This document shows, in pieces, positions 1 through 64,000 of a DNA stretch of 64,000 nt. The DNA comes from a virus. The stretch is from IMG/VR virus record IMGVR_UViG_3300036985_006248, positions 1 through 64,000 of that record; one strand, 5' to 3'. The position numbers were made by a program, and so were the translations under genes. Under the pieces are notes generated by a model, which saw only the letters and a list, made by a program, of their open reading frames with translations, had not been told where the DNA came from and did not search any database. Every line of letters begins with the position of its first letter. Within the stretch, counting starts at the first letter, position 1.

Positions 1-1140
1 AGAACCATAGTTAAATAAGTTATCCCACTCTAATTCTTTTAATGACCAGCGAACGCCACGATTGATATCTTCTCCTTCTTCGATTGCAGAAGAAAGTTTC
101 TTGTTTAATTCTAAAACTTTGTTGATAATTTCATCTTCGGCTTTAAAATCTTTTAGATAATCGCGGATCAAACGCTCCTGCACCACAATATCACGAAGAT
201 TGTCTGTGTGTCCAACACTATTGATTTCGCTTTGTGAAGCCTTAGAAATTACCGCCTTATTAACAAAGGTGATACTGTCAGGTTGAAACCGTGCTTTGAC
301 AATCTCTGTGGCCTTCTTAACCTTTTCCAAGGTCACATTCTTGTCAGCCACAATACGTATACGAGCGCCTAGTTTAACATCAGTTTCTGGAAGCATGCCT
401 GAGTCGTCAAGAATTAGAGTAACAAATGGTCGAGGGTTAGGAATCGCATAGTGCTTAACGTCAAACTTGTCTTTGCTTTCTATATCCCAAATAAGAATTC
501 CTTTATCGTCAGTCTCTCCAAAGTTTTGTTGCAGAGTAGAACCTGCGTAACGCACACGTCCTTCGGTGTCCAATATCTGGTTAGACATATGTATATCGCC
601 GCACATTGCGTAGTCATGTCCTTCAAATATGTCTACAGTGAACTCTCCATGCTCCATAACATAGCCAATATCTGTCTGGACGCCAGCTACAGAACCATGT
701 AAAAGAGCAATATTGATCTTATTTGAATCAGAAGGTTTGCCCCAATTTTCTTGATCTAAGAGGCTCATCACGTTTAGAGTTATGTTTTCATTTATTACTG
801 TCTCGCCAGATGACTTAAGATAGTGGATATCTTTATGGTTAAGGGCATCGACGATTGGAGAAATGGAATCAAGGCGCTTATTGTTTTTTAAATTTGTATC
901 GTGATTGCCGGGAATAATATACAATGGCGCGATATCTGCCAATGAGCGCAAGAAATCACTAGCCATAGAAATAGCTTCTGGCGTTAATTGAATTTTAGTG
1001 TGAAACAAATCGCCAGTGTGAACGATGGCGTCAACCTTTTGCTCTTTTGCAATTGAATAGATTTGTTCAAAAACAGTTTTATAACTATCGTGTTCCTTTA
1101 ATAATTTGATATGTGTGTCCGACGCATGCAAAAATTTCAT
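1..1140 (-). CDS. SbcD/Mre11-type recombination nuclease (gp47-like), probably fused to SbcC; cut by window edge
   Basis: The frame opens with ATG at 1140 and has no stop before base 1, giving at least 380 residues. The N-terminus carries the Mre11/SbcD metallophosphoesterase motifs: D8-x-H10, GD at 43-44, GNHD at 78-81, a later LLHG and a CGDIH segment. In the family this is a Mn-dependent dsDNA exo/endonuclease that works with an SbcC/Rad50 (gp46) ATPase in recombination and end processing. The last visible residues (WSLKELEWDNLFNYG) resemble the beginning of an SbcC/gp46 ATPase rather than an SbcD tail, so I infer a D-C fusion. It lies downstream of a rho-independent terminator. Family assignment is firm; the fusion is an inference. 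Confidence 0.88.
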   Translation of the reverse strand, partial: MKFLHASDTHIKLLKEHDSYKTVFEQIYSIAKEQKVDAIVHTGDLFHTKIQLTPEAISMASDFLRSLADIAPLYIIPGNHDTNLKNNKRLDSISPIVDALNHKDIHYLKSSGETVINENITLNVMSLLDQENWGKPSDSNKINIALLHGSVAGVQTDIGYVMEHGEFTVDIFEGHDYAMCGDIHMSNQILDTEGRVRYAGSTLQQNFGETDDKGILIWDIESKDKFDVKHYAIPNPRPFVTLILDDSGMLPETDVKLGARIRIVADKNVTLEKVKKATEIVKARFQPDSITFVNKAVISKASQSEINSVGHTDNLRDIVVQERLIRDYLKDFKAEDEIINKVLELNKKLSSAIEEGEDINRGVRWSLKELEWDNLFNYGS

Positions 1141-1164
1141 TATGTCTCCATGACCACAGTAACA

Positions 1165-1200
1165 TGAAACAAAAAACCCGTTAAAAGAGTCTTAACGGGT
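1165..1200 (-). terminator. Rho-independent terminator
   Basis: Read on the minus strand there is a 9-bp perfect stem (ACCCGTTAA paired with TTAACGGGT, 1192-1200 and 1176-1184), a 7-nt loop, then a T tract at 1175-1171. It lies after the stop of the 1234..1611 gene and before the SbcD-like gene, so it ends the leftward transcript that includes the primase region. Confidence 0.85.
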
Positions 1201-1233
1201 ATGTTACTACGTATTTTGTCTGGTGTCTACAAC

Positions 1234-1611
1234 TTACTTAGGTGGGGCGGCTGGCGCGGGGGCGGGAGCGAGTTTTTGTCGATTAATATTTGGTCTAGTT
1301 ATAGGGGCTGAACCGGCAGAAACAACATTGTTAAATACTCTGCGAAGCACTTCTGGACTTATTAGCATGCCCTCTTTTTCTGCTTGCCTTACAACGCCTG
1401 CTATATCAGCGGTTACTCCCTTTTCGTGTGCGGAGATAAGTACATATAGAGCTTCACGCAAGTTCTGTTTATCTTGTTCTGGTATCTTCAGAGGTGCTAG
1501 AATACTTTCAATTTTTTCGTCATAGTGTGAACTTATTGTTACGTCTTCTTCAATAACTTTTTGTATTTCTTCTTTAATAACTTGTTTTAAATACTCTTTT
1601 GTAATTTTCAT
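1234..1611 (-). CDS. Small protein with basic amphipathic N-terminal leader, possible virion protein
   Basis: 125 residues, ATG at 1611 preceded by AAGGAAA. Function not recognised. The first 22 residues (MKITKEYLKQVIKEEI and following) match in pattern the start of the next gene upstream (1619..2164): MK-x-x-K-x-x-L-x-x-x-IKEEI-x-K. The middle is helical and acidic/basic; the tail is an Ala/Pro-rich stretch ending PAPAPAAPPK. In T4, short N-terminal leaders ending in L/I-x-E direct internal proteins into the prohead and are cut by the prohead protease. The leader here is reminiscent of that but this is inference. Last gene before the terminator at 1165..1200. Confidence 0.7.
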   Translation of the reverse strand: MKITKEYLKQVIKEEIQKVIEEDVTISSHYDEKIESILAPLKIPEQDKQNLREALYVLISAHEKGVTADIAGVVRQAEKEGMLISPEVLRRVFNNVVSAGSAPITRPNINRQKLAPAPAPAAPPK

Positions 1612-1618
1612 ATTTTCC

Positions 1619-2164
1619 TTATGATTGCGTTAAAGTTTTTCTATCTTTTCTTACATCTTCTTGGTCGTATGCCTCATCATCTTTTGGAACGCGCATGAAT
1701 CCGGGATCTGAATCTTGTTTATTATAAACTTTGTACACGTTCTGTTCATCTGGGCTGATGGACATTTCATAGTTGTCAAGTTTGTCGCTTTGTGTCTTCA
1801 TATTTCTATCGCGCAGCAAAACAGTTTTTATAAAACTAAACAACTGCCGATCTATCTTTCCTTCCAGCATATCTACAATATCTTCCGGCTTCAGACCGGG
1901 GGCGACCTGTCGAATGCTTTTTTCAAAGTTTGGCAGATCGTCTTTATTGTCGGTTGGGTTTTTAGTAATGTAGTTACGATATTGGATAAAAAGATGCGTA
2001 AGCTTGCGTTCCACCCCGTTTAGAGTATCGCCTCTTGAAGCACTTTTCATTTGATCAATGCGTTTTAATGCATTATGCTTTTTAGCCTCATCTTCATTTT
2101 CATACAGGGCTTTTTTAATTTCTTCTTTTATAATTCTTGATAGGAAAGATTTGCGTACCTTCAT
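1619..2164 (-). CDS. Hypothetical protein with the same basic N-terminal leader
   Basis: 181 residues, 7 nt upstream of the 1234..1611 gene. It begins MKVRKSFLSRIIKEEIKKAL, the same leader pattern as its downstream neighbour, followed by a highly charged, mostly helical body without recognisable catalytic motifs (an LKPEDIVDMLEGKID segment looks helical). The tail is acidic and rich in D/K. It overlaps the 60-residue gene upstream by 50 nt. A packaged internal protein or scaffold accessory is possible from the leader; no family assigned. Confidence 0.7.
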   Translation of the reverse strand: MKVRKSFLSRIIKEEIKKALYENEDEAKKHNALKRIDQMKSASRGDTLNGVERKLTHLFIQYRNYITKNPTDNKDDLPNFEKSIRQVAPGLKPEDIVDMLEGKIDRQLFSFIKTVLLRDRNMKTQSDKLDNYEMSISPDEQNVYKVYNKQDSDPGFMRVPKDDEAYDQEDVRKDRKTLTQS

Positions 2165-2297
2165 GGTCTTGGTTACTCGTTTGTAATTTAAAAAAACTTG
2201 CTAAAATTCTTGCTTGTTCTAGTTGTTCTTTTGTGAGTTTATCGCTTGTGGCACGTAAACTTTCTAATAATCTTTTTAGTTCTTCTTCATCTGACAT
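2115..2297 (-). CDS. Small helical hypothetical protein
   Basis: 60 residues, ATG at 2297, 7 nt after the primase stop, overlapping the next gene by 50 nt. The first 40 residues (MSDEEELKRLLESLRATSDK and on) are a strongly predicted charged helix with heptad-like leucines; the tail is basic. Position in a tight operon supports it as real. No function recognised. Confidence 0.55.
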   Translation of the reverse strand: MSDEEELKRLLESLRATSDKLTKEQLEQARILASFFKLQTSNQDHEGTQIFPIKNYKRRN

Positions 2298-2304
2298 AGA
2301 TATC

Positions 2305-3255
2305 TTACAAATTCATTATTTTACTCATAAGCATATAATCGCTATCCTTAATTAGTCTAGCCTGTTTCTTATGCTCAAGAAATTCATCATGTGACATGTC
2401 GCCAACGTCTTTTCCTATTGGAATCTGGATTTTGTATACTTCTGCACCATAACTCAACAGGTTATTAATTAATTTCTCAGCTTTTTTCTCTGCATCTGGA
2501 TCCAAGGCTACATATATTGCAGGGTCGTGACGAATTAGCTCTTTAAACAGCCTTGAATTTTCACGCAAAGAAGAACCTAGAATGGGAATAGCATTTTTTG
2601 CTTTAATTGCATCAAATGCTCCTTCTACAATGGTAATATCTTTGGACCAATCAACGAAAAGTTCATTAAAAATGATATCGCGTGGTGTCTGAGGATTCAT
2701 ATACCTCTTCCAAGCGTTTTCATATGTTCTTGCAACAAAATAGTCAACCTTACCGTCAAGATTAAAGGAGGGAATGATGATTCTTCCTGCATATTCTCCT
2801 GAATTGGCGTATCCTATCTTCCAATACAAGAGATCTTCGCGTGTTAATCCTCTATCTTTGAGATATCGACGGGCAGCGAGTGATAAGATTCCCATTTCTT
2901 TATTGCAAAGTGAATGAAACTCAGCGGGGAGATTGATTACTTCTGCTTCTTCCTCGGTTGCATCTTCTACGAAGAAGATTTTCTCATATTCTGTGATTTC
3001 AACGATGCCCGAAAGCTCGTTCCAAGTCTTTTGTTGTAGATAATTGCCGAATCTGCGTACTAAACGATGTATTGACTTACCTGAATAATCACAGGTCCAG
3101 CACTTAAACATGTTCTTTTCGATGTTACAGCTTAATTTATACTTTTCTTTATGATTATTTTCACAACGGGGACATTTAAATAATAATTCTTTCCCCTGTC
3201 TAAAAGAATTGCCTAAAATCTCATTGAGAATTTGAGCTTTTTTCGTCTCCGACAT
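2305..3255 (-). CDS. DNA primase, T4 gp61-like (zinc ribbon + TOPRIM)
   Basis: 316 residues. An N-terminal zinc ribbon is visible (C28-x2-C31 and C52-x2-C55), followed by a TOPRIM core: E211 in the VEGAFDA motif and D252/D254 in the ALDPDAE motif, the usual Mg-binding acidic residues. The size and order match T4 gp61-type primases, which lay down RNA primers with the gp41-type helicase at the replication fork. The gene start overlaps the end of a GIY-YIG homing endonuclease, and its first 20 or so bases are repeated imperfectly at the other end of that endonuclease. The Shine-Dalgarno before 3255 is weak. Confidence 0.9.
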   Translation of the reverse strand: MSETKKAQILNEILGNSFRQGKELLFKCPRCENNHKEKYKLSCNIEKNMFKCWTCDYSGKSIHRLVRRFGNYLQQKTWNELSGIVEITEYEKIFFVEDATEEEAEVINLPAEFHSLCNKEMGILSLAARRYLKDRGLTREDLLYWKIGYANSGEYAGRIIIPSFNLDGKVDYFVARTYENAWKRYMNPQTPRDIIFNELFVDWSKDITIVEGAFDAIKAKNAIPILGSSLRENSRLFKELIRHDPAIYVALDPDAEKKAEKLINNLLSYGAEVYKIQIPIGKDVGDMSHDEFLEHKKQARLIKDSDYMLMSKIMNL

Positions 3256-4039
3256 TTATATAACCCCAAGTCTTACCGCTGGTTATTGATGCAATATTAC
3301 TTTTAGAAAGATTAAATATTTTTGCAAGTGTTCTAGTGCTATATTTTTTTGATTTGTATATTTCTCTTATTTTGAGCACAATTTCATAAGTTACTTTAGC
3401 ATTTCTTCCACGACTAGTCAAAGAAATCCTATTTTTGTGCTCTTCTGAAAATACCTTACCGCTCATAGAAATTGAAAGATTCTTCTTATGCTCGTCTGAA
3501 AACTTTCTTTTTAAGCCCTTTTGGCCCTTGCTTAGATTGTTTTTATGCGTTTCGGTAAAAATCATGCCCTTTCGCGCATCAGAAATATTTTTTTTATGTT
3601 CTTCCGTAAACTGCATGCCGAGTCGTGCTTTACTGATTTTCTTTTTTGTTTCCTCGGAGACAATTTTTCCCTTATTAGCTTGACTTATTTTTTTTCTTGC
3701 TTCTGGGCTAAACTCGTTATGGGGATTCCCTGCAATCTTAGAAATATTATAGCCGTTGAGCGGATTGTAAGACTTATATTTGTCTAACCAGAACTGTTCT
3801 CTTGCCTCTAGGCTATCCCTATTGAATACAGTTTCCAGAATTTCAAAGATAAAATTATCTTTTCCGTGCTTATTCCATGATTTTTGTAACAAATGGGAAT
3901 GATGACGGTTGTTATTTAATTGCCATAAATGGTATTTATGACGATTCCAAACGTTAACAGAAGAACCTATATAAAGTTTCCCATTGATGAGATTTTTTAT
4001 ACAGTATATTCCAGTTTCTAGCTTTTTGGCGTCTGACAA
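3221..4039 (-). CDS. GIY-YIG homing endonuclease with NUMOD3 repeats
   Basis: 272 residues, TTG start at 4039 inside the 3' end of the RuvC-like gene. Motifs: GIY at 10-12, YIG at 23-25, an arginine in NRHKYHL near 33, and a Glu in the EQFWLDKY helix. Residues about 110-215 hold several NUMOD3-type repeats (F-S/T-E-E-H-K-K-N-I/L-S pattern with GK/GM/GR), followed by a C-terminal helix-turn-helix-like segment (STRTLAKIFNLSKSNIASI). This is the usual DNA-recognition layout of free-standing phage homing endonucleases. Its N-terminus MSDAKK echoes the primase start MSETKK, so it seems to use a duplicated primase start. The frame looks intact. Confidence 0.92.
   Translation of the reverse strand: MSDAKKLETGIYCIKNLINGKLYIGSSVNVWNRHKYHLWQLNNNRHHSHLLQKSWNKHGKDNFIFEILETVFNRDSLEAREQFWLDKYKSYNPLNGYNISKIAGNPHNEFSPEARKKISQANKGKIVSEETKKKISKARLGMQFTEEHKKNISDARKGMIFTETHKNNLSKGQKGLKRKFSDEHKKNLSISMSGKVFSEEHKNRISLTSRGRNAKVTYEIVLKIREIYKSKKYSTRTLAKIFNLSKSNIASITSGKTWGYINVGDEKSSNSQ
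3232..3255 (-). repeat. Imperfect direct repeat, copy at primase start
   Basis: Minus-strand ATGTCGGAGACGAAAAAAGC is the primase start and resembles TTGTCAGACGCCAAAAAGC at 4021..4039. Differences are a few substitutions and one A in the A-run. The two copies bracket the GIY-YIG gene. Confidence 0.6.
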
Positions 4040-4548
4040 GATAAGTATCCAGCCTTGGAAATAACATATGAATCAGCACGGTCATAAACACCTGCTACCG
4101 GATTTCCATGAACAGTATACTCTACCTTAAACGAAGGTTCAAGCTCTAAAACTCTTTTTAAAACAATCTCTTTGGCGTTCTCGCCGCGTTCTACTTTAAT
4201 TCCAAGAGCTTTTCGTGCTGTTGTAGCCCCAATATACTCTGGTTCGAATCCAAAAACCGTATAACAGATCCAAGATACTATACCGTTAAAGCGCCCCAAG
4301 GTCAAGATGACTTGTGCAGAGCTTAAACCGGGACGAAACGCTTGTAAACTCTGCTCAATAAAGACTTTTTCTATTTTAAATTGCTTTGTGAGGAGTGCCA
4401 GCCGCCGTTCCACCTCTTCAGCTTTACTTAAAAATGTCGTATATTTCTTTGAACGGGTGTCCACTACTTCATTCAATACTATACTTCCAGTTGAATCGAG
4501 AATGGTAATGCCGGTTAACGATGTTGAAATGTCTAAGCCAAGATACAT
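4018..4548 (-). CDS. RuvC-like Holliday junction resolvase (RNase H fold)
   Basis: 176 residues. Catalytic carboxylates fit the RuvC fold: D6 in MYLGLDISTS, E65 in KVFIEQSL, and D156/D159 in VYDRADSYVIS. The family cleaves four-way DNA junctions before packaging. The gene lies upstream of the GIY-YIG endonuclease and primase. Its last residues (CQTPKS) lie in the repeat created or carried by the GIY-YIG insertion, so its C-terminus may have been shortened relative to the ancestral gene. ATG at 4548 overlaps the stop of the upstream structural gene. Confidence 0.85.
   Translation of the reverse strand: MYLGLDISTSLTGITILDSTGSIVLNEVVDTRSKKYTTFLSKAEEVERRLALLTKQFKIEKVFIEQSLQAFRPGLSSAQVILTLGRFNGIVSWICYTVFGFEPEYIGATTARKALGIKVERGENAKEIVLKRVLELEPSFKVEYTVHGNPVAGVYDRADSYVISKAGYLSCQTPKS
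4019..4039 (-). repeat. Imperfect direct repeat, copy at GIY-YIG start / RuvC 3' end
   Basis: Partner of 3232..3255. In one frame it encodes the last residues of the RuvC-like protein (CQTPKS), in another the first residues of the GIY-YIG protein (MSDAKK). If the DNA between the copies is removed, the RuvC frame runs on into the primase start and stops about 40 nt later at TAG. Confidence 0.6.
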
Positions 4549-5090
4549 TATAAACTTCCAGTTTGTTTATTAGCAATAATTCTATAATAATCCACGTTAG
4601 TCAGCGCAGGCGCGCTTATTATTACGTGTATCTTATCTGCTAACATATTACCAGATAGCTCTACTGATATTAAGTCATTTTTATAAGTCACAGTGCCAGA
4701 TGCTTTTGTCATAACATCAACATAAACATAATCTAGATCAGCATAGAAATAATTAGTTAGTTGGACGTTTTTCGATCCATCGGCATCAAAGCTGCCAGTG
4801 TGTAATTCACTCAATGTGGCAAGATTAGCAAACTTGGAGTCTATTGCTGAAAAAACACTAGCTATATTATGTGTAGAACCGGGGGAGTCTAAATTAATAA
4901 GAGGAGCACCAATAATATAGGCACTACCATCAATGTATAAACCGCTAGCAGTTATTGGTAAAGAGGAACTAACAGAACCTAGTGGCAAAGTACCAGAGAC
5001 AGCAAAAAGGACATTACCGCTTACATCCGTTTTAATTATTTGCTTTTGTGTCTGTACGTCCGAAATAAATTTAACTGGTTTGACTGCCAT
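4548..5090 (-). CDS. Virion structural protein, fibre-like, shares C-terminus with 5644..6702
   Basis: 180 residues rich in Ser, Thr, Gly, Val and small beta-forming residues, with no signal peptide. Its C-terminal 60-70 residues match in pattern those of the 5644..6702 protein: NDLI/V..., then I/V-x-I-x-APA, then YRIIA against YRLIA near the end. This suggests a shared beta-rich terminal domain of a head or tail fibre/decoration protein. ATG at 5090 is preceded by AAGGAAA. No enzyme motifs. Confidence 0.65.
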   Translation of the reverse strand: MAVKPVKFISDVQTQKQIIKTDVSGNVLFAVSGTLPLGSVSSSLPITASGLYIDGSAYIIGAPLINLDSPGSTHNIASVFSAIDSKFANLATLSELHTGSFDADGSKNVQLTNYFYADLDYVYVDVMTKASGTVTYKNDLISVELSGNMLADKIHVIISAPALTNVDYYRIIANKQTGSL

Positions 5091-5102
5091 CGAGTATTTC
5101 CT

Positions 5103-5357
5103 TTAGTCTTCTACGCCATAATCTTTTTTAATTTGTTTTAAATTCTTTAAGAAGGCAGCATTGATGCCTTGGAGTTTCACCTTGCGATCTAATATATCTT
5201 TAACTATTAGAAGATTCTGCTTTTGTAGTTTTAATTTGGCGATTAACTGTTGCTTGTTACTTTGCTGCTTTATGTCTTCTACAGTTATTTTTCTTAAAGT
5301 ATCTTTGCAGATTAATAACCAATTAACAATTTGTAAGAAACTGAAAGTGTACTTCAT
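5103..5357 (-). CDS. Small Lys-rich hypothetical protein
   Basis: 84 residues, high in Lys, Gln, Leu and Ile, probably helical (KQQLIAKLKLQKQNLLIVKD). The N-terminus has a hydrophobic stretch (FSFLQIVNWLLICK) too short and polar to call a membrane segment confidently. 12 nt upstream of the structural gene at 5090. Function unknown. Confidence 0.55.
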   Translation of the reverse strand: MKYTFSFLQIVNWLLICKDTLRKITVEDIKQQSNKQQLIAKLKLQKQNLLIVKDILDRKVKLQGINAAFLKNLKQIKKDYGVED

Positions 5358-5360
5358 ATC

Positions 5361-5543
5361 TTATTCTCGTTCTAAACTTTTAATTAATTTATCATACCGC
5401 TCTACTAGTTCGTCAATCTTTTTATGTATTTTCCCCTTATTAATTAGTAGTTTCACTTCGCTATGAAAATCAACAGTGTGAGGCAGTATAAACTTGATGA
5501 GCTTATCTATATCTTTTGTAAGACTCAGGATTCGTCGTTCCAT
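5361..5543 (-). CDS. Small charged helical hypothetical protein
   Basis: 60 residues, MERRILSLTKDIDKLIKFIL start, largely charged helix with possible coiled-coil character (IDELVERYDKLIKSLE). First gene after the terminator at 5560..5594 and 3 nt upstream of its neighbour, so probably the leader gene of the operon running to the primase. Function unknown. Confidence 0.55.
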   Translation of the reverse strand: MERRILSLTKDIDKLIKFILPHTVDFHSEVKLLINKGKIHKKIDELVERYDKLIKSLERE

Positions 5544-5559
5544 AGCAATAAATAGTTTT

Positions 5560-5594
5560 CTTTAAAAGAAAGGGAGGCAATAGTTTGCCTCCCT
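5560..5594 (-). terminator. Rho-independent terminator
   Basis: Minus-strand stem of 9 bp (GGGAGGCAA with TTGCCTCCC, 5585-5593 and 5572-5580), 4-nt loop, followed by TTTCTTTT. It ends the transcript of the fibre-like gene 5644..6702 and separates it from the small genes downstream. Confidence 0.85.
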
Positions 5595-5643
5595 CAATAT
5601 TATAAACTATTTTTGAATTTATGTTAGATTATTGACTTAATTA

Positions 5644-6702
5644 TTACCCTAAGCCGCCATCTTTCTCGTTAACTGCAATTAAACGATATTTAGCAGTTGC
5701 GCTAGCTGGGGCATCAATTTGAACATTTAAGTCGGATGCGCTGACAAACATTTTGATTGCCACCAAATCATTAGTATAACCTGTGCTATCTGTATCAACC
5801 ATAATATCAAGAGCTATATTATCGATTTGGCCTACGGCAAATTGTGTTCCGCCTACCGTGCTTAGGATTACCGTACTGGTGCCAGCTACTAAGTTACCAG
5901 TTACAACAGTGCGAGTAGCGTTATAGTTGCTAATTATTGCTGCTGTTCCACCACCAGCGGTGGTCGCTACACCCGATATTGCAGTGTCTAAATAGTGGAT
6001 AGCCGTATCAACGTTATATAGACCTTGAGCGTTACGAGTAGAACCTGTAATGTACACAAAGTCACTAGATCCTGAAAGGAAGAGAGAACCAGAAGCATCT
6101 AATTCTGTTGTAACTGCTACATTTGCTATACCACCGTCGCCAACAGTTAATTTGGTACCAGACTTAGCTAATACAGTTGAACCAGAGATTTTATATGTTT
6201 GTGTATCGGTCGCTAGATTAACATCGATATTTGAGGTCCAAGCGGTATTGGCGTTATCATAACGTAATGTTATAATAGAACCGCTACCTAAATCAAGACC
6301 ACCTCCATCAACGCCAGCAGCGGTCGTAGACCCAGTACCTAAATTTAGGTTTAAGTCACCGATATTGACCGTTGTGGAATCGATAGAGGTAGTCGTACCT
6401 CTAACCGTTAAGTCGCCACCGATTACAACGTTATTTGTAACGTTCAAGCTGCTGGCGCTTACTGCTACGGCAGAAGCGTCTAAGGGAGCGCCTGTTACCG
6501 TTGCACCACCTGATAGCGCAGCATTGTTTGTTACGTTGAGTGAACTAGCGGAAACTGCAACTGCGCTAGCGTTTAAAGGTAAAGCTAATACAGTCAAACC
6601 ATTGTCTGCCGTTAGCGCACCTGATACTTCTACAGTCTCTAGAAATTTAGCAGCTTTGGAAGCTGTTAAAAATGTCAAGATTTTTAATGGATTTGTAGCC
6701 AT
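5644..6702 (-). CDS. Fibre-like virion structural protein
   Basis: 352 residues. Near the N-terminus is a duplicated unit of about 30 residues containing ASAVAVSASSLNVTNN twice. It is followed by GGDLTVRGTTTSIDSTTVNI, a beta-solenoid-like pattern common in phage tail-fibre and adhesin proteins, then by Gly/Thr-rich beta sequence. The C-terminal domain resembles that of the 4548..5090 protein (YRLIAVNEKDGG end). A trimeric fibre or decoration protein is likely. It stands alone between a 115-bp upstream gap holding a CTATTTATA motif and a strong terminator, so it is probably transcribed as a single highly expressed late gene. Confidence 0.75.
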   Translation of the reverse strand: MATNPLKILTFLTASKAAKFLETVEVSGALTADNGLTVLALPLNASAVAVSASSLNVTNNAALSGGATVTGAPLDASAVAVSASSLNVTNNVVIGGDLTVRGTTTSIDSTTVNIGDLNLNLGTGSTTAAGVDGGGLDLGSGSIITLRYDNANTAWTSNIDVNLATDTQTYKISGSTVLAKSGTKLTVGDGGIANVAVTTELDASGSLFLSGSSDFVYITGSTRNAQGLYNVDTAIHYLDTAISGVATTAGGGTAAIISNYNATRTVVTGNLVAGTSTVILSTVGGTQFAVGQIDNIALDIMVDTDSTGYTNDLVAIKMFVSASDLNVQIDAPASATAKYRLIAVNEKDGGLG

Positions 6703-6767
6703 GCTATTTTTTTACCTTTCCTTTCGGAGGAATGAGACACCTCTGCCAATATAATATTGACTTTAAA

Positions 6768-6776
6768 TATAAATAG
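6768..6776 (-). promoter_or_regulatory. CTATTTATA motif, possible phage promoter
   Basis: The same 9-mer, in the same orientation, occurs in the short intergenic gaps before 6702 (here), before 33241 and before 57083. It is the reverse complement of TATAAATAG, which contains the T4 late-promoter core TATAAATA, so its orientation relative to the genes is unexpected. Candidate only. Confidence 0.35.
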
Positions 6777-6818
6777 TTATGAAATTTAAAAAAAGTATTT
6801 TTACATATAAAACTACTA

Positions 6819-7901
6819 TTATCCCATTAATGTCACAACAAAGGAATCAACTGGTATTGGCTCACCCGTATCAACAATTACAGTATTAATATCAGAAAAA
6901 AGGCAATAAAATTCTACTTTTTGATAAGGACTATTTTTTTCTCTCATCGTTATAAAGATGTCTTGCGTACCTAAGTCATGCACTAGCGAGTATTGTGTGT
7001 CCACTCCATTACCAATTATATATGTTTTCTTAAATGCTAAACCACCCGGTCCTTCGGTTACACCACTTACGTTTGTTCCACTTATTTCTTTACGCTTTTT
7101 CTTCTTATTAGATATATCAAGAATTACGTTTTCTCTAGGGATTTTTAAGAAACCGTTTTCATTTATTTCTGCGGTTCTACCTTCACTGTTTGTTCCTTCG
7201 CCAACTATCTGCCCCAGCACTTTAACGGTGATGACCGATTTATATTTTCTTTCTTCTTCTCCCAAATCTGAAATGGAATCTTGAGAAAAAGATTGATCCA
7301 TAAATGCTTCAAAACGATAATCATCTTTTTTAATTATAAAATAGTTTTGTGCCGTTAAAGCAATAAATGGTTGAATTATTTCGTTCATTTGGCTTTGGTA
7401 GTTAGTCAAAATGTTTATCTTGTATTCAACGGTTACATAAACAGGGATACGCAAGGCTATATGCTGATAAACAATTTTTTTATTCTTTTTAGAAGTCTGA
7501 AAGTTCATCTGCCCAGTTTTACGCAAGGTGTCAGCATTTGCAAAATTTGATGTTTTATCTTGGTTTAGAATCTTTGTTATATAATAACGATCATTCTTTG
7601 GTGATACACCGGCTTGGAAGTTACCTTTTTTGTTTGGATCTTTTGAAATAGAAGCACGTTCTATAGAGATAATAGGAGCAATAAGTGTTCCATTTTTATC
7701 TCGTAGTTGCTGATTGTCTTTTATTTGAAAAGAACGTTCAGCAGAAGACCAGATAACTGGTACTTTTATTCTTCCGCTTATTGAATCACAAAACAGATTA
7801 AGCTTTTCGACATATTCTAAAAATGCACCATCGATAGTTTCTATAGAATTGGGGACTAGTGGTAAATCTTTTGTTTCTTCTGAAGGTGTAATTGAAGACA
7901 T
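6819..7901 (-). CDS. Tail completion / sheath-stabiliser-like protein (gp15-like)
   Basis: 360 residues. The pattern RIKVPVIWSSAERSF, then LIAPIISIERASI, then IVYQHIALRIPVYVTVEYKI, then a NYQSQMNEIIQPF helix resembles T4 gp15-type proximal tail sheath stabilisers: a conserved strand pair followed by a multi-sheet core. The C-terminal 80 residues (from about KKTYIIGNGVDTQYSLVH) look like a small beta domain found on phage tail and fibre proteins. Position next to tail proteins agrees. Assignment is by pattern only. Confidence 0.5.
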   Translation of the reverse strand: MSSITPSEETKDLPLVPNSIETIDGAFLEYVEKLNLFCDSISGRIKVPVIWSSAERSFQIKDNQQLRDKNGTLIAPIISIERASISKDPNKKGNFQAGVSPKNDRYYITKILNQDKTSNFANADTLRKTGQMNFQTSKKNKKIVYQHIALRIPVYVTVEYKINILTNYQSQMNEIIQPFIALTAQNYFIIKKDDYRFEAFMDQSFSQDSISDLGEEERKYKSVITVKVLGQIVGEGTNSEGRTAEINENGFLKIPRENVILDISNKKKKRKEISGTNVSGVTEGPGGLAFKKTYIIGNGVDTQYSLVHDLGTQDIFITMREKNSPYQKVEFYCLFSDINTVIVDTGEPIPVDSFVVTLMG

Positions 7902-7902
7902 G

Positions 7903-8880
7903 TTAGATATCCACCTTTATTTTAAAAGTAAAGTCACGATTTTCTGTTTTCTTTATTGGTTTTGCAAGCTTCGCTATACCGATTAAATTTCTATTTTCAT
8001 CATAAATACCGATTTTAGAAATATAAGTATGCTTTTCTAAGCTACCTGTGTAATTTTCGTATGGATATTTAACAGTATTTTTTATTTCGGTATATGCATA
8101 TTCGCTATATGATATGTTATTTGTGTTTATAGAAGAAGCAGAATGTGTCATTTTTACATATGTCGGATTATTAGAATGATTTAGCTGGCCCTTGTCGGCA
8201 TGAGCAAGCATTGTTATAGTATTTATGTAATTCACACCTTCAAAATTTAAATCAAAGCTGGCCGATACAGTAGAATTAGAGGGCTGGTTTAATCCAGCGC
8301 CCCAGTTAATCCATCGAGCATAATCAGTTGACAAGGTGGGGTTATATATCAAAGTTTCTTGAAAGATATTGTCTAATTTCCAAGAGCCAGTTAATACAGC
8401 GAATCCCTCATTATATAAAACCACTCCTGCAACGCTTCCCAAACCAAGTGCGCCAGTAGTTTGTATTAGTTCGCCATTTTTATTTACATCTTGTAGTTTT
8501 GCTACAAGTGTTCCAGAGACATAATAAGCAAGTTCAACGCTTCCTTTATCGATTGCGGAGCCATAATAAATCGATGGTATGCTTATTAGATTGACTGCTT
8601 GTTCGGCTTTATTTCCTAAAGAAGAACTATAGGCATAGTGTTGGCTGTAATGAAGATAATTATTTAATACGTTCTTTAAAGCGTATATTCTTCTCTTTTC
8701 GGAGATAAATCCGCTTTGTGAATAAAAATACTCGGCAGCTATAGAAGAAGAATACGGGTAAGCGCCAGAAAGCTCCTCGCCGTATTGTGTATAGGCGAAT
8801 TCAGAAGTACCAACTGTTTTAAAAGAATCTAACGAACTACCCTTTGGTAAGAAAGGGTAGTATTTTGTTTTATCTGCCAT
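7903..8880 (-). CDS. Tail/baseplate-type structural protein, paralogue of 13574..14704
   Basis: 325 residues, rich in Ser, Tyr and Asn, no enzyme motifs. The C-terminal 40 residues (ISKIGIYDENRNLIGIAKLA, then KPIKK, then a short beta strand to the stop) parallel those of the 13574..14704 protein (TTIGLYSPDNELLAVAKVSE, then PLKK). Both also have a conserved NPTY segment about 70 residues before the end. I infer a duplicated virion component whose C-terminal beta domain docks to a common partner. Confidence 0.65.
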   Translation of the reverse strand: MADKTKYYPFLPKGSSLDSFKTVGTSEFAYTQYGEELSGAYPYSSSIAAEYFYSQSGFISEKRRIYALKNVLNNYLHYSQHYAYSSSLGNKAEQAVNLISIPSIYYGSAIDKGSVELAYYVSGTLVAKLQDVNKNGELIQTTGALGLGSVAGVVLYNEGFAVLTGSWKLDNIFQETLIYNPTLSTDYARWINWGAGLNQPSNSTVSASFDLNFEGVNYINTITMLAHADKGQLNHSNNPTYVKMTHSASSINTNNISYSEYAYTEIKNTVKYPYENYTGSLEKHTYISKIGIYDENRNLIGIAKLAKPIKKTENRDFTFKIKVDI

Positions 8881-8915
8881 ATACTAATTATGTCATCGGA
8901 TGAAAAAACGTTAAA

Positions 8916-9080
8916 TTATAAAACTGTTGGCTTCACGGCGTGACCACTAGGACCAACAATTGGTGGCAAATACTCTGGGGCTGTTTGATAAAATAAGCCA
9001 GTGGTAGTTAAATTGCTGCTTGGTCTTTGAACGGAATATATTACCGCTTGATTAATGTCTATATTGCTTAAGTCGGCCAT
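8916..9080 (-). CDS. Small structural-operon protein (54 aa)
   Basis: ATG at 9080 preceded by AGGAG at 6-nt spacing, stop TAA at 8916-8918, 54 residues. Starts MADLSNIDINQAVIYSVQRP; the end is VKPTVL. It lies between two structural genes, 16 nt after the 9097..10152 gene, and fills a gap that would otherwise appear non-coding. The strong Shine-Dalgarno sequence is the main support. Function unknown. Confidence 0.7.
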   Translation of the reverse strand: MADLSNIDINQAVIYSVQRPSSNLTTTGLFYQTAPEYLPPIVGPSGHAVKPTVL

Positions 9081-9096
9081 ATAAATCTCCTATTTT

Positions 9097-10152
9097 TTAT
9101 AATATAATTGGGGTACCAATGCATGGAATTATCAAACCCCCAGCAACCGTTCTTATTTGATTTGCTGAATCAGGAATAGATGAGCCGGGAGTAGCAGTTC
9201 CAATTTGATATATATCAGGTAAAGAACCACGTCTGCATACAGTTGGGCTATATTCCATTATTTCACATGGAAAAGAGTTGTATTGTCCACTCAATGAGTC
9301 AATGCTATGATCGACAACAAAACTAGAGTTAACATAAGGCTGCAAGATGCCGCCGCTGCTTTTTTGTGCTCCATTGGGATGTCTTGAAGCACAAAATCCA
9401 TTAGCGTTTATATAAGTGCCCCCGAGGCCAGCTCTTGTATATGTATTTCTTGAACTTAATAAAAATATGTTATAGACATTATCACTAACGTGCTGACCAG
9501 TTGATTTCCAAAGAGAAATCCAGTTAAATATAATTCCTAAACCGGCTCGACTCATTCCAAACCAAAATTCTCCTGTATCGGCACAAGTAAAATGTAAATA
9601 ATTTGTAAGACCAGTATTAGTAGTATCTAGAAATAAATTATATTGTCCACCGTCTCCGGAGGAGTACCCTGTTTGATCCAGTTGCACCGGGGCAGATGTG
9701 TTAGAAGCAGAAGGGCACGCTAAGACCGTTCCGCCGCTAAAGGTGCCAGTTATTGCCGTGCTAACAGTTAAATAACCAGCATTTTGGGACATGTTTATAA
9801 GCAATTCCTGTCCCAAAGAGGTGTTTTCCATTAATACCCAATGATGACTTGTGGAATTACTTCCGCGTGTAAAACTACCGGAAAAAGTTGCACCACCCCA
9901 TCTATCTGTACCAGCTACTCCGGGTGCTGAAATGGCCGAGCCAGTAGATGCATCTGAAGAACCACGAACAATCCATGTAGAATTTGCATGTCTCGTACCT
10001 CCAGTTGAACCAGTTGTATTCTGATTAGTTAAGCAGCTATATAAGCCCCAAGCATAATAAGATTCTTGTATTATTTGGGAAGTATTATTTGTGTCAAACG
10101 GAATGTTGACTCTGCTGTGATAGTTTCTTGTTTGTGCTGGTAATGTTGCCAT
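9097..10152 (-). CDS. Virion structural protein, probable tail fibre/spike head domain
   Basis: 351 residues, MATLPAQTRNYHSRVNIPFD start, rich in Gly, Ser, Thr and Asn, with low Lys and Glu. Many beta-forming segments and Trp/Cys residues suggest an independently folded beta-sandwich head; no collagen or catalytic motif seen. It lies in a run of fibre-like genes. No family recognised. Confidence 0.6.
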   Translation of the reverse strand: MATLPAQTRNYHSRVNIPFDTNNTSQIIQESYYAWGLYSCLTNQNTTGSTGGTRHANSTWIVRGSSDASTGSAISAPGVAGTDRWGGATFSGSFTRGSNSTSHHWVLMENTSLGQELLINMSQNAGYLTVSTAITGTFSGGTVLACPSASNTSAPVQLDQTGYSSGDGGQYNLFLDTTNTGLTNYLHFTCADTGEFWFGMSRAGLGIIFNWISLWKSTGQHVSDNVYNIFLLSSRNTYTRAGLGGTYINANGFCASRHPNGAQKSSGGILQPYVNSSFVVDHSIDSLSGQYNSFPCEIMEYSPTVCRRGSLPDIYQIGTATPGSSIPDSANQIRTVAGGLIIPCIGTPIIL

Positions 10153-10177
10153 TGAATTTTATCTCCTAATTTTAATA

Positions 10178-10882
10178 TTAAAACGGGTATGTTAGTGCTG
10201 CTCCACCGGCATACAATTCTTCTATCTCGGTTGTCGTTAATATCCGCGACCAGATTCCCACTTCGTCAATAGCACCGTCAAATCCAGAATAATTATCGTC
10301 TCGGTGACCGATTATTAAATCAGCAGTGGGAACGGAGAACGGGATGGGTCCAGAATGAGACGTAACCACAATTCCATTCCTATATCCGGTACAGAGCCCA
10401 GCGGTAGTACGAGTAAATACGCAGTGTACCCACGTATCACTTATTCCATCTATAGAAACAAGATATGAAGTATCGTAGCGACCATATAAAGTAAGACTTG
10501 TAGCATTTTGCAACACCGCATAGTTAATATTATCGCCCCCAGCACCAAGCATTTGAGAAATGGCTGGGCAATATCCGGCGCTCCCAAGTGCTCTATAACG
10601 ATACCAAAATGAAAGGGTCAAATCACCTACTAAATCAAGAGCCGGTGCGCGGATTTGATTGAGAGTGTTACCGCCAAATTCTGCTGCCTGACCCAAGATG
10701 CCGGTGCGCCAACCACCTACTCCAGCACTCAACGATACAGTAGTCGCATTGGCACCAACGACCTCCTCAATCCCGTTTCCATCTAGTTTATAATAACGAG
10801 CTAAATCATTAATTAAGGTGGATGGTATTGATGGTGTTGGATAGTTGACTTTCGATAACAATAAACCAGCGCCTATTATCAT
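10178..10882 (-). CDS. LamG / concanavalin A-like lectin domain protein
   Basis: 234 residues, essentially one LamG-like jelly roll. It begins near LARYYKLDGNGIEE and includes a typical LTLSFWYRYRAL strand, a DTWVHCVFTR strand, a YRNGIVV segment and the closing GAIDEVGIWSRILTTTEIEELY. This order (FDGAIDEVGIWxRxL near the C-terminus) is characteristic of the superfamily, which binds sugars or other ligands. On a phage this points to host-surface recognition or virion decoration. Confidence 0.8.
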   Translation of the reverse strand: MIIGAGLLLSKVNYPTPSIPSTLINDLARYYKLDGNGIEEVVGANATTVSLSAGVGGWRTGILGQAAEFGGNTLNQIRAPALDLVGDLTLSFWYRYRALGSAGYCPAISQMLGAGGDNINYAVLQNATSLTLYGRYDTSYLVSIDGISDTWVHCVFTRTTAGLCTGYRNGIVVTSHSGPIPFSVPTADLIIGHRDDNYSGFDGAIDEVGIWSRILTTTEIEELYAGGAALTYPF

Positions 10883-10883
10883 A

Positions 10884-12584
10884 TTATGTTATGTTACCCA
10901 ATAAATTGCAAATTGCGAACGATCCACTGGCTACATAATATGCCAATGCATCGATAGCTCCGTTTGTAGCTGTCAGACTTTTAACTGAACCGCTGGGGAA
11001 TTTCCAGAACGTATCATACGTTAAAGAGTAGTTTGAACCAGTTGGCTGAATAATTGTTATTATTCCTGATTGACCATTTGATGCGCTTGTAGGATTTTTT
11101 AACAATGTAGTTTCTGTAATATTGAATATAAAATTATTTGATAAACTCAAATCAACCGAGGCGGTGTTACTTACAGAGGCAAGAGTAGAGATATAGCCTA
11201 TTTGTGGTTTATTCCATATATTAGGTTGTAGGGTGTTAATTGTTCCAGAAGAGATAAGAGATCCAGAAATAACTGGATTAACGATTAGCATAGAAGATGA
11301 AACGCTACCAATAGTTATATTTCTTGTCCCGCTAGTTCCTATATTGATTGCACTTGAATGACCAGTACCACCAACATAAATTGTTCCAGAAACATTATCA
11401 GCCTCAAGAGCAACAAACTTATTTGCTGAATCTGCTTCGAAATAGTATGGATAGCTGCCACTTGCTCCTGCTTGTACAAGGGCATAGGTATTTGCTTGGG
11501 CGATGAACTGTGAGACACCTGAATCGTTTGAAACATCAATTAAAGCTTGTGTTCCACCTGCTCTGCTGCCTGTAACAATTATGTCAAGTCTTTCATCGGT
11601 TACAGTTATATTTGAACGAGCAGTGGAACTAAGCGACAACAAAGAACCAGAAGAGATTAAAGAGCCAGTGATAGCTGTTATTGTTTCGGGAATGGTTGTA
11701 TACGTGGGAGTATATGTGTTACCCTTCCATACAATATCAAAGCCCGAATCTACGATGTCTGCGCCACTATAAAAAACAAAAACGAGATTATCGTAAGCAT
11801 AAGACGCCGTGGTGCCCGTGGCAGCGGTTCCGGTATATGTATCTCTTAAAGTAAACCCCGGAGTTGTTATTTCGCCGCTGAGTGTAGTAATAACGCCTGT
11901 CAATGAACTTGTGATATCTGCGGTATAGGCTCTTAAAAAGTCAACATTATATTCTAAACTAATCTCATTTATATTTAACTCATAAGAAGTATCGGTTCCA
12001 TTATGTAGTATAAAGATATTTTCCAGATCGTTATAATAATTTCCAGTAGGACCGCCAAGATCATATAGTTTTCCATAATTTAATATAGAACTGGAGGTGA
12101 GCGCGCTGCCCATGTTGAAGAAGCTCGCGGGCGCATCAATAATTGCCTCTGATGGTATTCCCATGGACACATTTAAAGTTCGAACATTTATAGTACCCGA
12201 ACTCTCAAGGTTTATAGCACCTAGATGGCTGGCTCTCACATTAACGTCATGATAAGTCCCCGTTGTTTGGCCTATAGATATATCCTCTGCTGTATTGGTA
12301 CCTATCTCGACGGACCACCCCAAGGGAGAATCTATTTGGACACCTTCATCGCCTTCTAGTGTAAGGACGATAGCACTTACCGTTAATTCGCTACGTACAT
12401 CGAAGTACGAGGGTCTATTTGCCTCAAGAACAATACCAGCGGTATCCTCTCCGGAGGGTCGGTTTATAAAAAACCCTCGGTTATGAACTAGTTCTATAGT
12501 GTTGCCGTCGAACGCATCATATGCTGTTTGAAGTGTGACTATAGAGCTTGTGGTTGGTACAGGCAGTGGATAAATAATTGACAT
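10884..12584 (-). CDS. Long beta-rich tail fibre/adhesin-like protein
   Basis: 566 residues rich in Ser, Thr, Ile, Gly and Asn. N-terminal part contains a beta-helix-like series of short strands (GINLES, GTINVRTLNV). The central part has repeated SGSLISSGS/SSG segments, and the C-terminal part (NKPQIGYISTLASVSNTASV and on) resembles the terminal domain of phage structural proteins. No catalytic motif. Sits 1 nt from the LamG gene downstream, so translation is probably coupled. Confidence 0.65.
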   Translation of the reverse strand: MSIIYPLPVPTTSSIVTLQTAYDAFDGNTIELVHNRGFFINRPSGEDTAGIVLEANRPSYFDVRSELTVSAIVLTLEGDEGVQIDSPLGWSVEIGTNTAEDISIGQTTGTYHDVNVRASHLGAINLESSGTINVRTLNVSMGIPSEAIIDAPASFFNMGSALTSSSILNYGKLYDLGGPTGNYYNDLENIFILHNGTDTSYELNINEISLEYNVDFLRAYTADITSSLTGVITTLSGEITTPGFTLRDTYTGTAATGTTASYAYDNLVFVFYSGADIVDSGFDIVWKGNTYTPTYTTIPETITAITGSLISSGSLLSLSSTARSNITVTDERLDIIVTGSRAGGTQALIDVSNDSGVSQFIAQANTYALVQAGASGSYPYYFEADSANKFVALEADNVSGTIYVGGTGHSSAINIGTSGTRNITIGSVSSSMLIVNPVISGSLISSGTINTLQPNIWNKPQIGYISTLASVSNTASVDLSLSNNFIFNITETTLLKNPTSASNGQSGIITIIQPTGSNYSLTYDTFWKFPSGSVKSLTATNGAIDALAYYVASGSFAICNLLGNIT

Positions 12585-12594
12585 TTTTTAGTTC

Positions 12595-13203
12595 CTAGCT
12601 TACTGCCGTGGCATAAACACCTGAAGATGAAGACCCGCTGACAAAATATCCACCATGATAGACGCCAACGGTTGTAGCGTCTGCAACATAAGTTCCCGAA
12701 GGATATAATATTAAAGAATAAGAAGTAGGTACTGAAGCAGTGTTTAAAAGGCTGAAGCCGTAAGTAGCACCACCTGCTGATGATAAACATATATATAATT
12801 GATGTGGTCCGGGGTTACTTACTAATAATCCTTTTCTTGTTGTACTATTAGCCGCTAAAGAGAATGTACCGCTGGCGGAACCGGTCCAGCTAAAAGAAGT
12901 TATTGGTAAAACTGTTGCAGTTGTAACTGCGGCATCGATTACAGTAATAGTTGAGGCTGTGTTGACTGTGATGGTGCCAGTGACATAAACCGGGTTGGCT
13001 AGAGAAGAAGTGACTGATAAAGAAGTGTTCCCCACTGTCACTGTTGAACTGGCTGTGTTGACTGTGACAGTACCAGTGACATAAACCGGGTTGGCTAGAG
13101 AAGAAGATATTTGATGAACTGGTATATAACCATAGCTGCTACTTTCAACGGCTAGCGATTGTGTACTACCGGCACCATCTTTAATGATTAAACTTTGTGT
13201 CAT
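12595..13203 (-). CDS. Structural protein with internal repeat
   Basis: 202 residues. Two near-identical segments (SSLANPVYVTGT-V/I-TVNTAS) occur at about residues 34-51 and 67-82 and reflect the 54-bp DNA repeat in 12957..13106. The pattern NPVYVTGTVTV is common in beta-structured phage virion proteins. The C-terminal 100 residues resemble a small jelly-roll (LVSNPGPHQLYICLS). Likely a decoration or fibre-tip protein. Confidence 0.65.
   Translation of the reverse strand: MTQSLIIKDGAGSTQSLAVESSSYGYIPVHQISSSLANPVYVTGTVTVNTASSTVTVGNTSLSVTSSLANPVYVTGTITVNTASTITVIDAAVTTATVLPITSFSWTGSASGTFSLAANSTTRKGLLVSNPGPHQLYICLSSAGGATYGFSLLNTASVPTSYSLILYPSGTYVADATTVGVYHGGYFVSGSSSSGVYATAVS
12957..13106 (-). 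repeat. 54-bp direct repeat, two copies in coding sequence
   Basis: Copies at 12957..13010 and 13053..13106 differ at 3 of 54 bases, with 42 bp between them. In-frame, they duplicate the NPVYVTGT unit. The near identity points to recent duplication or gene conversion. Confidence 0.85.
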
Positions 13204-13215
13204 TTAATTAATTCC

Positions 13216-13443
13216 TTATATCACGCCAATATAGAATGAGTTATCTGGGCAAGAGAAGTCTAACTGTATATCGCATACTGATGAACCTGCCACTGGTGGT
13301 GAGGTTTGTAAGTTATTTAAGACAGCTTCTCCAACTCCAGCATTAACAACTGCCTTGCCGCCCCATATCTTGATTTCAAAGCGAGGCTTGGCTTTTATTG
13401 TGTTATAAAGTAAGTCACTGTTTTGAAATTTCTTGTATGACAT
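13216..13443 (-). CDS. Small hypothetical protein in structural operon
   Basis: 75 residues, MSYKKFQNSDLLYNTIKAKP start; the central KIWGGKAVVNAGVGEAVLNN segment and the PDNSFYIGVI end suggest a compact beta protein. 12 nt upstream of the repeat-containing structural gene. No family recognised. Confidence 0.6.
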   Translation of the reverse strand: MSYKKFQNSDLLYNTIKAKPRFEIKIWGGKAVVNAGVGEAVLNNLQTSPPVAGSSVCDIQLDFSCPDNSFYIGVI

Positions 13444-13466
13444 TATCCCAGATAATTAGTCAGCGA

Positions 13467-13619
13467 TTATATAAAACATGCTGTTTTTTTTAAATCTTCT
13501 ATCCCGTCTTCGCACCATACATCAAAGAAAACGTCTTGAGTGTTAAGAAGGAATTTTATTCTCTTTAAAGAATTTAGTAGTCCAACCGCACGCGCAATAT
13601 CATCTCTTGGGTAGGATCT
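13467..13619 (-). other. Protein-like open frame without a start codon; possible gene remnant
   Basis: In the frame overlapping the 3' end of the 13574..14704 gene there is an open stretch ending in TAA at 13467 with protein-like composition (DDIARAVGLLNSLKRIKFLL, later DVFFDVWCEDGIEDLKK). It has no ATG, GTG or TTG after the upstream stop. It could be a decayed gene end or start from a rare codon. The gap 13444..13573 holds nothing else I can support. Confidence 0.3.
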
Positions 13620-14704
13620 TTCTTAAGAGGTTCCGACACCTTTGCTACCGCAAGTAATTCATTGTCGGGTGAATAAAGACCAATTGTTGTGAGGTAAGAA
13701 ACAGGTGCATCACTTAATTTGCTCTTAACTCTTATCTTGCTGTTTTGTAGATAAGTTGGATTTGAGCTATAATTAAATTCGTTGTGATTGATACGGCAGA
13801 AGTGTATTGATGAATTCAGTTCAGTGGTATTATTGAACGTAATGTTTTGTATTCTATTGCGAAGCGCGGCACCTGCATCGTTCATAGAACCGCTTTCAAG
13901 AAGTGTTTCAACATTTGCATATACCGAACCTGTACCGCGCATATCAACAAAATAACCGTTCTTGATTTGTCCATAAGTGCTAGCAGACATAGAAGAAGAA
14001 GGACTGTTTGAGCTAGACTGTGCAAAGATTGCCGTAGAAAGAGCTACAACGCCTGCCTGATAAAAGACGAAGCCAACTGACTGTGAAGGGGCAGTTGTCC
14101 AACCAGCAGAAGCACTAGAGAAGCTTGTAGCGTACAGGATGCCATATTCACCGGACGGTGAGTTAATCTTATAATTTGACGTTCCAGATATATCGCTAAC
14201 AAGGCATGTCGCAGCAAAAGGCGAAACGCTAGATGAATTAATCCCCAAAGTCATTTGGAAAGAGCCACGCTTTATTTCATCTTTTGTTAGCAAACGAGAA
14301 AAATTCAAGAAGAACATAGATTGGCTTTTGTCACCAGCAGTTGCCGGATCGCCGTCTCTATCAAATTGTTGGACGGAACCAGTTGTATCATAACCAACCA
14401 ATACTTGTGCCATTTGATTATAGATATTTATCTTCTTTTTGCAAAATGGGTCTATTGTTAAACTGCTGCTACCGGGAGAATTAGCGGCTTGACCAACTGT
14501 CATATCAAACAGTTGATTGGCAGAAGAACTTAAATATGGATAATCATATACGCTTTGGAACATACCGTGCGTATAAGACTTGACGCTAGAAGTTCCATAG
14601 ACAGAACTAGAAACTATTGTGCCTGTTACTGGGATATTTTCATGCAATAGCGTTCTTGTAGAAACTATATCGTCATCTAAAAACGTTTTAAAAGTTGTAG
14701 CCAT
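13574..14704 (-). CDS. Tail/baseplate-type structural protein, paralogue of 7903..8880
   Basis: 376 residues, ATG at 14704 preceded by AAAGGAAG. Ser-rich, with beta segments and an NPTYLQNSKIRVKSKL stretch before the terminal domain (TTIGLYSPDNELLAVAKVSE, PLKK). The C-terminal domain corresponds to that of the 7903..8880 protein. Cysteine use and lack of catalytic motifs fit a virion component. Specific role unknown. Confidence 0.65.
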   Translation of the reverse strand: MATTFKTFLDDDIVSTRTLLHENIPVTGTIVSSSVYGTSSVKSYTHGMFQSVYDYPYLSSSANQLFDMTVGQAANSPGSSSLTIDPFCKKKINIYNQMAQVLVGYDTTGSVQQFDRDGDPATAGDKSQSMFFLNFSRLLTKDEIKRGSFQMTLGINSSSVSPFAATCLVSDISGTSNYKINSPSGEYGILYATSFSSASAGWTTAPSQSVGFVFYQAGVVALSTAIFAQSSSNSPSSSMSASTYGQIKNGYFVDMRGTGSVYANVETLLESGSMNDAGAALRNRIQNITFNNTTELNSSIHFCRINHNEFNYSSNPTYLQNSKIRVKSKLSDAPVSYLTTIGLYSPDNELLAVAKVSEPLKKDPTQEMILRVRLDY

Positions 14705-14720
14705 TTAATTCTTCCTTTTA

Positions 14721-15653
14721 TTATGGAGTTATTTTCTTAACAACCATTAGTGGTATGTCGAGTGTATTGCCAGTTGTAACACCGACAACTCTTACGTTTG
14801 TTAATATGCCGCTAGCATAAACAATTTCTGGGATGAAACCGCTGGTGATGTTTTTTCCTAATTGGGTAAACAAATAATCGCTTGTTGATACTTCATTTTG
14901 TGATATAAGTTTAAACTGTAGAAAGGTGCCTCTTGGGCCAGCGATTACGTGTCCCGTTTCATTTGGATCATTTGATAAGTCATCAACAAAAAGACCATCA
15001 ACCCCTCTAGAAAAATAATAAGTAGCTATATTATCATCATCTATATAAGATGGAGTTGCGGCTGCACCGTTAATATCAGCCAAAGCAGCAAAGCGATTAT
15101 CAATTTCAACCAAATATTGTGTCTCAACTAGGTCTGCATCTAAAGGACCGACTGGAATTTCCGTTGTATCCAATCCTTGGTTTATTCTTATATACTTACC
15201 ATTAATGGTTGAACGGCCAAAAAGCACGCCAGTAACAAGTTCTTGCTCCTCGTACTTCGCGACGCGAAAATACGTTTCTGTATCTGTATCAACTGCTAAA
15301 ACATATCCGCTATTAACCAAAGTTGTTGCTTTAGTAGTTGCGGAAGCAGAAGTATCAATCTTTACTACTGGCAAATAAAGCAAGTTGTTCTTTGCTATTG
15401 ACATTAGCTTGCTCTTTAGGCTTGAGCCATTGTTACTAAAGGCTTCAAGAACCGGTGTTTGCAAAATCTCTAAATCATAGTATGCAGAACCGCTTGCATT
15501 GCTATAATTATAAAGAGAATAATCGATTTCGTCATCACCAAGAGCGAATTTTGCTACTCTGAATGATCCGTCACCTTTAGATAGGCGCATGCGACCAGTA
15601 TCTGTGAGTACGGCATCCAATATTATGTCCCCGGAATTGTCTAAGAAAGCCAT
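14721..15653 (-). CDS. Virion structural protein with N-terminal GR-x-x-L/GDG domain
   Basis: 310 residues. The N-terminus ILDAVLTDTGRMRLSKGDGS followed by FALGDDEIDY matches in pattern the N-terminus of the 20681..21628 protein (ILKVELTTYGRYLISRGKFK, then AFFDDDIIYD). This appears to be a shared small assembly domain used by several large-phage tail proteins. The rest is beta-rich without catalytic motifs. Located in the tail block. Confidence 0.65.
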   Translation of the reverse strand: MAFLDNSGDIILDAVLTDTGRMRLSKGDGSFRVAKFALGDDEIDYSLYNYSNASGSAYYDLEILQTPVLEAFSNNGSSLKSKLMSIAKNNLLYLPVVKIDTSASATTKATTLVNSGYVLAVDTDTETYFRVAKYEEQELVTGVLFGRSTINGKYIRINQGLDTTEIPVGPLDADLVETQYLVEIDNRFAALADINGAAATPSYIDDDNIATYYFSRGVDGLFVDDLSNDPNETGHVIAGPRGTFLQFKLISQNEVSTSDYLFTQLGKNITSGFIPEIVYASGILTNVRVVGVTTGNTLDIPLMVVKKITP

Positions 15654-15713
15654 GTTTGTTGTCCTTTTTGATACTTTTCTATAATTAGTACCAACTTTTT
15701 AATTATCTTGTGT

Positions 15714-17690
15714 TTATGTTGGTTTATTATACTTAAAAGTAAAGTTTACATCAATTTTTTTGCCTGTCGATTTAGATGTCAATCTAATCTTAAATCTCTT
15801 ATTCCAAGGCACTACATCGTCAGAACCTAATTGTATATTATTTTCGTTTGTCTTTTCATTATTTGTTAAACGATGTCTTACAGCCGGTTGTATTTTTAAG
15901 TATCTTTTAAACTCTTTTGAATGTTGCTTTTTATTTTCTTCTTTATCAAATTCAACGATGCTAATATATGGTAAAATAAGACCATTATCATTGATAATTT
16001 CTAATTCATAAACCGGCGTTGGATTTGAAATATTTTGATGAAAGTCGATGGCTCTTGCAACATAATAATACTTCTTATTTTCACTGATTGTATCGATATA
16101 AGAAGCGCCAGAAGAGTTTTTTGTTGATGTAATATTAATAAGTCTACCAAAGAAATCTTCATAAGATTTTGGCTTTGTCTCTGTACGATATATCTCTATA
16201 GAATCAGCCGGTTCATCAGCCTGAAAGGTCAATAATGCACTATCAGGACTTTTGTTTTGGGCCAAGCGCAATTCATCCTTGCGCGTCTCCTCAGAGGGAC
16301 TGAAGTTGATTGCGGGAACCGTTTTAAGCCCAATGGAGGTATTAAAATTTATCTTTATCTTGTTAGAAACTCCAACATAGGGGATTAATTCCACTTCTGG
16401 TTCTAAGGGTGGATAGTCCAGAAGCTTATTGGTATAAACTGCTCCAAGACCTGTATTAGAAGTTGTTTTGTCACCAAGAATATAAGCCTTAATCATTGGT
16501 TTATTGTTAAATTCCAGAGTTAACTTATTGTTTTGTAAGTCGAACTTAGTAATTTCATATTGTGTAGCAAATGTCAGCACAACTAAATCAAGTTTATAGG
16601 TATACTTCTTATCATATTTGATTTGTGTGTCTACCCAACTCATTACACCTTCACCGACATTCGGCAAAAACCATTCTTGTATTAAAGCAGTTGAACCACC
16701 TTGGTATTTTTTAAGATGATAACCGATAACCTCTGCATATTCTTCTTTATCTTCTAATATTTCTAAAAATGTTCTTGCTTTGGAATCTATTCTTTGATTA
16801 AGCTCAAAAATAATACTAAAATCGTTGTTTACAAAAGAGTCAAGCTTGCTGGTTAAGAATTGTTCGACGTTTAATTCCTTGATATTGATTTTATTAGCTA
16901 TATTTTTGTTTGTAACAGAATCAGAATATAGTAACGTTGATGAAGACGCTTGATTGACTATTGTTTCAAACATTTCCGTGAAAAGGCTTTTCTTCTGTAT
17001 AACTTCTGAAATGCTTCTTTTGCCTAATTCATGTGTATCAAATTTTATATCAGTATAAAAAGGAAATTGTTCCTTGTAAACATTAAATTTCTCTAAATAT
17101 TTATCGATTCGCAGTGGCCCCTTTTCAACAATGACCTCATAGGGAACTACGTTAGTGATTAGCTCATTTCTAAAGCTTGAACTAATCAGTGCGCGAGGAG
17201 TTTCAAAAAAAGTTGTTCCTACAAAGCCTTTATTATTCTCAGCATTTATGAATTCGGTTAAAACATCATAAAAATATGGCAATGCAGTTTCAGTTACTGT
17301 ACTGGCTGCATCCAAATAGTTTTCATAGTTTTTAACTAAAAAATTATATTCAAAAGGGCTTTTAAACCTAAAGAGGTCTAGGTTATCTGCCATAGAGCTA
17401 CTTAATTGTTTTAATTCAATCAGTTCTTCGTAATGCATATCAGCATCAAAGTTTACACTTGTCTTAATACCGCTTATTAATTGTCTCAATGCCGTATTGG
17501 AAGCTAAACCTTGTAGCGTAATAGCAGAACCAGTAAAGACTATCTTTCCTTCATAACGCGATGAAGAATTTACATATTGCTCTTGGAATTCTGCTATGCC
17601 AACGGAACCTGTATTTAAAGCACTGTTTATGCTAGTGAATTGTAAGGTCTGTTCAGACGATAGGGTATATTTTTTACCTATTTTAGACAT
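15714..17690 (-). CDS. Large tail structural protein, possible fibronectin III-like segment
   Basis: 658 residues, ATG at 17690 adjoining the previous stop. Mixed helical N-terminal half; from about residue 470 the pattern DSIEIYRTETKP, then KKYYYVARAIDFHQNISNPT resembles a fibronectin type III-like sandwich. C-terminus is basic. No catalytic motif. Probably part of the baseplate or tail-tip assembly, given neighbours of similar type. Confidence 0.55.
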   Translation of the reverse strand: MSKIGKKYTLSSEQTLQFTSINSALNTGSVGIAEFQEQYVNSSSRYEGKIVFTGSAITLQGLASNTALRQLISGIKTSVNFDADMHYEELIELKQLSSSMADNLDLFRFKSPFEYNFLVKNYENYLDAASTVTETALPYFYDVLTEFINAENNKGFVGTTFFETPRALISSSFRNELITNVVPYEVIVEKGPLRIDKYLEKFNVYKEQFPFYTDIKFDTHELGKRSISEVIQKKSLFTEMFETIVNQASSSTLLYSDSVTNKNIANKINIKELNVEQFLTSKLDSFVNNDFSIIFELNQRIDSKARTFLEILEDKEEYAEVIGYHLKKYQGGSTALIQEWFLPNVGEGVMSWVDTQIKYDKKYTYKLDLVVLTFATQYEITKFDLQNNKLTLEFNNKPMIKAYILGDKTTSNTGLGAVYTNKLLDYPPLEPEVELIPYVGVSNKIKINFNTSIGLKTVPAINFSPSEETRKDELRLAQNKSPDSALLTFQADEPADSIEIYRTETKPKSYEDFFGRLINITSTKNSSGASYIDTISENKKYYYVARAIDFHQNISNPTPVYELEIINDNGLILPYISIVEFDKEENKKQHSKEFKRYLKIQPAVRHRLTNNEKTNENNIQLGSDDVVPWNKRFKIRLTSKSTGKKIDVNFTFKYNKPT

Positions 17691-20681
17691 TTACTTTCTC
17701 CCATTAATATTAGTTCTGACGCGGCTGAACGGGTTTACAACCGCCGTAGGTTTAATAGCTACTGGAATTCGAGGGCCACCAGCGGCAGTTCCTAATAGTC
17801 TAGCAGAGACAGCTTCTTTGTTAAGGTTTATGGCTTTGTTAGTGTTTATGGCTTTGTTATTGTTTATGGCGACACTATCAATCTTTTTGGTTTTTTTAAC
17901 AGCAGCTAGATTTTTTGTTCTAGAAATCGCTTCTTCAAAATTGGATTGTGGATCGGAGAAGAAGAAATATTGATCATAAATTGGCAACTTGATTTGATCC
18001 ATTCCTTCTATGCCATATGCTGGATTTTTATAGTTTCTCAATCTACAAAGATAAAAACTGTTTGATGACAAAGAAGCAATCTTTTGTTTTGTTAAAAGTA
18101 TCCAACGTTCGTCAAAGGTTGAACTGTCATATTCTAGAACTTCTACGGAGTGTAATGTGTTAAAAAGAAACTGAAACTTGGAATTGGTATCAAGAGACTT
18201 TTTGTAATCGTCTGCTGCATTTAATAATATGCATTTGTCATCCAGTAAAAGGTTGACATGCAGCGGCGCTGCTCGACGGTGGCGGGCGGGGGCAGTTGAT
18301 GATTCTTTATTATACGGTTCTTTCTTTATATCGTTGTTAGTGGTTGGTGTCTCGGCAAGCAAGTCTTTACGATTAATTATAGTATTGTTAGCGGTAACGG
18401 CTTTAAAGAACGTCTTCTTAACCAAGTCATATTGTTTGGACATAGCTAGCATTAAATGAGTCTCAACGACTTTATCATTTTTAATTGCTTCTGCTATTTG
18501 CTTTATTGGGCTATCATCGGGTAATACATTATAAGAATTTTTTATTGTAGAAGAAAAGAGCTTTGTTAAAACGTTTGCATTGGCAGATATATTATATTTT
18601 CTATTGCCTTTTACATCGTTTTTAGCACTAACCGGAGGCGGTAGAGGATGAGAAAAACCAAAGTTATTTGCATTCTTGATATCTATTTCTAATTCAACAA
18701 ACTCCATATTTGAAACAGCATCAGGGTTTGTATTGAGATTTTCTAATGATAGTATCTTATTCTTAGAAAAAATAGTATTCGGAGACAAATATGAATATTG
18801 GGTATCAGTGTACTCAGTTGAATCAATGTTTGGGTTATATGAATATCTATTCTGTTCAGAATTCACACGGGTACCGTATGTTAAAAAGTCTAATACACCT
18901 ATTCCACGATATTCTGTCATATCCATGAATTTATAACCAACTTTAATTGGGCTGGTGGTGTCGGCATAGTCGTTTACAAACCAGTGCTCTATCTTAAAGT
19001 TATTGTTTATGTTGTCGTGTATTGTTTTGTTTATTTGGGCTATTAACTTTTCATAAATTCTTATGAAATAAGAAATAGTCTCTGCACTTGCCGAAACAGG
19101 ATGCAGCATAGAAGAAATAGAAGCAGTCAACTCCTCACTACTCTTTTTTAATAAACCGAGAAGGCTTAAGGTGGATGTAAAATTAGCCGCTGCGTCACTA
19201 ATGATTTTTTCATCAAAATTTTCAATAAATCTCGTCGTGAAGGAGTTTTTTCTCGGGTCGTATGAGCCATTTGCGGAATATCCATATTTGTCTTCAGAAT
19301 TGATTTTTACTATCTTATTTGTCTCTTCCAAATAATTCTTTAATTTAGTAAGGTCGCTTAATAGTGTTATGACATGAGTACCTAAGAATTGATTGATACC
19401 ATCAATAATGGCGATTTCAACACCATATTGGTATAAGCCGCTCATACCTGCGAAGACATTTTTATCTGTTATGGCAAAGGTTCTTGTTTTTAAACTTGAA
19501 TTTGTGCTCAAAACTATTTCAGTGATTGTCCCATTTGTTTCTTCTACATCAGATACGGTATTATTACCTTTTGGCTCGCCGCTAGAGACTATATTGACCT
19601 TGGATTCATGTCTTGGTATAAACTTGTTTTTTACCGTGGTTGTCACAACACGACGCATGACTTTTATTGATGATATCTTACACTTATTTATAAATTCTTC
19701 TTTGATATCTGACTTGAAGAGAAGTTTTGCGTATACGCTATTATCTTCAAGGATTTGTTGATAGTCTAAACTAAAAACAAGTCCTAGGCTTTTATTGGAA
19801 TTTCTAGAAAAATATGCATTTGAAAAATATTTAGGACGTCCACTACCAACTTCTGATAAATCTTTTATTAAATTTTGAAATTCACTTGTATTACTGGAAA
19901 CATTTTGCGATTCTGCATATCTTTTAGCGTTTAATACATTGGTATAGGCATAGTTCGAATTTATTATGTTAGATAGATTATCTAAAAAAGCATTTTCTTT
20001 GAATACAGATTTCAGTAGGCGTAAATCTTGTACTGGGGGGGCGGGGTTCATTACCAACACATTATTTTCATAAAGTTTGTAGACATTCAATTTATCAAAA
20101 AGAATACGCTCATCTATAAATCTTTCTTCAATTTTTTGATCACTTATATATTGATTTTTATCGAAATAGAAGATAGCTCCAAGAGAAAGATAGTTTATGT
20201 TTGGTCTTGGCAGAAGAAATGTAGTGTTATAGACTAGTTCTATAGCATTGTTGTAGACGCTTATTCTATGAACTTCTTGATTATTTTTATCGCCAACAAA
20301 ATCAAGACTAGGAGTGAAGTCGTAGCTTAAAGCCCCGTATTTATTGATTACACCTTCAAGCTTTCTAATAACGTCCGATCCAGAACGTTCAACAGCAGAG
20401 CAAGAAGCCAACATAGCAGAGTTAGAAATTTCAAATATCTTGAGTTTTAGATATTTTTTAGCTTGTTCATTATTAAAAACCTTGAATTCAGGTTCTTCGG
20501 TCGCTGGGTCAGAGGCTAATCCATCTTTAATAGAATAAGTTATTTTTACAGAGTTGTCTGGGTTGTCAGACCCGTAACTATTAACTGTTACCGATTTTAA
20601 AAACTCGCCTGCTACTAACTCTTGAGGATAGAATCTTGCTTTAATCTTATTAATTTGGTCGTTGTTCAAGTTATAAAACAT
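17691..20681 (-). CDS. Very large tail/baseplate structural protein
   Basis: 996 residues, starting MFYNLNNDQINKIKARFYPQ. Its ATG overlaps the stop of the 20681..21628 gene. No enzyme motifs. The C-terminal 120 residues are basic with a short repeat (NNKAINTNKAINLNKEAV), and a GC-rich patch near 18255-18300 encodes an Ala/Pro/Arg-rich linker (TAPARHRRAAP). The adjacent 658-residue and 2791-residue proteins suggest that these make a tail-tip complex. Confidence 0.6.
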   Translation of the reverse strand: MFYNLNNDQINKIKARFYPQELVAGEFLKSVTVNSYGSDNPDNSVKITYSIKDGLASDPATEEPEFKVFNNEQAKKYLKLKIFEISNSAMLASCSAVERSGSDVIRKLEGVINKYGALSYDFTPSLDFVGDKNNQEVHRISVYNNAIELVYNTTFLLPRPNINYLSLGAIFYFDKNQYISDQKIEERFIDERILFDKLNVYKLYENNVLVMNPAPPVQDLRLLKSVFKENAFLDNLSNIINSNYAYTNVLNAKRYAESQNVSSNTSEFQNLIKDLSEVGSGRPKYFSNAYFSRNSNKSLGLVFSLDYQQILEDNSVYAKLLFKSDIKEEFINKCKISSIKVMRRVVTTTVKNKFIPRHESKVNIVSSGEPKGNNTVSDVEETNGTITEIVLSTNSSLKTRTFAITDKNVFAGMSGLYQYGVEIAIIDGINQFLGTHVITLLSDLTKLKNYLEETNKIVKINSEDKYGYSANGSYDPRKNSFTTRFIENFDEKIISDAAANFTSTLSLLGLLKKSSEELTASISSMLHPVSASAETISYFIRIYEKLIAQINKTIHDNINNNFKIEHWFVNDYADTTSPIKVGYKFMDMTEYRGIGVLDFLTYGTRVNSEQNRYSYNPNIDSTEYTDTQYSYLSPNTIFSKNKILSLENLNTNPDAVSNMEFVELEIDIKNANNFGFSHPLPPPVSAKNDVKGNRKYNISANANVLTKLFSSTIKNSYNVLPDDSPIKQIAEAIKNDKVVETHLMLAMSKQYDLVKKTFFKAVTANNTIINRKDLLAETPTTNNDIKKEPYNKESSTAPARHRRAAPLHVNLLLDDKCILLNAADDYKKSLDTNSKFQFLFNTLHSVEVLEYDSSTFDERWILLTKQKIASLSSNSFYLCRLRNYKNPAYGIEGMDQIKLPIYDQYFFFSDPQSNFEEAISRTKNLAAVKKTKKIDSVAINNNKAINTNKAINLNKEAVSARLLGTAAGGPRIPVAIKPTAVVNPFSRVRTNINGRK

Positions 20682-21628
20682 TAGCAGTCTACTCCAAATG
20701 GACCGGTCTTTAGACCAGTGCGGTATGCAAGGCCACCAGCGGAAGACTTTTGTTCTGGCGGGAGTTCGATTTCATCGTCAATGGTCATTTCAAAAAAATA
20801 CTCTACAAATGTGTTGTCTTCTTGAATTTCAAAAGTCATTGGCTCGTCTAATAATATACCGTCCAAAATAGCTATTGGATCTTTCTTAAAGTTTAATTGT
20901 CTTAAAGAGGTTTTTGTTTTATCGGTGCCTGCAACTACTATTTCTTCTTCAATAAACACTTCTATATCAAAATTTTTGTTTATGTCGTCAACATTCAATT
21001 CTTTCAAATCTAAAACAATGGGTTGGTCTTTCATTGAATAGTAATATTCATTGCTTCCGGTATTGTAGAGATAAATTGTACTATAATTTTCCACTACTTC
21101 GTTATTGTTTTTAGATAATTTTATATCGTAAGAACTATCTTTTAAGTTAATTTGTGGATACTTTAGATACGGTTGTAAGATTTCTATATTTCCGTCCGCA
21201 TTGTCAATAAATTGTTCCACATTCAATATATTACCGTTTAATAATGAAAAAGACCAAGCTGGGGCATAATCTGAAGTTACAGATGAGTTAGCTAGCGGTT
21301 GAGAAAGGGCATAATTCTTATCGGCACTTATCTGTGATTCTTCTTGCTTTAGTTTATTGATTTCAGATGAAAGCAACGTATTCATCTTTACGCTATTTTG
21401 CACACTGGTGTGCGTTGTTTGGGGCTTAAGGGACAACGTTTCATCTAGTATTCTTGTTTGAATGCTATTTTGTGTCTCTGTTAAACCAGCACATTCACCA
21501 TCATAGATTATGTCATCGTCAAAAAACGCATAATAGGCAGGCTTGAACTTACCACGGGATATTAAATATCTCCCATAAGTCGTTAATTCAACTTTAAGTA
21601 TCTCCTGCTTATCATCAAAAAACGACAT
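20681..21628 (-). CDS. Structural protein with shared N-terminal assembly domain
   Basis: 315 residues. The N-terminal 45 residues (MSFFDDKQEILKVELTTYGR, then FDDDIIYDG) match the pattern seen in the 14721..15653 protein and recur in tail genes of large phages. The remainder is acidic and Asn/Ser-rich. Start and stop overlap both neighbours by one base (ATGA-like coupling), indicating one translational unit with the 2791-residue and 996-residue proteins. Confidence 0.65.
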   Translation of the reverse strand: MSFFDDKQEILKVELTTYGRYLISRGKFKPAYYAFFDDDIIYDGECAGLTETQNSIQTRILDETLSLKPQTTHTSVQNSVKMNTLLSSEINKLKQEESQISADKNYALSQPLANSSVTSDYAPAWSFSLLNGNILNVEQFIDNADGNIEILQPYLKYPQINLKDSSYDIKLSKNNNEVVENYSTIYLYNTGSNEYYYSMKDQPIVLDLKELNVDDINKNFDIEVFIEEEIVVAGTDKTKTSLRQLNFKKDPIAILDGILLDEPMTFEIQEDNTFVEYFFEMTIDDEIELPPEQKSSAGGLAYRTGLKTGPFGVDC

Positions 21629-24600
21629 TATTTATTGGATCCCGATGTTTGAACTTCCAAGCTTGCTTCAATATTAACTAGTTCTACAAGCGAAAAATAA
21701 TCGTAGGGCCAATTATAAGAATATACTAAATCTTCCGATTGACCTTCTTTAAATTCAAAACGTTCATCACGTCCAGTAACTAAACTATCGTATGAATAAG
21801 CAGCACGCTTCTTCACTTTAAATACCTTCCATTGGATATCATCTGGTAGGTCTTTTCCGTGGAAGAATTCATCTCTATTTAATTCATGCTCTAGTTCTAC
21901 TGAATCTTTGCTAACACGCATTGCAGAGCGTGGCATAACACCTTGCCAAATGTCGGCTAATTCATCGCCTAATAAATCTTGTTTGAATTCAAAGATATAC
22001 ATAGCAAAAGGTTCAATTTCTCTGTTATAAATCCAATCAAGGTGTGGAGGTATGACGTATTCTGTCATGGTCTTCATAGTCTTGAGAATAGAATTACCGG
22101 ATCTAATGTTAGAAAGTGATTTCTTAATGTTGCTATAGGATATTTTCTTATCTTTAAAATCAATATCGATTTGATTATTCTTTAAGTTTTCATTAATAAT
22201 TAATGGGTCAACTCTAAAATAATATGGACCGTTTGTAGAAGAAGCAGTTGTTTTACCGTTTTCTCCTAATACTTCTTTAATGGTTAAAGCAGACTTGGTG
22301 TCTACCTTATCAGATCTGCCTATTTTATGATTCTTCTTTTTAGTAAAAGGAATCATAACAATCGCTTCGCTAATCTCTTTTTTACCTGCGATTTGTCCTA
22401 CGTACCTGCTCTCCACATTGAAACCACATAATGAAGCCAAATCTTCGGTCGTAGAGGTTTTATCACCCGGCATTATGCCAAGTGAGATACCTGAATTAGA
22501 ACCTGTTTGTGCATAACCACTCCACAAGCCGGTAAAGCCAAATTCAGTAGTAGAGCCCGTGATCATGAGCCCACCAGTAACCGCAGAAGAAGTTGTTATG
22601 TTACGAATCAAGAAATTTTTATTTGCGTCAGTATTAAAATTAAGCATTGGAGTTTCGAATTTTGTTTGTATTCTCCAATGATTCGCAGAAACATCATTCG
22701 TATTTGTAATATCTAACAATTCACCTTTTTGGCTATATCTTGTTTGATTATTTGGAACTATAATATCGTAGCGAAGACTAGAAGATAGTGGCATTCTATT
22801 CTTATATGCTGTAGTAGTATGGATAGTGTTAACTGATGCCGACCCGCCCAGATTATTTACTGAAGCAGAAAAATAATCAGCCATTTCGCTATTAGCAGAA
22901 TCACAAGTGGCGGTTATAGAATTAATAATTTCTTGATATGAATTATAAGTTTCACTTTGAGCAGTAAAAGATAATTTCATATGTTGTGGACCGTAATAAT
23001 AAGGTGGGGCATACGGAGCATATGCAGGAGCATCATAAGCTTTCTGCCCTTCGCCAGATTCTGACGCGGTAGAATGGTTGAAGAATTGGGTTGGAGGGCC
23101 AAATGTCGAAGCAGCAGAAATTTTTTGTGATCGGTCACCATAAAGATACATCTCAGAATAAATATAGCTTGGGATGTCAGTGTCCAAAATCATTTTAAAA
23201 TCTTTTTGTTTTTCAATTTTTACAAACATTTCATAACTTTTACCGGGCGTAAAGCTAATTTCTTTTATTGGTTTTGTGCTTGTAAAGTTTGTTAAAGACT
23301 GGTTTTGCAAAAAGAATTTTGGTGTTTCTGCTAGGAAATTATTTATAGCCAACTGATATCTGCTATCGGCAAATTTTCTTGTTTGATTCGTATTAGAGTT
23401 TTTATTTTCAAAACTAAACTGCGGGTTGTATCTTAAAGAAGAAGAAGGATGACCATTGTTAGGCAAAGTTCCACTAAAGCTCTCTACAGATACTCTAGTA
23501 GGATCCAAATAATATAATGTATTATTTGGTGTATATCCTCGTAAGTCAAGTAACGATTCAAACGGAACTCTAAACAAATTTTCTTCTTTTAATGTAAATA
23601 TTTTTTCAGCATAAGAAGAAGTATCAAACGAACTAGTCGAATAAAAGAACGGTATGCCAGTTTCCGCGCCGAGCACCATGGGAGCGTATGAAGGTCCACG
23701 TTTATATGTTGTGTCAAAGAAGTCTATATCGCTGCTGGCAGTATATATTGCAGGCCAATCCATAGCAATACCAGCTTTTATTGTATTAAATAAAATACCG
23801 GGAGCAAAATAGGGCTGCATCAATGTTTGCATTTGTTGTATTAACGGTGTACCAAGAACCGGAAGATCAGAAAACCCGATAGTATTGTAAGTTGGGTATC
23901 CATTTACAACATCATTCATAGAAATATTCCAAAAGGATTTTTGAAACAAACCAGCTAATTGTGCAGTTCTTTCTTGTGGATAAAAGCCCTTATATGGAAG
24001 TAATTTTTTAACTCCATTGATAGCTAACTTAATTTTTTTTGTTCCTTGATAATCTTTAAAAACAAAATTATTTATTTTATTTGTAATATTATATGCATTG
24101 TCGATGGAGTTTGTTTGGATGTCTGAACCTATAAGAGAAATATAATTTTGTGGTGGTAGACCCTTTAAATCGCCATCTTTTTCTTTTAAATAATAGTCAC
24201 TTTTTTCACTAAAATTATATTCTGGCAAAATGGTATGGTCAATAGAAAGTGGTCTTAATTGTTCAAAAAAGTCATCATAAGAATCATACCATGGGTTTTT
24301 TCCAGCCAAGGCTGGAACTTTAAATGGCATACCAAGATTAACAAAATATTGAAGTCTTACAGCTAGACCAAAAAAGTCGAGGATAGACGTACTTGGATAA
24401 TGAATTTTATTAGTGTATGAAATATTAGGTCTAACAAAATTATATGCTGTTGAATATCTAAAGTTTTCTTGTGTATATGTTCGCCCCGAAGCGGCGGTTA
24501 CCGGTTGATAAAAATAGGTTCCAGAGGGCAAAGTCAAAAATTGTCTTGCATCCACCTCATCCATTCCTGTTAAATCACCACATGTAGCTAAAAAAATATT

Positions 24601-27600
24601 ATTTATGAGCGTTGTATCAATTTCGCCTGCCCCATCAAGTATTATGCTAGCTGTGGAAAAAAGGTGAGTATCATTGTCGGATGAGAATTTTGAATCATAA
24701 ACGTTATTAAATCGCTTGTTAATTAAGATAGCTCCATGCAGACCACCCACCCACGCATTCCGTATAACTCCACTAAAACTAGATTCAGTTGTTGATGCGC
24801 TCAACTGAGCAATGTTTAGCACGTTCAAGGAGCCGGTTTTTGAAACCGCATCGAAAGCGTTTGTTCTGCGTCTGTTGTTTATATCATCGCGCCAGAAGCT
24901 TCTTATTTCACCTGAGTTTCTATCATACCCGTTTGAGCCAGTACCAGCCACTTCTGCATAGTTTGGCTTTTGACGTGTCTCTTTCATGCCAGTGTTAACC
25001 TTGGTAGGGAAGATTTGCGCGCTATAGGTAATTTTTGATACATGTGGTTTTGGTTCATATACCGCGTCGTCTTCAAGAGTCTTCAAAACATCATAAACTT
25101 GAAGTTCGGTACGTGTATTTATGCCAGTGCGGTTTGTCAAACCGTCGTTAACAAAGCGACCTTTATTATTGTCGTAAGTAGAGACAAGTTCAATAGGCTC
25201 ACTAGAACCTGACATTTCAACTGTTTGTTCCATTGGCTTATTGTAGGAAACGGGTGGTTCACGATAGGCAGTAAAAGTAGCTTCTCTAGCCGGGACATAT
25301 GTTTCTAATGCTGTCTGTCCTTCTACCTCTCTCGTCTTTTGTTTTGGTTTATCTTGAACTAGAATGTTGTTGTTTTTTCTTGACAAGATTGCTAATGGAT
25401 TTTCATTATTTCTAATTTGTTTCCAAGTCGGCCACTGGTAAGGACCGTTCAAGGAAGTGATGAAAAAGTGAGTATAGAAGGGACTATAAAGTGCTGCTTC
25501 AAACGCAGGACCAGCAGGACCGCCAAAATTTGGTATTACTTTGTGAATTGTGTTTGAAGAAGTATCATAAGTTTTATCATTAAGAATTTCATTAGTTGGT
25601 AATATATTACCAAATGGCACAGTTACGGTAGAACCAAGAAATCTATAATTTAAAATAGGGAATGAAGTACCAAAAAAATCAGAAGCACTAAGAAATTGAT
25701 ACTCAGTTGTTAAATTATCCCACTCATTGATGAACGCGCTTGAGCTTGGCTTAACTTGCAAAGAAGCCGTAATCCAAGTATACTGAGCGTCGCTTTGAGG
25801 AATCTGATGAACAACGAATCCGTTATCATAATCGGCTGAAACTTGACTGCTGGTTGCATCAACAGGTGAATAAGATGGATTCTTATTAATCTTATGGAAG
25901 GATGGATTCTCTGAATCGATACTTGAAGTCTCGCCCATCCAAAGATTTAAGTTTTTACGTACCCTTGAATTGCGATGATTTAATGAGTTGTAAGCGGAAT
26001 ATTCTTCTGCTTCTGCATCTAAATATCCACGGCTATTAACTTCTGGGCCACCGGGGGCACTAAATCTTTCAACTATTATATTCTTGTTTACTTTTCTTAC
26101 TGGTAGTGTTCTATCAGCAATACCCAAAACAGTATTAATACTTGTGGTACCAGACACATTTCCCTCTAGCTCAACAAATGATTTGTTGTTTGTTGTTCTG
26201 CCAGACATCATCACTTTTTCGTATGCGTGTTGGGAATAGCCTCCCTTGCTATACTTTTTGTATGGAGGTATGATTTGGCTATCCAAAACAGAGGCAGTGG
26301 TTGCTGTTGCAAAAACGGGAATAGAATCTTCTATGATAAGCTCTCGGTTGGTTGAGAGTTTGTATGTCTTGGAAAATAATCTGGTTATATCCTTGTGACC
26401 GTCATAAACGGTCCCGCTATCCATTTCATAGAGTTTGGGAAGAGAATCTATGTTGCGTTCATTAATAACTTGGCGTAATATTTCTCTATCAACGTCATTT
26501 TGTGGTTCTAAAGTGGTATTAACGGGCTCTTCAGAGCGTATAGCTCTTTGCTTTAACCATTGTGGGTTAAAGGTATAATATCTACTAACCTTCACTGGAG
26601 AATTTAAGTTATTATTATATGCCGCCTGTTCTGCGTAATTGTATTCCAAATGCGATACAATTGGATAAGATTTTGGTTGTCCCTTTATCTCGATAGATGG
26701 TAGTTTGTTTTCATACTTACTACGTTCCAGCATATGGCTTTCAACCATATTACGAACCTTATCAGAAGAATTGGCAGAAGCTGGAATAAGTTGATTAATC
26801 ATCATTGAAAGTGAGCTATCGATCCACTTATAAAATTCAAAGAACTTTTCAAAGCTTAGACTATTATTGACACGACTAAAGAATAGCTCACGTAAATGCG
26901 CCAACTCAGAGTATTCTTGTTTATATCTTTGAGCAGGTTCGCCAATTAAATTGTTGTATGACTTGATGGTTGCGAACCAATTCATTATCTCATCGTTAAC
27001 AACTTGAGCCATGCTCTTTTCTATAGAGATGTAATAACTTACGGCGCGACTGTCCTTTGTGCGCGTAACATCATCTGAATCAACAACCTGTACTAAATCG
27101 TTGCCATTCAAAGTTTCTGGATTTTGTTTTTTAGCAGAGAATACATACTCTTTATTTACGACTTGAGTATCGTCAGCAAGGAATTCATCGGCAAATCCCG
27201 GCATTTGATAACGAATGATATTATTCAGCCATTGTAATCCATAGATATTAGCTGATTCTACTGAGCCGGAAGACGCATCCTCTACTATAAATTGTCCGCT
27301 ACCATCTGAAGATGTTACATTGAAGAAATTCCAATGCAAGGCTAGAGTATCTATTCTTGTTAAAGGAATACTAGAACTGTTTTGTAAGCTGGCAAAGAAA
27401 GCAGGAGGCCAGTTTGGTTGTTGTCTTCCGATATTGTTTGCTTCAAAAGAATGAGCGATTAGTTCTTCGTCATTCAAATAATCTAACCAAAAACGGACAG
27501 AGCCTATTTTAACATCGGTACGATGCTCTAGTGAGACATTATTAAAATCAGTATAATGAGCGCCTGCATATATACGCTTATTAGACTTTAGTGCCTCAAG

Positions 27601-30003
27601 CATGTTGGTATATGGCACAGAAGCCGAAAGAGAAAACTGATTGTTTATTGAATCGCCCAGCGAGTTGATACCGACAAATTCTACTGAATAATCGGTGATG
27701 TTGCTTCCACTAGCTAAGTTGGTTTGCTCGTACTTTTGTGGTTTAACACGTACAGCTAGATTCCACTTTTGATTATCATAGACGTCTTTAAAATAACTTG
27801 AGGTTAATTCAACGCCGCTTCCACTGAACGAGCCAGTTAACTTGAAGTACGAGTCTACAGAACCGACTTCTCTTTTGACAGAGTATACTTGGAAATTGAA
27901 TTTGTCAGTGCCCCATGACAATATACTTTCATTGGAGTTTGCTTCGTGTACCCCGAATAGAGAGCTAGTTATGAAATCGCTAACTGCATTGTTAGTGCTT
28001 TCTATAATTGGATTTTTTGGAAAGATAACTTCAGCTTGAACCGTTAATGGGATGTAACTGGCAGAATCGATACCACCGGGAATATAGCCCTTGGTGTTTG
28101 AATCACCAGCTTTGCTCTTTTGATAAATATAACCATTATAGCGATCTGGATTATTAAAATCGACAAATTTCTTGGGGATTGAAGTATGGGTATATTTTGT
28201 CTTTAAATCATAAGTCGAGTTATTCGAATATAAATTGATTTTAACCAATTCATCATCTATGCCAAAACAACGGATAAGGTTGCGGAGTGATTTTTCAGTT
28301 CCTTTGCTCTTATAAATATATGAAAGATTGTTATAGATATTTTGGTATATAGAATTCTTAACATTATAAATTTTTTCTTTAAATTCTATTTTTTCGTTTC
28401 TAGAGAGTATATCTTCTAGGAAAGTTGTATCGTTAAAGATGTCCAGATTCTCAAAACCATTAGAACTTAATAAGTGCTTGGCAAACGGTTTTGGTTTAGC
28501 AGTTACATCATATTCAACATTCTTAGCTGTTGGCAAACTCTCTATTTGTACATGTAGGGTATCGAAATAACTGGAGATAATTTGTATTAAATTTGACAAA
28601 TCCTCATAGCCGTTCTTTTGTGCTTCTTCAGTTATCCAAGCAGGTAAAGAAGCATAGATACTAGAGACATTTGTGCTATCGTGTTGGAAGCCAAGGCTGG
28701 TGTATTCTTCTATGACGCTTATAACAGCGGGGTTACTTGAGAAGATAATTGGGTCTTTTTGCTCTAAAACTTTACCCGCTATATCGTCTATGGCAGAACC
28801 AGTATTTCTACAATTAATATCATAGTTGATGATTGCACCGTTTGATACACGTCCTGAATAGTCCAGACAAACCTTATCTAAATCGTTTATTTCAGTGTCG
28901 TTTACGATGCCTTCGTTAAATCTTAAGTATAACCCCAAGTCACGGTTTGACTCATCGGTATTAGAGCCACCGCCTACTTGGGAAGACCAGTTTCTGTAAA
29001 TCTGTTGTGATGTTCTAGCTGTCTTCCAGAAGCGCAATTCATCAAAAGAGCCGTAAGAAGCACCTAACCCAGCCGCCGAAGTATCTGCTGTCACGATATC
29101 GCTTCTTAAAACACCTACATTGGCGATATTACCATGGTTATTAGCTAAGTTAATACCGCCACCGGCAACAAACACCTGTTGAAGTACCAAGTTTCCATCA
29201 ATGAATAAGCAAACATCGAGGTCGGTTGTATTTGTATTGGCGAACGTGAAAGCATATTGGTGCCATGTAGAAGAATCAAAGGTGTAATCCAAGATTTGCG
29301 AGGTTATACCGGCAGAGCCTGAGCGATATGTGACCGAGAACTTGTTTGCTCCGTTGGTCTTTGCAATAGCCAAACGTGTATAGTTGCTAGAAGCAGTTGT
29401 CTCGCTATTCCATAAATCGAACAAAGCATAGGATTTACTATAATAAGAACTAGAGGTGGCAAGATTATCCTTAAAAATAAACTCTACAGTGTTGCCTAGA
29501 TTAGTTATTCCTAAATTTGATTCAAGATTTGCACCTAAATCATAAATATTTGCTGTTTCAAACTTACCAGTTTGCGATTGGTTTGGTCCACCTTTGATCT
29601 TGACATATTGTGGCGTAGAACCAGAACGATAAGTCCCATCGGTGCCTAATATGCCATTAGAATCTAAGTTGAGATATCCAGTTGTCTTAGGATATACATT
29701 ATCAAAAATGTATAAGTCTAGTTGTGAGGCATTGTTGCGCCATTGTTGCTTTTCTTTTTTGGAACCGTCATAAACATAATTTTGATATATGTTTTTAAAT
29801 GCATCAACATAATATCTCTCGGCGGAACCATAGCGAGCAAAATTAGATGCAGAAGAAAAGTCTACGGAAGGTAAAAACCTCTCTTTATCTTCGACTGCCT
29901 CTTCCATATATCCGGTAGATTCAGCTTGTTTATAGAGCGTGTCTAAATCTTGCTTTGTAATAATTTTTTCAGAAGTCTTACCAAAGAGGTCTTTTAATGC
30001 CAT
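21628..30003 (-). CDS. Giant tail protein (2791 aa) with LamG-like domain
   Basis: 2791 residues, the largest gene here. Residues about 150-350 form a concanavalin A/LamG-like domain (NTVEFIFKDN, STWHQYAFTF, CLFIDGNLVLQ, SFDELRFWKTARTSQQIYRN). A second lectin-like stretch at about 690-860 has a KWNLAVRV strand and IGSVRFWLDYLNDEELIAHS. The rest is Asn/Ser/Tyr-rich with many PSY/NP segments and no enzyme motif or tape-measure-like helix. It precedes gp6-like and gp25-like genes in the cluster, so a baseplate-attached or tail-surface giant protein is likely. Its precise role cannot be told from sequence. Confidence 0.65.
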   Translation of the reverse strand: MALKDLFGKTSEKIITKQDLDTLYKQAESTGYMEEAVEDKERFLPSVDFSSASNFARYGSAERYYVDAFKNIYQNYVYDGSKKEKQQWRNNASQLDLYIFDNVYPKTTGYLNLDSNGILGTDGTYRSGSTPQYVKIKGGPNQSQTGKFETANIYDLGANLESNLGITNLGNTVEFIFKDNLATSSSYYSKSYALFDLWNSETTASSNYTRLAIAKTNGANKFSVTYRSGSAGITSQILDYTFDSSTWHQYAFTFANTNTTDLDVCLFIDGNLVLQQVFVAGGGINLANNHGNIANVGVLRSDIVTADTSAAGLGASYGSFDELRFWKTARTSQQIYRNWSSQVGGGSNTDESNRDLGLYLRFNEGIVNDTEINDLDKVCLDYSGRVSNGAIINYDINCRNTGSAIDDIAGKVLEQKDPIIFSSNPAVISVIEEYTSLGFQHDSTNVSSIYASLPAWITEEAQKNGYEDLSNLIQIISSYFDTLHVQIESLPTAKNVEYDVTAKPKPFAKHLLSSNGFENLDIFNDTTFLEDILSRNEKIEFKEKIYNVKNSIYQNIYNNLSYIYKSKGTEKSLRNLIRCFGIDDELVKINLYSNNSTYDLKTKYTHTSIPKKFVDFNNPDRYNGYIYQKSKAGDSNTKGYIPGGIDSASYIPLTVQAEVIFPKNPIIESTNNAVSDFITSSLFGVHEANSNESILSWGTDKFNFQVYSVKREVGSVDSYFKLTGSFSGSGVELTSSYFKDVYDNQKWNLAVRVKPQKYEQTNLASGSNITDYSVEFVGINSLGDSINNQFSLSASVPYTNMLEALKSNKRIYAGAHYTDFNNVSLEHRTDVKIGSVRFWLDYLNDEELIAHSFEANNIGRQQPNWPPAFFASLQNSSSIPLTRIDTLALHWNFFNVTSSDGSGQFIVEDASSGSVESANIYGLQWLNNIIRYQMPGFADEFLADDTQVVNKEYVFSAKKQNPETLNGNDLVQVVDSDDVTRTKDSRAVSYYISIEKSMAQVVNDEIMNWFATIKSYNNLIGEPAQRYKQEYSELAHLRELFFSRVNNSLSFEKFFEFYKWIDSSLSMMINQLIPASANSSDKVRNMVESHMLERSKYENKLPSIEIKGQPKSYPIVSHLEYNYAEQAAYNNNLNSPVKVSRYYTFNPQWLKQRAIRSEEPVNTTLEPQNDVDREILRQVINERNIDSLPKLYEMDSGTVYDGHKDITRLFSKTYKLSTNRELIIEDSIPVFATATTASVLDSQIIPPYKKYSKGGYSQHAYEKVMMSGRTTNNKSFVELEGNVSGTTSINTVLGIADRTLPVRKVNKNIIVERFSAPGGPEVNSRGYLDAEAEEYSAYNSLNHRNSRVRKNLNLWMGETSSIDSENPSFHKINKNPSYSPVDATSSQVSADYDNGFVVHQIPQSDAQYTWITASLQVKPSSSAFINEWDNLTTEYQFLSASDFFGTSFPILNYRFLGSTVTVPFGNILPTNEILNDKTYDTSSNTIHKVIPNFGGPAGPAFEAALYSPFYTHFFITSLNGPYQWPTWKQIRNNENPLAILSRKNNNILVQDKPKQKTREVEGQTALETYVPAREATFTAYREPPVSYNKPMEQTVEMSGSSEPIELVSTYDNNKGRFVNDGLTNRTGINTRTELQVYDVLKTLEDDAVYEPKPHVSKITYSAQIFPTKVNTGMKETRQKPNYAEVAGTGSNGYDRNSGEIRSFWRDDINNRRRTNAFDAVSKTGSLNVLNIAQLSASTTESSFSGVIRNAWVGGLHGAILINKRFNNVYDSKFSSDNDTHLFSTASIILDGAGEIDTTLINNIFLATCGDLTGMDEVDARQFLTLPSGTYFYQPVTAASGRTYTQENFRYSTAYNFVRPNISYTNKIHYPSTSILDFFGLAVRLQYFVNLGMPFKVPALAGKNPWYDSYDDFFEQLRPLSIDHTILPEYNFSEKSDYYLKEKDGDLKGLPPQNYISLIGSDIQTNSIDNAYNITNKINNFVFKDYQGTKKIKLAINGVKKLLPYKGFYPQERTAQLAGLFQKSFWNISMNDVVNGYPTYNTIGFSDLPVLGTPLIQQMQTLMQPYFAPGILFNTIKAGIAMDWPAIYTASSDIDFFDTTYKRGPSYAPMVLGAETGIPFFYSTSSFDTSSYAEKIFTLKEENLFRVPFESLLDLRGYTPNNTLYYLDPTRVSVESFSGTLPNNGHPSSSLRYNPQFSFENKNSNTNQTRKFADSRYQLAINNFLAETPKFFLQNQSLTNFTSTKPIKEISFTPGKSYEMFVKIEKQKDFKMILDTDIPSYIYSEMYLYGDRSQKISAASTFGPPTQFFNHSTASESGEGQKAYDAPAYAPYAPPYYYGPQHMKLSFTAQSETYNSYQEIINSITATCDSANSEMADYFSASVNNLGGSASVNTIHTTTAYKNRMPLSSSLRYDIIVPNNQTRYSQKGELLDITNTNDVSANHWRIQTKFETPMLNFNTDANKNFLIRNITTSSAVTGGLMITGSTTEFGFTGLWSGYAQTGSNSGISLGIMPGDKTSTTEDLASLCGFNVESRYVGQIAGKKEISEAIVMIPFTKKKNHKIGRSDKVDTKSALTIKEVLGENGKTTASSTNGPYYFRVDPLIINENLKNNQIDIDFKDKKISYSNIKKSLSNIRSGNSILKTMKTMTEYVIPPHLDWIYNREIEPFAMYIFEFKQDLLGDELADIWQGVMPRSAMRVSKDSVELEHELNRDEFFHGKDLPDDIQWKVFKVKKRAAYSYDSLVTGRDERFEFKEGQSEDLVYSYNWPYDYFSLVELVNIEASLEVQTSGSNK

Positions 30004-30008
30004 ATTTA

Positions 30009-31436
30009 TTAAATCCTAAATTTAAACGTATTTTTAAACTCTTTTAATTCATTCCCATCCCAAGTAGCTAATCTTATACCATATCCATAATCTTTTTCAA
30101 AAATATTCATGTCTAGTTCAAGGTAGTTGCCGTTTGAATCATACGATGTTTTTGAATATGCAAGAGAGCCGGTAGAGTAATCAACTATAGTGTAATTATC
30201 ATTGAGTCTAAATATTTTGTAATATAAATTAGGAATTGACGTATTTTCTACATTACTATATGCAACTGTATAAATCGTTGGCTGCCAATCACGCTCACGA
30301 ACGAATATATTTAAACGTGCCCTTTCGTCTTGATTGTAATAAGCCTTTAAATTGTTTATATTGAAGATATATTCTGGTACTGAACTAACTGTGTCATTTT
30401 CTCTTTGGTATACATCAAAAGAGCCAGAGAAATATTTAGTTGAGGCTGTAAGAGCATTTACCCACTTATCATATAAAACACTAGCGGTAGTGTTGACTAT
30501 CACAGAAGCTTTGTAGATGCCGGGAAGAGGGTTACTAACACTGGTAGAGGATGCCGTGACAGCGTTGGTTAGTGAAGCATCAGTATATAATTGTAAGGCT
30601 GGTACTGGATTGTTATATATATTCTTTAGTGCGCCGCCAACTTTATTATAAAAGAATAGGTTCATCGTATTGTCAGTGGGCGATAATAAATTTGTTGAAG
30701 AATAGAAGTTATTTCTATCATCGACTACTGTTGGATTCCAACGCGCTTCAATACACGGTCTGCTAAAGTAGAATTCTGATCCACGCGCAGAAAACTTCTT
30801 TGTATAAAAACTAGATAAGCTGGAGCCATCTTCATACGAAGATGATAGCTTAACAAGTAAACCATTATTATTTAGAGAGCCAGTGGCCCATTGCTCTACT
30901 ATACTTGTAATATCCAACTCTATATCTTCTAGGCCAGTTTCAAAATAGTAGGTTAGATCATAATTAGCGCCAGTCAAATAGCTTGCACCATTTTGCGTCC
31001 ATGCCGATGCACTCGCGGCGTAAATCCACGTCGTTCCATAACCGCCCGTTCCAGAGACATAGCCTTTATCGGCGTAGCTTTCCATATCTAAACCATACCC
31101 TTCTTCCCAAGATTGGCTAACTGGGTTTATGGTCATATGAAACTTTCTCGGTACGCTAAACGGATGCTTAACATTGAACAATCTTAAGAAAAATTGAACG
31201 CTTCCACTGCTTGGAAGCGTGCCCGAAGCGCGGCTTAGATTTATATCATCCACTGGGAATTGCACTAGGAGTCGGCTCTTTTCTAATGATGAAGTTCCTG
31301 CTTGTCCATACAAAGAAAATACTTCCAAAGAATCTGCTTCACCCATATTGGCATTAATACCGCGAGTTCTTAAATTTTCTTGAAACGCATCTGTTATAGT
31401 AGTGTCTTTGTTTGCTACAAATCTCTTAATAGACAT
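30009..31436 (-). CDS. Tail/baseplate protein with DNRLRE-like N-terminal region
   Basis: 475 residues. The N-terminal 250 residues have the order seen in DNRLRE-type beta domains: KDTTITDAF, NANMGEADSLEVF, SRLLVQFPVDDI, then a VEQWATGSLNNNGLLVKLSS segment. The second half is beta-rich. Its start overlaps the gp6-like stop (ATG within TAATG-type overlap at 31436), so it is co-translated with baseplate wedge protein. Domain call is by pattern only. Confidence 0.55.
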   Translation of the reverse strand: MSIKRFVANKDTTITDAFQENLRTRGINANMGEADSLEVFSLYGQAGTSSLEKSRLLVQFPVDDINLSRASGTLPSSGSVQFFLRLFNVKHPFSVPRKFHMTINPVSQSWEEGYGLDMESYADKGYVSGTGGYGTTWIYAASASAWTQNGASYLTGANYDLTYYFETGLEDIELDITSIVEQWATGSLNNNGLLVKLSSSYEDGSSLSSFYTKKFSARGSEFYFSRPCIEARWNPTVVDDRNNFYSSTNLLSPTDNTMNLFFYNKVGGALKNIYNNPVPALQLYTDASLTNAVTASSTSVSNPLPGIYKASVIVNTTASVLYDKWVNALTASTKYFSGSFDVYQRENDTVSSVPEYIFNINNLKAYYNQDERARLNIFVRERDWQPTIYTVAYSNVENTSIPNLYYKIFRLNDNYTIVDYSTGSLAYSKTSYDSNGNYLELDMNIFEKDYGYGIRLATWDGNELKEFKNTFKFRI

Positions 31437-33241
31437 TAAATGATTGTTCCTTTAATATCACTGTTTGGAAATTTTAATTCCATTACGACGTTTGCTGGGA
31501 CATTTATGTATCTCCCATCAGATGAAGTATTGGCTTTAAAATTAAACTGCGAATCAGAATAATTGCCACCTATCTTTTCTTCTATAACTACAGAAACAAC
31601 ATCAATAAGACCATTAACTTTTTTCAAAGAATTATAGACATCGGAAACTGTCAACACCTCCCCGAAGTCTGCGGTCATTGAAAAGTCTTTTTTCAATTGG
31701 TTTACTGCGTCTGTAAGTATGTCATATTTTGATCGACTATTAGAGCCCACAGCAGAAAAGGTTATGCCATAATTTACTATTTTCCCATCTAATATATCGA
31801 TGGAATCGTTAATCATTTTGTTTCTTAAAAGCCAATTTTTAATATTATTTTTGACTGTTTGATTGGCCGTTGTCAAAGAGTTATTTTGGTCTTGGCATAA
31901 TATATACAAATTTAAATTTCTTTTTAAAGAATTGTCATCACGGCGTATAGCTACTCTTTTTACCGAACCATATTTATTTGGCATACAATAAATTAATGCT
32001 TTATAATCCGTTTCTGTAACCGCTCTACTTTGTGAAGAGAAAGAGTTCTCGATTCTTTTTTTCAATTCCTCAGAGTCAATCGTAGTCGTATCACCAAGCA
32101 ATGGAGTTTGGTTAATGACTTCTAAACTTTCTTTTACAGAAGTAGAAACAGCAGATGACAGATTTTCTTGATTGCCAAATTCAAAGACCGGTGAAATGAC
32201 CTTTGTTAAAATCCCAGAGGCAAAATTAACTGTATTTCCAGTATTATTATATCTATAAGTAACGATTAAGTCGGTGTTTGAAGGTGAAATGCCCATCTTG
32301 TCGCTGTTTAAAAGCTTACTTGGATCAAAGTAATCGCTCGATATATAATCTTTGCCAAAGATATCCAGTACAACATCCGTTGGTTCAGCCAACATATTAT
32401 CTCTATCAATAATAGTAACATCTGAACTAGCGCCAAACTGTATAGCGGTTGTGCGTAGGTTTTTGTCCACCACAAATCTTCTTGGTACCATAAATGGCTT
32501 AAGCACTTCTTTTGCTAATGCAGCATCGTTTAAATCACGATTTGTTACAGAGCGATAAATTATATTTTGTGAAAGATTATCTACTTCAAAGTATTGGTTA
32601 CCTTCTAAATCATACACGGAAAGAATTTCGATAATATCTTGTTGTGATAATTTCACGTTTAAGTAACGTTTATAGTCTCCAACGGAGATTCTTTCTGAGG
32701 ACACTATGCCAGAAATCACGGTTCCTTGCGCCTTAACCGCATAAAACAAAGGAGCGCCTGTGTTTGGGTCTGTGATACTCACTCTTATTTCATTTCGTGG
32801 ATTATCGAAGCGCACGTCTTCATTGAGGATAAAGCGTACACCAGATTTTGTGGAGAAAGAACTGCCTTTCTTTAAGATTGGTGCATATTCGAACATAGGA
32901 GCCAAACTTATCGAATTTGATGGAACAGATATAAAAAAGGTTGCAATACCGGTCGAAGAATTGGTATTTGCAAACTTGTAACCGACCTGCTTACCAAGCT
33001 TAATAATATTCTGAAATTCTACCGCTGTATCTAAGAAGCTTTCGTTTGCTTGATAATCCAAGTAAAAAGATAGGATATCGCCAATATATGCTGTGGTGTC
33101 AAGCATCAGGGAGCCGAACGAGGCTTCATTAAAATCCTTATATACATCAGAATAATAACGCTTCGCGTGCTCGACGAGATCGTTTTTTATGCTTTCAAAG
33201 TCTCTGCTTGTATAGTTTATTGGCACTATTTTTTTAGTCAT
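31436..33241 (-). CDS. Baseplate wedge protein gp6-like (baseplate J family)
   Basis: 601 residues. The N-terminus INYTSRDFESIKNDLVEHAK, then FGSLMLDTTAYIGDILSFYL and DYQANESFLDTA is highly characteristic of T4 gp6/baseplate J proteins, which form the dimeric ring at the baseplate periphery. Conserved SQSRAVTETDYKALI and the C-terminal GEVLTVSDVYNSLKKVNGLI also fit. It directly follows the gp25-like gene, as in T4-like and other contractile systems. Confidence 0.88.
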   Translation of the reverse strand: MTKKIVPINYTSRDFESIKNDLVEHAKRYYSDVYKDFNEASFGSLMLDTTAYIGDILSFYLDYQANESFLDTAVEFQNIIKLGKQVGYKFANTNSSTGIATFFISVPSNSISLAPMFEYAPILKKGSSFSTKSGVRFILNEDVRFDNPRNEIRVSITDPNTGAPLFYAVKAQGTVISGIVSSERISVGDYKRYLNVKLSQQDIIEILSVYDLEGNQYFEVDNLSQNIIYRSVTNRDLNDAALAKEVLKPFMVPRRFVVDKNLRTTAIQFGASSDVTIIDRDNMLAEPTDVVLDIFGKDYISSDYFDPSKLLNSDKMGISPSNTDLIVTYRYNNTGNTVNFASGILTKVISPVFEFGNQENLSSAVSTSVKESLEVINQTPLLGDTTTIDSEELKKRIENSFSSQSRAVTETDYKALIYCMPNKYGSVKRVAIRRDDNSLKRNLNLYILCQDQNNSLTTANQTVKNNIKNWLLRNKMINDSIDILDGKIVNYGITFSAVGSNSRSKYDILTDAVNQLKKDFSMTADFGEVLTVSDVYNSLKKVNGLIDVVSVVIEEKIGGNYSDSQFNFKANTSSDGRYINVPANVVMELKFPNSDIKGTII

Positions 33242-33260
33242 TTATTTTTTCCCTCAATAT

Positions 33261-33269
33261 TATAAATAG
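33261..33269 (-). promoter_or_regulatory. CTATTTATA motif before gp6-like gene
   Basis: Minus-strand CTATTTATA lies in the 29-bp gap between the gp25-like stop and the gp6-like start, 20 nt upstream of the ATG. One of three identical intergenic copies (also 6768..6776 and 57115..57123). Candidate promoter element. Confidence 0.35.
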
Positions 33270-33270
33270 A

Positions 33271-33648
33271 CTAAGAAACGATATTTAGTTCGTCTTCTAC
33301 GCTTAATGCAGCCACTGAATATCTAATATTCAAAAACATGGTGTTTTCTTCATTACTACCGGGCTCAGAGATATTTATTTCTTCTATTGTTATATAACTT
33401 AAATATCTAGCAACCTGCGCCGCTATTCTCCCTTGCAATTCCTCTCTGGAAGGTCTATTGTCTTGTTCAAATAAAAAGCGTCGAATCCCAATACCAAATT
33501 GGGTATCCATCATTCTTTCACCCGGATTGGTCAATAGAAGCATCTTTAAGTTTTGTTTTATTGTTTCAACCAATGTTTTATTAAGACCATAAAGACCATC
33601 TTCGGTATAATCGTAAGCTAGTGGTAATTTTGGAGAATAACCTTGCAT
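33271..33648 (-). CDS. Baseplate wedge protein gp25-like (lysozyme-like fold)
   Basis: 125 residues. The pattern VETIKQNLKMLLLTNPGERM, then DTQFGIGIRRFLFEQ and IEEINI is diagnostic of T4 gp25 and its contractile-injection-system relatives. These proteins have a lysozyme-like fold without proven catalysis and bind the sheath initiator site of the wedge. The catalytic role is doubtful; the structural role is well established for the family. Confidence 0.9.
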   Translation of the reverse strand: MQGYSPKLPLAYDYTEDGLYGLNKTLVETIKQNLKMLLLTNPGERMMDTQFGIGIRRFLFEQDNRPSREELQGRIAAQVARYLSYITIEEINISEPGSNEENTMFLNIRYSVAALSVEDELNIVS

Positions 33649-33678
33649 ATTGTGCCTTTTAATACATGTATAAAATTA

Positions 33679-36600
33679 TTAGTTAAGCCCCCCAGAAGGG
33701 TCGTCGCGTTCAGCTAAGTATATTTTAGCAGAAATAATCGATCTATTTACCGCAGTGGTATATTTTGGATCTTGTAAGCTGGTAATCTCATGATTATTTC
33801 CTGCTGAATTTACTTCAACATTAATTAGTGTCTTTAAGGATATTAATTCTGTTGCGGTACTGAACATTGCACCTATAGTGCTGCGCTCATACGTAGCCGC
33901 CTGTACTCTTACTAACACACTTTCTCTTATTTGTGCCGGTGTAAGCTCCTGTGGGGTCGGTGGTGCATTATCACTTGACACTTGGGCATTGAGTTGACTC
34001 GTTATTCTACCGCCTGCGCCGCGAGGCGTGGCTGTGTTTACGACTTCTTCTACGGTAGCTGCGGCACCGAAACCTTGTTGAGTTGTTTGTGGAGCTACGG
34101 TCAATGTATTAGTTGAAATAATTCTCGACGGCAATACCGGTAAACGCTTTTGTGAAGTAGCGTTTATTACCGCAGCATCTTCTTCTAGCTTATACTTTCC
34201 AGTTTGGATGGGGTTACTACGGTCAAGATAATACAAGTCTTGGTTAAATGTGTCTTTGCAAACAACTCCAGCGGCAGACGACATATTCTTTTCTAGATTT
34301 GAGCTAGCATCGTTTACCATATCATCCAGAGGCTTTTCATCATACCAAGCTAAAGTAGCAAAATAAGCAATTGCTAATAGCGGGTTAGTAAACGGCAATG
34401 GACAAGTGAATGGAGAAATTATTGTACCAAGTGGAATAGAAACGGCTGGTATAATAAAGGACGGCAACTTAGGCACAAAGATTCTTGCAACTTTAAATGC
34501 AGTGGAGGTGAGCGCAATATTAGGCTCTGTAATTTCTGCCATGCCCTTAATGATACCAATCGGAGTTTTAAACAAGGTCTGAACTATAAAGCCCATGATT
34601 ATTTCCATCGGGTCTACGGCCATTGATTGTGCATCATTTGGGTTTTTAGCTATTTCTTGCCCATTTGCTTGTATTACCTTGCAAGTTGTCATTATATCGT
34701 TTTTAGTACCACGGAAGACATTATTGACTAATTGTTTTCTCGTGCAGGTAGACAAGCAATTTAAAATAAAGAAATTATTAAGAGTATGAGAAATTGGAAA
34801 TAGAAATTTAAACAAGAAATCAAATTCCGGGTCACTAATAAACGCTTTCAATAAATCGTTGCCTTCTAGGAATGTTCCTCTTGCGTTTTTAGATTCATAA
34901 ATCTTTTGGTATATAAATACGTCCGGTCTGCTTCCTACCGCAACTGGGGCATATTTTAATTTCAACTTAATATAAACTCCAGTACCACTCACAGAAATAA
35001 CATCCATGTTAGCTATATCATCGTTTAGATTGATGAGGTTTATAGGATTATCTTTTGGAGTATTACCTACTAAGGCGAGGTTTGTATCCGCATTAATTCT
35101 CTTGGCAAGTTTTGGTAATACATAATTCTTTAATTCCTTTCCTACTAAGTCTCTAAATAATTGTGATTTTTTATTTTCTTCATTTACTGTCTTGGCATCT
35201 GGATTTTTATCTTTGTATGACCTGAATAAAAACTCGCTTAATAGAACAAAGAATGCATTGTCTGTTGAACGCATTTCAGACTCAACCATTTTTGCCATGA
35301 AAGATATAAAGGCTGGTTCGTCTCTTAGTGATTGTGGATCATAGTACCCAAAGATTGATATACCTCTCAGCAGAATATCATGCAAGAAGATTCTTGTTGT
35401 CAAATCATACATTCCGCGTAACATAGAATTTTGGGTAGAAGTTGTTTCTATCTCTTTTAATTCATCGGGATTTATTGGTTTGTTACCAACAACTCTGCTA
35501 TCGGCAATTTTTTCAATACAGAGATTGCTAGACTTCTCATCAGCTATGTTATTTTTTATTGAATCGATATCAAGATAATGTGGTCTTATACCACAAGCTT
35601 TTTGGTTTGCTGTCTGTTTAACAACCAGTTTTAAATATTGAGTATACGGTTGCCCAGAACCAGATTCTGTAGCCGCAGAAACTTGATCACTACTGAGATC
35701 TTTTAGGAGAAGAAATTTATTGTCTTTAGACAAAATCTTATTAGATATATTTTTATAGATTCTATCATTCAAATCTTCAAAGCAAACGTAAATATATTCT
35801 CTAGGTTCATCCACGGGTGTGCCCATTAATGTGCCTTGCTTATTTATAAAGCCATATTTTTCTTGTTTATTTTTTATATATCGAGTAAAGATATTCGCTT
35901 TGCTGTTTGGAACTAAAATTCTGCGGGAAGCTGATCCCCTTCCGGAAGCTGATCCACTTCCTACAAAGAGATCAGTGATGTACTGATTTATATCGCTTGA
36001 AACATTATTTATTTCTGTGATTTTAATAAAGTTCTTTTTATTTTTTTGTATTTTAAGCTTTTGAATATCATAAAAACGGGTTCCATCAAACATTGGTACC
36101 GATAACGTATCATTAACTTTAAGATTATCTATTCCTGTTTGGTAATCTACATCAAAATCAGGATAGTTAATTTTTACTTTAAGCATTGTTCTATAAAAAC
36201 TTTTAACATTTACGTAATTGGTTGTGATATCAAGCAATTCTTGCGGCTGAAATCCTAAGCCATTAATGATGGCGCTTCTTACGTTGACGTTGGTTAATAA
36301 CATTTCACATATAACAAGGTAAATAGCTGTGCCATTTTCTGCTGCGAAGAACCCATTTGCCTCTTGGGCATCGCCTATTCCCAATACTTTATATGCGTCT
36401 TTTAGTTTAAATCTTAGTTCTTCTGCATCAGCCACATTACTTCTTAGAAAAGAATCGATAGTGTATAATAAGCCAACTAGAGGACTTAGATCTTTAAATG
36501 CCTTAGATGAAGAAATGTCATACGCTTCATTAATCGACAAATTCTTAACAGCGTTGGAAATATCTTGCCCATGAACACGTAAAACTTCTTTCCATAATTT

Positions 36601-39600
36601 CTTCGCAAATCCTAATAGACGTATTTCTTCGGTCTGTATCTTTTCAGTAAGTTGAGTATCGATAAAGTTTAAATCTAGCTTTAATTGATCGTTACCATTT
36701 ATATTGTTAGAATATAATATGTATGATGCGTCCCCAAGGTTTTTAAACTTGACTGGCTCTGAAGCGGGGTTACTTAATAAATCTTTGAAAATAAAAGATG
36801 GTAATTTGGTTTCCTCAATACCGGTTGAAGCACTGCCAGATAATGCTTCATATTCCTTGCGTTCCGCTTCAGACGCCTTGGGAGAATTAGCTTTAAGAGA
36901 TAATGTTTGATTTTTATCAATAGTTATTTCACTAGCCGGTATAGTAACTATTTCACCCTCGTGTTGTGCGTCTCCTAAATTAAATTTTAGTATATTGGGC
37001 TTGGAAGACTTTACGGAATAGGAAGTCTTATACCATTCTTCTGCTTCTCTATCAAAGCTGTCATAAACACTTCTTAGCATTGAATTAAGCATGTTTGTAA
37101 AGCTTTGCATAGAAGGAGCAATTGTCTCCCCACTAGGAAAAATTTTGCATCCTAAATCTGGAACTTGAGAAAAATCAAATGGGTTATCTGAATTCAGTAA
37201 TTTTAATACATCTTCTAACGCTTTTATTTCATCGTTCTTTAAGGATTCTAACGCTGCGTCAATCAAATCCGGGGTCAATCCATGATCAGCAAGAATTTGT
37301 TCTCTTAATTTTTTTACTGAACCATCATCGCATAGAATATTTATTCCACTATTTGCTGAAGAAGGTGTTTCTGGGGATAAAATATCTGTGCATATTGTCA
37401 AATCTAGTTTATTACCCAATGCCCTAAAGAAACGAGCTACTTGCTCTCTTGTACCAAAAGCCTCTGAGAACGGTGAACCATATTTTCTTTTTACTAGGGA
37501 AATAATTACTTGGTAAACTTCATCGTTAACGGTTGAACCGCTATATAGGGAGCACATCTCTTTTAAGGACATACAAGCTGTTATATCTTGAATGATATTT
37601 TTAAACTTTTCCATCGCAGCTTCTTTTTCTGCGGCTGACATTACACCGGACGCTGAATTGAGCGGGCTCAACGATTCGTTGAATACATCACTTAAAGCCG
37701 TATCAGCAGCGGCGGGGGATGAACCAAAAGGGTTAGCAGGACTTCCAGATGCATTAAAATTTGCATTAGGATTGGATGTACAGGCTTTTGCTGCTGCCTC
37801 TAATGCTTTTTGTATTCCAAAAGAGATTAAGTCGTTTATTATTTTAATAAATATTGTTTCTAACTCTCGTGCTAATGTTTCGCTTGGATTATATGCTTTC
37901 AAAACAGGCAACTCAAACCCGTTAATAAATTTCAAACCATTTTTTAAATATGTGTTGTAGACAGAACCGGATAATATCTGTTCAATGAATTCTTGTGCAT
38001 CCTTATATTTATCCATTAGTTTCAACAAATCTTCTATTGGAATTGGTTGTGATAAGCACTGTGCAGCAACACCTAGAAACTTTGCCCAATCTAATGATTT
38101 TGCTATTGAAATATATTTAGCTAATTTATCTTTTGGAGATACACCCGGCATAGTATCTATACCAAATAGAATTCTCATATTTTTGTCTTTAATTAAATCT
38201 CGCTCTAGTATAGAGCGCATAAAGAGATCGCCTTCGATTTTTATTTTATTTTTTTCGTATGCCTTATTAATATTTAGCCACTTACTTCTTTCTGCCCGTT
38301 CCCGAATAGAATTCAAGTCAGCCACTCTCGTGCCAGTATCAATTATTGAGTTGAACAAATCAAGCGTTTGCTCGGTCATATCAATAATGGTAGGGTAATG
38401 CTTTGTTGTTAAAAAGTTTCTTATTTGTTTATCTATATCGGCAGACAACGTGGATAAAGAGGCGACACTGCCCGCTACAGAGCCCAACAAAGACGTGGCA
38501 TTATCTGCCACTGAGCCTAACAAAGACGTGGCATTAGCTGCCACTGAGGAGGTCGAATTAAGAGTGGAGAAGGCGTTGCTTATTATCGAAGTTGAATCAT
38601 CGGCTAGAGAAACAGTATCCGAAATTGAATTAGATAAATCTGTTGTTACCGAAGAAGATAAATTTTGAGCTTTTTCAACTATATCTTGTAAATGCAGTGG
38701 ATCAGGTGCGTCTTTTATAGGATCAAAAGACATGCAATAATTAATTGTTGTTTTATTTAAAACTTCGGGCGATCTTAAATAAGCGAGCCAGCCCGTATTT
38801 AAAGTATACTGTCTACCTTGTGAATAATATTTGACTGCTTTAAGAGTTATTGTTTTTTTATCGATAATAAAATCTAAAGAATTTTCCCATACTAATTCAG
38901 GTGGCAAAAGAAAATTTACACTAGTGCTTTTAATCTTTTGAGGCTGGTTGACAGATATCAGTTTGTTAGTTGATTCAACAAACATTTTTATGTTACCTAT
39001 TTCGGATAATAAATTAAGTCCAACATCTGGGGCGATAATCCATAATTTTGTTAATAATGCGGCTTGATACATTCCCAAGGTTAAAGTTAAATTATCAAAG
39101 AAAAACTTATATTTTTGATAATTTTCAAATTTTAGTACAAAATCGGTATCTATTACTGGGGTGTTTTGCGATATATCTGTTGCTATACTATCATCAGATA
39201 CCATATCAGGTGTAGGAATCGAGGTACCCGTTGTGTTAGTCAACCCCCGCCCGCCGACGTCGGTTTTGGCATATAAATAACGTTTTGGTATCGCCACGGC
39301 AACTCTTAGAGTAGAGCAAGGACGAACATCTATGTACCAATCTTCAGCAGTGGAAAATGAATAAAAATCATTTAGCAACTCTCGTAATTGTTGTTCATCA
39401 TATTTAAAACCGGTATGGTCTAGGATGAGTTTGGTGCCCTTTTTTCTAGCCTCATCCATATGAGCGGCGAGGGCGGTAGAATCTCCCACCACTACCGTGT
39501 CTTCTAGCTCACAATGGACAATAAAAGCACCATTACGTGTATCTTCATAAGGTATATTTGGTGTCTGTGCTTTCCAATTAATTTCTGGCGCTGTTATATC

Positions 39601-39897
39601 AGGCAGATTCTTGGCTTCGCCGTTTACAGAAAAGAAAGACTTATGTTCTGGTAGCGGTGCTATAGTGCCCAAAAACTCTATGTAGCCGATGCGTTGATCG
39701 CTTGTTTTAATCTTGCACCATTTGCCTCCTGAGCCTATACCGTGTTCGTAAACAAAGATCACTTCCCCATCTTGTAAAATAGAAGAACTCTCTTTATTAA
39801 GAAAAAATTCTTCTTCTGTAAAAAAAAATACAGGAGAAAACACAACGTGCGTTGGAAAATTCTTCAGCGGTACTTTGATAGAGTTTGGATTGAACAT
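33679..39897 (-). CDS. Very large baseplate-associated protein (2072 aa) with SH3-like N-terminal domain
   Basis: 2072 residues. The segment LQDGEVIFVYEHGIGSGGKW, then CKIKTSDQRIGYIEF near residues 40-75 looks like a bacterial SH3 domain. The body is mostly helical with long Asn/Lys/Leu-rich stretches, several short Ser/Ala tandem repeats (LLGSVADNATSLLGSVAG near 460) and hydrophobic segments around 1820-1880. It sits between the gp25-like gene and the spike-like gene 39901..40785. Could be a hub, tape-like or periplasm-spanning protein; sequence alone does not decide. Confidence 0.6.
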   Translation of the reverse strand: MFNPNSIKVPLKNFPTHVVFSPVFFFTEEEFFLNKESSSILQDGEVIFVYEHGIGSGGKWCKIKTSDQRIGYIEFLGTIAPLPEHKSFFSVNGEAKNLPDITAPEINWKAQTPNIPYEDTRNGAFIVHCELEDTVVVGDSTALAAHMDEARKKGTKLILDHTGFKYDEQQLRELLNDFYSFSTAEDWYIDVRPCSTLRVAVAIPKRYLYAKTDVGGRGLTNTTGTSIPTPDMVSDDSIATDISQNTPVIDTDFVLKFENYQKYKFFFDNLTLTLGMYQAALLTKLWIIAPDVGLNLLSEIGNIKMFVESTNKLISVNQPQKIKSTSVNFLLPPELVWENSLDFIIDKKTITLKAVKYYSQGRQYTLNTGWLAYLRSPEVLNKTTINYCMSFDPIKDAPDPLHLQDIVEKAQNLSSSVTTDLSNSISDTVSLADDSTSIISNAFSTLNSTSSVAANATSLLGSVADNATSLLGSVAGSVASLSTLSADIDKQIRNFLTTKHYPTIIDMTEQTLDLFNSIIDTGTRVADLNSIRERAERSKWLNINKAYEKNKIKIEGDLFMRSILERDLIKDKNMRILFGIDTMPGVSPKDKLAKYISIAKSLDWAKFLGVAAQCLSQPIPIEDLLKLMDKYKDAQEFIEQILSGSVYNTYLKNGLKFINGFELPVLKAYNPSETLARELETIFIKIINDLISFGIQKALEAAAKACTSNPNANFNASGSPANPFGSSPAAADTALSDVFNESLSPLNSASGVMSAAEKEAAMEKFKNIIQDITACMSLKEMCSLYSGSTVNDEVYQVIISLVKRKYGSPFSEAFGTREQVARFFRALGNKLDLTICTDILSPETPSSANSGINILCDDGSVKKLREQILADHGLTPDLIDAALESLKNDEIKALEDVLKLLNSDNPFDFSQVPDLGCKIFPSGETIAPSMQSFTNMLNSMLRSVYDSFDREAEEWYKTSYSVKSSKPNILKFNLGDAQHEGEIVTIPASEITIDKNQTLSLKANSPKASEAERKEYEALSGSASTGIEETKLPSFIFKDLLSNPASEPVKFKNLGDASYILYSNNINGNDQLKLDLNFIDTQLTEKIQTEEIRLLGFAKKLWKEVLRVHGQDISNAVKNLSINEAYDISSSKAFKDLSPLVGLLYTIDSFLRSNVADAEELRFKLKDAYKVLGIGDAQEANGFFAAENGTAIYLVICEMLLTNVNVRSAIINGLGFQPQELLDITTNYVNVKSFYRTMLKVKINYPDFDVDYQTGIDNLKVNDTLSVPMFDGTRFYDIQKLKIQKNKKNFIKITEINNVSSDINQYITDLFVGSGSASGRGSASRRILVPNSKANIFTRYIKNKQEKYGFINKQGTLMGTPVDEPREYIYVCFEDLNDRIYKNISNKILSKDNKFLLLKDLSSDQVSAATESGSGQPYTQYLKLVVKQTANQKACGIRPHYLDIDSIKNNIADEKSSNLCIEKIADSRVVGNKPINPDELKEIETTSTQNSMLRGMYDLTTRIFLHDILLRGISIFGYYDPQSLRDEPAFISFMAKMVESEMRSTDNAFFVLLSEFLFRSYKDKNPDAKTVNEENKKSQLFRDLVGKELKNYVLPKLAKRINADTNLALVGNTPKDNPINLINLNDDIANMDVISVSGTGVYIKLKLKYAPVAVGSRPDVFIYQKIYESKNARGTFLEGNDLLKAFISDPEFDFLFKFLFPISHTLNNFFILNCLSTCTRKQLVNNVFRGTKNDIMTTCKVIQANGQEIAKNPNDAQSMAVDPMEIIMGFIVQTLFKTPIGIIKGMAEITEPNIALTSTAFKVARIFVPKLPSFIIPAVSIPLGTIISPFTCPLPFTNPLLAIAYFATLAWYDEKPLDDMVNDASSNLEKNMSSAAGVVCKDTFNQDLYYLDRSNPIQTGKYKLEEDAAVINATSQKRLPVLPSRIISTNTLTVAPQTTQQGFGAAATVEEVVNTATPRGAGGRITSQLNAQVSSDNAPPTPQELTPAQIRESVLVRVQAATYERSTIGAMFSTATELISLKTLINVEVNSAGNNHEITSLQDPKYTTAVNRSIISAKIYLAERDDPSGGLN
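38481..38546 (-). repeat. Tandem 33-bp repeat, two copies
   Basis: Adjacent units 38481..38513 and 38514..38546 differ at 2 bases and encode two copies of an 11-residue Ala/Ser/Leu unit (TSLLGSV and A/D-N-A) inside the 2072-residue protein. Confidence 0.8.
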
Positions 39898-39900
39898 ATT

Positions 39901-40785
39901 TTAATTTAAATAGTGGTAAGAACTGTTTATATATCGGCTGCCAGAAGATCTAACATATTTTGTCTTCCAAGCCTCAAAGTTATTAGTGTTAAACTTTAGT
40001 CCCGTCTCAGTTTGTATGAATTGTTGCAATAAAACCATTTTATGATCCACATACAAAAAAGGGTCTAGAGAAGTCTCTTGACCATAAAATGGTGAAAAGT
40101 GCGTATGGTCTGAGATTGAATCGTTGAACTTCTGTTGAGACTTTAAAAAAGACATTACGATACCATTTAATTCTTGTATATGTTCTATTAGTTCATCAAA
40201 AGCATTCACTAAATTATCACCTTTTGGAATAGGCTGCATGTCACTTGAGTCATTGTTAGCTATCATCTGTACACCATAGCCGGTATATGCTTCTTTACCA
40301 TTTGATAATTTTGAATCTGTGTTAGTTACCAATTTAAGTGAGTCTCTTGCTATAATTCTGACGGCATCGGCTTTTAGAACCGCTGCGGATAGAGCCATAG
40401 ATTGTCCTGTTAGCCCATCCGATATACTATAATATGTATCTATATCTGCCTTTTGACTTAGATATAACCGCGCAGCATCAGCACCAGTGCTTGGATTAAC
40501 CGGTCCCCTGAAGATTCTTGAATCTACTGAGGAAAGTCTGCCGGTGACTATATCAATGCATCCAGCTTTTACATGTCCCATACCGCCATATCCGCTGTTC
40601 CAACCACCGGGTCTATCACGACCAAACACTATCCAAGTATTATCTTGTCCTTCAATGACTTTTTCTGAAGTGGTAGAATTGAATTTTGGATTATTGCTAG
40701 GATCAAAAAGCGCAGAACCACGATGGCCCAGTTCTGCATTAATGCTCCCTGTATTTACATCGTTATAGTTCGTTGCTAATGGCAT
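39901..40785 (-). CDS. Baseplate/spike-type virion protein
   Basis: 294 residues. Contains WIVFGRDRPGGWNSGYGGMG followed by an IDIVTGR segment, a middle part with ALSAAVLKADAVRIIARDSL, and a C-terminal helix (GDNLVNAFDELIEHIQELNG) followed by DHTHFSPFYG. This order, short beta repeats followed by a helix and an HxH segment, resembles proteins at the baseplate centre of T4-like phages. The adjacent peptidoglycan peptidase gene supports a tail-tip position. Confidence 0.5.
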   Translation of the reverse strand: MPLATNYNDVNTGSINAELGHRGSALFDPSNNPKFNSTTSEKVIEGQDNTWIVFGRDRPGGWNSGYGGMGHVKAGCIDIVTGRLSSVDSRIFRGPVNPSTGADAARLYLSQKADIDTYYSISDGLTGQSMALSAAVLKADAVRIIARDSLKLVTNTDSKLSNGKEAYTGYGVQMIANNDSSDMQPIPKGDNLVNAFDELIEHIQELNGIVMSFLKSQQKFNDSISDHTHFSPFYGQETSLDPFLYVDHKMVLLQQFIQTETGLKFNTNNFEAWKTKYVRSSGSRYINSSYHYLN

Positions 40786-40790
40786 GCTTA

Positions 40791-41957
40791 TTATTTTCCT
40801 TCATCCTTTTGTTCTTGTGCGACTGTGGGATTTGCGGGAATAATGCTTTTATATACCCAGTGCCAAGGTTCATTAACACCACTTCCTTCTATGTTGTCAA
40901 ATCCAAATTTGACTGCATTTTCAACCATCCAACGATAGGCTGGATGTTTCCCCATATCTCCCTCATATCTGTTTTTTTCAGCTTTATGTACTCCAACATC
41001 AATATCTACAGCAGTGCCATTTTGATGATTGCTAAAGCCGGGGAATGCTGCAACCCCGATATTCTGACCGTTGGGAGTCAGGGGATCCACCTCGCGTTTT
41101 TTAAAATCAGCCTTCATCAAAAGATGTTGTTCATATTTCATACCGGTAAAATATTTACTTACATACCTGTCATTATAAAGGCTTATTTGTAATTGCTGGT
41201 CCCTAAAGCCACTAGATGCTACTATTCTTATATTTGTTTTGGCAGCTTCTTCACAAAGCGCATTAAATTTGTCAGCAGCTTCGACCCACATTCGCGCGCT
41301 GTGATACGAAACAATTGTTTTTAAAGGAATTCTTTTTATAAAGCTTCCTTTTATGTATTGTTCGCCTTCAACAATGTCGTCTGGTATTTTTCCTATAATC
41401 ACTGGACCTCCTAGTTTTTCCGCGCGGCCACTAATGGCAGATTTAGCGGAACTAGCTTCATTGTTTGCTATAGAAACATCTATCGTTTCAGAAAAAGTAT
41501 ATTCTATAACTTTATCTTGATAACTATTATTGGTTATCCATACAATACTTCCTACTTTTGGAGGTGTTGAGGAATAAGCGGGAGAAAGCGAATAATCATC
41601 AAGAGCATTTATTAGACGTTTATCTTCATCCAATAAATCATATGTCTTGGGCTTTTCAAATATTGAACCGGGACCGCCCATCACATAGACTTTATATTTA
41701 ATTGGAGGCAAATTTTTGTTACTAATGTTTTTTATTTCGGCTCTAGTAGAATATTCAAATTGGTTTTTTTCATTAATTTCTCTCATTACGATTCCTTGCC
41801 ATCCTTTTACGTTTTTAAACGTATCTGGGGTGTGCATGTCGGCAATGAGCCACCTAATAGAACTTTCTACTGTAGTATTTTGTACGTCTTGGGCGCGAGT
41901 TAAGGGATCTGTTTGTTCAGTATTTATTACCGGGATGTTATCTAATACGCTTGCCAT
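40791..41957 (-). CDS. Tail-associated peptidoglycan peptidase, VanY / M15B type
   Basis: 388 residues. The C-terminal 180 residues form a D-Ala-D-Ala carboxypeptidase-like M15 domain: SSGFRD near 250, SNHQNGTAVDID (H311 and D318 as zinc ligands), and EPWHW with E363 catalytic and H366 the third ligand. The first 200 residues have no catalytic motif and probably attach it to the tail (SDI-like strand VGSIVWITNNSYQDK). Family enzymes cut peptide cross-bridges of the host wall. Position in the baseplate cluster suggests wall penetration at infection rather than lysis. Confidence 0.82.
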   Translation of the reverse strand: MASVLDNIPVINTEQTDPLTRAQDVQNTTVESSIRWLIADMHTPDTFKNVKGWQGIVMREINEKNQFEYSTRAEIKNISNKNLPPIKYKVYVMGGPGSIFEKPKTYDLLDEDKRLINALDDYSLSPAYSSTPPKVGSIVWITNNSYQDKVIEYTFSETIDVSIANNEASSAKSAISGRAEKLGGPVIIGKIPDDIVEGEQYIKGSFIKRIPLKTIVSYHSARMWVEAADKFNALCEEAAKTNIRIVASSGFRDQQLQISLYNDRYVSKYFTGMKYEQHLLMKADFKKREVDPLTPNGQNIGVAAFPGFSNHQNGTAVDIDVGVHKAEKNRYEGDMGKHPAYRWMVENAVKFGFDNIEGSGVNEPWHWVYKSIIPANPTVAQEQKDEGK

Positions 41958-41962
41958 AATCG

Positions 41963-42262
41963 TTAGCTCTCCTTGATTAAGTCAAAAATATCATCCTTTT
42001 CTCTTTTGGACATACCCTCTTTGCCGCCTTCTTGTCGCTGAACAATGGCAGTAAGCTTCACTAACTGTTCATTCGAACGCTGCAAGGTTTCAAGATACAT
42101 GGCAGCGATTTCACCAAAATTCTTATGTATATATTTATCTTCAGCTTCTTTATTCATATGGTCTACTAAATCTAACAATAGTTTACTAGCCATTGAGCGG
42201 TCGTTTTGAATATTTTTTGTTGTTTCTTCGATATATTCTTGCAAATTCTTTTTAGAACTCAT
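41963..42262 (-). CDS. Small helical hypothetical protein
   Basis: 99 residues, predicted all-helical: KNLQEYIEETTKNIQNDRSM, then KNFGEIAAMYLETLQRSNEQ and a basic end (MSKREKDDIFDLIKES). ATG at 42262, 5 nt upstream of the M15 gene. The composition resembles small helical adaptor or terminase-accessory proteins of T4-like phages, but I cannot assign it. Confidence 0.6.
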   Translation of the reverse strand: MSSKKNLQEYIEETTKNIQNDRSMASKLLLDLVDHMNKEAEDKYIHKNFGEIAAMYLETLQRSNEQLVKLTAIVQRQEGGKEGMSKREKDDIFDLIKES

Positions 42263-42354
42263 TTTTATACTCCTTCCTCTTTATTACATAATTAGGTAAA
42301 ATAAAGATTTATTTTATTTTTTCTATTTTTTGGAGTTGCAACGAGTGTTCTTCT

Positions 42355-43200
42355 TTAGATTTTGCCGTTGTCCCACGCCTCTTTAAAATCACGATATTTA
42401 GTTTTAAATTTCTTTAAATTATTAACAACTTGCTTTGTATTTAAATCTGTTATTTCACGCACATACAAATAGATTGCTTTTTTATTAAAGATTTCTATAT
42501 TTTCGCTTTCTTTAAAAAGAACCAATATAGCTTTATAGACCTTTATCTCGTTTTCTTTAAGACGCTTATCGAACCAACTATCCATTTCACCGTTTAAAGC
42601 TGACCAGAATTCTTCCTTTTCCCGAGAACGTAGATAAGAATCTTCGTATATCAATTCTTCTTCGTTAGAGGTGTCCTTGATATCTTCGATATAAACTTCT
42701 TTTTTAGAATTATTCTTTTTTACCTTATGGATAAACCAATTTTTCGTTATAACTGAAAAGTATGAAAACGCCTTTGAGCCTCGATTGGTGTCGTACTTAT
42801 CTAAAATAGTAGTTAAAAAGATTTTACATTCGCTTTTTAGATCTTCAATATTAGGCAAATTGTTGAATTTATAAGTATAGACTATTTTCTCCACCATTTC
42901 ATTGAATGCCGGTTGGATAAAGCTTACATACAAAAAGGTTTTACGCCCATTATCAGAAATGGACGCATATTCTAAAATAGCGTTTTCATGTACCTTGGTA
43001 AAATATTGATTCTTGCCATCTGCGCTTTTTGGTCTTATGACAGTAGACTTATGCGGTGATGAACGAGAACTATTTTTATAAGGCGTTTTAGGAAACGTTA
43101 GGGCTAACTGGTCCAATGGTAGCGGACGATTGACGGGTAGTGTCTTTTGTGGCATCTTCGTTGGTGCCTTCTTCTTTGTTTTCTTGATTTTCTTCATCAT
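42355..43200 (-). CDS. Late transcription sigma factor, T4 gp55-like
   Basis: 281 residues. The basic N-terminus is followed by a sigma-70 region 2-like core (IEDLKSECKIFLTTILDKYD, GSKAFSYFSVITKNWFIHKV) which is the signature of T4 gp55-type late sigma factors; a C-terminal helical segment (TKQVVNNLKKFKTKYR) follows. Such factors direct host RNA polymerase to short late promoters with help from the sliding clamp. Its presence implies a T4-like late transcription programme. The gene starts inside the upstream membrane-anchored gene (113-nt overlap). Confidence 0.82.
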   Translation of the reverse strand: MMKKIKKTKKKAPTKMPQKTLPVNRPLPLDQLALTFPKTPYKNSSRSSPHKSTVIRPKSADGKNQYFTKVHENAILEYASISDNGRKTFLYVSFIQPAFNEMVEKIVYTYKFNNLPNIEDLKSECKIFLTTILDKYDTNRGSKAFSYFSVITKNWFIHKVKKNNSKKEVYIEDIKDTSNEEELIYEDSYLRSREKEEFWSALNGEMDSWFDKRLKENEIKVYKAILVLFKESENIEIFNKKAIYLYVREITDLNTKQVVNNLKKFKTKYRDFKEAWDNGKI

Positions 43201-43471
43201 AGTCTTCGATCATGGTCTTTTTATAGACACGGCAAGCGTCAACGACTAGTTTAGTATTAGCCACAGCAGAAGTAATAGCTGGGTCGCCATAATAATTTTC
43301 CATTGTAGCTATAGGTTCTAGTAAGCTGGCGTATTCATTAAGCAATTTTTGCATTTCATCTATGTTATTAACACCATAATATAGGTTTTGGACTAACTTA
43401 CGAGTGTACCATATAAGCATCGCATTGCCTGCTAATGATAAAAGTAATAAAAATGTTAATAGTATAGTCAT
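43088..43471 (-). CDS. Small membrane-anchored phage protein
   Basis: 127 residues. One N-terminal transmembrane helix (residues 3-22, ILLTFLLLLSLAGNAMLIWY), then a conserved-looking cytoplasmic domain with NIDEMQKLLNEYASLLEPIA and YGDPAITSAV, and an acidic/Ser-Thr tail. The pattern resembles small conserved proteins near gene 55 in T4-like phages, of unknown function. The 3' 113 nt overlap the sigma factor gene. Confidence 0.65.
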   Translation of the reverse strand: MTILLTFLLLLSLAGNAMLIWYTRKLVQNLYYGVNNIDEMQKLLNEYASLLEPIATMENYYGDPAITSAVANTKLVVDACRVYKKTMIEDYDEENQENKEEGTNEDATKDTTRQSSATIGPVSPNVS

Positions 43472-43472
43472 A

Positions 43473-43727
43473 TTATAGTTTCTTATTTGATAATTCTTGT
43501 TTATTATCCAAAAGCAGCTTACGATTGTCTTCTATGGCTTCTTTAACACGCAGCCCAGCCGCCGTTTCTTCACGGGTACGCTCTGGCAAAGAAGTTAAAA
43601 GGGTTGGTATCTTGTTAATATGACCGACCTCGTGGCATTCCATACACTCAGTCAATACATCGTTCATACCATGCTGTGTTTTAAATGTATTTTCACACTT
43701 GTCACACTTGTATATATACGTTGGCAT
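43473..43727 (-). CDS. FmdB-type zinc ribbon protein
   Basis: 84 residues. N-terminus MPTYIYKCDKCENTFKTQHG with a second Cys pair (ECMECHEVGH) is the FmdB/CxxC-CxxC zinc ribbon pattern. These small ribbons are widespread in phages and bacteria, with proposed but unproven regulatory roles. The tail is a charged helix. Confidence 0.8.
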   Translation of the reverse strand: MPTYIYKCDKCENTFKTQHGMNDVLTECMECHEVGHINKIPTLLTSLPERTREETAAGLRVKEAIEDNRKLLLDNKQELSNKKL

Positions 43728-43728
43728 T

Positions 43729-43911
43729 TTACTTTACCAAAGGCGGTGGTGCTGTCATACTCATACTGGATGGGGGATTATTTACCACTAGTTCCTCCCC
43801 TTCTAACACCATTTCAAATCCCTTGAGCAATGGAACAATGTCTGTCTGTTCCATTAACGACTTTTGTAGTGCTACCATTACACAGCTTAATGCTTGATCA
43901 GATAGTTTCAT
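43729..43911 (-). CDS. Small conserved phage protein
   Basis: 60 residues, MKLSDQALSCVMVALQKSLM start followed by a QTDIVPLLKGFEMVLEGEEL stretch and a Pro-rich end. 1 nt from the zinc ribbon gene. Such proteins recur beside gene 55 and zinc-ribbon genes in marine/freshwater T4-like phages; function unknown. Confidence 0.65.
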   Translation of the reverse strand: MKLSDQALSCVMVALQKSLMEQTDIVPLLKGFEMVLEGEELVVNNPPSSMSMTAPPPLVK

Positions 43912-43920
43912 AAATTATCC

Positions 43921-44508
43921 TTATGTAAATTTAATTGCTGCGTGTTCAATATTTTCACTTTTTAAGTGCTGCCAACTATTTGGAGGAAGTAGTGAAGGAT
44001 TAACATACCAATCTTCAAAGGTTAAGCCACTCCATTTTACGTTTGATATAACTCTTTCATAACCCAACTCAGTCAATAAATTAAAAGCTTTTAATTTATA
44101 TTCATCACCGGCATAATAACAGTCATGCTCGAAGGTTATAACAGAGAACGTGTATTCTTTTAAGGGTATTTTTGTTAAACAAAAATATGTTTGGCTTGGC
44201 GGTTCTATATCTAAAGAGAGATAGTCTATTTGCTTGGGGAAATTATTTTCCTTTAAGTGTCGCTCAAAATCAAAGGTGGTGGCATCGTGGCGAAAGCACT
44301 TATTTTTTCTAACAGAATTAAATAAGTTTACCATATCTGGTAAAAATTCTACAGATATGCCGGTCCAATCATATTCACTTTCCAATAAAAATGTGTTATT
44401 GGTGTTTATTGGATGGTTGCTCCCCACCTCTAAATACCACCCATTTCTTTTTTGTTGAGTTACCGTTGAAACAAATATGTCTTGGTGAGCTTGAGAACAT
44501 GTTTTCAT
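43921..44508 (-). CDS. FkbM-family methyltransferase
   Basis: 195 residues. The start SQAHQDIFV, then GWYLEVGSNHPINTNNTFLL and ISVEFLP follow the FkbM pattern (a glycine-rich SAM loop and an acidic residue after strand 2), and DYLSLDIEPP is the post-SAM motif IV equivalent. Family members O-methylate sugars or polyketides. It ends the glycan island, and its start overlaps the neighbouring glycosyltransferase stop, so a sugar O-methyltransferase acting on a phage- or host-surface glycan is likely. Confidence 0.8.
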   Translation of the reverse strand: MKTCSQAHQDIFVSTVTQQKRNGWYLEVGSNHPINTNNTFLLESEYDWTGISVEFLPDMVNLFNSVRKNKCFRHDATTFDFERHLKENNFPKQIDYLSLDIEPPSQTYFCLTKIPLKEYTFSVITFEHDCYYAGDEYKLKAFNLLTELGYERVISNVKWSGLTFEDWYVNPSLLPPNSWQHLKSENIEHAAIKFT

Positions 44509-45413
44509 TAATTTATTTTCTCCATAATGGTTTCATAGTCGCGAATAAGATTTTCATTTGACCACAATTCTTTAAGCTTATTAACTCCAAATGGGCTTTT
44601 TTGTAATAATTCCTTTATTGAATACTTTTCTAAATCGAAATAATCAAAGTATGGCTCAACGTGCTTAAACATATAAGATCTACTCAACCCAACTGGCTTT
44701 CCTAAGCCGACAACATAATCAAGTACTGATGCAGGACCACGACCATTTAGCCTCTCATAAGCAAAGATATTTATGTCGTTTGTTCCAAGGAAGGCAAGTA
44801 GCTGCTCGTCGCTAAGAAAGGTATCATTTATCTTTAATTCTATCCCGAGCTTAGTTATCTGTTGCTTACACTTTTCAACTATATATTGTAGAAAGTGTTT
44901 ATTATTCCAATAGTGGCTAAATGTAATATGTAGCCTAATTTCAGCTTCATCAAATTGATTATTTACTAACCTGCATATTTCATCAAATCCCTTATGTTCA
45001 AACCCGAAACCAAAACTTCCAATTGTTATTTTATTAGTTGTTCTAATTTGCTCTATTTGGGTAGTATTTAAAATTGGTCTAACCACTTTAAAAAAGGTAT
45101 TAGTTTCCTGTGCCAGAGGATCTACTGTTATAATGTTTTTGATTTCCCCCGCCCATCCTTCGTGAAATATTGCAACCTTCTTTTGAGACAACTCTTGAGG
45201 TTTTAGCCACCCCATTGTTACTTGATGGTAATTAAACAAACAGATATCGGGTTTTTTATCAGCCACATGAGAGAGTAATTCCTGCTGTGATTCTACTTCA
45301 ACATATTGAAAATCCATTTTTTTTGATTTAACCAATATGTCAGCGGTCCTCTTACCGTACTGATAAACCCCGCAGTTAGTTACTTTATGATTTATAAACA
45401 ATATCTTTTTCAT
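44508..45413 (-). CDS. Glycosyltransferase (GT-B-like)
   Basis: 301 residues. N-terminal Rossmann-like start MKKILFINHKVTNCGVYQYG, a middle KITIGSFGFGFEHKGFDEIC (start of the second GT-B domain), and a C-terminal FAYERLNGRGPASVLDYVVG segment resembling the sugar-nucleotide binding region of GT4-type enzymes. Lacks the classical E-x7-E, so exact family is uncertain. Part of the gene run 43.9-51.3 kb. Confidence 0.7.
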   Translation of the reverse strand: MKKILFINHKVTNCGVYQYGKRTADILVKSKKMDFQYVEVESQQELLSHVADKKPDICLFNYHQVTMGWLKPQELSQKKVAIFHEGWAGEIKNIITVDPLAQETNTFFKVVRPILNTTQIEQIRTTNKITIGSFGFGFEHKGFDEICRLVNNQFDEAEIRLHITFSHYWNNKHFLQYIVEKCKQQITKLGIELKINDTFLSDEQLLAFLGTNDINIFAYERLNGRGPASVLDYVVGLGKPVGLSRSYMFKHVEPYFDYFDLEKYSIKELLQKSPFGVNKLKELWSNENLIRDYETIMEKIN

Positions 45414-45417
45414 ATAT

Positions 45418-46650
45418 TTATTTAGAAATAACTTCGAAGTTAGGACAAGGAACTATAAATTTGCCACCATCATTAAGGAAACTTTTCTCACGCTTAACGA
45501 ATTCATCGATAAAGTGCCAAGGTAATACTAAAAGATAATCTGGATTCATTTCTCTCATTTGCTGCTCAGAAACAATTGGTATATTAGAACCAACCGTTTT
45601 CAAACCAAATTTATAGGGACTTCGCTCCGCTATACAATCCATCATTGTATTATCTATGCCAAAATACTGTAGCAGAGTATTTCCCTTGGTAGAAGCACCA
45701 TATCCTGCAATGACTTTGCCCTTGCTTTTTTCTTGCATAAGGAAGTCACATGTTTGTTTTTTAAGAGCTAAGATTTTATCAAAAAAATTCAACCAAGTTT
45801 CTGGATGGTCTAGTTTAAGAGTTTCTTCATAAGCTAATAAAGACTTGACATTGAAATCGAAAATATCGCGATTTTGTTGTGTGGAGAAACTCTTTATATC
45901 AGCAGTATCTTTAATGGCTGTTACTCTGAAACTGCCGCCATTAGCGTCATTCAAAGTACAGTCTAATATCTTAAGACCGTTTCTTTCAAACAACTTTTTA
46001 ATATTAAATAATGAATAGTAATATAGATGTTCGTGGCAGATATTGTCAAAAGCCAATTGTTTGAGCATCAAAGGTGTGTACGACATTTGCACTACCCATA
46101 CGCCATTGTCATCTAAAATTTGATAGATGTCTTTAATAAAGCCGTCTGGATTCTCAATATCATAAAACATTGCAATAGTCGTTATGACTTTAGCTTTTTG
46201 ATTACCGCATGCCTTTTCATAAACCTGCTTTGAAAAGTAATCTTGAATTACGGTGTGAGCGTGCTCGCTAGATTCATGTAAAAAGGAGTTATCGGCGGGG
46301 TCAATTCCAATTCTTTTTAGTCTATTGTCTACGAAAGATAAAAGTGTTCCGTCGTTACAAGCGATATCTAACCAAATATCGTTTGGATTTAGCTTTACCA
46401 AACTAGACGTCTTCTTTACAACATCAAAAAGATGGTCTTTCATTGTTTGGTTAGTGCCGGAACGATACCAATATTTGCCCCACATCATACTTGATGGAGG
46501 CATTTTTTCAAGGCGCACGGCACCAGTATCAAGTTCAAGCATCATCTTTAACTCATGCTTTTCTCGATCAGCATAGTCTTTTTCGTCTTTGATAAAGTCA
46601 GAAACGTACAATTCACCGAGAGTGAAAAGTTCTTTTAAGTTATTGCTCAT
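45418..46650 (-). CDS. SAM-dependent sugar C-methyltransferase (NovU/TylC3-like)
   Basis: 410 residues. Contains WLDIACNDGTLLSFVDNRLK (SAM motif I), then IGIDPADNS, an FDNICHEHLYYYSLFNIKKL segment typical of dTDP-4-keto-deoxysugar C-methyltransferases, and a C-terminal KVIAGYGASTKGNTLLQYFG Rossmann-like domain (Methyltransf_14 type). The usual N-terminal Cys-rich zinc module is missing: the ORF begins at NNLKELFTLGELYVS, just after where that module would end, and the upstream frame has a stop. The product would be a branched deoxysugar. Confidence 0.8.
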   Translation of the reverse strand: MSNNLKELFTLGELYVSDFIKDEKDYADREKHELKMMLELDTGAVRLEKMPPSSMMWGKYWYRSGTNQTMKDHLFDVVKKTSSLVKLNPNDIWLDIACNDGTLLSFVDNRLKRIGIDPADNSFLHESSEHAHTVIQDYFSKQVYEKACGNQKAKVITTIAMFYDIENPDGFIKDIYQILDDNGVWVVQMSYTPLMLKQLAFDNICHEHLYYYSLFNIKKLFERNGLKILDCTLNDANGGSFRVTAIKDTADIKSFSTQQNRDIFDFNVKSLLAYEETLKLDHPETWLNFFDKILALKKQTCDFLMQEKSKGKVIAGYGASTKGNTLLQYFGIDNTMMDCIAERSPYKFGLKTVGSNIPIVSEQQMREMNPDYLLVLPWHFIDEFVKREKSFLNDGGKFIVPCPNFEVISK

Positions 46651-46658
46651 AGTGAATC

Positions 46659-47381
46659 CTAGGGGTCATGGACCGGAAAGACAGCTTGGTTAATGAAGAT
46701 CTTATTATATCCCATTTCTCGCAGATCTTCACACAAAACAGCGGTGTCACAATCGTATTTCTGGAATCTCTTATTATAAGCGTTGAACTTCAGTCCCTTT
46801 TGAAATGGCTCCATATTGTATAAGCAAACTCCGTTGGCTGTTGTCCAGAATTCTCTTATCGGATTGGTCTTAAAGTCTGGGAAAGCATCGCCCCATTGGT
46901 CTTGATTATCTCTACGCATTCCCCATTTATCATAGGCTACGTTACCCATAATCAATAAACCTGAATAAGCGTCAGGTTTAAAATCCAAATCGGAGCGGGT
47001 AATAATTCTCCTAATCATTTCAGGCGTATAAACAATGTCAGGCTCGATAATTAGGAGCCAATCATACTCGTTTAAATTGACACCCTCAAAAGTCTTATTG
47101 CGAGCGTTGGCATAATTAATCACTCTCTGATCGTGAATAATTGATCCATAATACTGAGTTTGAATGTCTTCGGATTTGATGTAAGACTTGACGAAATGGC
47201 TATAATCGGCGTTTTTCAATATCTGCTTCGAATCGTCGGTGGAATCATTCTCATAAATTGAAATAGAGAATTCAAAAGAATCAGACAACGCAGTTACAAA
47301 CTCTTTTATTTGTTTGAAATAATTCTCTAGTTTTAAACCCCTGTTTCTAACTATCGTACTTATTAAAACTTTCTCTTTCAT
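46659..47381 (-). CDS. Glycosyltransferase, GT2-like / CAP59-like
   Basis: The frame is open from 47432, but the better start is ATG at 47381 (MKEKVLISTIVRNRG), preceded by AGGAAAATT and 7 nt after the upstream stop; this gives 240 residues. A GT-A-like core is visible: ISIYENDSTDDSKQIL near the N-terminus, then WLLIIEPDIVYTPEMI as the DxD-like motif, and FWTTANGVCLYN. It resembles CAP59/alpha-1,3-mannosyltransferase-type enzymes, which would fit GDP-mannose-derived sugars. Family assignment moderate. Confidence 0.72.
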   Translation of the reverse strand: MKEKVLISTIVRNRGLKLENYFKQIKEFVTALSDSFEFSISIYENDSTDDSKQILKNADYSHFVKSYIKSEDIQTQYYGSIIHDQRVINYANARNKTFEGVNLNEYDWLLIIEPDIVYTPEMIRRIITRSDLDFKPDAYSGLLIMGNVAYDKWGMRRDNQDQWGDAFPDFKTNPIREFWTTANGVCLYNMEPFQKGLKFNAYNKRFQKYDCDTAVLCEDLREMGYNKIFINQAVFPVHDP

Positions 47382-47388
47382 AATTTTC

Positions 47389-48558
47389 CTATTCGAAGTA
47401 TTTGACCAACTTATCAAAGATGCTCTTATCATTTAAGTATTTTTGTGTGAAAAGTTTATTTCTCTCACCCATTTCAATTAATTTTAGAGGAGACTCCTTC
47501 CACATATTGTAGGCTGAACGCAAATGGCGTCGTAAATCATATATATCGGTTTCGATAAAGTTCATGTCAACGGAAGAGTAGAAAGGAAAAGACATGTTTT
47601 CCACTGGCTTATATGACGTCTTAACCATAAAAGAAGACTGCTTGTCCAATAAGTCCGCATGACCTCCTGTGTCGGGGGCAATACATGGTATACCGTATAA
47701 AGCCGCATCAGCCATGGTTAGCCCAAAACCCTCACCTCTAGTGGCTAAACAGAATACGTCAGCTCGTTTGTAACACTCTAATAATTCTTCTTCAGAAACT
47801 ATCCCAGTTAAAATCTCTAATTTACATTTTGGGGATTGGTTATAATGTCCAACACTATTTTTATAGCTAACTGCCTCAGACACAATTAAATTTCTTTGTT
47901 CCACTTCATCCGAACCCGCTTGTGCTTCTGCTCTGTATGTTTTAATGAATAACTTGACGTCTTCTTGATTAAAAAACTCTTGATAAAAAGCCTTAATCAA
48001 TATATCAAAACCTTTACGATATTGCCACTGAGACATTGAAAATATCGTAAAGATTGAATTGATATTTTTCTTTATATTTTGATTATATTTTGGAACTGGT
48101 ATTACTACACTAGGAGACATGCTGTCTTTATCGTAAGTTTTTTTGTTCCAATTACATGCAAGAATTAATTGGTCGTATACTCCAGAAGAAAAGATTTCTC
48201 TCCATTCAGCAGGAAGCCTGTCTGATTCCCAGTATGATAAATTGATTCTCTTCTTAGCATTATTATAGAGGGGGGCTATGGAAGCATGACGATAAAAGGA
48301 TGGGATTAAATGCAATAATATAATATAATCTTTATCTTCTATAAATGCATTTAGTTTTTCGTCATCAATGAGATATTTGCTTAATAACTCATTTTCTTCT
48401 TTAGAAGCATAATTTTGTTTTTCATAAGATATCCAAGCGGCTTTTAAATCATATTTTGAATGATCTAAATATTTGTCCAGCGTACTTAGATACTTTCTAG
48501 CGGCATTACCATATCCGCTAGCATCAGTAAACAAACCCGCATAAAGAATCTTTTTCAT
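47389..48558 (-). CDS. Glycosyltransferase, GT4/GT1-type
   Basis: 389 residues. Start MKKILYAGLFTDASGYGNAA is typical of GT-B enzymes. The C-terminal domain begins FTIFSMSQWQYRKGFDILIK and includes the donor-binding ATRGEGFGLTMADAALYGIP with the E-x7-E-like acid, then DTGGHADLL. Spacing of 1 nt from 48560..49759 suggests coupled translation. Confidence 0.85.
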   Translation of the reverse strand: MKKILYAGLFTDASGYGNAARKYLSTLDKYLDHSKYDLKAAWISYEKQNYASKEENELLSKYLIDDEKLNAFIEDKDYIILLHLIPSFYRHASIAPLYNNAKKRINLSYWESDRLPAEWREIFSSGVYDQLILACNWNKKTYDKDSMSPSVVIPVPKYNQNIKKNINSIFTIFSMSQWQYRKGFDILIKAFYQEFFNQEDVKLFIKTYRAEAQAGSDEVEQRNLIVSEAVSYKNSVGHYNQSPKCKLEILTGIVSEEELLECYKRADVFCLATRGEGFGLTMADAALYGIPCIAPDTGGHADLLDKQSSFMVKTSYKPVENMSFPFYSSVDMNFIETDIYDLRRHLRSAYNMWKESPLKLIEMGERNKLFTQKYLNDKSIFDKLVKYFE

Positions 48559-48559
48559 A

Positions 48560-49759
48560 TTAGATTATAATCAGATTTCCGTGTCCGTTTTTTAATAAAT
48601 CAGCAGCTTCTATAAAAGAGGTTAATAGACTTTGTTCATTCATCATTTTCTTAACATGCGGAGCTAACTTCTTTGCTTGTGACTTAAAACGCCCATAATC
48701 CTTATATACTTCACGAAGCTTTTCCTTGTAGCTGTTCATTAACGGATAAGCCCAACTGGTGCCTTCTTCTAATACACCCTTCCAAACATGTTCTTTGGCG
48801 ATAGGTTTTAATTCATAGTCAATCTTGCCAAACATACGCTTGCCATCCATATAGAGGAAATCAACGTGTCCGCTCCAATCGGTGGCAACAACAGGCAATT
48901 CATTTGCAGCAGCTTCCATTAACGGGAGCCCATAACCCTCTCCATGTGTCGTAGAAACGATTGCTTTAATCTTTGGGTGAACGTATAGGGATTCTATTTC
49001 CCCTTCGCTCATATGCCCGTGCAGAAGGGTTACACTGCATTTTCTATTAGGGAAGTTACTCAATAAACCCTCTAGACGCTTTTTAGTGAAGGTTCTATCC
49101 ATAATAGAATCGTTTGCAGTATTAATTTTTAATAAAAGCCCAACTTCTTCACTACGGAATTCTTCTAAAAACCCAATAATTGTTTGGTCTAGATTCTTTC
49201 TCGGACCCCATTGGCATATAGCTAGAAAGTTAAAATCGTGTTTTAGCGATAACTCTAAAGACTTTTTTTCAACATTCTTGTATGGTAAATGTACTACCTC
49301 AACAGGTACCGTCACCTTGAACTGCTTTCCTTCATTATTTCCAAAAACTGTATTCACAAAACTATTTTTTGCATGTTCACTGATAACAATAATTTTATCC
49401 ATTTGTTGGCTAGGCTCAAGCCACGCTGGGCTGATAAAATTTGTTTCTATGCCCGCCGTATAGCCAATATTTATTGGTGCCATCTTCTTCCATTCGTTTG
49501 GAATAGATATTTGTATTGCTACATCAAATTGTGGATTATTACCAGAACTTTGAGCATATGTTTGTGTCTTCGCGGCTAGATTATCGATAAGAGTACGTTC
49601 TTCATTAACTTCAAATAGGTTACCGGTGTTACCCCAAGCAGTTGGCAAAAGATACAAGTCTATGTCTTGTTTATCTTTTAATGAGCGTAATGCAAAACGT
49701 GCCATTTCTCCATACCCGCTGCGGCTTAATAATGGACCACTGATCAAGATTTTTTTCAT
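48560..49759 (-). CDS. Glycosyltransferase, GT4/GT1-type
   Basis: 399 residues. N-terminus MKKILISGPLLSRSGYGEMA and C-terminal domain with FLAICQWGPRKNLDQTIIGF, then THGEGYGLPLMEAAANELPV and DWSGHVDFL. The last are the nucleotide-sugar binding and E-x7-E region of GT4-like enzymes. Probably paralogous with the 47389..48558 enzyme. 1 nt from the intron-split glycosyltransferase downstream. Confidence 0.85.
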   Translation of the reverse strand: MKKILISGPLLSRSGYGEMARFALRSLKDKQDIDLYLLPTAWGNTGNLFEVNEERTLIDNLAAKTQTYAQSSGNNPQFDVAIQISIPNEWKKMAPINIGYTAGIETNFISPAWLEPSQQMDKIIVISEHAKNSFVNTVFGNNEGKQFKVTVPVEVVHLPYKNVEKKSLELSLKHDFNFLAICQWGPRKNLDQTIIGFLEEFRSEEVGLLLKINTANDSIMDRTFTKKRLEGLLSNFPNRKCSVTLLHGHMSEGEIESLYVHPKIKAIVSTTHGEGYGLPLMEAAANELPVVATDWSGHVDFLYMDGKRMFGKIDYELKPIAKEHVWKGVLEEGTSWAYPLMNSYKEKLREVYKDYGRFKSQAKKLAPHVKKMMNEQSLLTSFIEAADLLKNGHGNLIII

Positions 49760-49760
49760 T

Positions 49761-51252
49761 TTAGTATTCCTTTACTTCCCAATTCTTATATTTTTTTCGT
49801 GTCTCCCAAGAGCCGTACTTCTCATGGAATTCAGTAAAGATTGTAACCCAAGACTTCTGGAATTGTTCAAAGCCAAAGTTCTTTTGAACATTGTCATATC
49901 CTTTACGACCAACAGCCTTACGTTCTGTTCTTGTCATATTATGTATCTTTTCAAGAGCAGCTATGAAATCTTCCTTTGAAATACGGTCTTCATAGATATA
50001 TGGTACTTCTTGTGAACCAATTATTGCTCGGCTAGCAGGCTCAATTAAGACACCATATGTATCAACCCCATCGGTTAGTTGGTCTTGCATACCGCCTGTC
50101 TTTGTGGCAATAACTGGCGTTCCGCAAGCTAGGCTCTCCAATACCGAGAGTCCGAAGCCTTCTGCATCGCTGATATTTATCGTGCAGTCAGCGGCGTTAT
50201 AAAATTTAGCCATTTCTGCTGCTGGTACTTTTCCTGCTGAAATAGCAAAGTTTTCTTTAGTTAAACCAAGTTCTTCCGCGATGGCAATTAGATCTTGACC
50301 ATTTTGATCTTTTGGGTCAGTATGCATTAGGAGAAGCGCCTTGTCATGTCCTACCTTGTCCAAGAATTCTTTATACCACCACATGACAGTTCCGCTCATC
50401 TTACGGCGTGCATTACGGTTTGTCCAAAAAAACATTGTTTTATCTTTTGGTTGTAAGTGCGTGAACTGACTTTCATCAAGAATCTTAAATAAGTCTGGGC
50501 TGACCGCGTGTGGAACATACTGTTCTTCGACTTCTGGGGCTACAGTTTGCACAATGTCGCTTGTAAGCTTTGAAATAGAACATATCTTATCATTTGAAAG
50601 ATAGAATTGACGATTGAACTTTGGATAAGGATAGTTATCCCATACGTGATAATATAGAATAGGAACATTAGGACGAATCTCTTGCTCCATCTGCCATAGC
50701 CAAGTATAAAAACGAGGATCTGTCATCATCCAGATGATATCGGGCTTCTCTTTCACCAATAGATTTCTGATTAGCTCCGGTGTACCATACCCATCAACTG
50801 GAATGATAATAAAGTCGTCACCATACTCTTGGAATTTAATTGGTCTGTAGTCTTGATGCTTAATAGCACCACCCAAAGAAATTATTTTAAAATTACCAGT
50901 TTTCATCAGGGCTTGAAAGATGTAGTTACACTGAGTACCTACGCCGCTCGGTGATACTTTGATGGACTATATCATCACTTTAAAAGTGTTGGGCGCTGTC
51001 GGATCATTGCCATACAATATTATTGTTTAGGCTAACCGTAGTCTCTGAACCTTCGCCATCTTTTCAGAACAGGCGCTAGGCTGCTGATTGTTCTTAACTA
51101 CTCTTTTTTAACATTCGCGTTTGTCGTTTCCAACTGCGCTGTAGTGAGTAGTTTTACAGAAGTTTCCAGCAATTCACCCAATTTTATATCCGCTATTACC
51201 GAGTGGTTAACGGATGGTCACCTAGAGTTAATATTTTTATCTTTTTCTTCAT
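49761..51252 (-). CDS. Glycosyltransferase (GT4-type) split by a group I intron
   Basis: Two exons: 51210..51252 (43 nt) and 49761..50956 (1196 nt), joining to 412 codons. Exon 1 starts with ATG 51252 behind AAGGAG at 51260..51265 and reads MKKKIKILTLGDHP, then splits a Leu codon. Exon 2 begins TATCACCGAGCGGCGTAGG, so the join reads GDHPLSPSGVGTQCNYIFQA, the expected N-terminal acceptor loop. The C-terminal domain has FFWTNRNARRKMSG, SDAEGFGLSVLESLACGTPV and a TGGMQDQL segment. Without splicing translation stops in the intron after 18 codons (HPLTTR then TAA). ATG 50906 is in-frame in exon 2 but has no Shine-Dalgarno and would lack the first 31 residues. Confidence 0.88.
50957..51209 (-). ncRNA. 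Group I intron, subgroup IA-like, without ORF (253 nt)
   Basis: Self-splicing ribozyme core is complete. P1: exon AUCCGU paired with intron GCGGAU, U:G at the 5' splice site. P3: UUGGGUG with CGCCCAA. P4: UGCUG with CAGCA. P5: AACUACUC with GAGUAGUU. P6: CGCC with GGCG. P7: GACUA with UAGUC. P8: CACUUU with AAAGUG. Conserved P (GAATTGCTGGAAAC), Q (AATCAGCAGCCTAGC), R (GGTTCAGAGACTA) and S (GATATAGTCC) elements are in order, and extra hairpins between P7 and P3 strands suggest IA. The last intron base is G (complement of 50957). The 3' end after P7 is short, so a P9 is not obvious. Confidence 0.93.
51202..51223 (-). repeat. Exon 1/intron junction copy of diverged repeat
   Basis: Minus-strand AGGTGACCATCCGTTAACCA plus two bases; 15 of 22 positions match 51456..51477 in the same codon phase (GDHPLTT against GLHPLTA). 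The two copies bracket the Vsr-like endonuclease remnant. Confidence 0.45.
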
Positions 51253-51460
51253 TTAACAGCTCCTTTAGTATCGCTTCTTTGTCTTGATTATAGTCGAATT
51301 CCCAAACTATTTTAATATGAAAATTCTGTGTTCTTAAAAAGTCTATTCTTTGCTTGTCTTGTTCCCAAACCTGTTTAGCTAATAATTTCTTCTTTTTATT
51401 GAGCGAATCTTCTTTATAAAATCTGGGATCTGCATGCCAATATGTACCATTAATCAGCGG
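51218..51460 (-). pseudogene. 5'-truncated Vsr-like (EDxHD/PD-(D/E)XK) homing endonuclease remnant
   Basis: 80 codons are open between an in-frame TAA at 51461 and TGA at 51218, without a start codon. The sequence runs INGTYWHADPRFYKED, then KQVWEQDKQRIDFLRTQNFH and IKIVWEFDYNQDKEAILKEL: this is the C-terminal half of the Vsr-like homing endonuclease fold, with the YWHADP motif and the terminal WEFD strand. The N-terminal half is absent. It overlaps exon 1 of the adjacent glycosyltransferase by 35 nt. Confidence 0.75.
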
Positions 51461-51477
51461 TTAGCGGGTGAAGACCC
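51456..51477 (-). repeat. Diverged copy of glycosyltransferase 5' end, upstream of endonuclease remnant
   Basis: Minus-strand GGGTCTTCACCCGCTAACCG and two further bases; translates as GLHPLTA in the frame corresponding to GDHPLTT at 51202..51223. It lies directly before the remnant's first endonuclease codons and just after the gmd stop. Confidence 0.45.
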
Positions 51478-51478
51478 T

Positions 51479-52468
51479 CTATCTGACATTTAAAGTTTCC
51501 TTTTGTAAATCCGAGTTATACATTATGGTTGCTAATTCTTTGGCGTCTATCTTTGCTTCCCAGCCTAAGATTCGCTTTGCCTTAGAAGCATCAGCTAATA
51601 GTAATGGCACGTCACTGGGGCGTTTAAAGCTGTCATCAATGACAACGTGCTGGAATAGATCAAACCCGGCTGCTTCAGAAACAAATGTAATAAAATCTCT
51701 TATTGTATTTGTCTTACCAGTTCCTAAAACATAATCATCGGGTATTCTATGTTGCATCATCATCCACATTCCTTCGACGTATTCTTTCGCATATCCCCAA
51801 TCCCGGCATGCATCTAGGTTTCCAAGACGCAATTCTTTTTCAAGTCCTAACTTAATTCTTGCAGCAGTTTTGGTAATCTTTCTAGTAACAAATTGCTCTC
51901 CTCTTCTCGGAGATTCGTGATTAAAGAGAATACCAGAACATAGAAAGAGATTATAAGCTTTACGATAGTTTATTACCAAGTTGTGTGCAGCTACTTTGGC
52001 GCACCCATAAGGCGAAACAGGAGAGAGAATCGTTTGTTCGTTTTGTGGTGCGTTACCATTATCTCCGAACATTTCACTAGTAGATGCTTGATAAAACTTT
52101 GTTTCTGGAGACAGGTTTCTAATCGCTTCTAAGCAATTCAAAACTCCAGCAGCGTTTATTTCCAGCGTGCTTTCTGGAGTGGTAAAAGAAGCTCCAACGT
52201 GGCTTTGTGCTCCGAGGTTATAGAATTCATCGGGCTTGTGCGTCTTTACAAGTCTCCATATAGAGGATGCATCTGTCAAATCTGCATTTTCTAAAACTAG
52301 ATTTTTGTTGGTTAGTAAGTGTTCAATGTTGAAATACTTCTTATCTTCCATCGAACTTCGTCTTACCATACCTATAACTTTATAGCCTTTTTCTAATAGA
52401 AATTCAGCAAGAAAACTTCCATCCTGCCCCGTAATTCCCGATATGATACTATTTTTTTGCTTAACCAT
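51479..52468 (-). CDS. gmd: GDP-mannose 4,6-dehydratase
   Basis: 329 residues, a short-chain dehydrogenase with the NADP loop GITGQDGSFL at 11-20, catalytic Y154-x3-K158 (SPYGCAK) and the TSEMFG segment with T130/S131/E132; RPSDVPLL and an ILGW end are also gmd-typical. It converts GDP-D-mannose to GDP-4-keto-6-deoxy-D-mannose, precursor of fucose, rhamnose, perosamine and branched sugars. Length and end are near normal. Its 5' end is new: a diverged remnant of an older gmd start lies at 52740..52811, with a homing endonuclease fragment between. Shine-Dalgarno before 52468 is weak (AGAAAGAG). Confidence 0.93.
   Translation of the reverse strand: MVKQKNSIISGITGQDGSFLAEFLLEKGYKVIGMVRRSSMEDKKYFNIEHLLTNKNLVLENADLTDASSIWRLVKTHKPDEFYNLGAQSHVGASFTTPESTLEINAAGVLNCLEAIRNLSPETKFYQASTSEMFGDNGNAPQNEQTILSPVSPYGCAKVAAHNLVINYRKAYNLFLCSGILFNHESPRRGEQFVTRKITKTAARIKLGLEKELRLGNLDACRDWGYAKEYVEGMWMMMQHRIPDDYVLGTGKTNTIRDFITFVSEAAGFDLFQHVVIDDSFKRPSDVPLLLADASKAKRILGWEAKIDAKELATIMYNSDLQKETLNVR
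52422..52446 (-). repeat. 25-bp direct repeat, copy in intact gmd
   Basis: Matches 52774..52798 at 24 of 25 bases; encodes ISGITGQD in gmd. Partner copy lies 352 bp upstream across the endonuclease fragment. Confidence 0.85.
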
Positions 52469-52515
52469 AAATTTTCTCTTTCTCAGTATTAAAAAAAGCC
52501 ATCCAAGTGTCTCTA

Positions 52516-52725
52516 TTAAAATTTGTTTTTGCCTGTATTTCTTTCACTTAAATTTTGTTTGAATTCTTCAGAACGTTTTCTTCCTTTGTTATTAATACCA
52601 GTATAGGAGGACGAACAAGCCTGATTACAGAATCTTTTTGCAAAATCGCGCTTATTTGTTTGTTTGACAGTAAAATCTTTGTTACAGAATTCACATATTT
52701 TTGTAGAATAAATGGCTTTTCTCAT
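52516..52725 (-). pseudogene. Zinc-finger/NUMOD3 fragment of an HNH-type homing endonuclease
   Basis: 69 codons: ICEFCNKDFTVKQ and RFCNQACSSSY form a Cys4 finger, followed by a NUMOD3-like GRKRSEEFKQNLSERNTGKN. In homing endonucleases this finger-plus-NUMOD3 end precedes an HNH or other nuclease domain. No nuclease domain follows before the stop; so it is a truncated remnant or a stand-alone DNA-binding fragment. Confidence 0.65.
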
Positions 52726-52739
52726 TTTATTTTCTTATA

Positions 52740-52811
52740 TTATATCGATAATAAATGTAGTGACCGTCCAGTTTCCTGCCCCGTAATTCCTGATATGACG
52801 GCTGTCTTCAT
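52740..52811 (-). pseudogene. 5' remnant of an older gmd copy
   Basis: ATG at 52811 overlaps the nuclease stop as ATGA and is preceded by AAGG at suitable spacing, so it has the normal operon signals. It reads MKTAVISGITGQ, identical in function to gmd residues 7-15, then diverges (ETGRSLHLLSI) to a TAA at 52740. This is what remains of the original gmd start. Confidence 0.7.
52774..52798 (-). repeat. 25-bp direct repeat, copy in gmd remnant
   Basis: Partner of 52422..52446; one mismatch in 25 (C/T). Confidence 0.85.
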
Positions 52812-53575
52812 GGACAATCCTTGGTTTTATTAAATTCGCAATATTTACAGCTTAATCGATTCTTAGGGAAGAAATTTTTATCGATATTGTATAACGCTTT
52901 TGTCATAAGGTTAAGCGCATTCTGCGTTTTCTTGTCACCGCTAGTTACGCGGAAAATCTCTACATTATCTTTTTTAGCAGTACGCTTAAGCAAGGCAAAA
53001 TGTGTTTCAATAGTGTCAGGATTTATACTGTGCTTTTGAGCGTAAAAGTATTTGTAGAACGTTAGTTGATAAGTCGTCATCGCATCGCTCTTCTTTTTTG
53101 CATCCCAACCCCAAGCACAACTTTTCCAATCAAGAATATGAATTTTTCCATCATCGGTCTTAATAACTAAGTCGATAAAACCTTTGAAGCTCCACTCAGG
53201 AATGGCTCCAATCTTTTCATAGATGTCTTCCTCGGCTGCAAGTATGGTGAAGTTACCAAAAATGTTCTTAAGGGCAGGCAGGGCCATTGGAGCCAGTGTT
53301 TTACCTTGCTCCTTCATCTCAGTAATCATCTTTTGGTTAACTGATACTTCGGCAGGAATTTTTCCAAGTTCCAAATCAAAACATTCAGAAAAAATCTTTA
53401 CTTCATCTTCAGAGTTATTTAAGAGCTTTTTCTCACACGCCTCATGGAGCGCGGAGCCAAATGCTGTGTATTCATTACCTGTAAACTTTTTAATATTATC
53501 CACATAAGACAGTTTATATCTATAGGGACAATCATTCCACAACTTTAATGCAGAAAAAGAAATATGCTTAGACAT
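52808..53575 (-). CDS. Cas4/RecB-like PD-(D/E)XK nuclease
   Basis: 255 residues. The nuclease core shows FGSALHEACE (helix with the conserved His), GFIDLVI and HILDWKSCAW (the D and D-x-K acidic/basic triad). Cysteines are placed as in Cas4/AddB-type Fe-S clusters: C16 in NDCPYRYK near the N-terminus and CKYC plus DCP near the C-terminus (C-x2-C-x7-C). Likely an ssDNA/dsDNA exonuclease in replication or recombination; host-defence counteraction is possible but not shown. Driven by the near-consensus promoter at 53601..53629, its stop overlaps the old gmd start as ATGA. Confidence 0.82.
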   Translation of the reverse strand: MSKHISFSALKLWNDCPYRYKLSYVDNIKKFTGNEYTAFGSALHEACEKKLLNNSEDEVKIFSECFDLELGKIPAEVSVNQKMITEMKEQGKTLAPMALPALKNIFGNFTILAAEEDIYEKIGAIPEWSFKGFIDLVIKTDDGKIHILDWKSCAWGWDAKKKSDAMTTYQLTFYKYFYAQKHSINPDTIETHFALLKRTAKKDNVEIFRVTSGDKKTQNALNLMTKALYNIDKNFFPKNRLSCKYCEFNKTKDCP

Positions 53576-53600
53576 GTTTATACCTTCACTTTCTACATGA

Positions 53601-53629
53601 ATTATAAACTAGTCTTCCATTTTTGTCAA
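53601..53629 (-). promoter_or_regulatory. Sigma70-type promoter, perfect consensus
   Basis: Minus strand: TTGACA (53624..53629), 17-bp spacer, TATAAT (53601..53606). Located 25 nt upstream of the nuclease ATG, inside the 3' end of the metallopeptidase gene. A perfect consensus of this kind suggests early transcription by unmodified host polymerase. Confidence 0.82.
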
Positions 53630-54295
53630 GGAGTTTATTTTAAAGTAAAGTCTAGGAGATATAGACCTTAAATATTTTGGATTTTCATCTACAAAATAAT
53701 GTTCAAATCCATTAGCGAAGTATTCTTTTATTGAGGTTGCGGCATAAGACGATATGAATAACTTTGAGGTTAATTGAGCTAATACGTCGTAGCCTACCGT
53801 TTTATATAAAAAATCATCAAACGTTTTGTTGTAATCAAGTTGGACATATAAGCGTGGATCACAATATAATTTCTGCTGTTCTAAAATATCTCTTAGCAAC
53901 TTACGCTTTGATATGAATTCCTCTATAATTTCTTGATCGCCATACACTTCTCTGCCATAGGAGTTTTCTACGCTATGCGCCAACTCATGAATTATAGAAT
54001 TCAAAACTGCATCTTCATCAACTATTAAGCTTGAGAGGAAGATAGCCCCGTTCATATATGCTGATTCGACATTTCTAGATTTAAGTTGTGGAAACTCACC
54101 AATATAGATAATGTCTAGTTCTTTTGCTAAGTTTTGTGGAATTCTATTCTCTATAGTTCTAAAAACTTTGTCTAGGTCTATTTCTTGTTGTAACTTGTCT
54201 TTAATAACAACTTGGACTTCGCCAAAGAGAGTGTGTTCTTTTAACGCACTTTGTGCTTTTTTAACAGATTGCTTTATATGATTTTGACTACCCAT
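53609..54295 (-). CDS. Zinc metallopeptidase (HExxH, ATLF-like)
   Basis: 228 residues. H103-E104-x2-H107 in IIHELAHSVE is the gluzincin-type zinc site and E191 in SIKEYFANGFEHYF is a plausible third ligand, 84 residues later, as in ATLF-like/Anthrax-lethal-factor-like peptidases. Likely an intracellular protease acting on a host or phage target; substrate unknown. It lies between the PhoH operon and the nuclease promoter. Confidence 0.78.
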   Translation of the reverse strand: MGSQNHIKQSVKKAQSALKEHTLFGEVQVVIKDKLQQEIDLDKVFRTIENRIPQNLAKELDIIYIGEFPQLKSRNVESAYMNGAIFLSSLIVDEDAVLNSIIHELAHSVENSYGREVYGDQEIIEEFISKRKLLRDILEQQKLYCDPRLYVQLDYNKTFDDFLYKTVGYDVLAQLTSKLFISSYAATSIKEYFANGFEHYFVDENPKYLRSISPRLYFKINSLTKMED

Positions 54296-54297
54296 TT

Positions 54298-54546
54298 TTA
54301 TTTTTTTGTTTGTGGAGAAGATTCTAAATCTGTTACTGCTTGTTGATACCCACGCATAAAATTCTCTTCTGCAATTAACATAAGAAATTCTGGGAATTCT
54401 TTTAACATCTGTTCCACAATCAGAAGCACAGTTACATTACCATCTTTTGGTTGTCGGGTTTCCCCAACATAATTAACTAACCATTCCTTCATCGGGTTAT
54501 CTTTAGATACTACTTCTGATTGTGGACTTTCCATTTTTGTCATCAT
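54298..54546 (-). CDS. Small hypothetical protein
   Basis: 82 residues, MMTKMESPQSEVVSKDNPMK start, then a probable helix EWLVNYVGETRQPK and a segment NVTVLLIVEQMLKEFPEFLM. Its start overlaps the PhoH stop (ATGATG) and its stop lies 2 nt from the peptidase start. Function unknown. Confidence 0.6.
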   Translation of the reverse strand: MMTKMESPQSEVVSKDNPMKEWLVNYVGETRQPKDGNVTVLLIVEQMLKEFPEFLMLIAEENFMRGYQQAVTDLESSPQTKK

Positions 54547-57083
54547 TATAAAATATCGGCTGCTAATGTAGCGACAGAACTTCTTTCGCCGCGTTTTAAT
54601 GCCACATGCCCCACCAATTCATAAGGTTTCATTTTTTCTATCACGTATGTCAGCCCGTTGGTAGTTGCATCAACATATTGATTATCGATCTGATAAATAT
54701 CCCCCGTTAGTACAATCTTCGTTCCTTCACCAACGCGAGTGATTATAGTCTTTAATTCATGAGAGGTTAAATTTTGTGATTCGTCAATGATAATATATGC
54801 GTTTGAAATTGAACGACCGCGAATATAGGTTAATGCTTCCATTTCGATTGTGCCAGCTTCCATCATCATTCTCATGTGCTCTTTATTACTTCCTAACAGG
54901 AATTCCAAGTTATCTTGCACGGGAGCTAACCACGGAGTCATCTTTTCTTCTAGGGTATTGTGAGTTACGATAAAATCATTGGTTACGTAAAGATGTTCTT
55001 TATTTTCCACAAGAATACATTGTGCTTCTTTTTTTCCAACAAGCTCAATGCTTTTGATACCAACTCCTTGAATATACTTTGTAGAATGTCGTGAAGCTTT
55101 TCTTGAAATGTAGAAAGGATTAATATTTTGTGGTAATGAGACAGTAAACTCATATGATATTCTACGAGAATTTATCTCTCTTCCATCGATATATGACTTC
55201 TTTCCAACTCTATTTCTTTCTTTAATGACAGCTCTTCCACCGAGCGAACGAACCAACTCTTGCATATCTTTAGCGAGTTGCAAAGAGGTTGTAGTAAAAG
55301 ATGATTCTCCGTTTGTTTTTACGGTACCATCTGTATCCATCAATCCTTTTAATAAATTAATTCGGTCTTGCACGCACGAAAACTTATAGATCTCTGGGAT
55401 AAATTTTTCCCACGCTTTTTTATTAGATAAATGTAAGTTATCAAGTATATTTTTTATAGGATTTTGCCAACGGTTTGAACGTTCGGTAAACTCATATTTG
55501 ATTCCATCAATTATTGTGTTGTTATCGCAGCGAGATTGCAGGGTACTTCTGTTAATATTTAATACTTCTAAAGATTTTCCAATACTAGGAAAAGTTGTTT
55601 TTTCTAATGTTTTAACATTAGTTATAGTAACTTGTCTAGCGGGCTTATTATTGTAGAGATCAGTTCTAATGTTGTAAGTAATTGTCTTTCCATCGTTTGT
55701 TAATCTACAGCCTAATGATTTAATTTCATTTTCTACTCTTTTTATCAGTTCATGGTCGGTATTACAAACACTTATATTATTTTTAATACACCCGTCACCC
55801 AATAATACTCCAAGAGTGTATGCAGGAAGAGGCAATTCTTTATCGGTATACTGTACTGGCGAAACTCTAGGTAAAAAGTGATTTAATTTGCCGTTGGTGG
55901 TTTTAAAAGTATCGATAATCTGTTTAGTTGTTCTAACTTGACCATGCTTATTACGCTTTTTTTCTTCAAATGTCCTAGTTAACCACAAGTGGTCTTCACA
56001 ACATTCCGTAGAAGAATCATCGGTAGTTGTAACTTTATAAATTAGTTTCTTCCCCTTCGGAAACACACCTAAAACTCTAGTTGGACTGCCGTCTCGCCCA
56101 ATGACATTATCTCCAACTTTGATAGAGCCCATTTCAACCCAACCAGTAGGAGTAGCCAATTTTGCATCCAGTGGTTGTGGTCCCGGAAGGAAACCGATGT
56201 CTTTTCCCATTGGCTGCACTGGACGGGAGACAATAAGTTTTGTATATATCTTATCTTCAAGGATTTGTTGTAGCCCAGCCGCCAGAGCAATCAAAGTCTT
56301 GCCGCTACCAGCCTTGCCGATAAGAGAAACAATCTTCACTTCTGGATCCATTAGTGAATCAAGAGCAAATTGTTGCTCTTTGTTCTTAGCGTGAACTCCA
56401 AATATGCCACCCTTGAACTCCTTTACTTTAACTAATGATTGGCTGTAGGACTTGAATCTAGCTAAGGCAGACTTTTTCTCATTGGTGTTAGAAACCAACA
56501 TAACATATTCGTTAGCAAAAAGATTAATCTCTTTTTCGAGCAAATAAATCTTATCATTTTTGTGGAATCGATCAATGACAGCATCATCGACTACATGTTG
56601 TTTATAACCAATAAAGACTTCTTCGGCTCGTTCTACTACTTGGTTTGGAACATAGTCTTCAGTTAGGATGCCCAGTGAGTCGCATTTAACTCTCATGTTA
56701 ATATCTTGGGATACTAACACGACGTTCTTATTATCCCCGAGTTTACGTATGAGCGTTAAAGTTGAGGCTATGATTTGATTATCCGGGACGCTCTTTTCAA
56801 AACTGTCTGGTAGTAAAGATAAATCGCAGGGAAGTACCGAGACGCTACCCTTGCCCTTACCAAGCTTAATCTCGTCTTGTAGACTGCCTTTTTCTCGTAA
56901 TCCATCAAGAGTACGAATAAATTGTCTTGCATTAACACCAACACCGTCTTGACGCTTTTTGTGCTTATCAACTTCTTCCAACACCTTAAGAGGAATCCCA
57001 ACATCGTTGTTCTTATAGGCAAAGATAGCATCACAATCGCTTAAATAAACGTTTGTGTCCAAGACATAGTATTTTTTAGACAT
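54546..57083 (-). CDS. PhoH-like protein (PIN + PhoH ATPase) carrying an intein
   Basis: 845-residue precursor. Residues 1-150 are a PIN-like domain (DTNVYLSDCD at 9-18, VLVSQDINMRVKC near 122). Residues 235-301 and 710-845 make up a PhoH ATPase: Walker A GKAGSGKT at 256-263, YIIIDESQN with D767/E768 as Walker B, and VLTGDIYQID near the end. Between LPG301 and T710 is a 408-residue intein; removal gives a normal 437-residue PIN-PhoH protein, a form seen in bacteria and phages with proposed RNA-unwinding or ribonuclease roles. Gene preceded by the CTATTTATA motif. Confidence 0.9.
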   Translation of the reverse strand: MSKKYYVLDTNVYLSDCDAIFAYKNNDVGIPLKVLEEVDKHKKRQDGVGVNARQFIRTLDGLREKGSLQDEIKLGKGKGSVSVLPCDLSLLPDSFEKSVPDNQIIASTLTLIRKLGDNKNVVLVSQDINMRVKCDSLGILTEDYVPNQVVERAEEVFIGYKQHVVDDAVIDRFHKNDKIYLLEKEINLFANEYVMLVSNTNEKKSALARFKSYSQSLVKVKEFKGGIFGVHAKNKEQQFALDSLMDPEVKIVSLIGKAGSGKTLIALAAGLQQILEDKIYTKLIVSRPVQPMGKDIGFLPGPQPLDAKLATPTGWVEMGSIKVGDNVIGRDGSPTRVLGVFPKGKKLIYKVTTTDDSSTECCEDHLWLTRTFEEKKRNKHGQVRTTKQIIDTFKTTNGKLNHFLPRVSPVQYTDKELPLPAYTLGVLLGDGCIKNNISVCNTDHELIKRVENEIKSLGCRLTNDGKTITYNIRTDLYNNKPARQVTITNVKTLEKTTFPSIGKSLEVLNINRSTLQSRCDNNTIIDGIKYEFTERSNRWQNPIKNILDNLHLSNKKAWEKFIPEIYKFSCVQDRINLLKGLMDTDGTVKTNGESSFTTTSLQLAKDMQELVRSLGGRAVIKERNRVGKKSYIDGREINSRRISYEFTVSLPQNINPFYISRKASRHSTKYIQGVGIKSIELVGKKEAQCILVENKEHLYVTNDFIVTHNTLEEKMTPWLAPVQDNLEFLLGSNKEHMRMMMEAGTIEMEALTYIRGRSISNAYIIIDESQNLTSHELKTIITRVGEGTKIVLTGDIYQIDNQYVDATTNGLTYVIEKMKPYELVGHVALKRGERSSVATLAADIL
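54957..56180 (-). mobile_element. Intein with LAGLIDADG endonuclease, apparent class 3
   Basis: 408 residues beginning PQPLDAKLATPTGW with no Cys, Ser or Ala at position 1, followed by +1 Thr. The class 3 hallmarks are present: W66 in block B (ECCEDHLWLT), C388 in block F (EAQCILVENKEHLYVTNDF) and T406 of the VTHN end. LAGLIDADG motifs lie at about 121-130 (YTLGVLLGDG) and 274-285 (INLLKGLMDTDG). Residues about 182-231 look like a NUMOD1 DNA-binding insertion (FPSIGKSLEVLNINRSTLQS). Site is between Walker A and Walker B of PhoH. Confidence 0.85.
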
Positions 57084-57114
57084 TATTTGTTCCTTCGTAG
57101 AGAGAGGCTTACGA

Positions 57115-57123
57115 TATAAATAG
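57115..57123 (-). promoter_or_regulatory. CTATTTATA motif before PhoH gene
   Basis: Third identical copy of the intergenic 9-mer, 32 nt upstream of the PhoH ATG, in the gap after the SpoU methyltransferase gene. Confidence 0.35.
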
Positions 57124-57127
57124 CATT

Positions 57128-57694
57128 CTACAGTATATTCTTAAGATTTTTAATGTGCTTTGTTATAAAATCATTCATCGCAATGCTTCCAGCCACGGCG
57201 GCGTTCAAACTTCTTACCGAACCATATTGGTTGATGTACATATATCTGTCACAAAGAGACAGAGTTTCAGGAGTAATTCCAACTCCTTCTTCACCGATAA
57301 TAATAAGAGGATTTTCAGGCCAAACGAAATCATAAATCGATTCTGCTTGTGGTACTGAATTTTCTAATGCGACAAAGGTATAACGTTCCTTTAGCTTTAA
57401 AAGCTCCTCACGGGTCTTTACGTTAATGATGTCGGTATAGTGGTGGGTTCCAACGGTTCCACGACGGTCGAATTGTTTACGACCCAAATAGAACATTTCG
57501 CGGCCATTCATGGCATTACATGAACGAAGAACACTAGAAAGATTAAAATCTCCAACAAAGTTCTCCATCATTACAGCAAACGGAAAACTATTATTTTGGA
57601 GATCTTTCTTGATTAATTCTGTAGTCCACTTAGTAAAACGGTCTTGCTTATACTTATCGAGAATATTTCTATTATCAACGGGGCTAGCGTCCAT
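57128..57694 (-). CDS. SpoU/TrmH-type RNA 2'-O-methyltransferase
   Basis: Best start ATG 57694 behind GGAGGAAAACG (188 residues); a longer frame from 57718 lacks such a signal. SpoU motifs: NLSSVLRSCNAMNGREMFYL (motif 1), LIIIGEEGVGITP (motif 2) and GSVRSLNAAVAGSIAMNDF (motif 3), which form the trefoil-knot SAM site. The family methylates rRNA or tRNA ribose. An RNA-modifying enzyme next to phage tRNA and PhoH genes suggests tuning of host translation or protection of tRNAs. Confidence 0.85.
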   Translation of the reverse strand: MDASPVDNRNILDKYKQDRFTKWTTELIKKDLQNNSFPFAVMMENFVGDFNLSSVLRSCNAMNGREMFYLGRKQFDRRGTVGTHHYTDIINVKTREELLKLKERYTFVALENSVPQAESIYDFVWPENPLIIIGEEGVGITPETLSLCDRYMYINQYGSVRSLNAAVAGSIAMNDFITKHIKNLKNIL

Positions 57695-57893
57695 CGTTTT
57701 CCTCCAAGGAATCTGCATAATTTATCAGTGCATCGTGAACAAATTTATTAAACTTCTCTTGACTCCAACAGTCCCATCCCATTGCATGTACTAGACTTTC
57801 TTTAAACTCATCGCTAATTTCAAATACTATTGTTGCCGACCCATCATCATTGTCATTGATTTCTGACACTTTGATAGTACCAATTGATTTCAT
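57684..57893 (-). CDS. Small hypothetical protein
   Basis: 69 residues when started at ATG 57893 (MKSIGTIKVSEINDNDDG), which overlaps the previous stop as ATGA and follows AGGAG; the frame opens earlier at 57965 but that region belongs to the 57890..58084 gene. Acidic; contains VHAMGWDCWSQEKFNKFVHD. Function unknown. Confidence 0.6.
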   Translation of the reverse strand: MKSIGTIKVSEINDNDDGSATIVFEISDEFKESLVHAMGWDCWSQEKFNKFVHDALINYADSLEENDGR

Positions 57894-58084
57894 TTTGTTT
57901 CTCCTGTGGAGATTTCTACTGGTACGGTGGGTTCTAAATGCGCCAAGCGACCAATACGAATACATTGATTATAAGCAGCTTTATTGGCAAAGACAGTCGC
58001 ATCAACTATATTCAGTGTCCAACTGCTCTTGTGACCATTCAAGCGGAAATACAAACCATCTAGTCTACGCGCAACAAAGTTCAT
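57890..58084 (-). CDS. Small basic hypothetical protein
   Basis: 64 residues, MNFVARRLDGLYFRLNGHKS start. ATGA overlap with its downstream neighbour. Slightly basic, no family recognised. A Shine-Dalgarno-like AGAGAAC lies before ATG 58084. Confidence 0.55.
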   Translation of the reverse strand: MNFVARRLDGLYFRLNGHKSSWTLNIVDATVFANKAAYNQCIRIGRLAHLEPTVPVEISTGETK

Positions 58085-58106
58085 TTGTTCTCTTTCTGTA
58101 ATTTGT

Positions 58107-58670
58107 TCAAGTCCACATATACTTTCTAACTTTAATCAATCTCAAGAGCATTTTTTCGTGCTTGATTTTAATTGCCGCGCTTCTCTTTTTATACTCTTCA
58201 TATTTCACAGGATCTTTTGTGGTAGTATTCATAGTATACAACTTCTGGTTCTTTGGAGAGGTTTTCGTTTCACTAACCTCATCCATTGTATAAGACCATT
58301 CGGACTCTTCAAAAAGAATATTAATAGCCGCTTCTTCTTGTTTTTTTCCTTTAGTCCACCATTCATAAATGGAGAGGATTTCATCACGAACCTTGCGAAT
58401 TTTGTAATTACAGTCCCAATTAACGTGACCCGGATATTCTGTCTCAACGAAGGTGGTCAAGATCTTAAAACAGGCAAGCTCCATCTGATAATCAGAATCA
58501 ATCCACCCCCATTTATAACAATCTTGACCGGAGATATCAATAATATGGTAGCGATTAAATGTATGTGCTCTGAGCCAATACATGGGCATTAAACGTTTTC
58601 TAAAAACAGTAGAAAACAAATTATCAACCAATTCTTCAAACCTTCTGTAAGAATATTTAATAGATTCCAT
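58107..58670 (-). CDS. Hypothetical early-type phage protein
   Basis: 187 residues. Trp- and Tyr-rich N-terminal half (RLMPMYWLRAHTFNRYHIID, then CYKWGWIDSDYQMELACFKI), then EIRSIYEWWTKGKK-like helices and a Lys-rich end. Resembles uncharacterised proteins found in the early regions of large phages. No catalytic motif recognised. Confidence 0.6.
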   Translation of the reverse strand: MESIKYSYRRFEELVDNLFSTVFRKRLMPMYWLRAHTFNRYHIIDISGQDCYKWGWIDSDYQMELACFKILTTFVETEYPGHVNWDCNYKIRKVRDEILSIYEWWTKGKKQEEAAINILFEESEWSYTMDEVSETKTSPKNQKLYTMNTTTKDPVKYEEYKKRSAAIKIKHEKMLLRLIKVRKYMWT

Positions 58671-58694
58671 AATTTATTTTCCTTGAATTGAAAA

Positions 58695-58928
58695 CTAGTC
58701 TATAATATTAAAAAATGGTTTTATACATTCAAAGATTTCTGAATCAGATTCGGGGAGCCCGGTCCATCCAGACGCCCATTCACGTTCACTGTACATTTCC
58801 CATAAACGCATGCATTGATAGCTGTCGGCATAAAAGCCGTTATCAATTAATATATTTTGAATTCGGTTTGTGTCCTTATCAAAATCTCTATGGGATTGTT
58901 TAATTTTAATTGTTTTTAGGTGGCTCAT
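58695..58928 (-). CDS. Small hypothetical protein
   Basis: 77 residues, MSHLKTIKIKQSHRDFDKDT start with a LWEMYSEREWASGWTGLPES stretch in the middle. Has its own promoter at 58949..58977. Function unknown. Confidence 0.6.
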   Translation of the reverse strand: MSHLKTIKIKQSHRDFDKDTNRIQNILIDNGFYADSYQCMRLWEMYSEREWASGWTGLPESDSEIFECIKPFFNIID

Positions 58929-58948
58929 TGATCTACCTTTACAAGAAT

Positions 58949-58977
58949 AGTATACAAGATCACACCTACATAGGCAA
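58949..58977 (-). promoter_or_regulatory. Sigma70-type promoter
   Basis: Minus strand TTGCCT (58972..58977), 17-bp spacer, TATACT (58949..58954), 20 nt upstream of ATG 58928. Good match but not perfect. Confidence 0.7.
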
Positions 58978-59009
58978 GTAGTTTAAAATATTTAAAAAAA
59001 TATTACATA

Positions 59010-59198
59010 TTATCGCTTTAGGCACTTAACAGCAACAAGATTTGTGTCCGAGTCTACACCGAGTATCTGGCATACTAATTCCATTTCTTGTGATCCACCG
59101 GCAAGATACTTTTGCCATTCATTGTATCCTATGTACCCGGCTAAAACGGCTACGTTTAACGCAAAACCAAGCTTTAATAATAGAATATCTTTTTTCAT
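59010..59198 (-). CDS. Small membrane-anchored hypothetical protein
   Basis: 62 residues from ATG 59198 (MKKDILLLKLGFALNVAVLA), the better start because AAGGA lies upstream; the frame is open to 59228. One transmembrane helix at about residues 5-22, then a Cys-containing short domain (LVCQILGVDSDTNLVAVKCL). Function unknown. Confidence 0.55.
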   Translation of the reverse strand: MKKDILLLKLGFALNVAVLAGYIGYNEWQKYLAGGSQEMELVCQILGVDSDTNLVAVKCLKR

Positions 59199-59217
59199 AT
59201 AAAATCCTTTAAATAAA

Positions 59218-59292
59218 TTATGGTCCATCGAAAAGGTGAAGTTGTCTATCGCCAGCGGCAGTGAGCGATAAATTAAGTGGCCTACTAATCAT
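59218..59292 (-). CDS. Possible very small protein (24 aa)
   Basis: ATG at 59292 shares its A with the TGA of a 14-codon frame that starts at 59336 (MSEQIWVCTFYEVV). The 24-residue product reads MISRPLNLSLTAAGDRQLHL and FDGP. The sequence also contains an inverted repeat (TATCGC with GCGATA). Weak evidence; could instead be structured leader RNA downstream of the tRNA. Confidence 0.3.
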   Translation of the reverse strand: MISRPLNLSLTAAGDRQLHLFDGP

Positions 59293-59345
59293 CACACAAC
59301 CTCATAAAAAGTGCAAACCCAAATCTGTTCGCTCATCGACTGTTA

Positions 59346-59416
59346 TGGACCGACAGGGAATCGAACCCTGAATCACGCCTTGCAAAGGCGTTGTTATACC
59401 GTTTAACTATCAGCCC
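59346..59416 (-). tRNA. tRNA-Ala (anticodon UGC)
   Basis: 71-nt cloverleaf: acceptor GGGCUGA with UCGGUCC, D arm, 5-bp anticodon stem ACGCC/GGCGU with loop UUUGCAA (anticodon UGC), T arm CAGGG-TTCGATT-CCCTG, discriminator A. G3:U70, the main alanine identity element, is present. No CCA encoded. Only one tRNA gene is seen in the window. Confidence 0.95.
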
Positions 59417-59485
59417 GAAACGACATCTATTTGTTTGTTTTTACTTACAAACTCCCCATGCCGTTACCTGTGGGATTATATTTCT

Positions 59486-60109
59486 TTATTCAATTATATC
59501 GTCTACTAAACCATATTTTAAGCATTGCTTTGCATCAAAATAAATATCTTTTTTAAGAACTTCTTTTAAGATATTAGGTGGAATCTTTGTCTTTTCTAAA
59601 TAAATATTCTGAATCACTTTCATTAGTGACTTATTATTTTCCATGTCATCTACAAGTTCTTCGAATTTACCAAAAAGTCCAGATGACAATTGATGAATCA
59701 TAATATATGAATGCTTATTAATTGAGCGTCGGTGAGCCATTACACTTATTAGTGTTGCCGCTGATGCTGCGGCACCTTCTACTATTGAATGAACCGGAGC
59801 CTTGCTTCTGCGAACGTAATCTACCGCAGCCAGCCCATCAAAAAGACTGCCACCGGGACTATTAATATGTAACTTAATATCTGGTACTGGAATGTCTAGC
59901 ATATTAGCTGCATGCATTAAATCAGCACCAATTAACTTAATTCCTCTATTCAACTCTAAAACAGAATTTTTATTTACTTCTGAATAAAAGTAAATGTGAT
60001 TCTCGTCTGATTGAACCTCAGAAATATCTTCGTCTTTTCCAAGAAACTTTGGCTTAATATCTTCTTTTTCTTTTTCGACTTTTTCACTTAGACGTTTGCC
60101 AAACAACAT
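59486..60109 (-). CDS. ClpP-like serine protease
   Basis: 207 residues. Catalytic triad is visible: S116 in VEGAAASAATLIS, H139 in SYIMIHQLSS, and D188 in LKKDIYFDAKQC, followed by YGLVDDI. HINSPGGSLFDGLAAVD is the usual substrate-binding strand. In cells ClpP works with ClpX/ClpA; phage versions may redirect degradation or act on structural proteins. Upstream gene stop is only 3 nt away. Confidence 0.88.
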   Translation of the reverse strand: MLFGKRLSEKVEKEKEDIKPKFLGKDEDISEVQSDENHIYFYSEVNKNSVLELNRGIKLIGADLMHAANMLDIPVPDIKLHINSPGGSLFDGLAAVDYVRRSKAPVHSIVEGAAASAATLISVMAHRRSINKHSYIMIHQLSSGLFGKFEELVDDMENNKSLMKVIQNIYLEKTKIPPNILKEVLKKDIYFDAKQCLKYGLVDDIIE

Positions 60110-60112
60110 TTA

Positions 60113-60340
60113 TTACCTCTTTGTTTTAGAAAGTTTTTCTTCAATTTCTTTTTCAGCGGCGACTAACGAAGGTTCGGTACGACTCTTTACAGCAAAAAGC
60201 TCTTTTCCATCTTTCGGTTCATATCTAGAAATCTTAAATTGTAAGATTGCTCCTCTAGTAGATTCTTGCAAAGTGCTTTTCAATTGAGCTGCTTCTTGAT
60301 ATGTAGAAAACCACCTTTCAACTTTCCATGATTGGCTCAT
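60113..60340 (-). CDS. Small hypothetical protein
   Basis: 75 residues, MSQSWKVERWFSTYQEAAQL start, then a strand-rich middle (GAILQFKISRYE) and a charged helix at the end. 3 nt upstream of clpP-like gene. Function unknown. Confidence 0.6.
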   Translation of the reverse strand: MSQSWKVERWFSTYQEAAQLKSTLQESTRGAILQFKISRYEPKDGKELFAVKSRTEPSLVAAEKEIEEKLSKTKR

Positions 60341-60400
60341 TTATTTTTTCCTTTATCTTAAAATAATAACATGTTTTTTTTTATACGTATAGCTATTTTT

Positions 60401-60631
60401 TTATTTAAATAAATCGTTATCTGATAATGCTGGCAATCTTGTTGCCTTTAACATTTCACTTAAGAGCAACTTAAGATTTAATTCAGAATTATCAAATGGA
60501 GTTACATGGTCAGAGTGGCATACTATTTTTCCTTTAGAATCATAATATACTTTTATAATAGAATAGCTATCAGATTGATAGCTATTTTTATACATTCTAT
60601 ATTCCCATTTTTTAAAATGTTTTTTTGTCAT
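60401..60631 (-). CDS. Small hypothetical protein
   Basis: 76 residues, MTKKHFKKWEYRMYKNSYQS start, then SIIKVYYDSKGKIVCHSDHV and an acidic end. No family recognised. Confidence 0.6.
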   Translation of the reverse strand: MTKKHFKKWEYRMYKNSYQSDSYSIIKVYYDSKGKIVCHSDHVTPFDNSELNLKLLLSEMLKATRLPALSDNDLFK

Positions 60632-60949
60632 AAGAAAAAAATAGTAGGCGTGTTATCACACTAAAGAGATACCGGTAGTTTTCTGAATCAAAACACAAGG
60701 TTACTTTCCAATTACCCAACCAATATTGACTAATGATATATAGACGCTTACCCCCTTAAGCTAATTGCCATATTATAAAAATCAGGTTTCATATGGCAAC
60801 GTTTGGGCAACTTCGCATAACGTCCCGCTGTGAACGGATTTATATCTGCAACTTTGGATTTTGTCTCACTCATTAAAGCGTGATTATTAAGTCTAGATAA
60901 TCACGTCCTTTCGGATGGCTACTTCAAAGCCTACTACCTACTATCACAC
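60632..60949 (-). other. Intergenic region with two 9-bp hairpins and one possible small gene
   Basis: 318 bp. One hairpin at 60879..60887 with 60897..60905 (CGTGATTAT stem, 9-nt loop) and a second at 60765..60773 with 60791..60799 (TTGCCATAT stem, 17-nt loop). Neither is followed by a T tract, so they do not look like simple terminators. The segment 60748..60873 can encode 41 residues. Nothing else recognisable; no tRNA or group I elements. Confidence 0.5.
60748..60873 (-). CDS. Possible small protein (41 aa)
   Basis: ATG 60873 to TAA 60748: MSETKSKVADINPFTAGRYA then KLPKRCHMKPDFYNM and AISLRG. Composition is protein-like and basic. The first hairpin lies in its 5' leader, and no clear Shine-Dalgarno is seen, so it might be translationally controlled or not be a gene. 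Confidence 0.4.
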   Translation of the reverse strand: MSETKSKVADINPFTAGRYAKLPKRCHMKPDFYNMAISLRG

Positions 60950-61507
60950 TTACCAATTCTTAGGAATCTTTGTTTGCAAGCAGGTTATTGTATTGTTACC
61001 CCAATATAACCACGAAGGAAGTACAGTCTTTGGCTCTCCTTCTTCTATAGGCCACGAAGCTGCGGTATGTGGCATTCTTGTATGCAGACCACCTTGTAAC
61101 AAACCAACAATACGAGTATGCCCAGCAATTATACAATTCAAAGAGTTCGCCAAATTTTCTGAAAACCGTTGTCCTTGAGCATTTTGAAATGTACTGCACG
61201 TTCTAAACCATATCACAGATTGTGGCTGTAGTTTCGATAATACCACATCAAAGATATTTTTTGGTATCGGCTTAGAATTTAACCATACTGTACCGGGACT
61301 ACCGTGGCCCCAATATTGAATTGAAGAAAAAGAAGAAGTGTTTCTAGTTTGAAGCCAAAGAGCAGCTTCGGTCCAAGAACTAGCACCATAATATTCATCT
61401 ACGGCACCAAATAGTTTTTGTAAGCGGCTACCAATTGCCCAACTCAGCATAAGAAACCATTGCTGAATTCCAGCTCCCGGCTTACTATCATATATAACTA
61501 CTCTCAT
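60950..61507 (-). CDS. Caspase-fold-like protein with His/Cys dyad
   Basis: 185 residues. SIQYWGHGSPG (H68, G69) and IWFRTCSTFQN (C104), followed by IIAGHTRIVGLLQGG, look like the His-Gly/Cys dyad of caspase-like (CHAT/DUF4347-like) hydrolases. The first 60 residues contain a helix-rich start. No membrane segment. The ATG overlaps the C39-like peptidase stop by 4 nt. Function in lysis or host modification is inferred from neighbours only. Confidence 0.55.
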   Translation of the reverse strand: MRVVIYDSKPGAGIQQWFLMLSWAIGSRLQKLFGAVDEYYGASSWTEAALWLQTRNTSSFSSIQYWGHGSPGTVWLNSKPIPKNIFDVVLSKLQPQSVIWFRTCSTFQNAQGQRFSENLANSLNCIIAGHTRIVGLLQGGLHTRMPHTAASWPIEEGEPKTVLPSWLYWGNNTITCLQTKIPKNW

Positions 61508-61989
61508 AATGTGTTCTCCTTTTTTTGTTTAGAAACAATGATGCAGTAAAATTCTTTGTTTCTATTCGCCCAACGTTCAACTAAATCAGAAACAGTAACT
61601 AATTGTATACCGCTTTCTAGTTTATTATATTTTGCTCCGTCAGAATCAAAAACAATATACTTTTTGCCTAAAGTACCAACTAGTACACACCAGTGATTAT
61701 CGTTATCAACAGAAATTATGACGGGATTACTATTTTCTAATTCTTCATTTATTTTTTTCAATGCACAAGTTTTATAAAAAAACTTAAAATCATCAGCATT
61801 GAAATTATTGTTCTTTAAGGCTCTAATAATACCTTTTTCAGAAGTACCATTTTTTCTTGTTGTATTAGAATACCTAACAACATCTTTTTTTGTTAAATGA
61901 ATATCAAAACACTTAGCCGCATTTATTATAGCGTAAATACCACAAGAAAAGGAATCGTTCTGAAGTTTCATAAAGGAATTTATAATCAA
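61504..61989 (-). CDS. C39-like / papain-like cysteine peptidase
   Basis: 161 residues. C16 in DSFSCGIYAIINAA, H99 in DNDNHWCVLVG and D115 in IVFDSDG form a plausible Cys-His-Asp triad with the spacing seen in C39-like peptidases. It lies between the endolysin and the caspase-like gene, overlapping both by 4 nt (ATGA-type), so the three are one translational unit. Confidence 0.75.
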   Translation of the reverse strand: MIINSFMKLQNDSFSCGIYAIINAAKCFDIHLTKKDVVRYSNTTRKNGTSEKGIIRALKNNNFNADDFKFFYKTCALKKINEELENSNPVIISVDNDNHWCVLVGTLGKKYIVFDSDGAKYNKLESGIQLVTVSDLVERWANRNKEFYCIIVSKQKKENTL

Positions 61990-62558
61990 CTTAAAACTTT
62001 TAAAGCTCTTTCGCTGTATACTACACGTTGGGAGTGATGTAACTTAGCCTTGCCATTAACTTTTTCAGTTATCTTATCTAAATCCCATCTATCTGCCAAT
62101 TCTAACAAGCCACGTTCTTTAAAATACTCACAAGCAATTTTTGTGCTAATGACTGGATCACAAGCTAATTCTGGGTTTGTTTCTAAATTGATACCAAGCT
62201 TCTTAGACATATTAACATAATTTGCTCTGCCCGTCAGTTGTAATATACCGCGACCAATAAATTTAGGACCGTCACCGGGTTTCTTATTTCCTAATGCTAG
62301 TCTTCCTTCATATAAAGTCCCAGTGGGCTCCAATGGATCACTAGGAATCTTTTTATTATACTTCGAAGGTAATTCTTTATCATATTTTAGTTCTCCACTC
62401 TCAACAGCTATTTGTCCAAGAAACGCAGCCATTCGATTAATGGTATCCATAGAATATGTTGGTAATACTTCGTTAAAAGCTTTTGTATATAAAATGCACT
62501 TGTCGCTTCGGATGTTAGGAAAAATAGTCTTTAATTGTACTTCAGTTATCTTGATCAT
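61986..62558 (-). CDS. GH19-type endolysin (chitinase-like muramidase)
   Basis: 190 residues. FLGQIAVESGELKYD (E53), LYEGRLALGNKKPGDGPKFI (E84) and GRGILQLTGRANYVNMSKKL are the GH19/chitinase-like phage lysin motifs. The enzyme is expected to cut the glycan backbone of the host wall. No signal peptide, so release probably needs a holin not found here. Preceded by AGGAGG before ATG 62558 and a TATAAATA late-promoter-like box. Confidence 0.88.
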   Translation of the reverse strand: MIKITEVQLKTIFPNIRSDKCILYTKAFNEVLPTYSMDTINRMAAFLGQIAVESGELKYDKELPSKYNKKIPSDPLEPTGTLYEGRLALGNKKPGDGPKFIGRGILQLTGRANYVNMSKKLGINLETNPELACDPVISTKIACEYFKERGLLELADRWDLDKITEKVNGKAKLHHSQRVVYSERALKVLS

Positions 62559-62910
62559 TATTCTCCTCCTTGATATAATATTTATTTATATTATACTTTT
62601 TAAGTAATCTAAAAAACTTAATAGAGTCTAAACCCAAAAGTCTCATTGCGTCACTTTTAGTTTTAGATGCTGAAACCGCATATTTCAGCAAAGCATCTTT
62701 AGTTATATAGTTGATACTTTTCCAGATAGGAAAACCATGAAGCGGAAAACCAATGGCTTTATAAGCTAGCTCTAACTTAAGAGCAATGATTTCTTCTAAA
62801 GATAAACTGCTAAGTAATATCTCAAAGTAATCATTGCTCTTATTTTGATTTCTTAGAACTTTACTAATACTATAATCTTCACAAGTATTTTTACTATTTC
62901 TTCTTTTCAT
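62542..62910 (-). CDS. Hypothetical protein with C-terminal helix-turn-helix-like region
   Basis: 122 residues. The C-terminal half (KDALLKYAVSASKTKSDAMR, then LLGLDSIKFFRLLKKYNINK) has the spacing of a Fis-type helix-turn-helix. N-terminal half is charged (SISKVLRNQNKSNDYFEILL). Overlaps endolysin start by 17 nt. Role in regulation is possible, not shown. Confidence 0.6.
   Translation of the reverse strand: MKRRNSKNTCEDYSISKVLRNQNKSNDYFEILLSSLSLEEIIALKLELAYKAIGFPLHGFPIWKSINYITKDALLKYAVSASKTKSDAMRLLGLDSIKFFRLLKKYNINKYYIKEENNDQDN
62583..62590 (-). promoter_or_regulatory. T4 late-promoter-like TATAAATA box before the endolysin
   Basis: Exact TATAAATA on the minus strand, 25 nt upstream of the endolysin ATG, with the AGGAGG Shine-Dalgarno in between; lies inside the 3' end of the 62542..62910 gene (Asn-Ile-Asn-Lys codons). 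A gp55-type sigma factor is encoded in the window, which makes it plausible, but the box may be coding coincidence. Confidence 0.45.
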
Positions 62911-62998
62911 ATTATTTACTTTTATATTAAGAAGTATTTAGTTTAAATATTATTCTTGAAAAGCAGTATAACAACAGTACCACACTGATTTTTTTTCG

Positions 62999-63220
62999 TT
63001 AAACTTTCTTTTTCTTGCGAGTGTCAACTGGTACAGCCACCGTAACAACTGGTTCTGTTGATGTTTCTTCAACAGCTACTACCTGTTCTACTGGCTTTGG
63101 CATTTCTTGTAATCCCAGCTTCATTTCTGTCTTCTCAGCTACAACTGGTTGCTCGACAGAAGCTGAATTTTCTTTTGCTAACTGCATTCTAAAAAGCTTT
63201 TTACGTTTTGCTGGATTCAT
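62999..63220 (-). CDS. Small Lys/Val/Glu-rich hypothetical protein
   Basis: 73 residues, MNPAKRKKLFRMQLAKENSA, then a low-complexity middle (VEQPVVAEKTEMKLGLQEMP) and a basic end (VDTRKKKKV). AAGGAA precedes ATG 63220. It could be the end of a virion internal protein or a scaffold-like peptide. Confidence 0.55.
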   Translation of the reverse strand: MNPAKRKKLFRMQLAKENSASVEQPVVAEKTEMKLGLQEMPKPVEQVVAVEETSTEPVVTVAVPVDTRKKKKV

Positions 63221-63301
63221 TTGTTTATATTCCTTTACAATATATAGATTTAACTACAGATTTTCACTAGTGTAAGTTGTACAGTATGTTTGCTGACTTA
63301 G

Positions 63302-64000
63302 TTATGCTGCTGGAACTTCTGGCGGTACTTCTGCTCCAACTTCCTCGCTGCCTACTGGCGGTACCTCTGCCGTTGCTACTGGCGCAGCCCCTTGAAGTGC
63401 TGCGTCTTTCTTTGCTTTCTCAGCCTCATATTCTGGAGTTGTGGGTTCCTCCGGGGTAGCCTGTAGCTCTGTTTCAAACTTATCAAAATATAATTTAGTG
63501 TTTGTTAATAGATAATCGTAGAATGTTTCGCGGTCTTGTTCATTTGACAATAAAGAATAAGTTTCAAGAATTTGCTTTTGAATCTTCTTAAAGGTTTCAA
63601 GAGCAAAGTTTCTTCCTGTAAGGTCTTCAGTCTCGATTGCTTGGAAGGCATTAACTGGGTTTGGCTTCTCTACTTTCTTTGGTTTCTTAACGTCAATGAA
63701 ATTAGGATCTGCCTCTGGAGTGCCGGGAACAGGTTCTTCTCCCTGCTCTTTTAACTCACCAGTTGGCTGCGCTGCTGCTGGAGCCGCCACCGGGGCTGGG
63801 GCTTTTCCACCGGCATTCTTCTTATCCACAGCAAAGTATACAGAAGCCGTAGATAAGAGATTTTGAATAGCACGAAGAATATGCGCTTTGAAAGACTTAC
63901 GTTGTGCTTCGTCGGTCTTTAAATCCTTATAACCAGACTCTAAGATTGGAACAATGCTACTAAGTAGTTTTTCAAGTGCATTGATACCAGTAGATTCATG
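63302..64000 (-). CDS. Partial Ala/Pro/Glu-rich virion-type protein; 5' end beyond window
   Basis: The frame is open from TAA at 63302 to the window edge, so a GTG at 63829 is not needed as a start. The visible N-terminal part reads HESTGINALEKLLSSIVPIL, then EAQRKSFKAHILRAIQNLLS, helical and recurrent in large-phage virion genes. The rest has an Ala/Pro/Glu-rich linker (KAPAPVAAPAAAQPTGELKE) and a helical C-terminal part with an Ala/Pro-rich end. Exact function unknown. Confidence 0.65.
   Translation of the reverse strand, partial: HESTGINALEKLLSSIVPILESGYKDLKTDEAQRKSFKAHILRAIQNLLSTASVYFAVDKKNAGGKAPAPVAAPAAAQPTGELKEQGEEPVPGTPEADPNFIDVKKPKKVEKPNPVNAFQAIETEDLTGRNFALETFKKIQKQILETYSLLSNEQDRETFYDYLLTNTKLYFDKFETELQATPEEPTTPEYEAEKAKKDAALQGAAPVATAEVPPVGSEEVGAEVPPEVPAA

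Follow-up and report, generated by a model that had tools for sequence, protein, structure and literature searches.

The glycosyltransferase (GT) gene on the minus strand of IMG/VR record IMGVR_UViG_3300036985_006248 raises the question of where its reading frame begins, what separates this beginning from the rest of the gene, and how the intervening DNA came to lie there. The stretch analyzed, hereafter the window, comprises 64,000 nt (positions 1 to 64,000 of the record). An initial annotation, made from the sequence alone, had proposed that a group I intron splits the gene and had named an Rfam covariance-model search as a check. This search, run here, gave an RF00028 match at 51248..50947 (−) of 58.6 bits, above the gathering threshold of 50 (E value, 2.6e−12 for the 64-kb window; model positions 1 to 253). 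It was the sole RF00028 match at an E value of ≤0.001 in the 174,280-base record. The following features, all on the minus strand, make up the interrupted gene and its intron.

51265..51260 (−), Shine-Dalgarno sequence AAGGAG of the spliced GT gene, inside an endonuclease remnant (see below) and preceding ATG 51252
51252..51210 (−), exon 1 of the GT gene, 43 nt, encoding MKKKIKILTLGDHP plus the first base of a Leu codon and resembling the N termini of intronless homologues
51210..51215 (−), exon side of P1, AUCCGU, pairing with 51188-51193, with a U·G pair at the splice site
51209..50957 (−), 253-nt group I intron with G50957 as its last base and no open reading frame (ORF) of ≥60 amino acids
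51194..51200 (−), P10 guide, GGUAAUA, 6 of 7 positions of which pair with the start of exon 2 (7 nt, 50956-50950)
51188..51193 (−), internal guide side of P1, GCGGAU, with a compensatory A-U in allele L222
51175..51181 (−), 5′ strand of P3, partner 50989-50995, two pairs with compensatory change
51039..51043 (−), 5′ strand of P7, partner 50965-50969, invariant in eight sequences
50956..49761 (−), exon 2 of the GT gene (glycosyl transferases group 1; PF00534, E value, 2.3e−16; phrog_2170, E value, 5.9e−27)

The coordinates and sequence of the 43-nt first exon with AAGGAG upstream were as initially described, as were those of the 253-nt intron with its U·G pair at the splice site. Joining T51210 to T50956 generates MKKKIKILTLGDHP-L-SPSGVGTQCNYIFQALMKTG...; the restored stretch is MKKKIKILTLGDHP-L-SPSGVGTQ, and the junction protein can also be read as ...GDHP-L-SPSGVGTQCNYIF.... 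The gene is interrupted after codon 14 plus one base, the frames of exon 1 and exon 2 are both open, and an in-frame stop would be met three codons into the intron if the RNA were unspliced. The Glycos_transf_1 domain (PF00534) and a conserved N-terminal loop are both present in the protein, which we take to be a GT4 family member, and the PF00534 and phrog_2170 matches upheld the earlier assignment of a GT as the host gene. The SGV motif, invariant in 21 aligned GT homologues, is joined to the N terminus only by splicing. The true start of the enzyme is lost when genes are called from ORFs alone.

A search with exon 2 returned 22 viral contigs and an alignment search the best 80 of at least 574, together 92 distinct contigs, a set ranked by similarity that does not sample this widespread gene at random. 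In 91 of the 92, one open frame runs through the site, as in MSDKKIKVLTLSDHPLSPSGVGTQ, and L021 alone carries the intron. When the exon 1 plus exon 2 protein was compared with these intronless homologues, as had been suggested, the stretch across the junction was read uninterrupted in the same 91 contigs, in line with T51210|T50956 as the splice that restores the GT N terminus. Distant homologues in two phage isolates (about 32 to 35% identity) were also uninterrupted at the N terminus; the GT gene of Mel-JY01, a distant homologue, is annotated as two ORFs, split farther in than the N terminus.

Eight introns were aligned for structural analysis, L026 being omitted as a copy of L027 in the intron stretch. 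P3, P4, P5, P6, P7, P7.x, and P8 could be drawn in all eight, matching the P3 to P8 proposed from the window alone, and the U·G at the splice site was kept in each. Across the 43-pair structure, a count that omits P8, 99.4% of 344 cells were standard pairs, and the two failures were both in P5. P1 consists of six pairs, AUCCGU/GCGGAU, for which L222 has AUCCAU/GUGGAU (G-C to A-U), and compensatory changes were found in P1, P3, P5, P6, and P7.x. Changes on both sides occurred in 14 of the 43 pairs, and none of 500 shuffles was as high; the pairing fraction and covariation score of the real alignment were likewise equaled in 0 of 500, but 21 of 500 shuffles matched its number of further pair types. 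Shifting the partners by one to three columns gave 25 to 45% paired. P4 and P7 were invariant across the eight introns and hence uninformative on covariation, and P8, variable in length, was 59.5% paired on fixed alignment columns, with its hairpin seen in 8 of 8 introns folded singly. Two helices between P7 and P3 covaried; extra helices in this position (P7.1 and P7.2) are a feature of subgroup IA, a possible subgroup for this intron.

The folding energy of the single sequence was modest (z, −2.17), with 5 of 200 shuffles folding at least as well, and P7 was not recovered; RNAalifold on a seven-intron alignment recovered neither P7 nor P8. Because both approaches missed core helices, the named structure was counted instead. 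In view of the weak folding energy, it is the covariance model, covariation, and comparison that carry the case for the intron. For P10, six alleles were scored, L222 not among them. The window guide paired at 6 of 7 positions with its own exon and at no more than 4 with any exon from the other five alleles, and the L056 guide formed five consecutive pairs with its own exon versus one with others. P10 was not allele specific in the remaining four of six, with L021, L024, and L027 pairing equally with several exons and L025 pairing no better with its own. At the level of sequence, the intron class and the splice sites that restore the protein are demonstrated, and we strongly infer that the RNA self-splices and restores the GT enzyme.

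A piece of an endonuclease gene, overlooked earlier, lies in the 230 bases preceding exon 1 and is bounded on its far side by the dehydratase gene.

51248..51451 (−), C-terminal remnant of a Vsr/EDxHD-type homing endonuclease, 68 codons, NGTYWHADPRFY...LLNE, frame open from about 51460 to 51218
51480..51489 (−), ATGTCAGATA, the left end of the original GT start; it overlaps the stop of the GDP-mannose dehydratase gene, an arrangement also seen in L002 and other intronless relatives
51479..52468 (−), GDP-mannose 4,6-dehydratase, the upstream neighbor (PF16363; E value, 1.2e−116)

The insertion in the window begins after ATGTCAGATA, with its left edge inside the original GT start. The remnant was 54 to 59% identical to the C termini of the ∼290-amino-acid homing endonuclease gene (HEG) products in L024 to L028 and matched phrog_22677 (E value, 1.5e−9) as well as the Vsr-type HEG profile (see below). 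It starts at NGTYWHAD, and the ∼220 preceding residues of the long copies are absent, including VDIYI and IIEF, which we take to be catalytic motifs of the long Vsr-type copies; the catalytic domain of the window copy is incomplete. No second Vsr-type copy was found in the 174-kb record beyond the remnant, and no HNH-type enzyme was found in the same record in a search run without a positive control. Given the truncated HEG and the lack of another Vsr-type copy in the record, the window intron may no longer be mobile. The remnant probably makes the apparently lone intron one member of a homing pair.

Several other features were recorded around these genes. Between the GT start scar and the remnant, ∼27 bases (51452-51478, −) with a small GGGT..ACCC inverted repeat match neither, nor anything else that was recognized. 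A second endonuclease scar lies upstream of the dehydratase gene (52516-52811, −), where the apparent original 5′ end of that gene (52811-52774, MKTAVISGITGQ) is cut off and followed by a NUMOD3/zinc-finger fragment (52725-52516), after which the dehydratase is complete with a new start at 52468. This fragment was considered as the missing N terminus of the Vsr remnant and rejected, as it matched none of the other loci compared. The PhoH-like gene (54546-57083, −) carries an in-frame intein with a LAGLIDADG_3 match and encodes 845 amino acids versus about 437 in L001 and L003. The intein apparently begins with Pro (GFLPG|PQPLDAK) and ends HN|T, a combination that would fit the class 3 type. 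The only tRNA found in the window was tRNA-Ala(TGC) (59346-59416, −).

Searches seeded with the HEG and with intron patterns added nine GT contigs, of which L024, L025, L026, L027, L028, L056, and L222 carry the intron and L140 and L141 do not. Including L021 and the window, there were nine intron-bearing alleles among 102 records (101 contigs and the window). All nine share the insertion point, which follows base 1 of the Leu codon in D-H-P-L-[SC]-x-S-G-V-G (L222 judged by eye), and all nine had a HEG or its remnant directly 5′ of exon 1. Intron identity was 69 to 76% between the window, L056, L021, and the L024 to L028 group. The contig of L024 ends shortly after the GT intron and, ∼5 kb upstream of that intron, matches the group I model a second time (L052; G023, 12832-13036; 51.8 bits); a separate group I intron (L050; G015, 1556-1754; 62.5 bits) was seen outside the GT gene in the contig of L015.

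In L024 to L028, long Vsr-type HEGs lie directly 5′ of exon 1, with their ends overlapping the GT start and the GGAG for the GT inside the HEG. L026 to L028 are near-identical copies, so the five long copies represent fewer independent events. L222 and L056 carry C-terminal remnants (profile E values of 6.6e−19 and 1.1e−10, respectively, in a search of those stretches only); that of L056 went undetected at an E value of 1e−4 and by Pfam and was found by the focused profile search. When ∼500 bases on the upstream side of the site were scanned with a sensitive profile, no Vsr piece was identified at 99 loci covering the 91 intronless contigs; the profile was of the Vsr type, and HEGs of unrelated families beside intronless GT genes would escape it. 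A HEG or remnant was immediately upstream in 8 of 8 GT-intron contigs retrieved with intron-DNA patterns versus 1 of 91 intronless GT-seeded contigs (L003, HNH-like).

Against known structures, the profile of the Vsr-type HEG family (19 rows, three of them HNH type) matched I-Bth0305I (3r3p; E value, 5.3e−8), Vsr (1cw0; E value, 3.8e−4), and also 1vsr. An AlphaFold model of a long Vsr-type HEG (pLDDT, 75; pTM, 0.42) had 1vsr as its best Foldseek match (probability, 1.00; E value, 1.9e−3), the E values for the HEG models falling short of 0.001. Pfam gave only subthreshold matches to the endonucleases, with PF18741 below the cutoff for the long relatives. Both the profiles and the predicted fold thus place a Vsr-like catalytic domain in the long relatives.

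At the same spot upstream of the GT gene, L003, L140, and L141 have a HEG of 212 to 214 residues and no RF00028 match. The first ∼90 residues of these proteins were 57 to 86% identical to the Vsr-type proteins and the rest was HNH-like, with WHIDHIIP...NLRPL presumably the HNH motif. L021 has the intron together with an HNH-like gene upstream, cut by the contig start. The L140 enzyme matched phrog_1035 (endonuclease VII; E value, 1.1e−8) and phrog_1271; the enzymes of L003 and L021 resemble it, and the HNH label rests on the motif, the L140 matches, and this similarity, the L003 enzyme having no named endonuclease match of its own. A model of the HNH type (pLDDT, 70; pTM, 0.46) had no significant Foldseek match, and phmmer gave none. 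Only one of the four HNH-like contigs has the intron, and thus tolerance of a HEG at this locus does not always require the intron. The intron was present with the Vsr type, long or remnant, in 8 of 8 records and with the HNH-like type in 1 of 4 (Fisher P = 0.018, uncorrected for relatedness).

The pair L025 and L141 shows where the alleles diverge. They are 80 to 98% identical per 50 nt from the upstream region through HEG codon ∼87 and 84 to 92% identical in GT exon 2, and between HEG codon ∼87 and the end of the intron they differ, save for exon 1 (79%). Within this tract, L025 has the Vsr domain, exon 1, and the intron, and L141 has the HNH-like domain and exon 1. In a GT tree of 44 rows, omitting L024 and L056 (partial), L026 (copy), and L222, the window paired with the empty allele L002 (99/93 support) and the intron-bearing L025 paired with the HNH-only, intronless L141 (99/90). 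Intron carriers were scattered on this tree rather than forming a clade; five intron rows against three HNH-only rows needed three label changes, no fewer than shuffled labels. The bootstrap had not settled, and L021 formed a long branch.

We consider it probable that this is a collaborative-homing locus, in which an ORF-less self-splicing intron and a free-standing HEG have spread through a conserved GT motif and the HEG has decayed in this phage. Of the readings considered, collaborative homing in the form described for F-CphI/psbA (PMC6083498) and the ICP1 terminase (PMC10448857) gives the best fit to the locus. The intron RNA would splice and restore the GT enzyme, and free-standing HEGs with a shared, zinc-finger-like N-terminal domain would recognize the conserved 5′ end of the GT gene. 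The Vsr-type enzyme would cleave alleles that lack the intron, at the insertion site or close by, and the intron would protect its own gene from cutting; repair of the break could then copy the HEG, exon 1, and the intron together into the empty allele. Once fixed, the HEG would decay, leaving the 68 C-terminal codons, perhaps retained for the sake of the GT ribosome-binding site and start contained in them.

A further reading of the same alleles, tentative and in our estimate somewhat less probable than even, is that of a modular homing cassette. The conserved recognition domain would aim the HEG at the GT 5′ end, and the nuclease domain (HNH or Vsr) would be swapped with the intron as one tract. 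The intron might then be an immunity element required by the Vsr nuclease and not by the HNH enzyme, and the C terminus of the HEG could double as the GT translation start, so that remnants would outlive the enzyme. If this is true, the locus displays the full cycle of empty site, HEG only, HEG plus intron, and intron plus dead HEG.

A fair rival to collaborative homing is HEG turnover, in which the intron lost its own internal HEG, a free-standing one arrived next to it at a later time, and the two do not form a coadapted pair. Related introns outside the GT gene bear on this. A 25-base intron pattern returned 77 stretches, 8 of them GT alleles (seven plus L222), and by BLAST the closest introns outside the GT gene were in L170, L214, and L215. 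In L214, a Vsr-type HEG follows the intron core and precedes uvsX-type sequence, with the intron placed by BLAST only and below threshold for RF00028. In L051, which was found via its HEG, the RF00028 span (1454-2523) contains that Vsr-type HEG, also before uvsX-type sequence. Both stretches (L051, 1106-2523; L214, 1707-3203) are of uvsX-type recombinase genes with a Hint-like ORF (intein-like, by eye) just upstream of the intron and HEG. Related introns and this nuclease class thus seem to be nested in one gene and adjacent in another. The L214 and L051 arrangements speak for turnover, as does the HNH-like gene beside the same intron in L021. Turnover is also raised as an alternative for collaborative loci in the passages available from a study of such systems (PMC10448857), where their origin is stated to be unclear. 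We nevertheless judge it unlikely, as L003, L140, and L141 have the free-standing HEG at the same spot with no intron, and the N-terminal HEG domain and flanks shared by L025 and L141 imply that the HEG position needs no prior intron.

It is more doubtful still that the intron and HEG are coincidental neighbors, a view that makes the 5′ end of the GT operon a HEG hot spot and leaves the intron to be carried by general recombination only. Other HEG and intein insertions do lie within 6 kb (the NUMOD3-like fragment in the dehydratase gene and the LAGLIDADG intein in PhoH), and HNH-like HEGs occupy the site without an intron; the uncorrected association of the intron with the Vsr type (8 of 8 versus 1 of 4; Fisher P = 0.018) and the L025/L141 exchange tract, which ends with the intron, argue against coincidence. 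Decay of the intron to a nonsplicing form, leaving a dead GT gene in this phage, would agree with the modest folding energy (z, −2.17) and the decayed HEG next door and appears very improbable given two unpaired cells of 344, two open exon frames, a P10 with 6 of 7 positions paired to the exon 2 of this phage versus ≤4 for five other exons, and an exon 2 protein 83% identical to that of the nearest empty relative. Finally, the possibility that there is no intron and the GT starts at internal ATG 50906 is negligible, even though a mechanical ORF begins there: as the initial annotation had noted, this frame has no visible Shine-Dalgarno sequence and lacks the usual N terminus; it also loses the SGV motif, invariant in 21 aligned homologues; the homologues do not begin at this ATG, which that annotation would have counted against the intron, as the open frame extends ∼30 codons or more upstream of its position in 91 of the 92 contigs; and the RF00028 match stands.

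On the preferred reading, collaborative homing, related phages offer natural alleles of every expected stage, including the L025/L141 pair, which differs mainly by nuclease domain and intron. With such an allelic series, the order of events and the proposed protective role of the intron become directly testable.

The passages available from three papers name DNA metabolism, terminase, lysis, capsid, and tail genes as hosts of phage group I introns (PMC3984707, PMC3706429, and PMC11878797), consistent with the earlier remark that a GT is an unusual host; the present locus adds a carbohydrate-active enzyme. Among the open-access matches listed, mostly judged by title and start of abstract, none described a phage group I intron hosted by a GT gene.

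As described in the portions available, cyanophage S-PM2 psbA and F-CphI resemble this locus in combining a group I intron in a phage gene, an adjacent free-standing endonuclease, and an intron that is expected to protect the allele it occupies from cleavage (PMC6083498). F-CphI has an Endo VII motif and its cleavage specificity is shown there, whereas the enzyme here is of the Vsr/EDxHD type, HNH-like in some relatives, and its cleavage is predicted; moreover, unlike in S-PM2, the HEG lies on the 5′ side of exon 1, which is very short, and in the window the HEG has decayed. The terminase intron of ICP1 with its adjacent T5orf172 HEG, and the T3/T7-like cases, likewise have a short first exon, one to which annotation had assigned no function, but the host gene and nuclease family differ and no HEG-only allelic series is described in the passages available (PMC10448857). 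I-Bth0305I (EDxHD; PDB 3r3p) has the same nuclease fold as the relatives here by profile and structure search; it is labeled a mobile intron protein, whereas these relatives are free-standing and adjoin the host gene of the intron. In T4, according to the part of the account available, free-standing MobE mobilizes the nrdB intron, whose own endonuclease is defunct (PMC2988022); in the window, by contrast, the free-standing enzyme is itself defunct and the intron has no ORF. As far as these literature passages show, both the host gene and the nuclease paired with the intron are new for a known kind of system.

Follow-up and report, generated by a model that had tools for sequence, protein, structure and literature searches.

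A predicted class 3 intein with a LAGLIDADG endonuclease in a phage PIN-PhoH gene

The phoH gene and the splice points

The DNA analyzed here (the window) comprises positions 1 to 64,000 of an IMG/VR virus record of 174,280 bases (IMGVR_UViG_3300036985_006248). On its minus strand, as are all of the window features described below, lies a gene for the RNA-helicase-like protein PhoH (54546 to 57083) that is a single open frame encoding a precursor of 845 residues. Residues 1 to 301 and 710 to 845 of the precursor together make up a PIN-PhoH protein, and residues 302 to 709 are an intein. The 301-residue N-extein (56181 to 57083) contains the PIN domain and Walker A and ends in GFLPG; the 136-residue C-extein (54546 to 54956) begins with Thr+1 and contains Walker B. 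Pfam searches of the exteins detected PIN_4 (E = 3.7e-28) and PhoH on each side of the insert (E = 5e-14, and E = 5.5e-32 in the C-extein). The layout is thus that of PhoH2, with an N-terminal PIN domain followed by a PhoH ATPase with both Walker motifs. The NCBIfam PhoH2 model scored 278.7 bits on this gene, below its full-length cut-off of 680, the gene being split by the intein. Walker A (GKAGSGKT, 56295 to 56318) and Walker B (IIIDESQN, 54771 to 54794) are both intact and flank the intein, which accordingly interrupts the protein between them, as the original prediction had stated. Intein and LAGLIDADG searches of the 174-kb record yielded no second intein, and the element is present in a single copy.

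The junctions were placed using PhoH genes that lack the intein. In a viral contig, L390, the phoH gene is intein free, and the window exteins align without a gap to bases 2098 to 3000 and 3001 to 3408. This contig is syntenic with the window over an exonuclease gene, two small genes, phoH, and a SpoU methylase gene, and its PhoH is 78% identical to the window protein over the N-extein and 81% identical over the C-extein. In addition, a GFLPG-type loop continuous with the C-extein was found in 75 of the PhoH frames retrieved with the C-extein, all of them free of an intein. Because these intein-free genes fix both junctions, the insertion site is GFLPG/T (the slash marks the point of insertion), residue 1 of the intein is Pro (56178 to 56180), and residue +1 is Thr. 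The intein therefore occupies 54957 to 56180 and is 408 residues long, exactly as predicted, starting with PQPLDAK and ending with IVTHN ahead of TLEEKM. An alternative splice point that would place Cys or Ser at residue 1, by which the class assignment could have been refuted, was ruled out by the same genes.

Several neighboring genes were also noted. A SpoU-type RNA methylase gene (57128 to 57718) adjoins phoH, and its counterpart in L390 is 84% identical and likewise adjacent to phoH. A protein resembling HExxH-type metallopeptidases (53609 to 54295; Peptidase_M90, E = 2.8e-06) is encoded on the other side and is a neighbor of phoH in relatives as well. Glycosyltransferase genes and a GDP-mannose dehydratase gene (48560 to 52468) are carried by this phage genome, and a tRNA-Ala gene with anticodon TGC (59346 to 59416) was the sole tRNA gene found in the window.

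Class 3 residues and the proposed splicing route

An intein belongs to class 3 when its residue 1 is not a nucleophile, positions B12, F4, and G5 are Trp, Cys, and Thr, respectively, and residue +1 is Ser or Thr (PMC5222942; PMC3196547). The full triad proposed for the window intein is present: W66 at B12, which lies with H64 (B10) in the block B sequence ECCEDHLW (55983 to 56006); C388 at block F position 4 (55017 to 55019), the proposed initiating nucleophile; and T406 at G5, which is followed by the penultimate His and terminal Asn (T406-H407-N408, 54957 to 54965). His at B10, the His-Asn end, and Thr+1 are further features of the class, and residue 1 is not Cys, Ser, or Thr. The triad and the flanking catalytic positions were invariant both in an alignment of 16 sequences (A1) and in a more distant alignment of 25 sequences (A2). 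Of 283 distinct relatives collected from records of viruses, phages, and bacteria, 282 had the complete triad, the exception having Ser at G5; conservation of block B and of the C terminus is partly built into this count, some searches having been probed with ECCEDHL(W) from block B or with the terminal THN. The chaperonin-type search was the only one whose probe included C388. The intein was matched by 607 phage records at E ≤ 1e-3, far above chance.

Besides gp41-1, the best matches among solved structures, by sequence and by the fold of the splicing half, were class 3 DnaB inteins. In Foldseek searches, the splicing half matched MchDnaB1 (6rix and 6riy), MsmDnaBi1 (6bs8), and a gp41-1 carrying a grafted triad (6riz). 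The catalytic Cys of 6bs8 lined up with C388. The DnaB inteins of Mycobacterium smegmatis (DnaBi1) and Mycobacterium chimaera (DnaB1) resemble the window intein in the fold of the splicing domain and in the W/C/T positions, but they occupy the Walker A site of DnaB, begin with Ala, and have no endonuclease. The original interpretation is supported, in that Pro1, the triad, both LAGLIDADG aspartates, the location between the Walker motifs, and the NUMOD1-like insert (discussed below) were each checked and each held; the insert in PhoH is an intein that very probably splices by the class 3 route, which is the less common one.

In the proposed sequence of events, the 845-residue precursor would be translated, and Cys388 would attack the Gly-Pro1 bond to give a first branched intermediate. 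The N-extein would then be transferred to Thr+1, forming a second branched intermediate, after which Asn408 would cyclize and an acyl shift would link GFLPG to TLEEKM. The product would be a PhoH of 437 residues whose ATP site is complete again. A non-nucleophilic residue 1 is also found in class 2 inteins (PMC4031507), and C388 could in principle be structural, with Thr+1 attacking the N-terminal junction directly. We regard this as extremely unlikely, given that the known class 2 inteins are all KlbA orthologues, with Cys+1 and with Asp at F4 (PMC4031507; PMC3196547), that Cys F4, Trp B12, and Thr G5 are conserved across the family of the window intein, and that a C(F4)A substitution abolished splicing in three class 3 inteins (PMC5222942).

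A decayed or cleavage-only element would not splice and would at most sever the PIN half of the precursor from its ATPase half. There are precedents for decay, in that one class 3 member is a dead pseudogene (PMC3196547) and endonuclease residues have been lost in some relatives of the window intein (L019 and L034). Nevertheless, the dead pseudogene lacks Cys F4 and His B10, both of which the window intein has. Every catalytic position is preserved here, the frame remains open, and conservation extends to both exteins with their Walker A and Walker B motifs. Loss of splicing is for these reasons very unlikely, and we infer on good grounds that the intein splices from C388, that PhoH depends on this splicing, and that the element homes.

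The predicted endonuclease and its NUMOD1-like insert

Pfam analysis of the intein detected LAGLIDADG_3 (E = 5.6e-11, over its cut-off), Hom_end_hint (E = 2.9e-07), and Hom_end (E = 5.6e-05). Both LAGLIDADG motifs had been predicted to be intact, and the aspartate of each is in place: D129 in YTLGVLLGDG (55791 to 55820, from the alignment) and D284 in LLKGLMDTDG (55326 to 55355, within the LAGLIDADG_3 match). The two aspartates are kept in nearly all close relatives (46 to 61% identical), with loss of motif residues in L019 and L034. An AlphaFold2 model built on A1 (pLDDT 91.5, pTM 0.85) had as its top Foldseek match in the PDB the yeast VMA intein, PI-SceI (E = 3.7e-17; TM scores of 0.63 and 0.61), and the endonuclease part matched I-DmoI. 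Because the model matches PI-SceI, class 3 DnaB inteins, and I-DmoI, the element as modeled is a Hint splicing domain joined to a two-motif LAGLIDADG endonuclease. PI-SceI has the same bifunctional architecture; it differs from the window intein in being class 1 (Cys1), in having a different extra DNA-binding region, and in sequence (~14% identity).

The endonuclease carries an insert of 59 residues (176 to 234; 55479 to 55655), which had been described as NUMOD1-like. The NUMOD1 model (PF07453) scored 19.0 bits on the insert alone and 16.0 bits on the whole intein (E = 0.014), neither of which reaches the curated cut-off of 22.8 bits. The position of the insert and its predicted helix-turn-helix (200 to 219) fit the description, whereas the score of this copy falls short of it, and because of that score we use only the label "NUMOD1-like." The insert is found in inteins of the L001-L019 type and is absent from most other aligned class 3 relatives. 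It might therefore be asked if it is simply a loop specific to this lineage, a reading that would leave the rest of the interpretation unaffected. Consistent with such a loop, the window copy and all tested siblings but one were below the cut-off, the exception being L018 at 23.6 bits, and several siblings had no match. Conversely, matches with E ≤ 1 were found at one common position in 10 of 16 members (the best, 6.1e-05, on the insert alone), the DNA-binding models of I-HmuI and I-TevI gave weak matches that are located in the insert too, and the predicted fold is strand-strand-helix-helix-strand, with helices at 200 to 207 and 211 to 219. On balance, a mere lineage-specific loop is improbable, and residues 176 to 234 are likely to be an extra DNA-binding module resembling NUMOD1. 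The literature searched contained no relevant report of NUMOD1 in LAGLIDADG inteins.

Once freed, the 408-residue intein would act as a two-motif LAGLIDADG homing endonuclease, with the NUMOD1-like helix-turn-helix providing an extra DNA contact, and would cut intein-free phoH alleles at GFLPG/T during mixed infections. We hold with considerable confidence that this phage PIN-PhoH (PhoH2-like) gene is interrupted by a bifunctional intein of class 3, for which splicing, the order of its steps, cutting, and homing would proceed as outlined.

Insertion sites, relatives, and the N-terminal junction

Earlier work regards class 3 inteins as a monophyletic group that originated in phages (PMC4031507; PMC3196547), and class 3 PhoH inteins have been named for Mycobacterium fortuitum and Mycobacterium xenopi (PMC6195587, Fig. 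6a). Class 3 inteins in PhoH are thus already known from mycobacteria, and the window intein adds another. The M. fortuitum and M. xenopi inteins share with it the class 3 triad and the PhoH host but are chromosomal and mycobacterial. Other class 3 inteins of mycobacteriophages and mycobacteria (in DnaB, TerL, and RecB; PMC5050341) are of the same class, have the WCT triad, and are spread by phages, but they occupy other host proteins and sites, PhoH being absent from that report. A phage PhoH intein has been reported in Campylobacter phage IBB_35 (PMC3322345); unlike the window intein, its sequence has Cys1, the end SKN/C, a Walker B site (VDE/C), and no class 3 end, and on inspection it is class 1-like.

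The class 3 relatives occupy three sites in PhoH: Walker A (GK/T), the loop GFLPG/T, and MRGR/T. Inteins at Walker A include those of L010, L015, L035, and the cultured Vibrio phage 1.161.O, and inteins at GFLPG/T are those of the window and 23 others. The MRGR/T inteins, at a different site from that in the window, are in bacterial chromosomal PhoH genes of Acidobacteriota (L149, L151 to L155, and L175). Four PhoH genes (L015, L103, L137, and L180) each carry a pair of different class 3 inteins, one at each of two sites. Other hosts of relatives are the Walker A motifs of DnaB and other ATPases, the phage chaperonin (GDG/T), and portal and terminase genes. The intein of Vibrio phage 1.161.O resembles that of the window in its class 3 triad, phage PIN-PhoH host, and LAGLIDADG endonuclease type but differs in its Walker A site (GSGK/T), its Ala1, and its lack of the NUMOD1-like insert. 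Its gene (L227, 1995 to 4442; MG592529.1, NVP1161O_150) is annotated merely as a hedgehog/hint domain protein and offers a convenient laboratory case.

The nearest intein, that of L001, is 61% identical to the window intein, yet the exteins are just 36% and 56% identical; in L079 the exteins are closer (51% and 63%) and the intein is 53% identical. Such disagreement between intein and extein is what horizontal movement predicts, and these pairwise identities, with mobility judged from relatives alone, fit movement of this kind. Two specific events were considered and not adopted. A quick tree suggested two independent entries into GFLPG/T by different class 3 lineages (L020 and L037 versus the insert-bearing clade), but a single clade was not rejected (AU test, P = 0.124). 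A clear jump of L010 from GFLPG/T to Walker A was not supported either, trees with and without L010 in the clade both being acceptable (P = 0.755 and 0.921). With these findings, the range of class 3 inteins comes to include a loop site in phage PhoH and a lineage carrying an additional module that resembles a DNA-binding one. One gene with three sites, empty alleles, and double-intein members provides a natural set for studying the choice and change of insertion site.

Residue 1 of class 3 inteins is regarded as free, being no nucleophile. Among the 283 inteins, residue 1 was Pro in 56 of the 59 with Gly at -1 (the other three had Cys) and in 2 of the 4 with Ala at -1, and Pro1 was not found after Lys or Arg (0 of 215); the Pro1 inteins span PhoH, chaperonin, portal, and terminase hosts. 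A Fisher test on these counts ignores relatedness, and its P value is not readable as a probability. In the best trees, residue -1 changed three to four times, and residue 1 nearly always switched in the same way; the pairs that were independent and on well-supported branches numbered one to two, leaving the test of independence underpowered. The association in the sequences is plain, though the pattern could have arisen through shared ancestry in a small number of host genes. That residue 1 is adapted to the residue that ends the N-extein, with Pro after Gly and Ala (or Ser) after Lys, is a tentative proposal to which we give somewhat less than even chances, and because few independent switches are supported, a functional rule is a lead only. 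Conceivably, the pairing has a chemical reason, as the Gly-Pro imide would be the bond attacked by Cys F4. If such adaptation is real, moving between a Gly site (GFLPG/T in PhoH or GDG/T in chaperonin) and the Walker A Lys site would need a change of residue 1, and a functional pairing would give a simple rule for designing tools from class 3 inteins. The literature searched, whose scope did not extend to Tori and Perler 2011, contained no earlier report of the GFLPG/T site, the NUMOD1-like insert, or the Pro1/Gly(-1) pairing, and no relevant report on Pro in class 3 inteins.

Two further groups of relatives deserve mention. Class 3 inteins with Pro1 are found at the ATP-site motif GDG/T of phage chaperonins (Cpn60/GroEL), with 17 in the first set (L030, L045, L047, L051, L055, and L063, among others); the phage chaperonin gene of L062 contains only a mini-intein of ~139 residues. 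Finally, Cys1 occurs together with a complete W-C-T triad in three chaperonin inteins (L346, L347, and L374) and in L026, L187, L199, L251, L296, and L312, and these may be natural forms whose chemistry is intermediate between that of class 1 and that of class 3.
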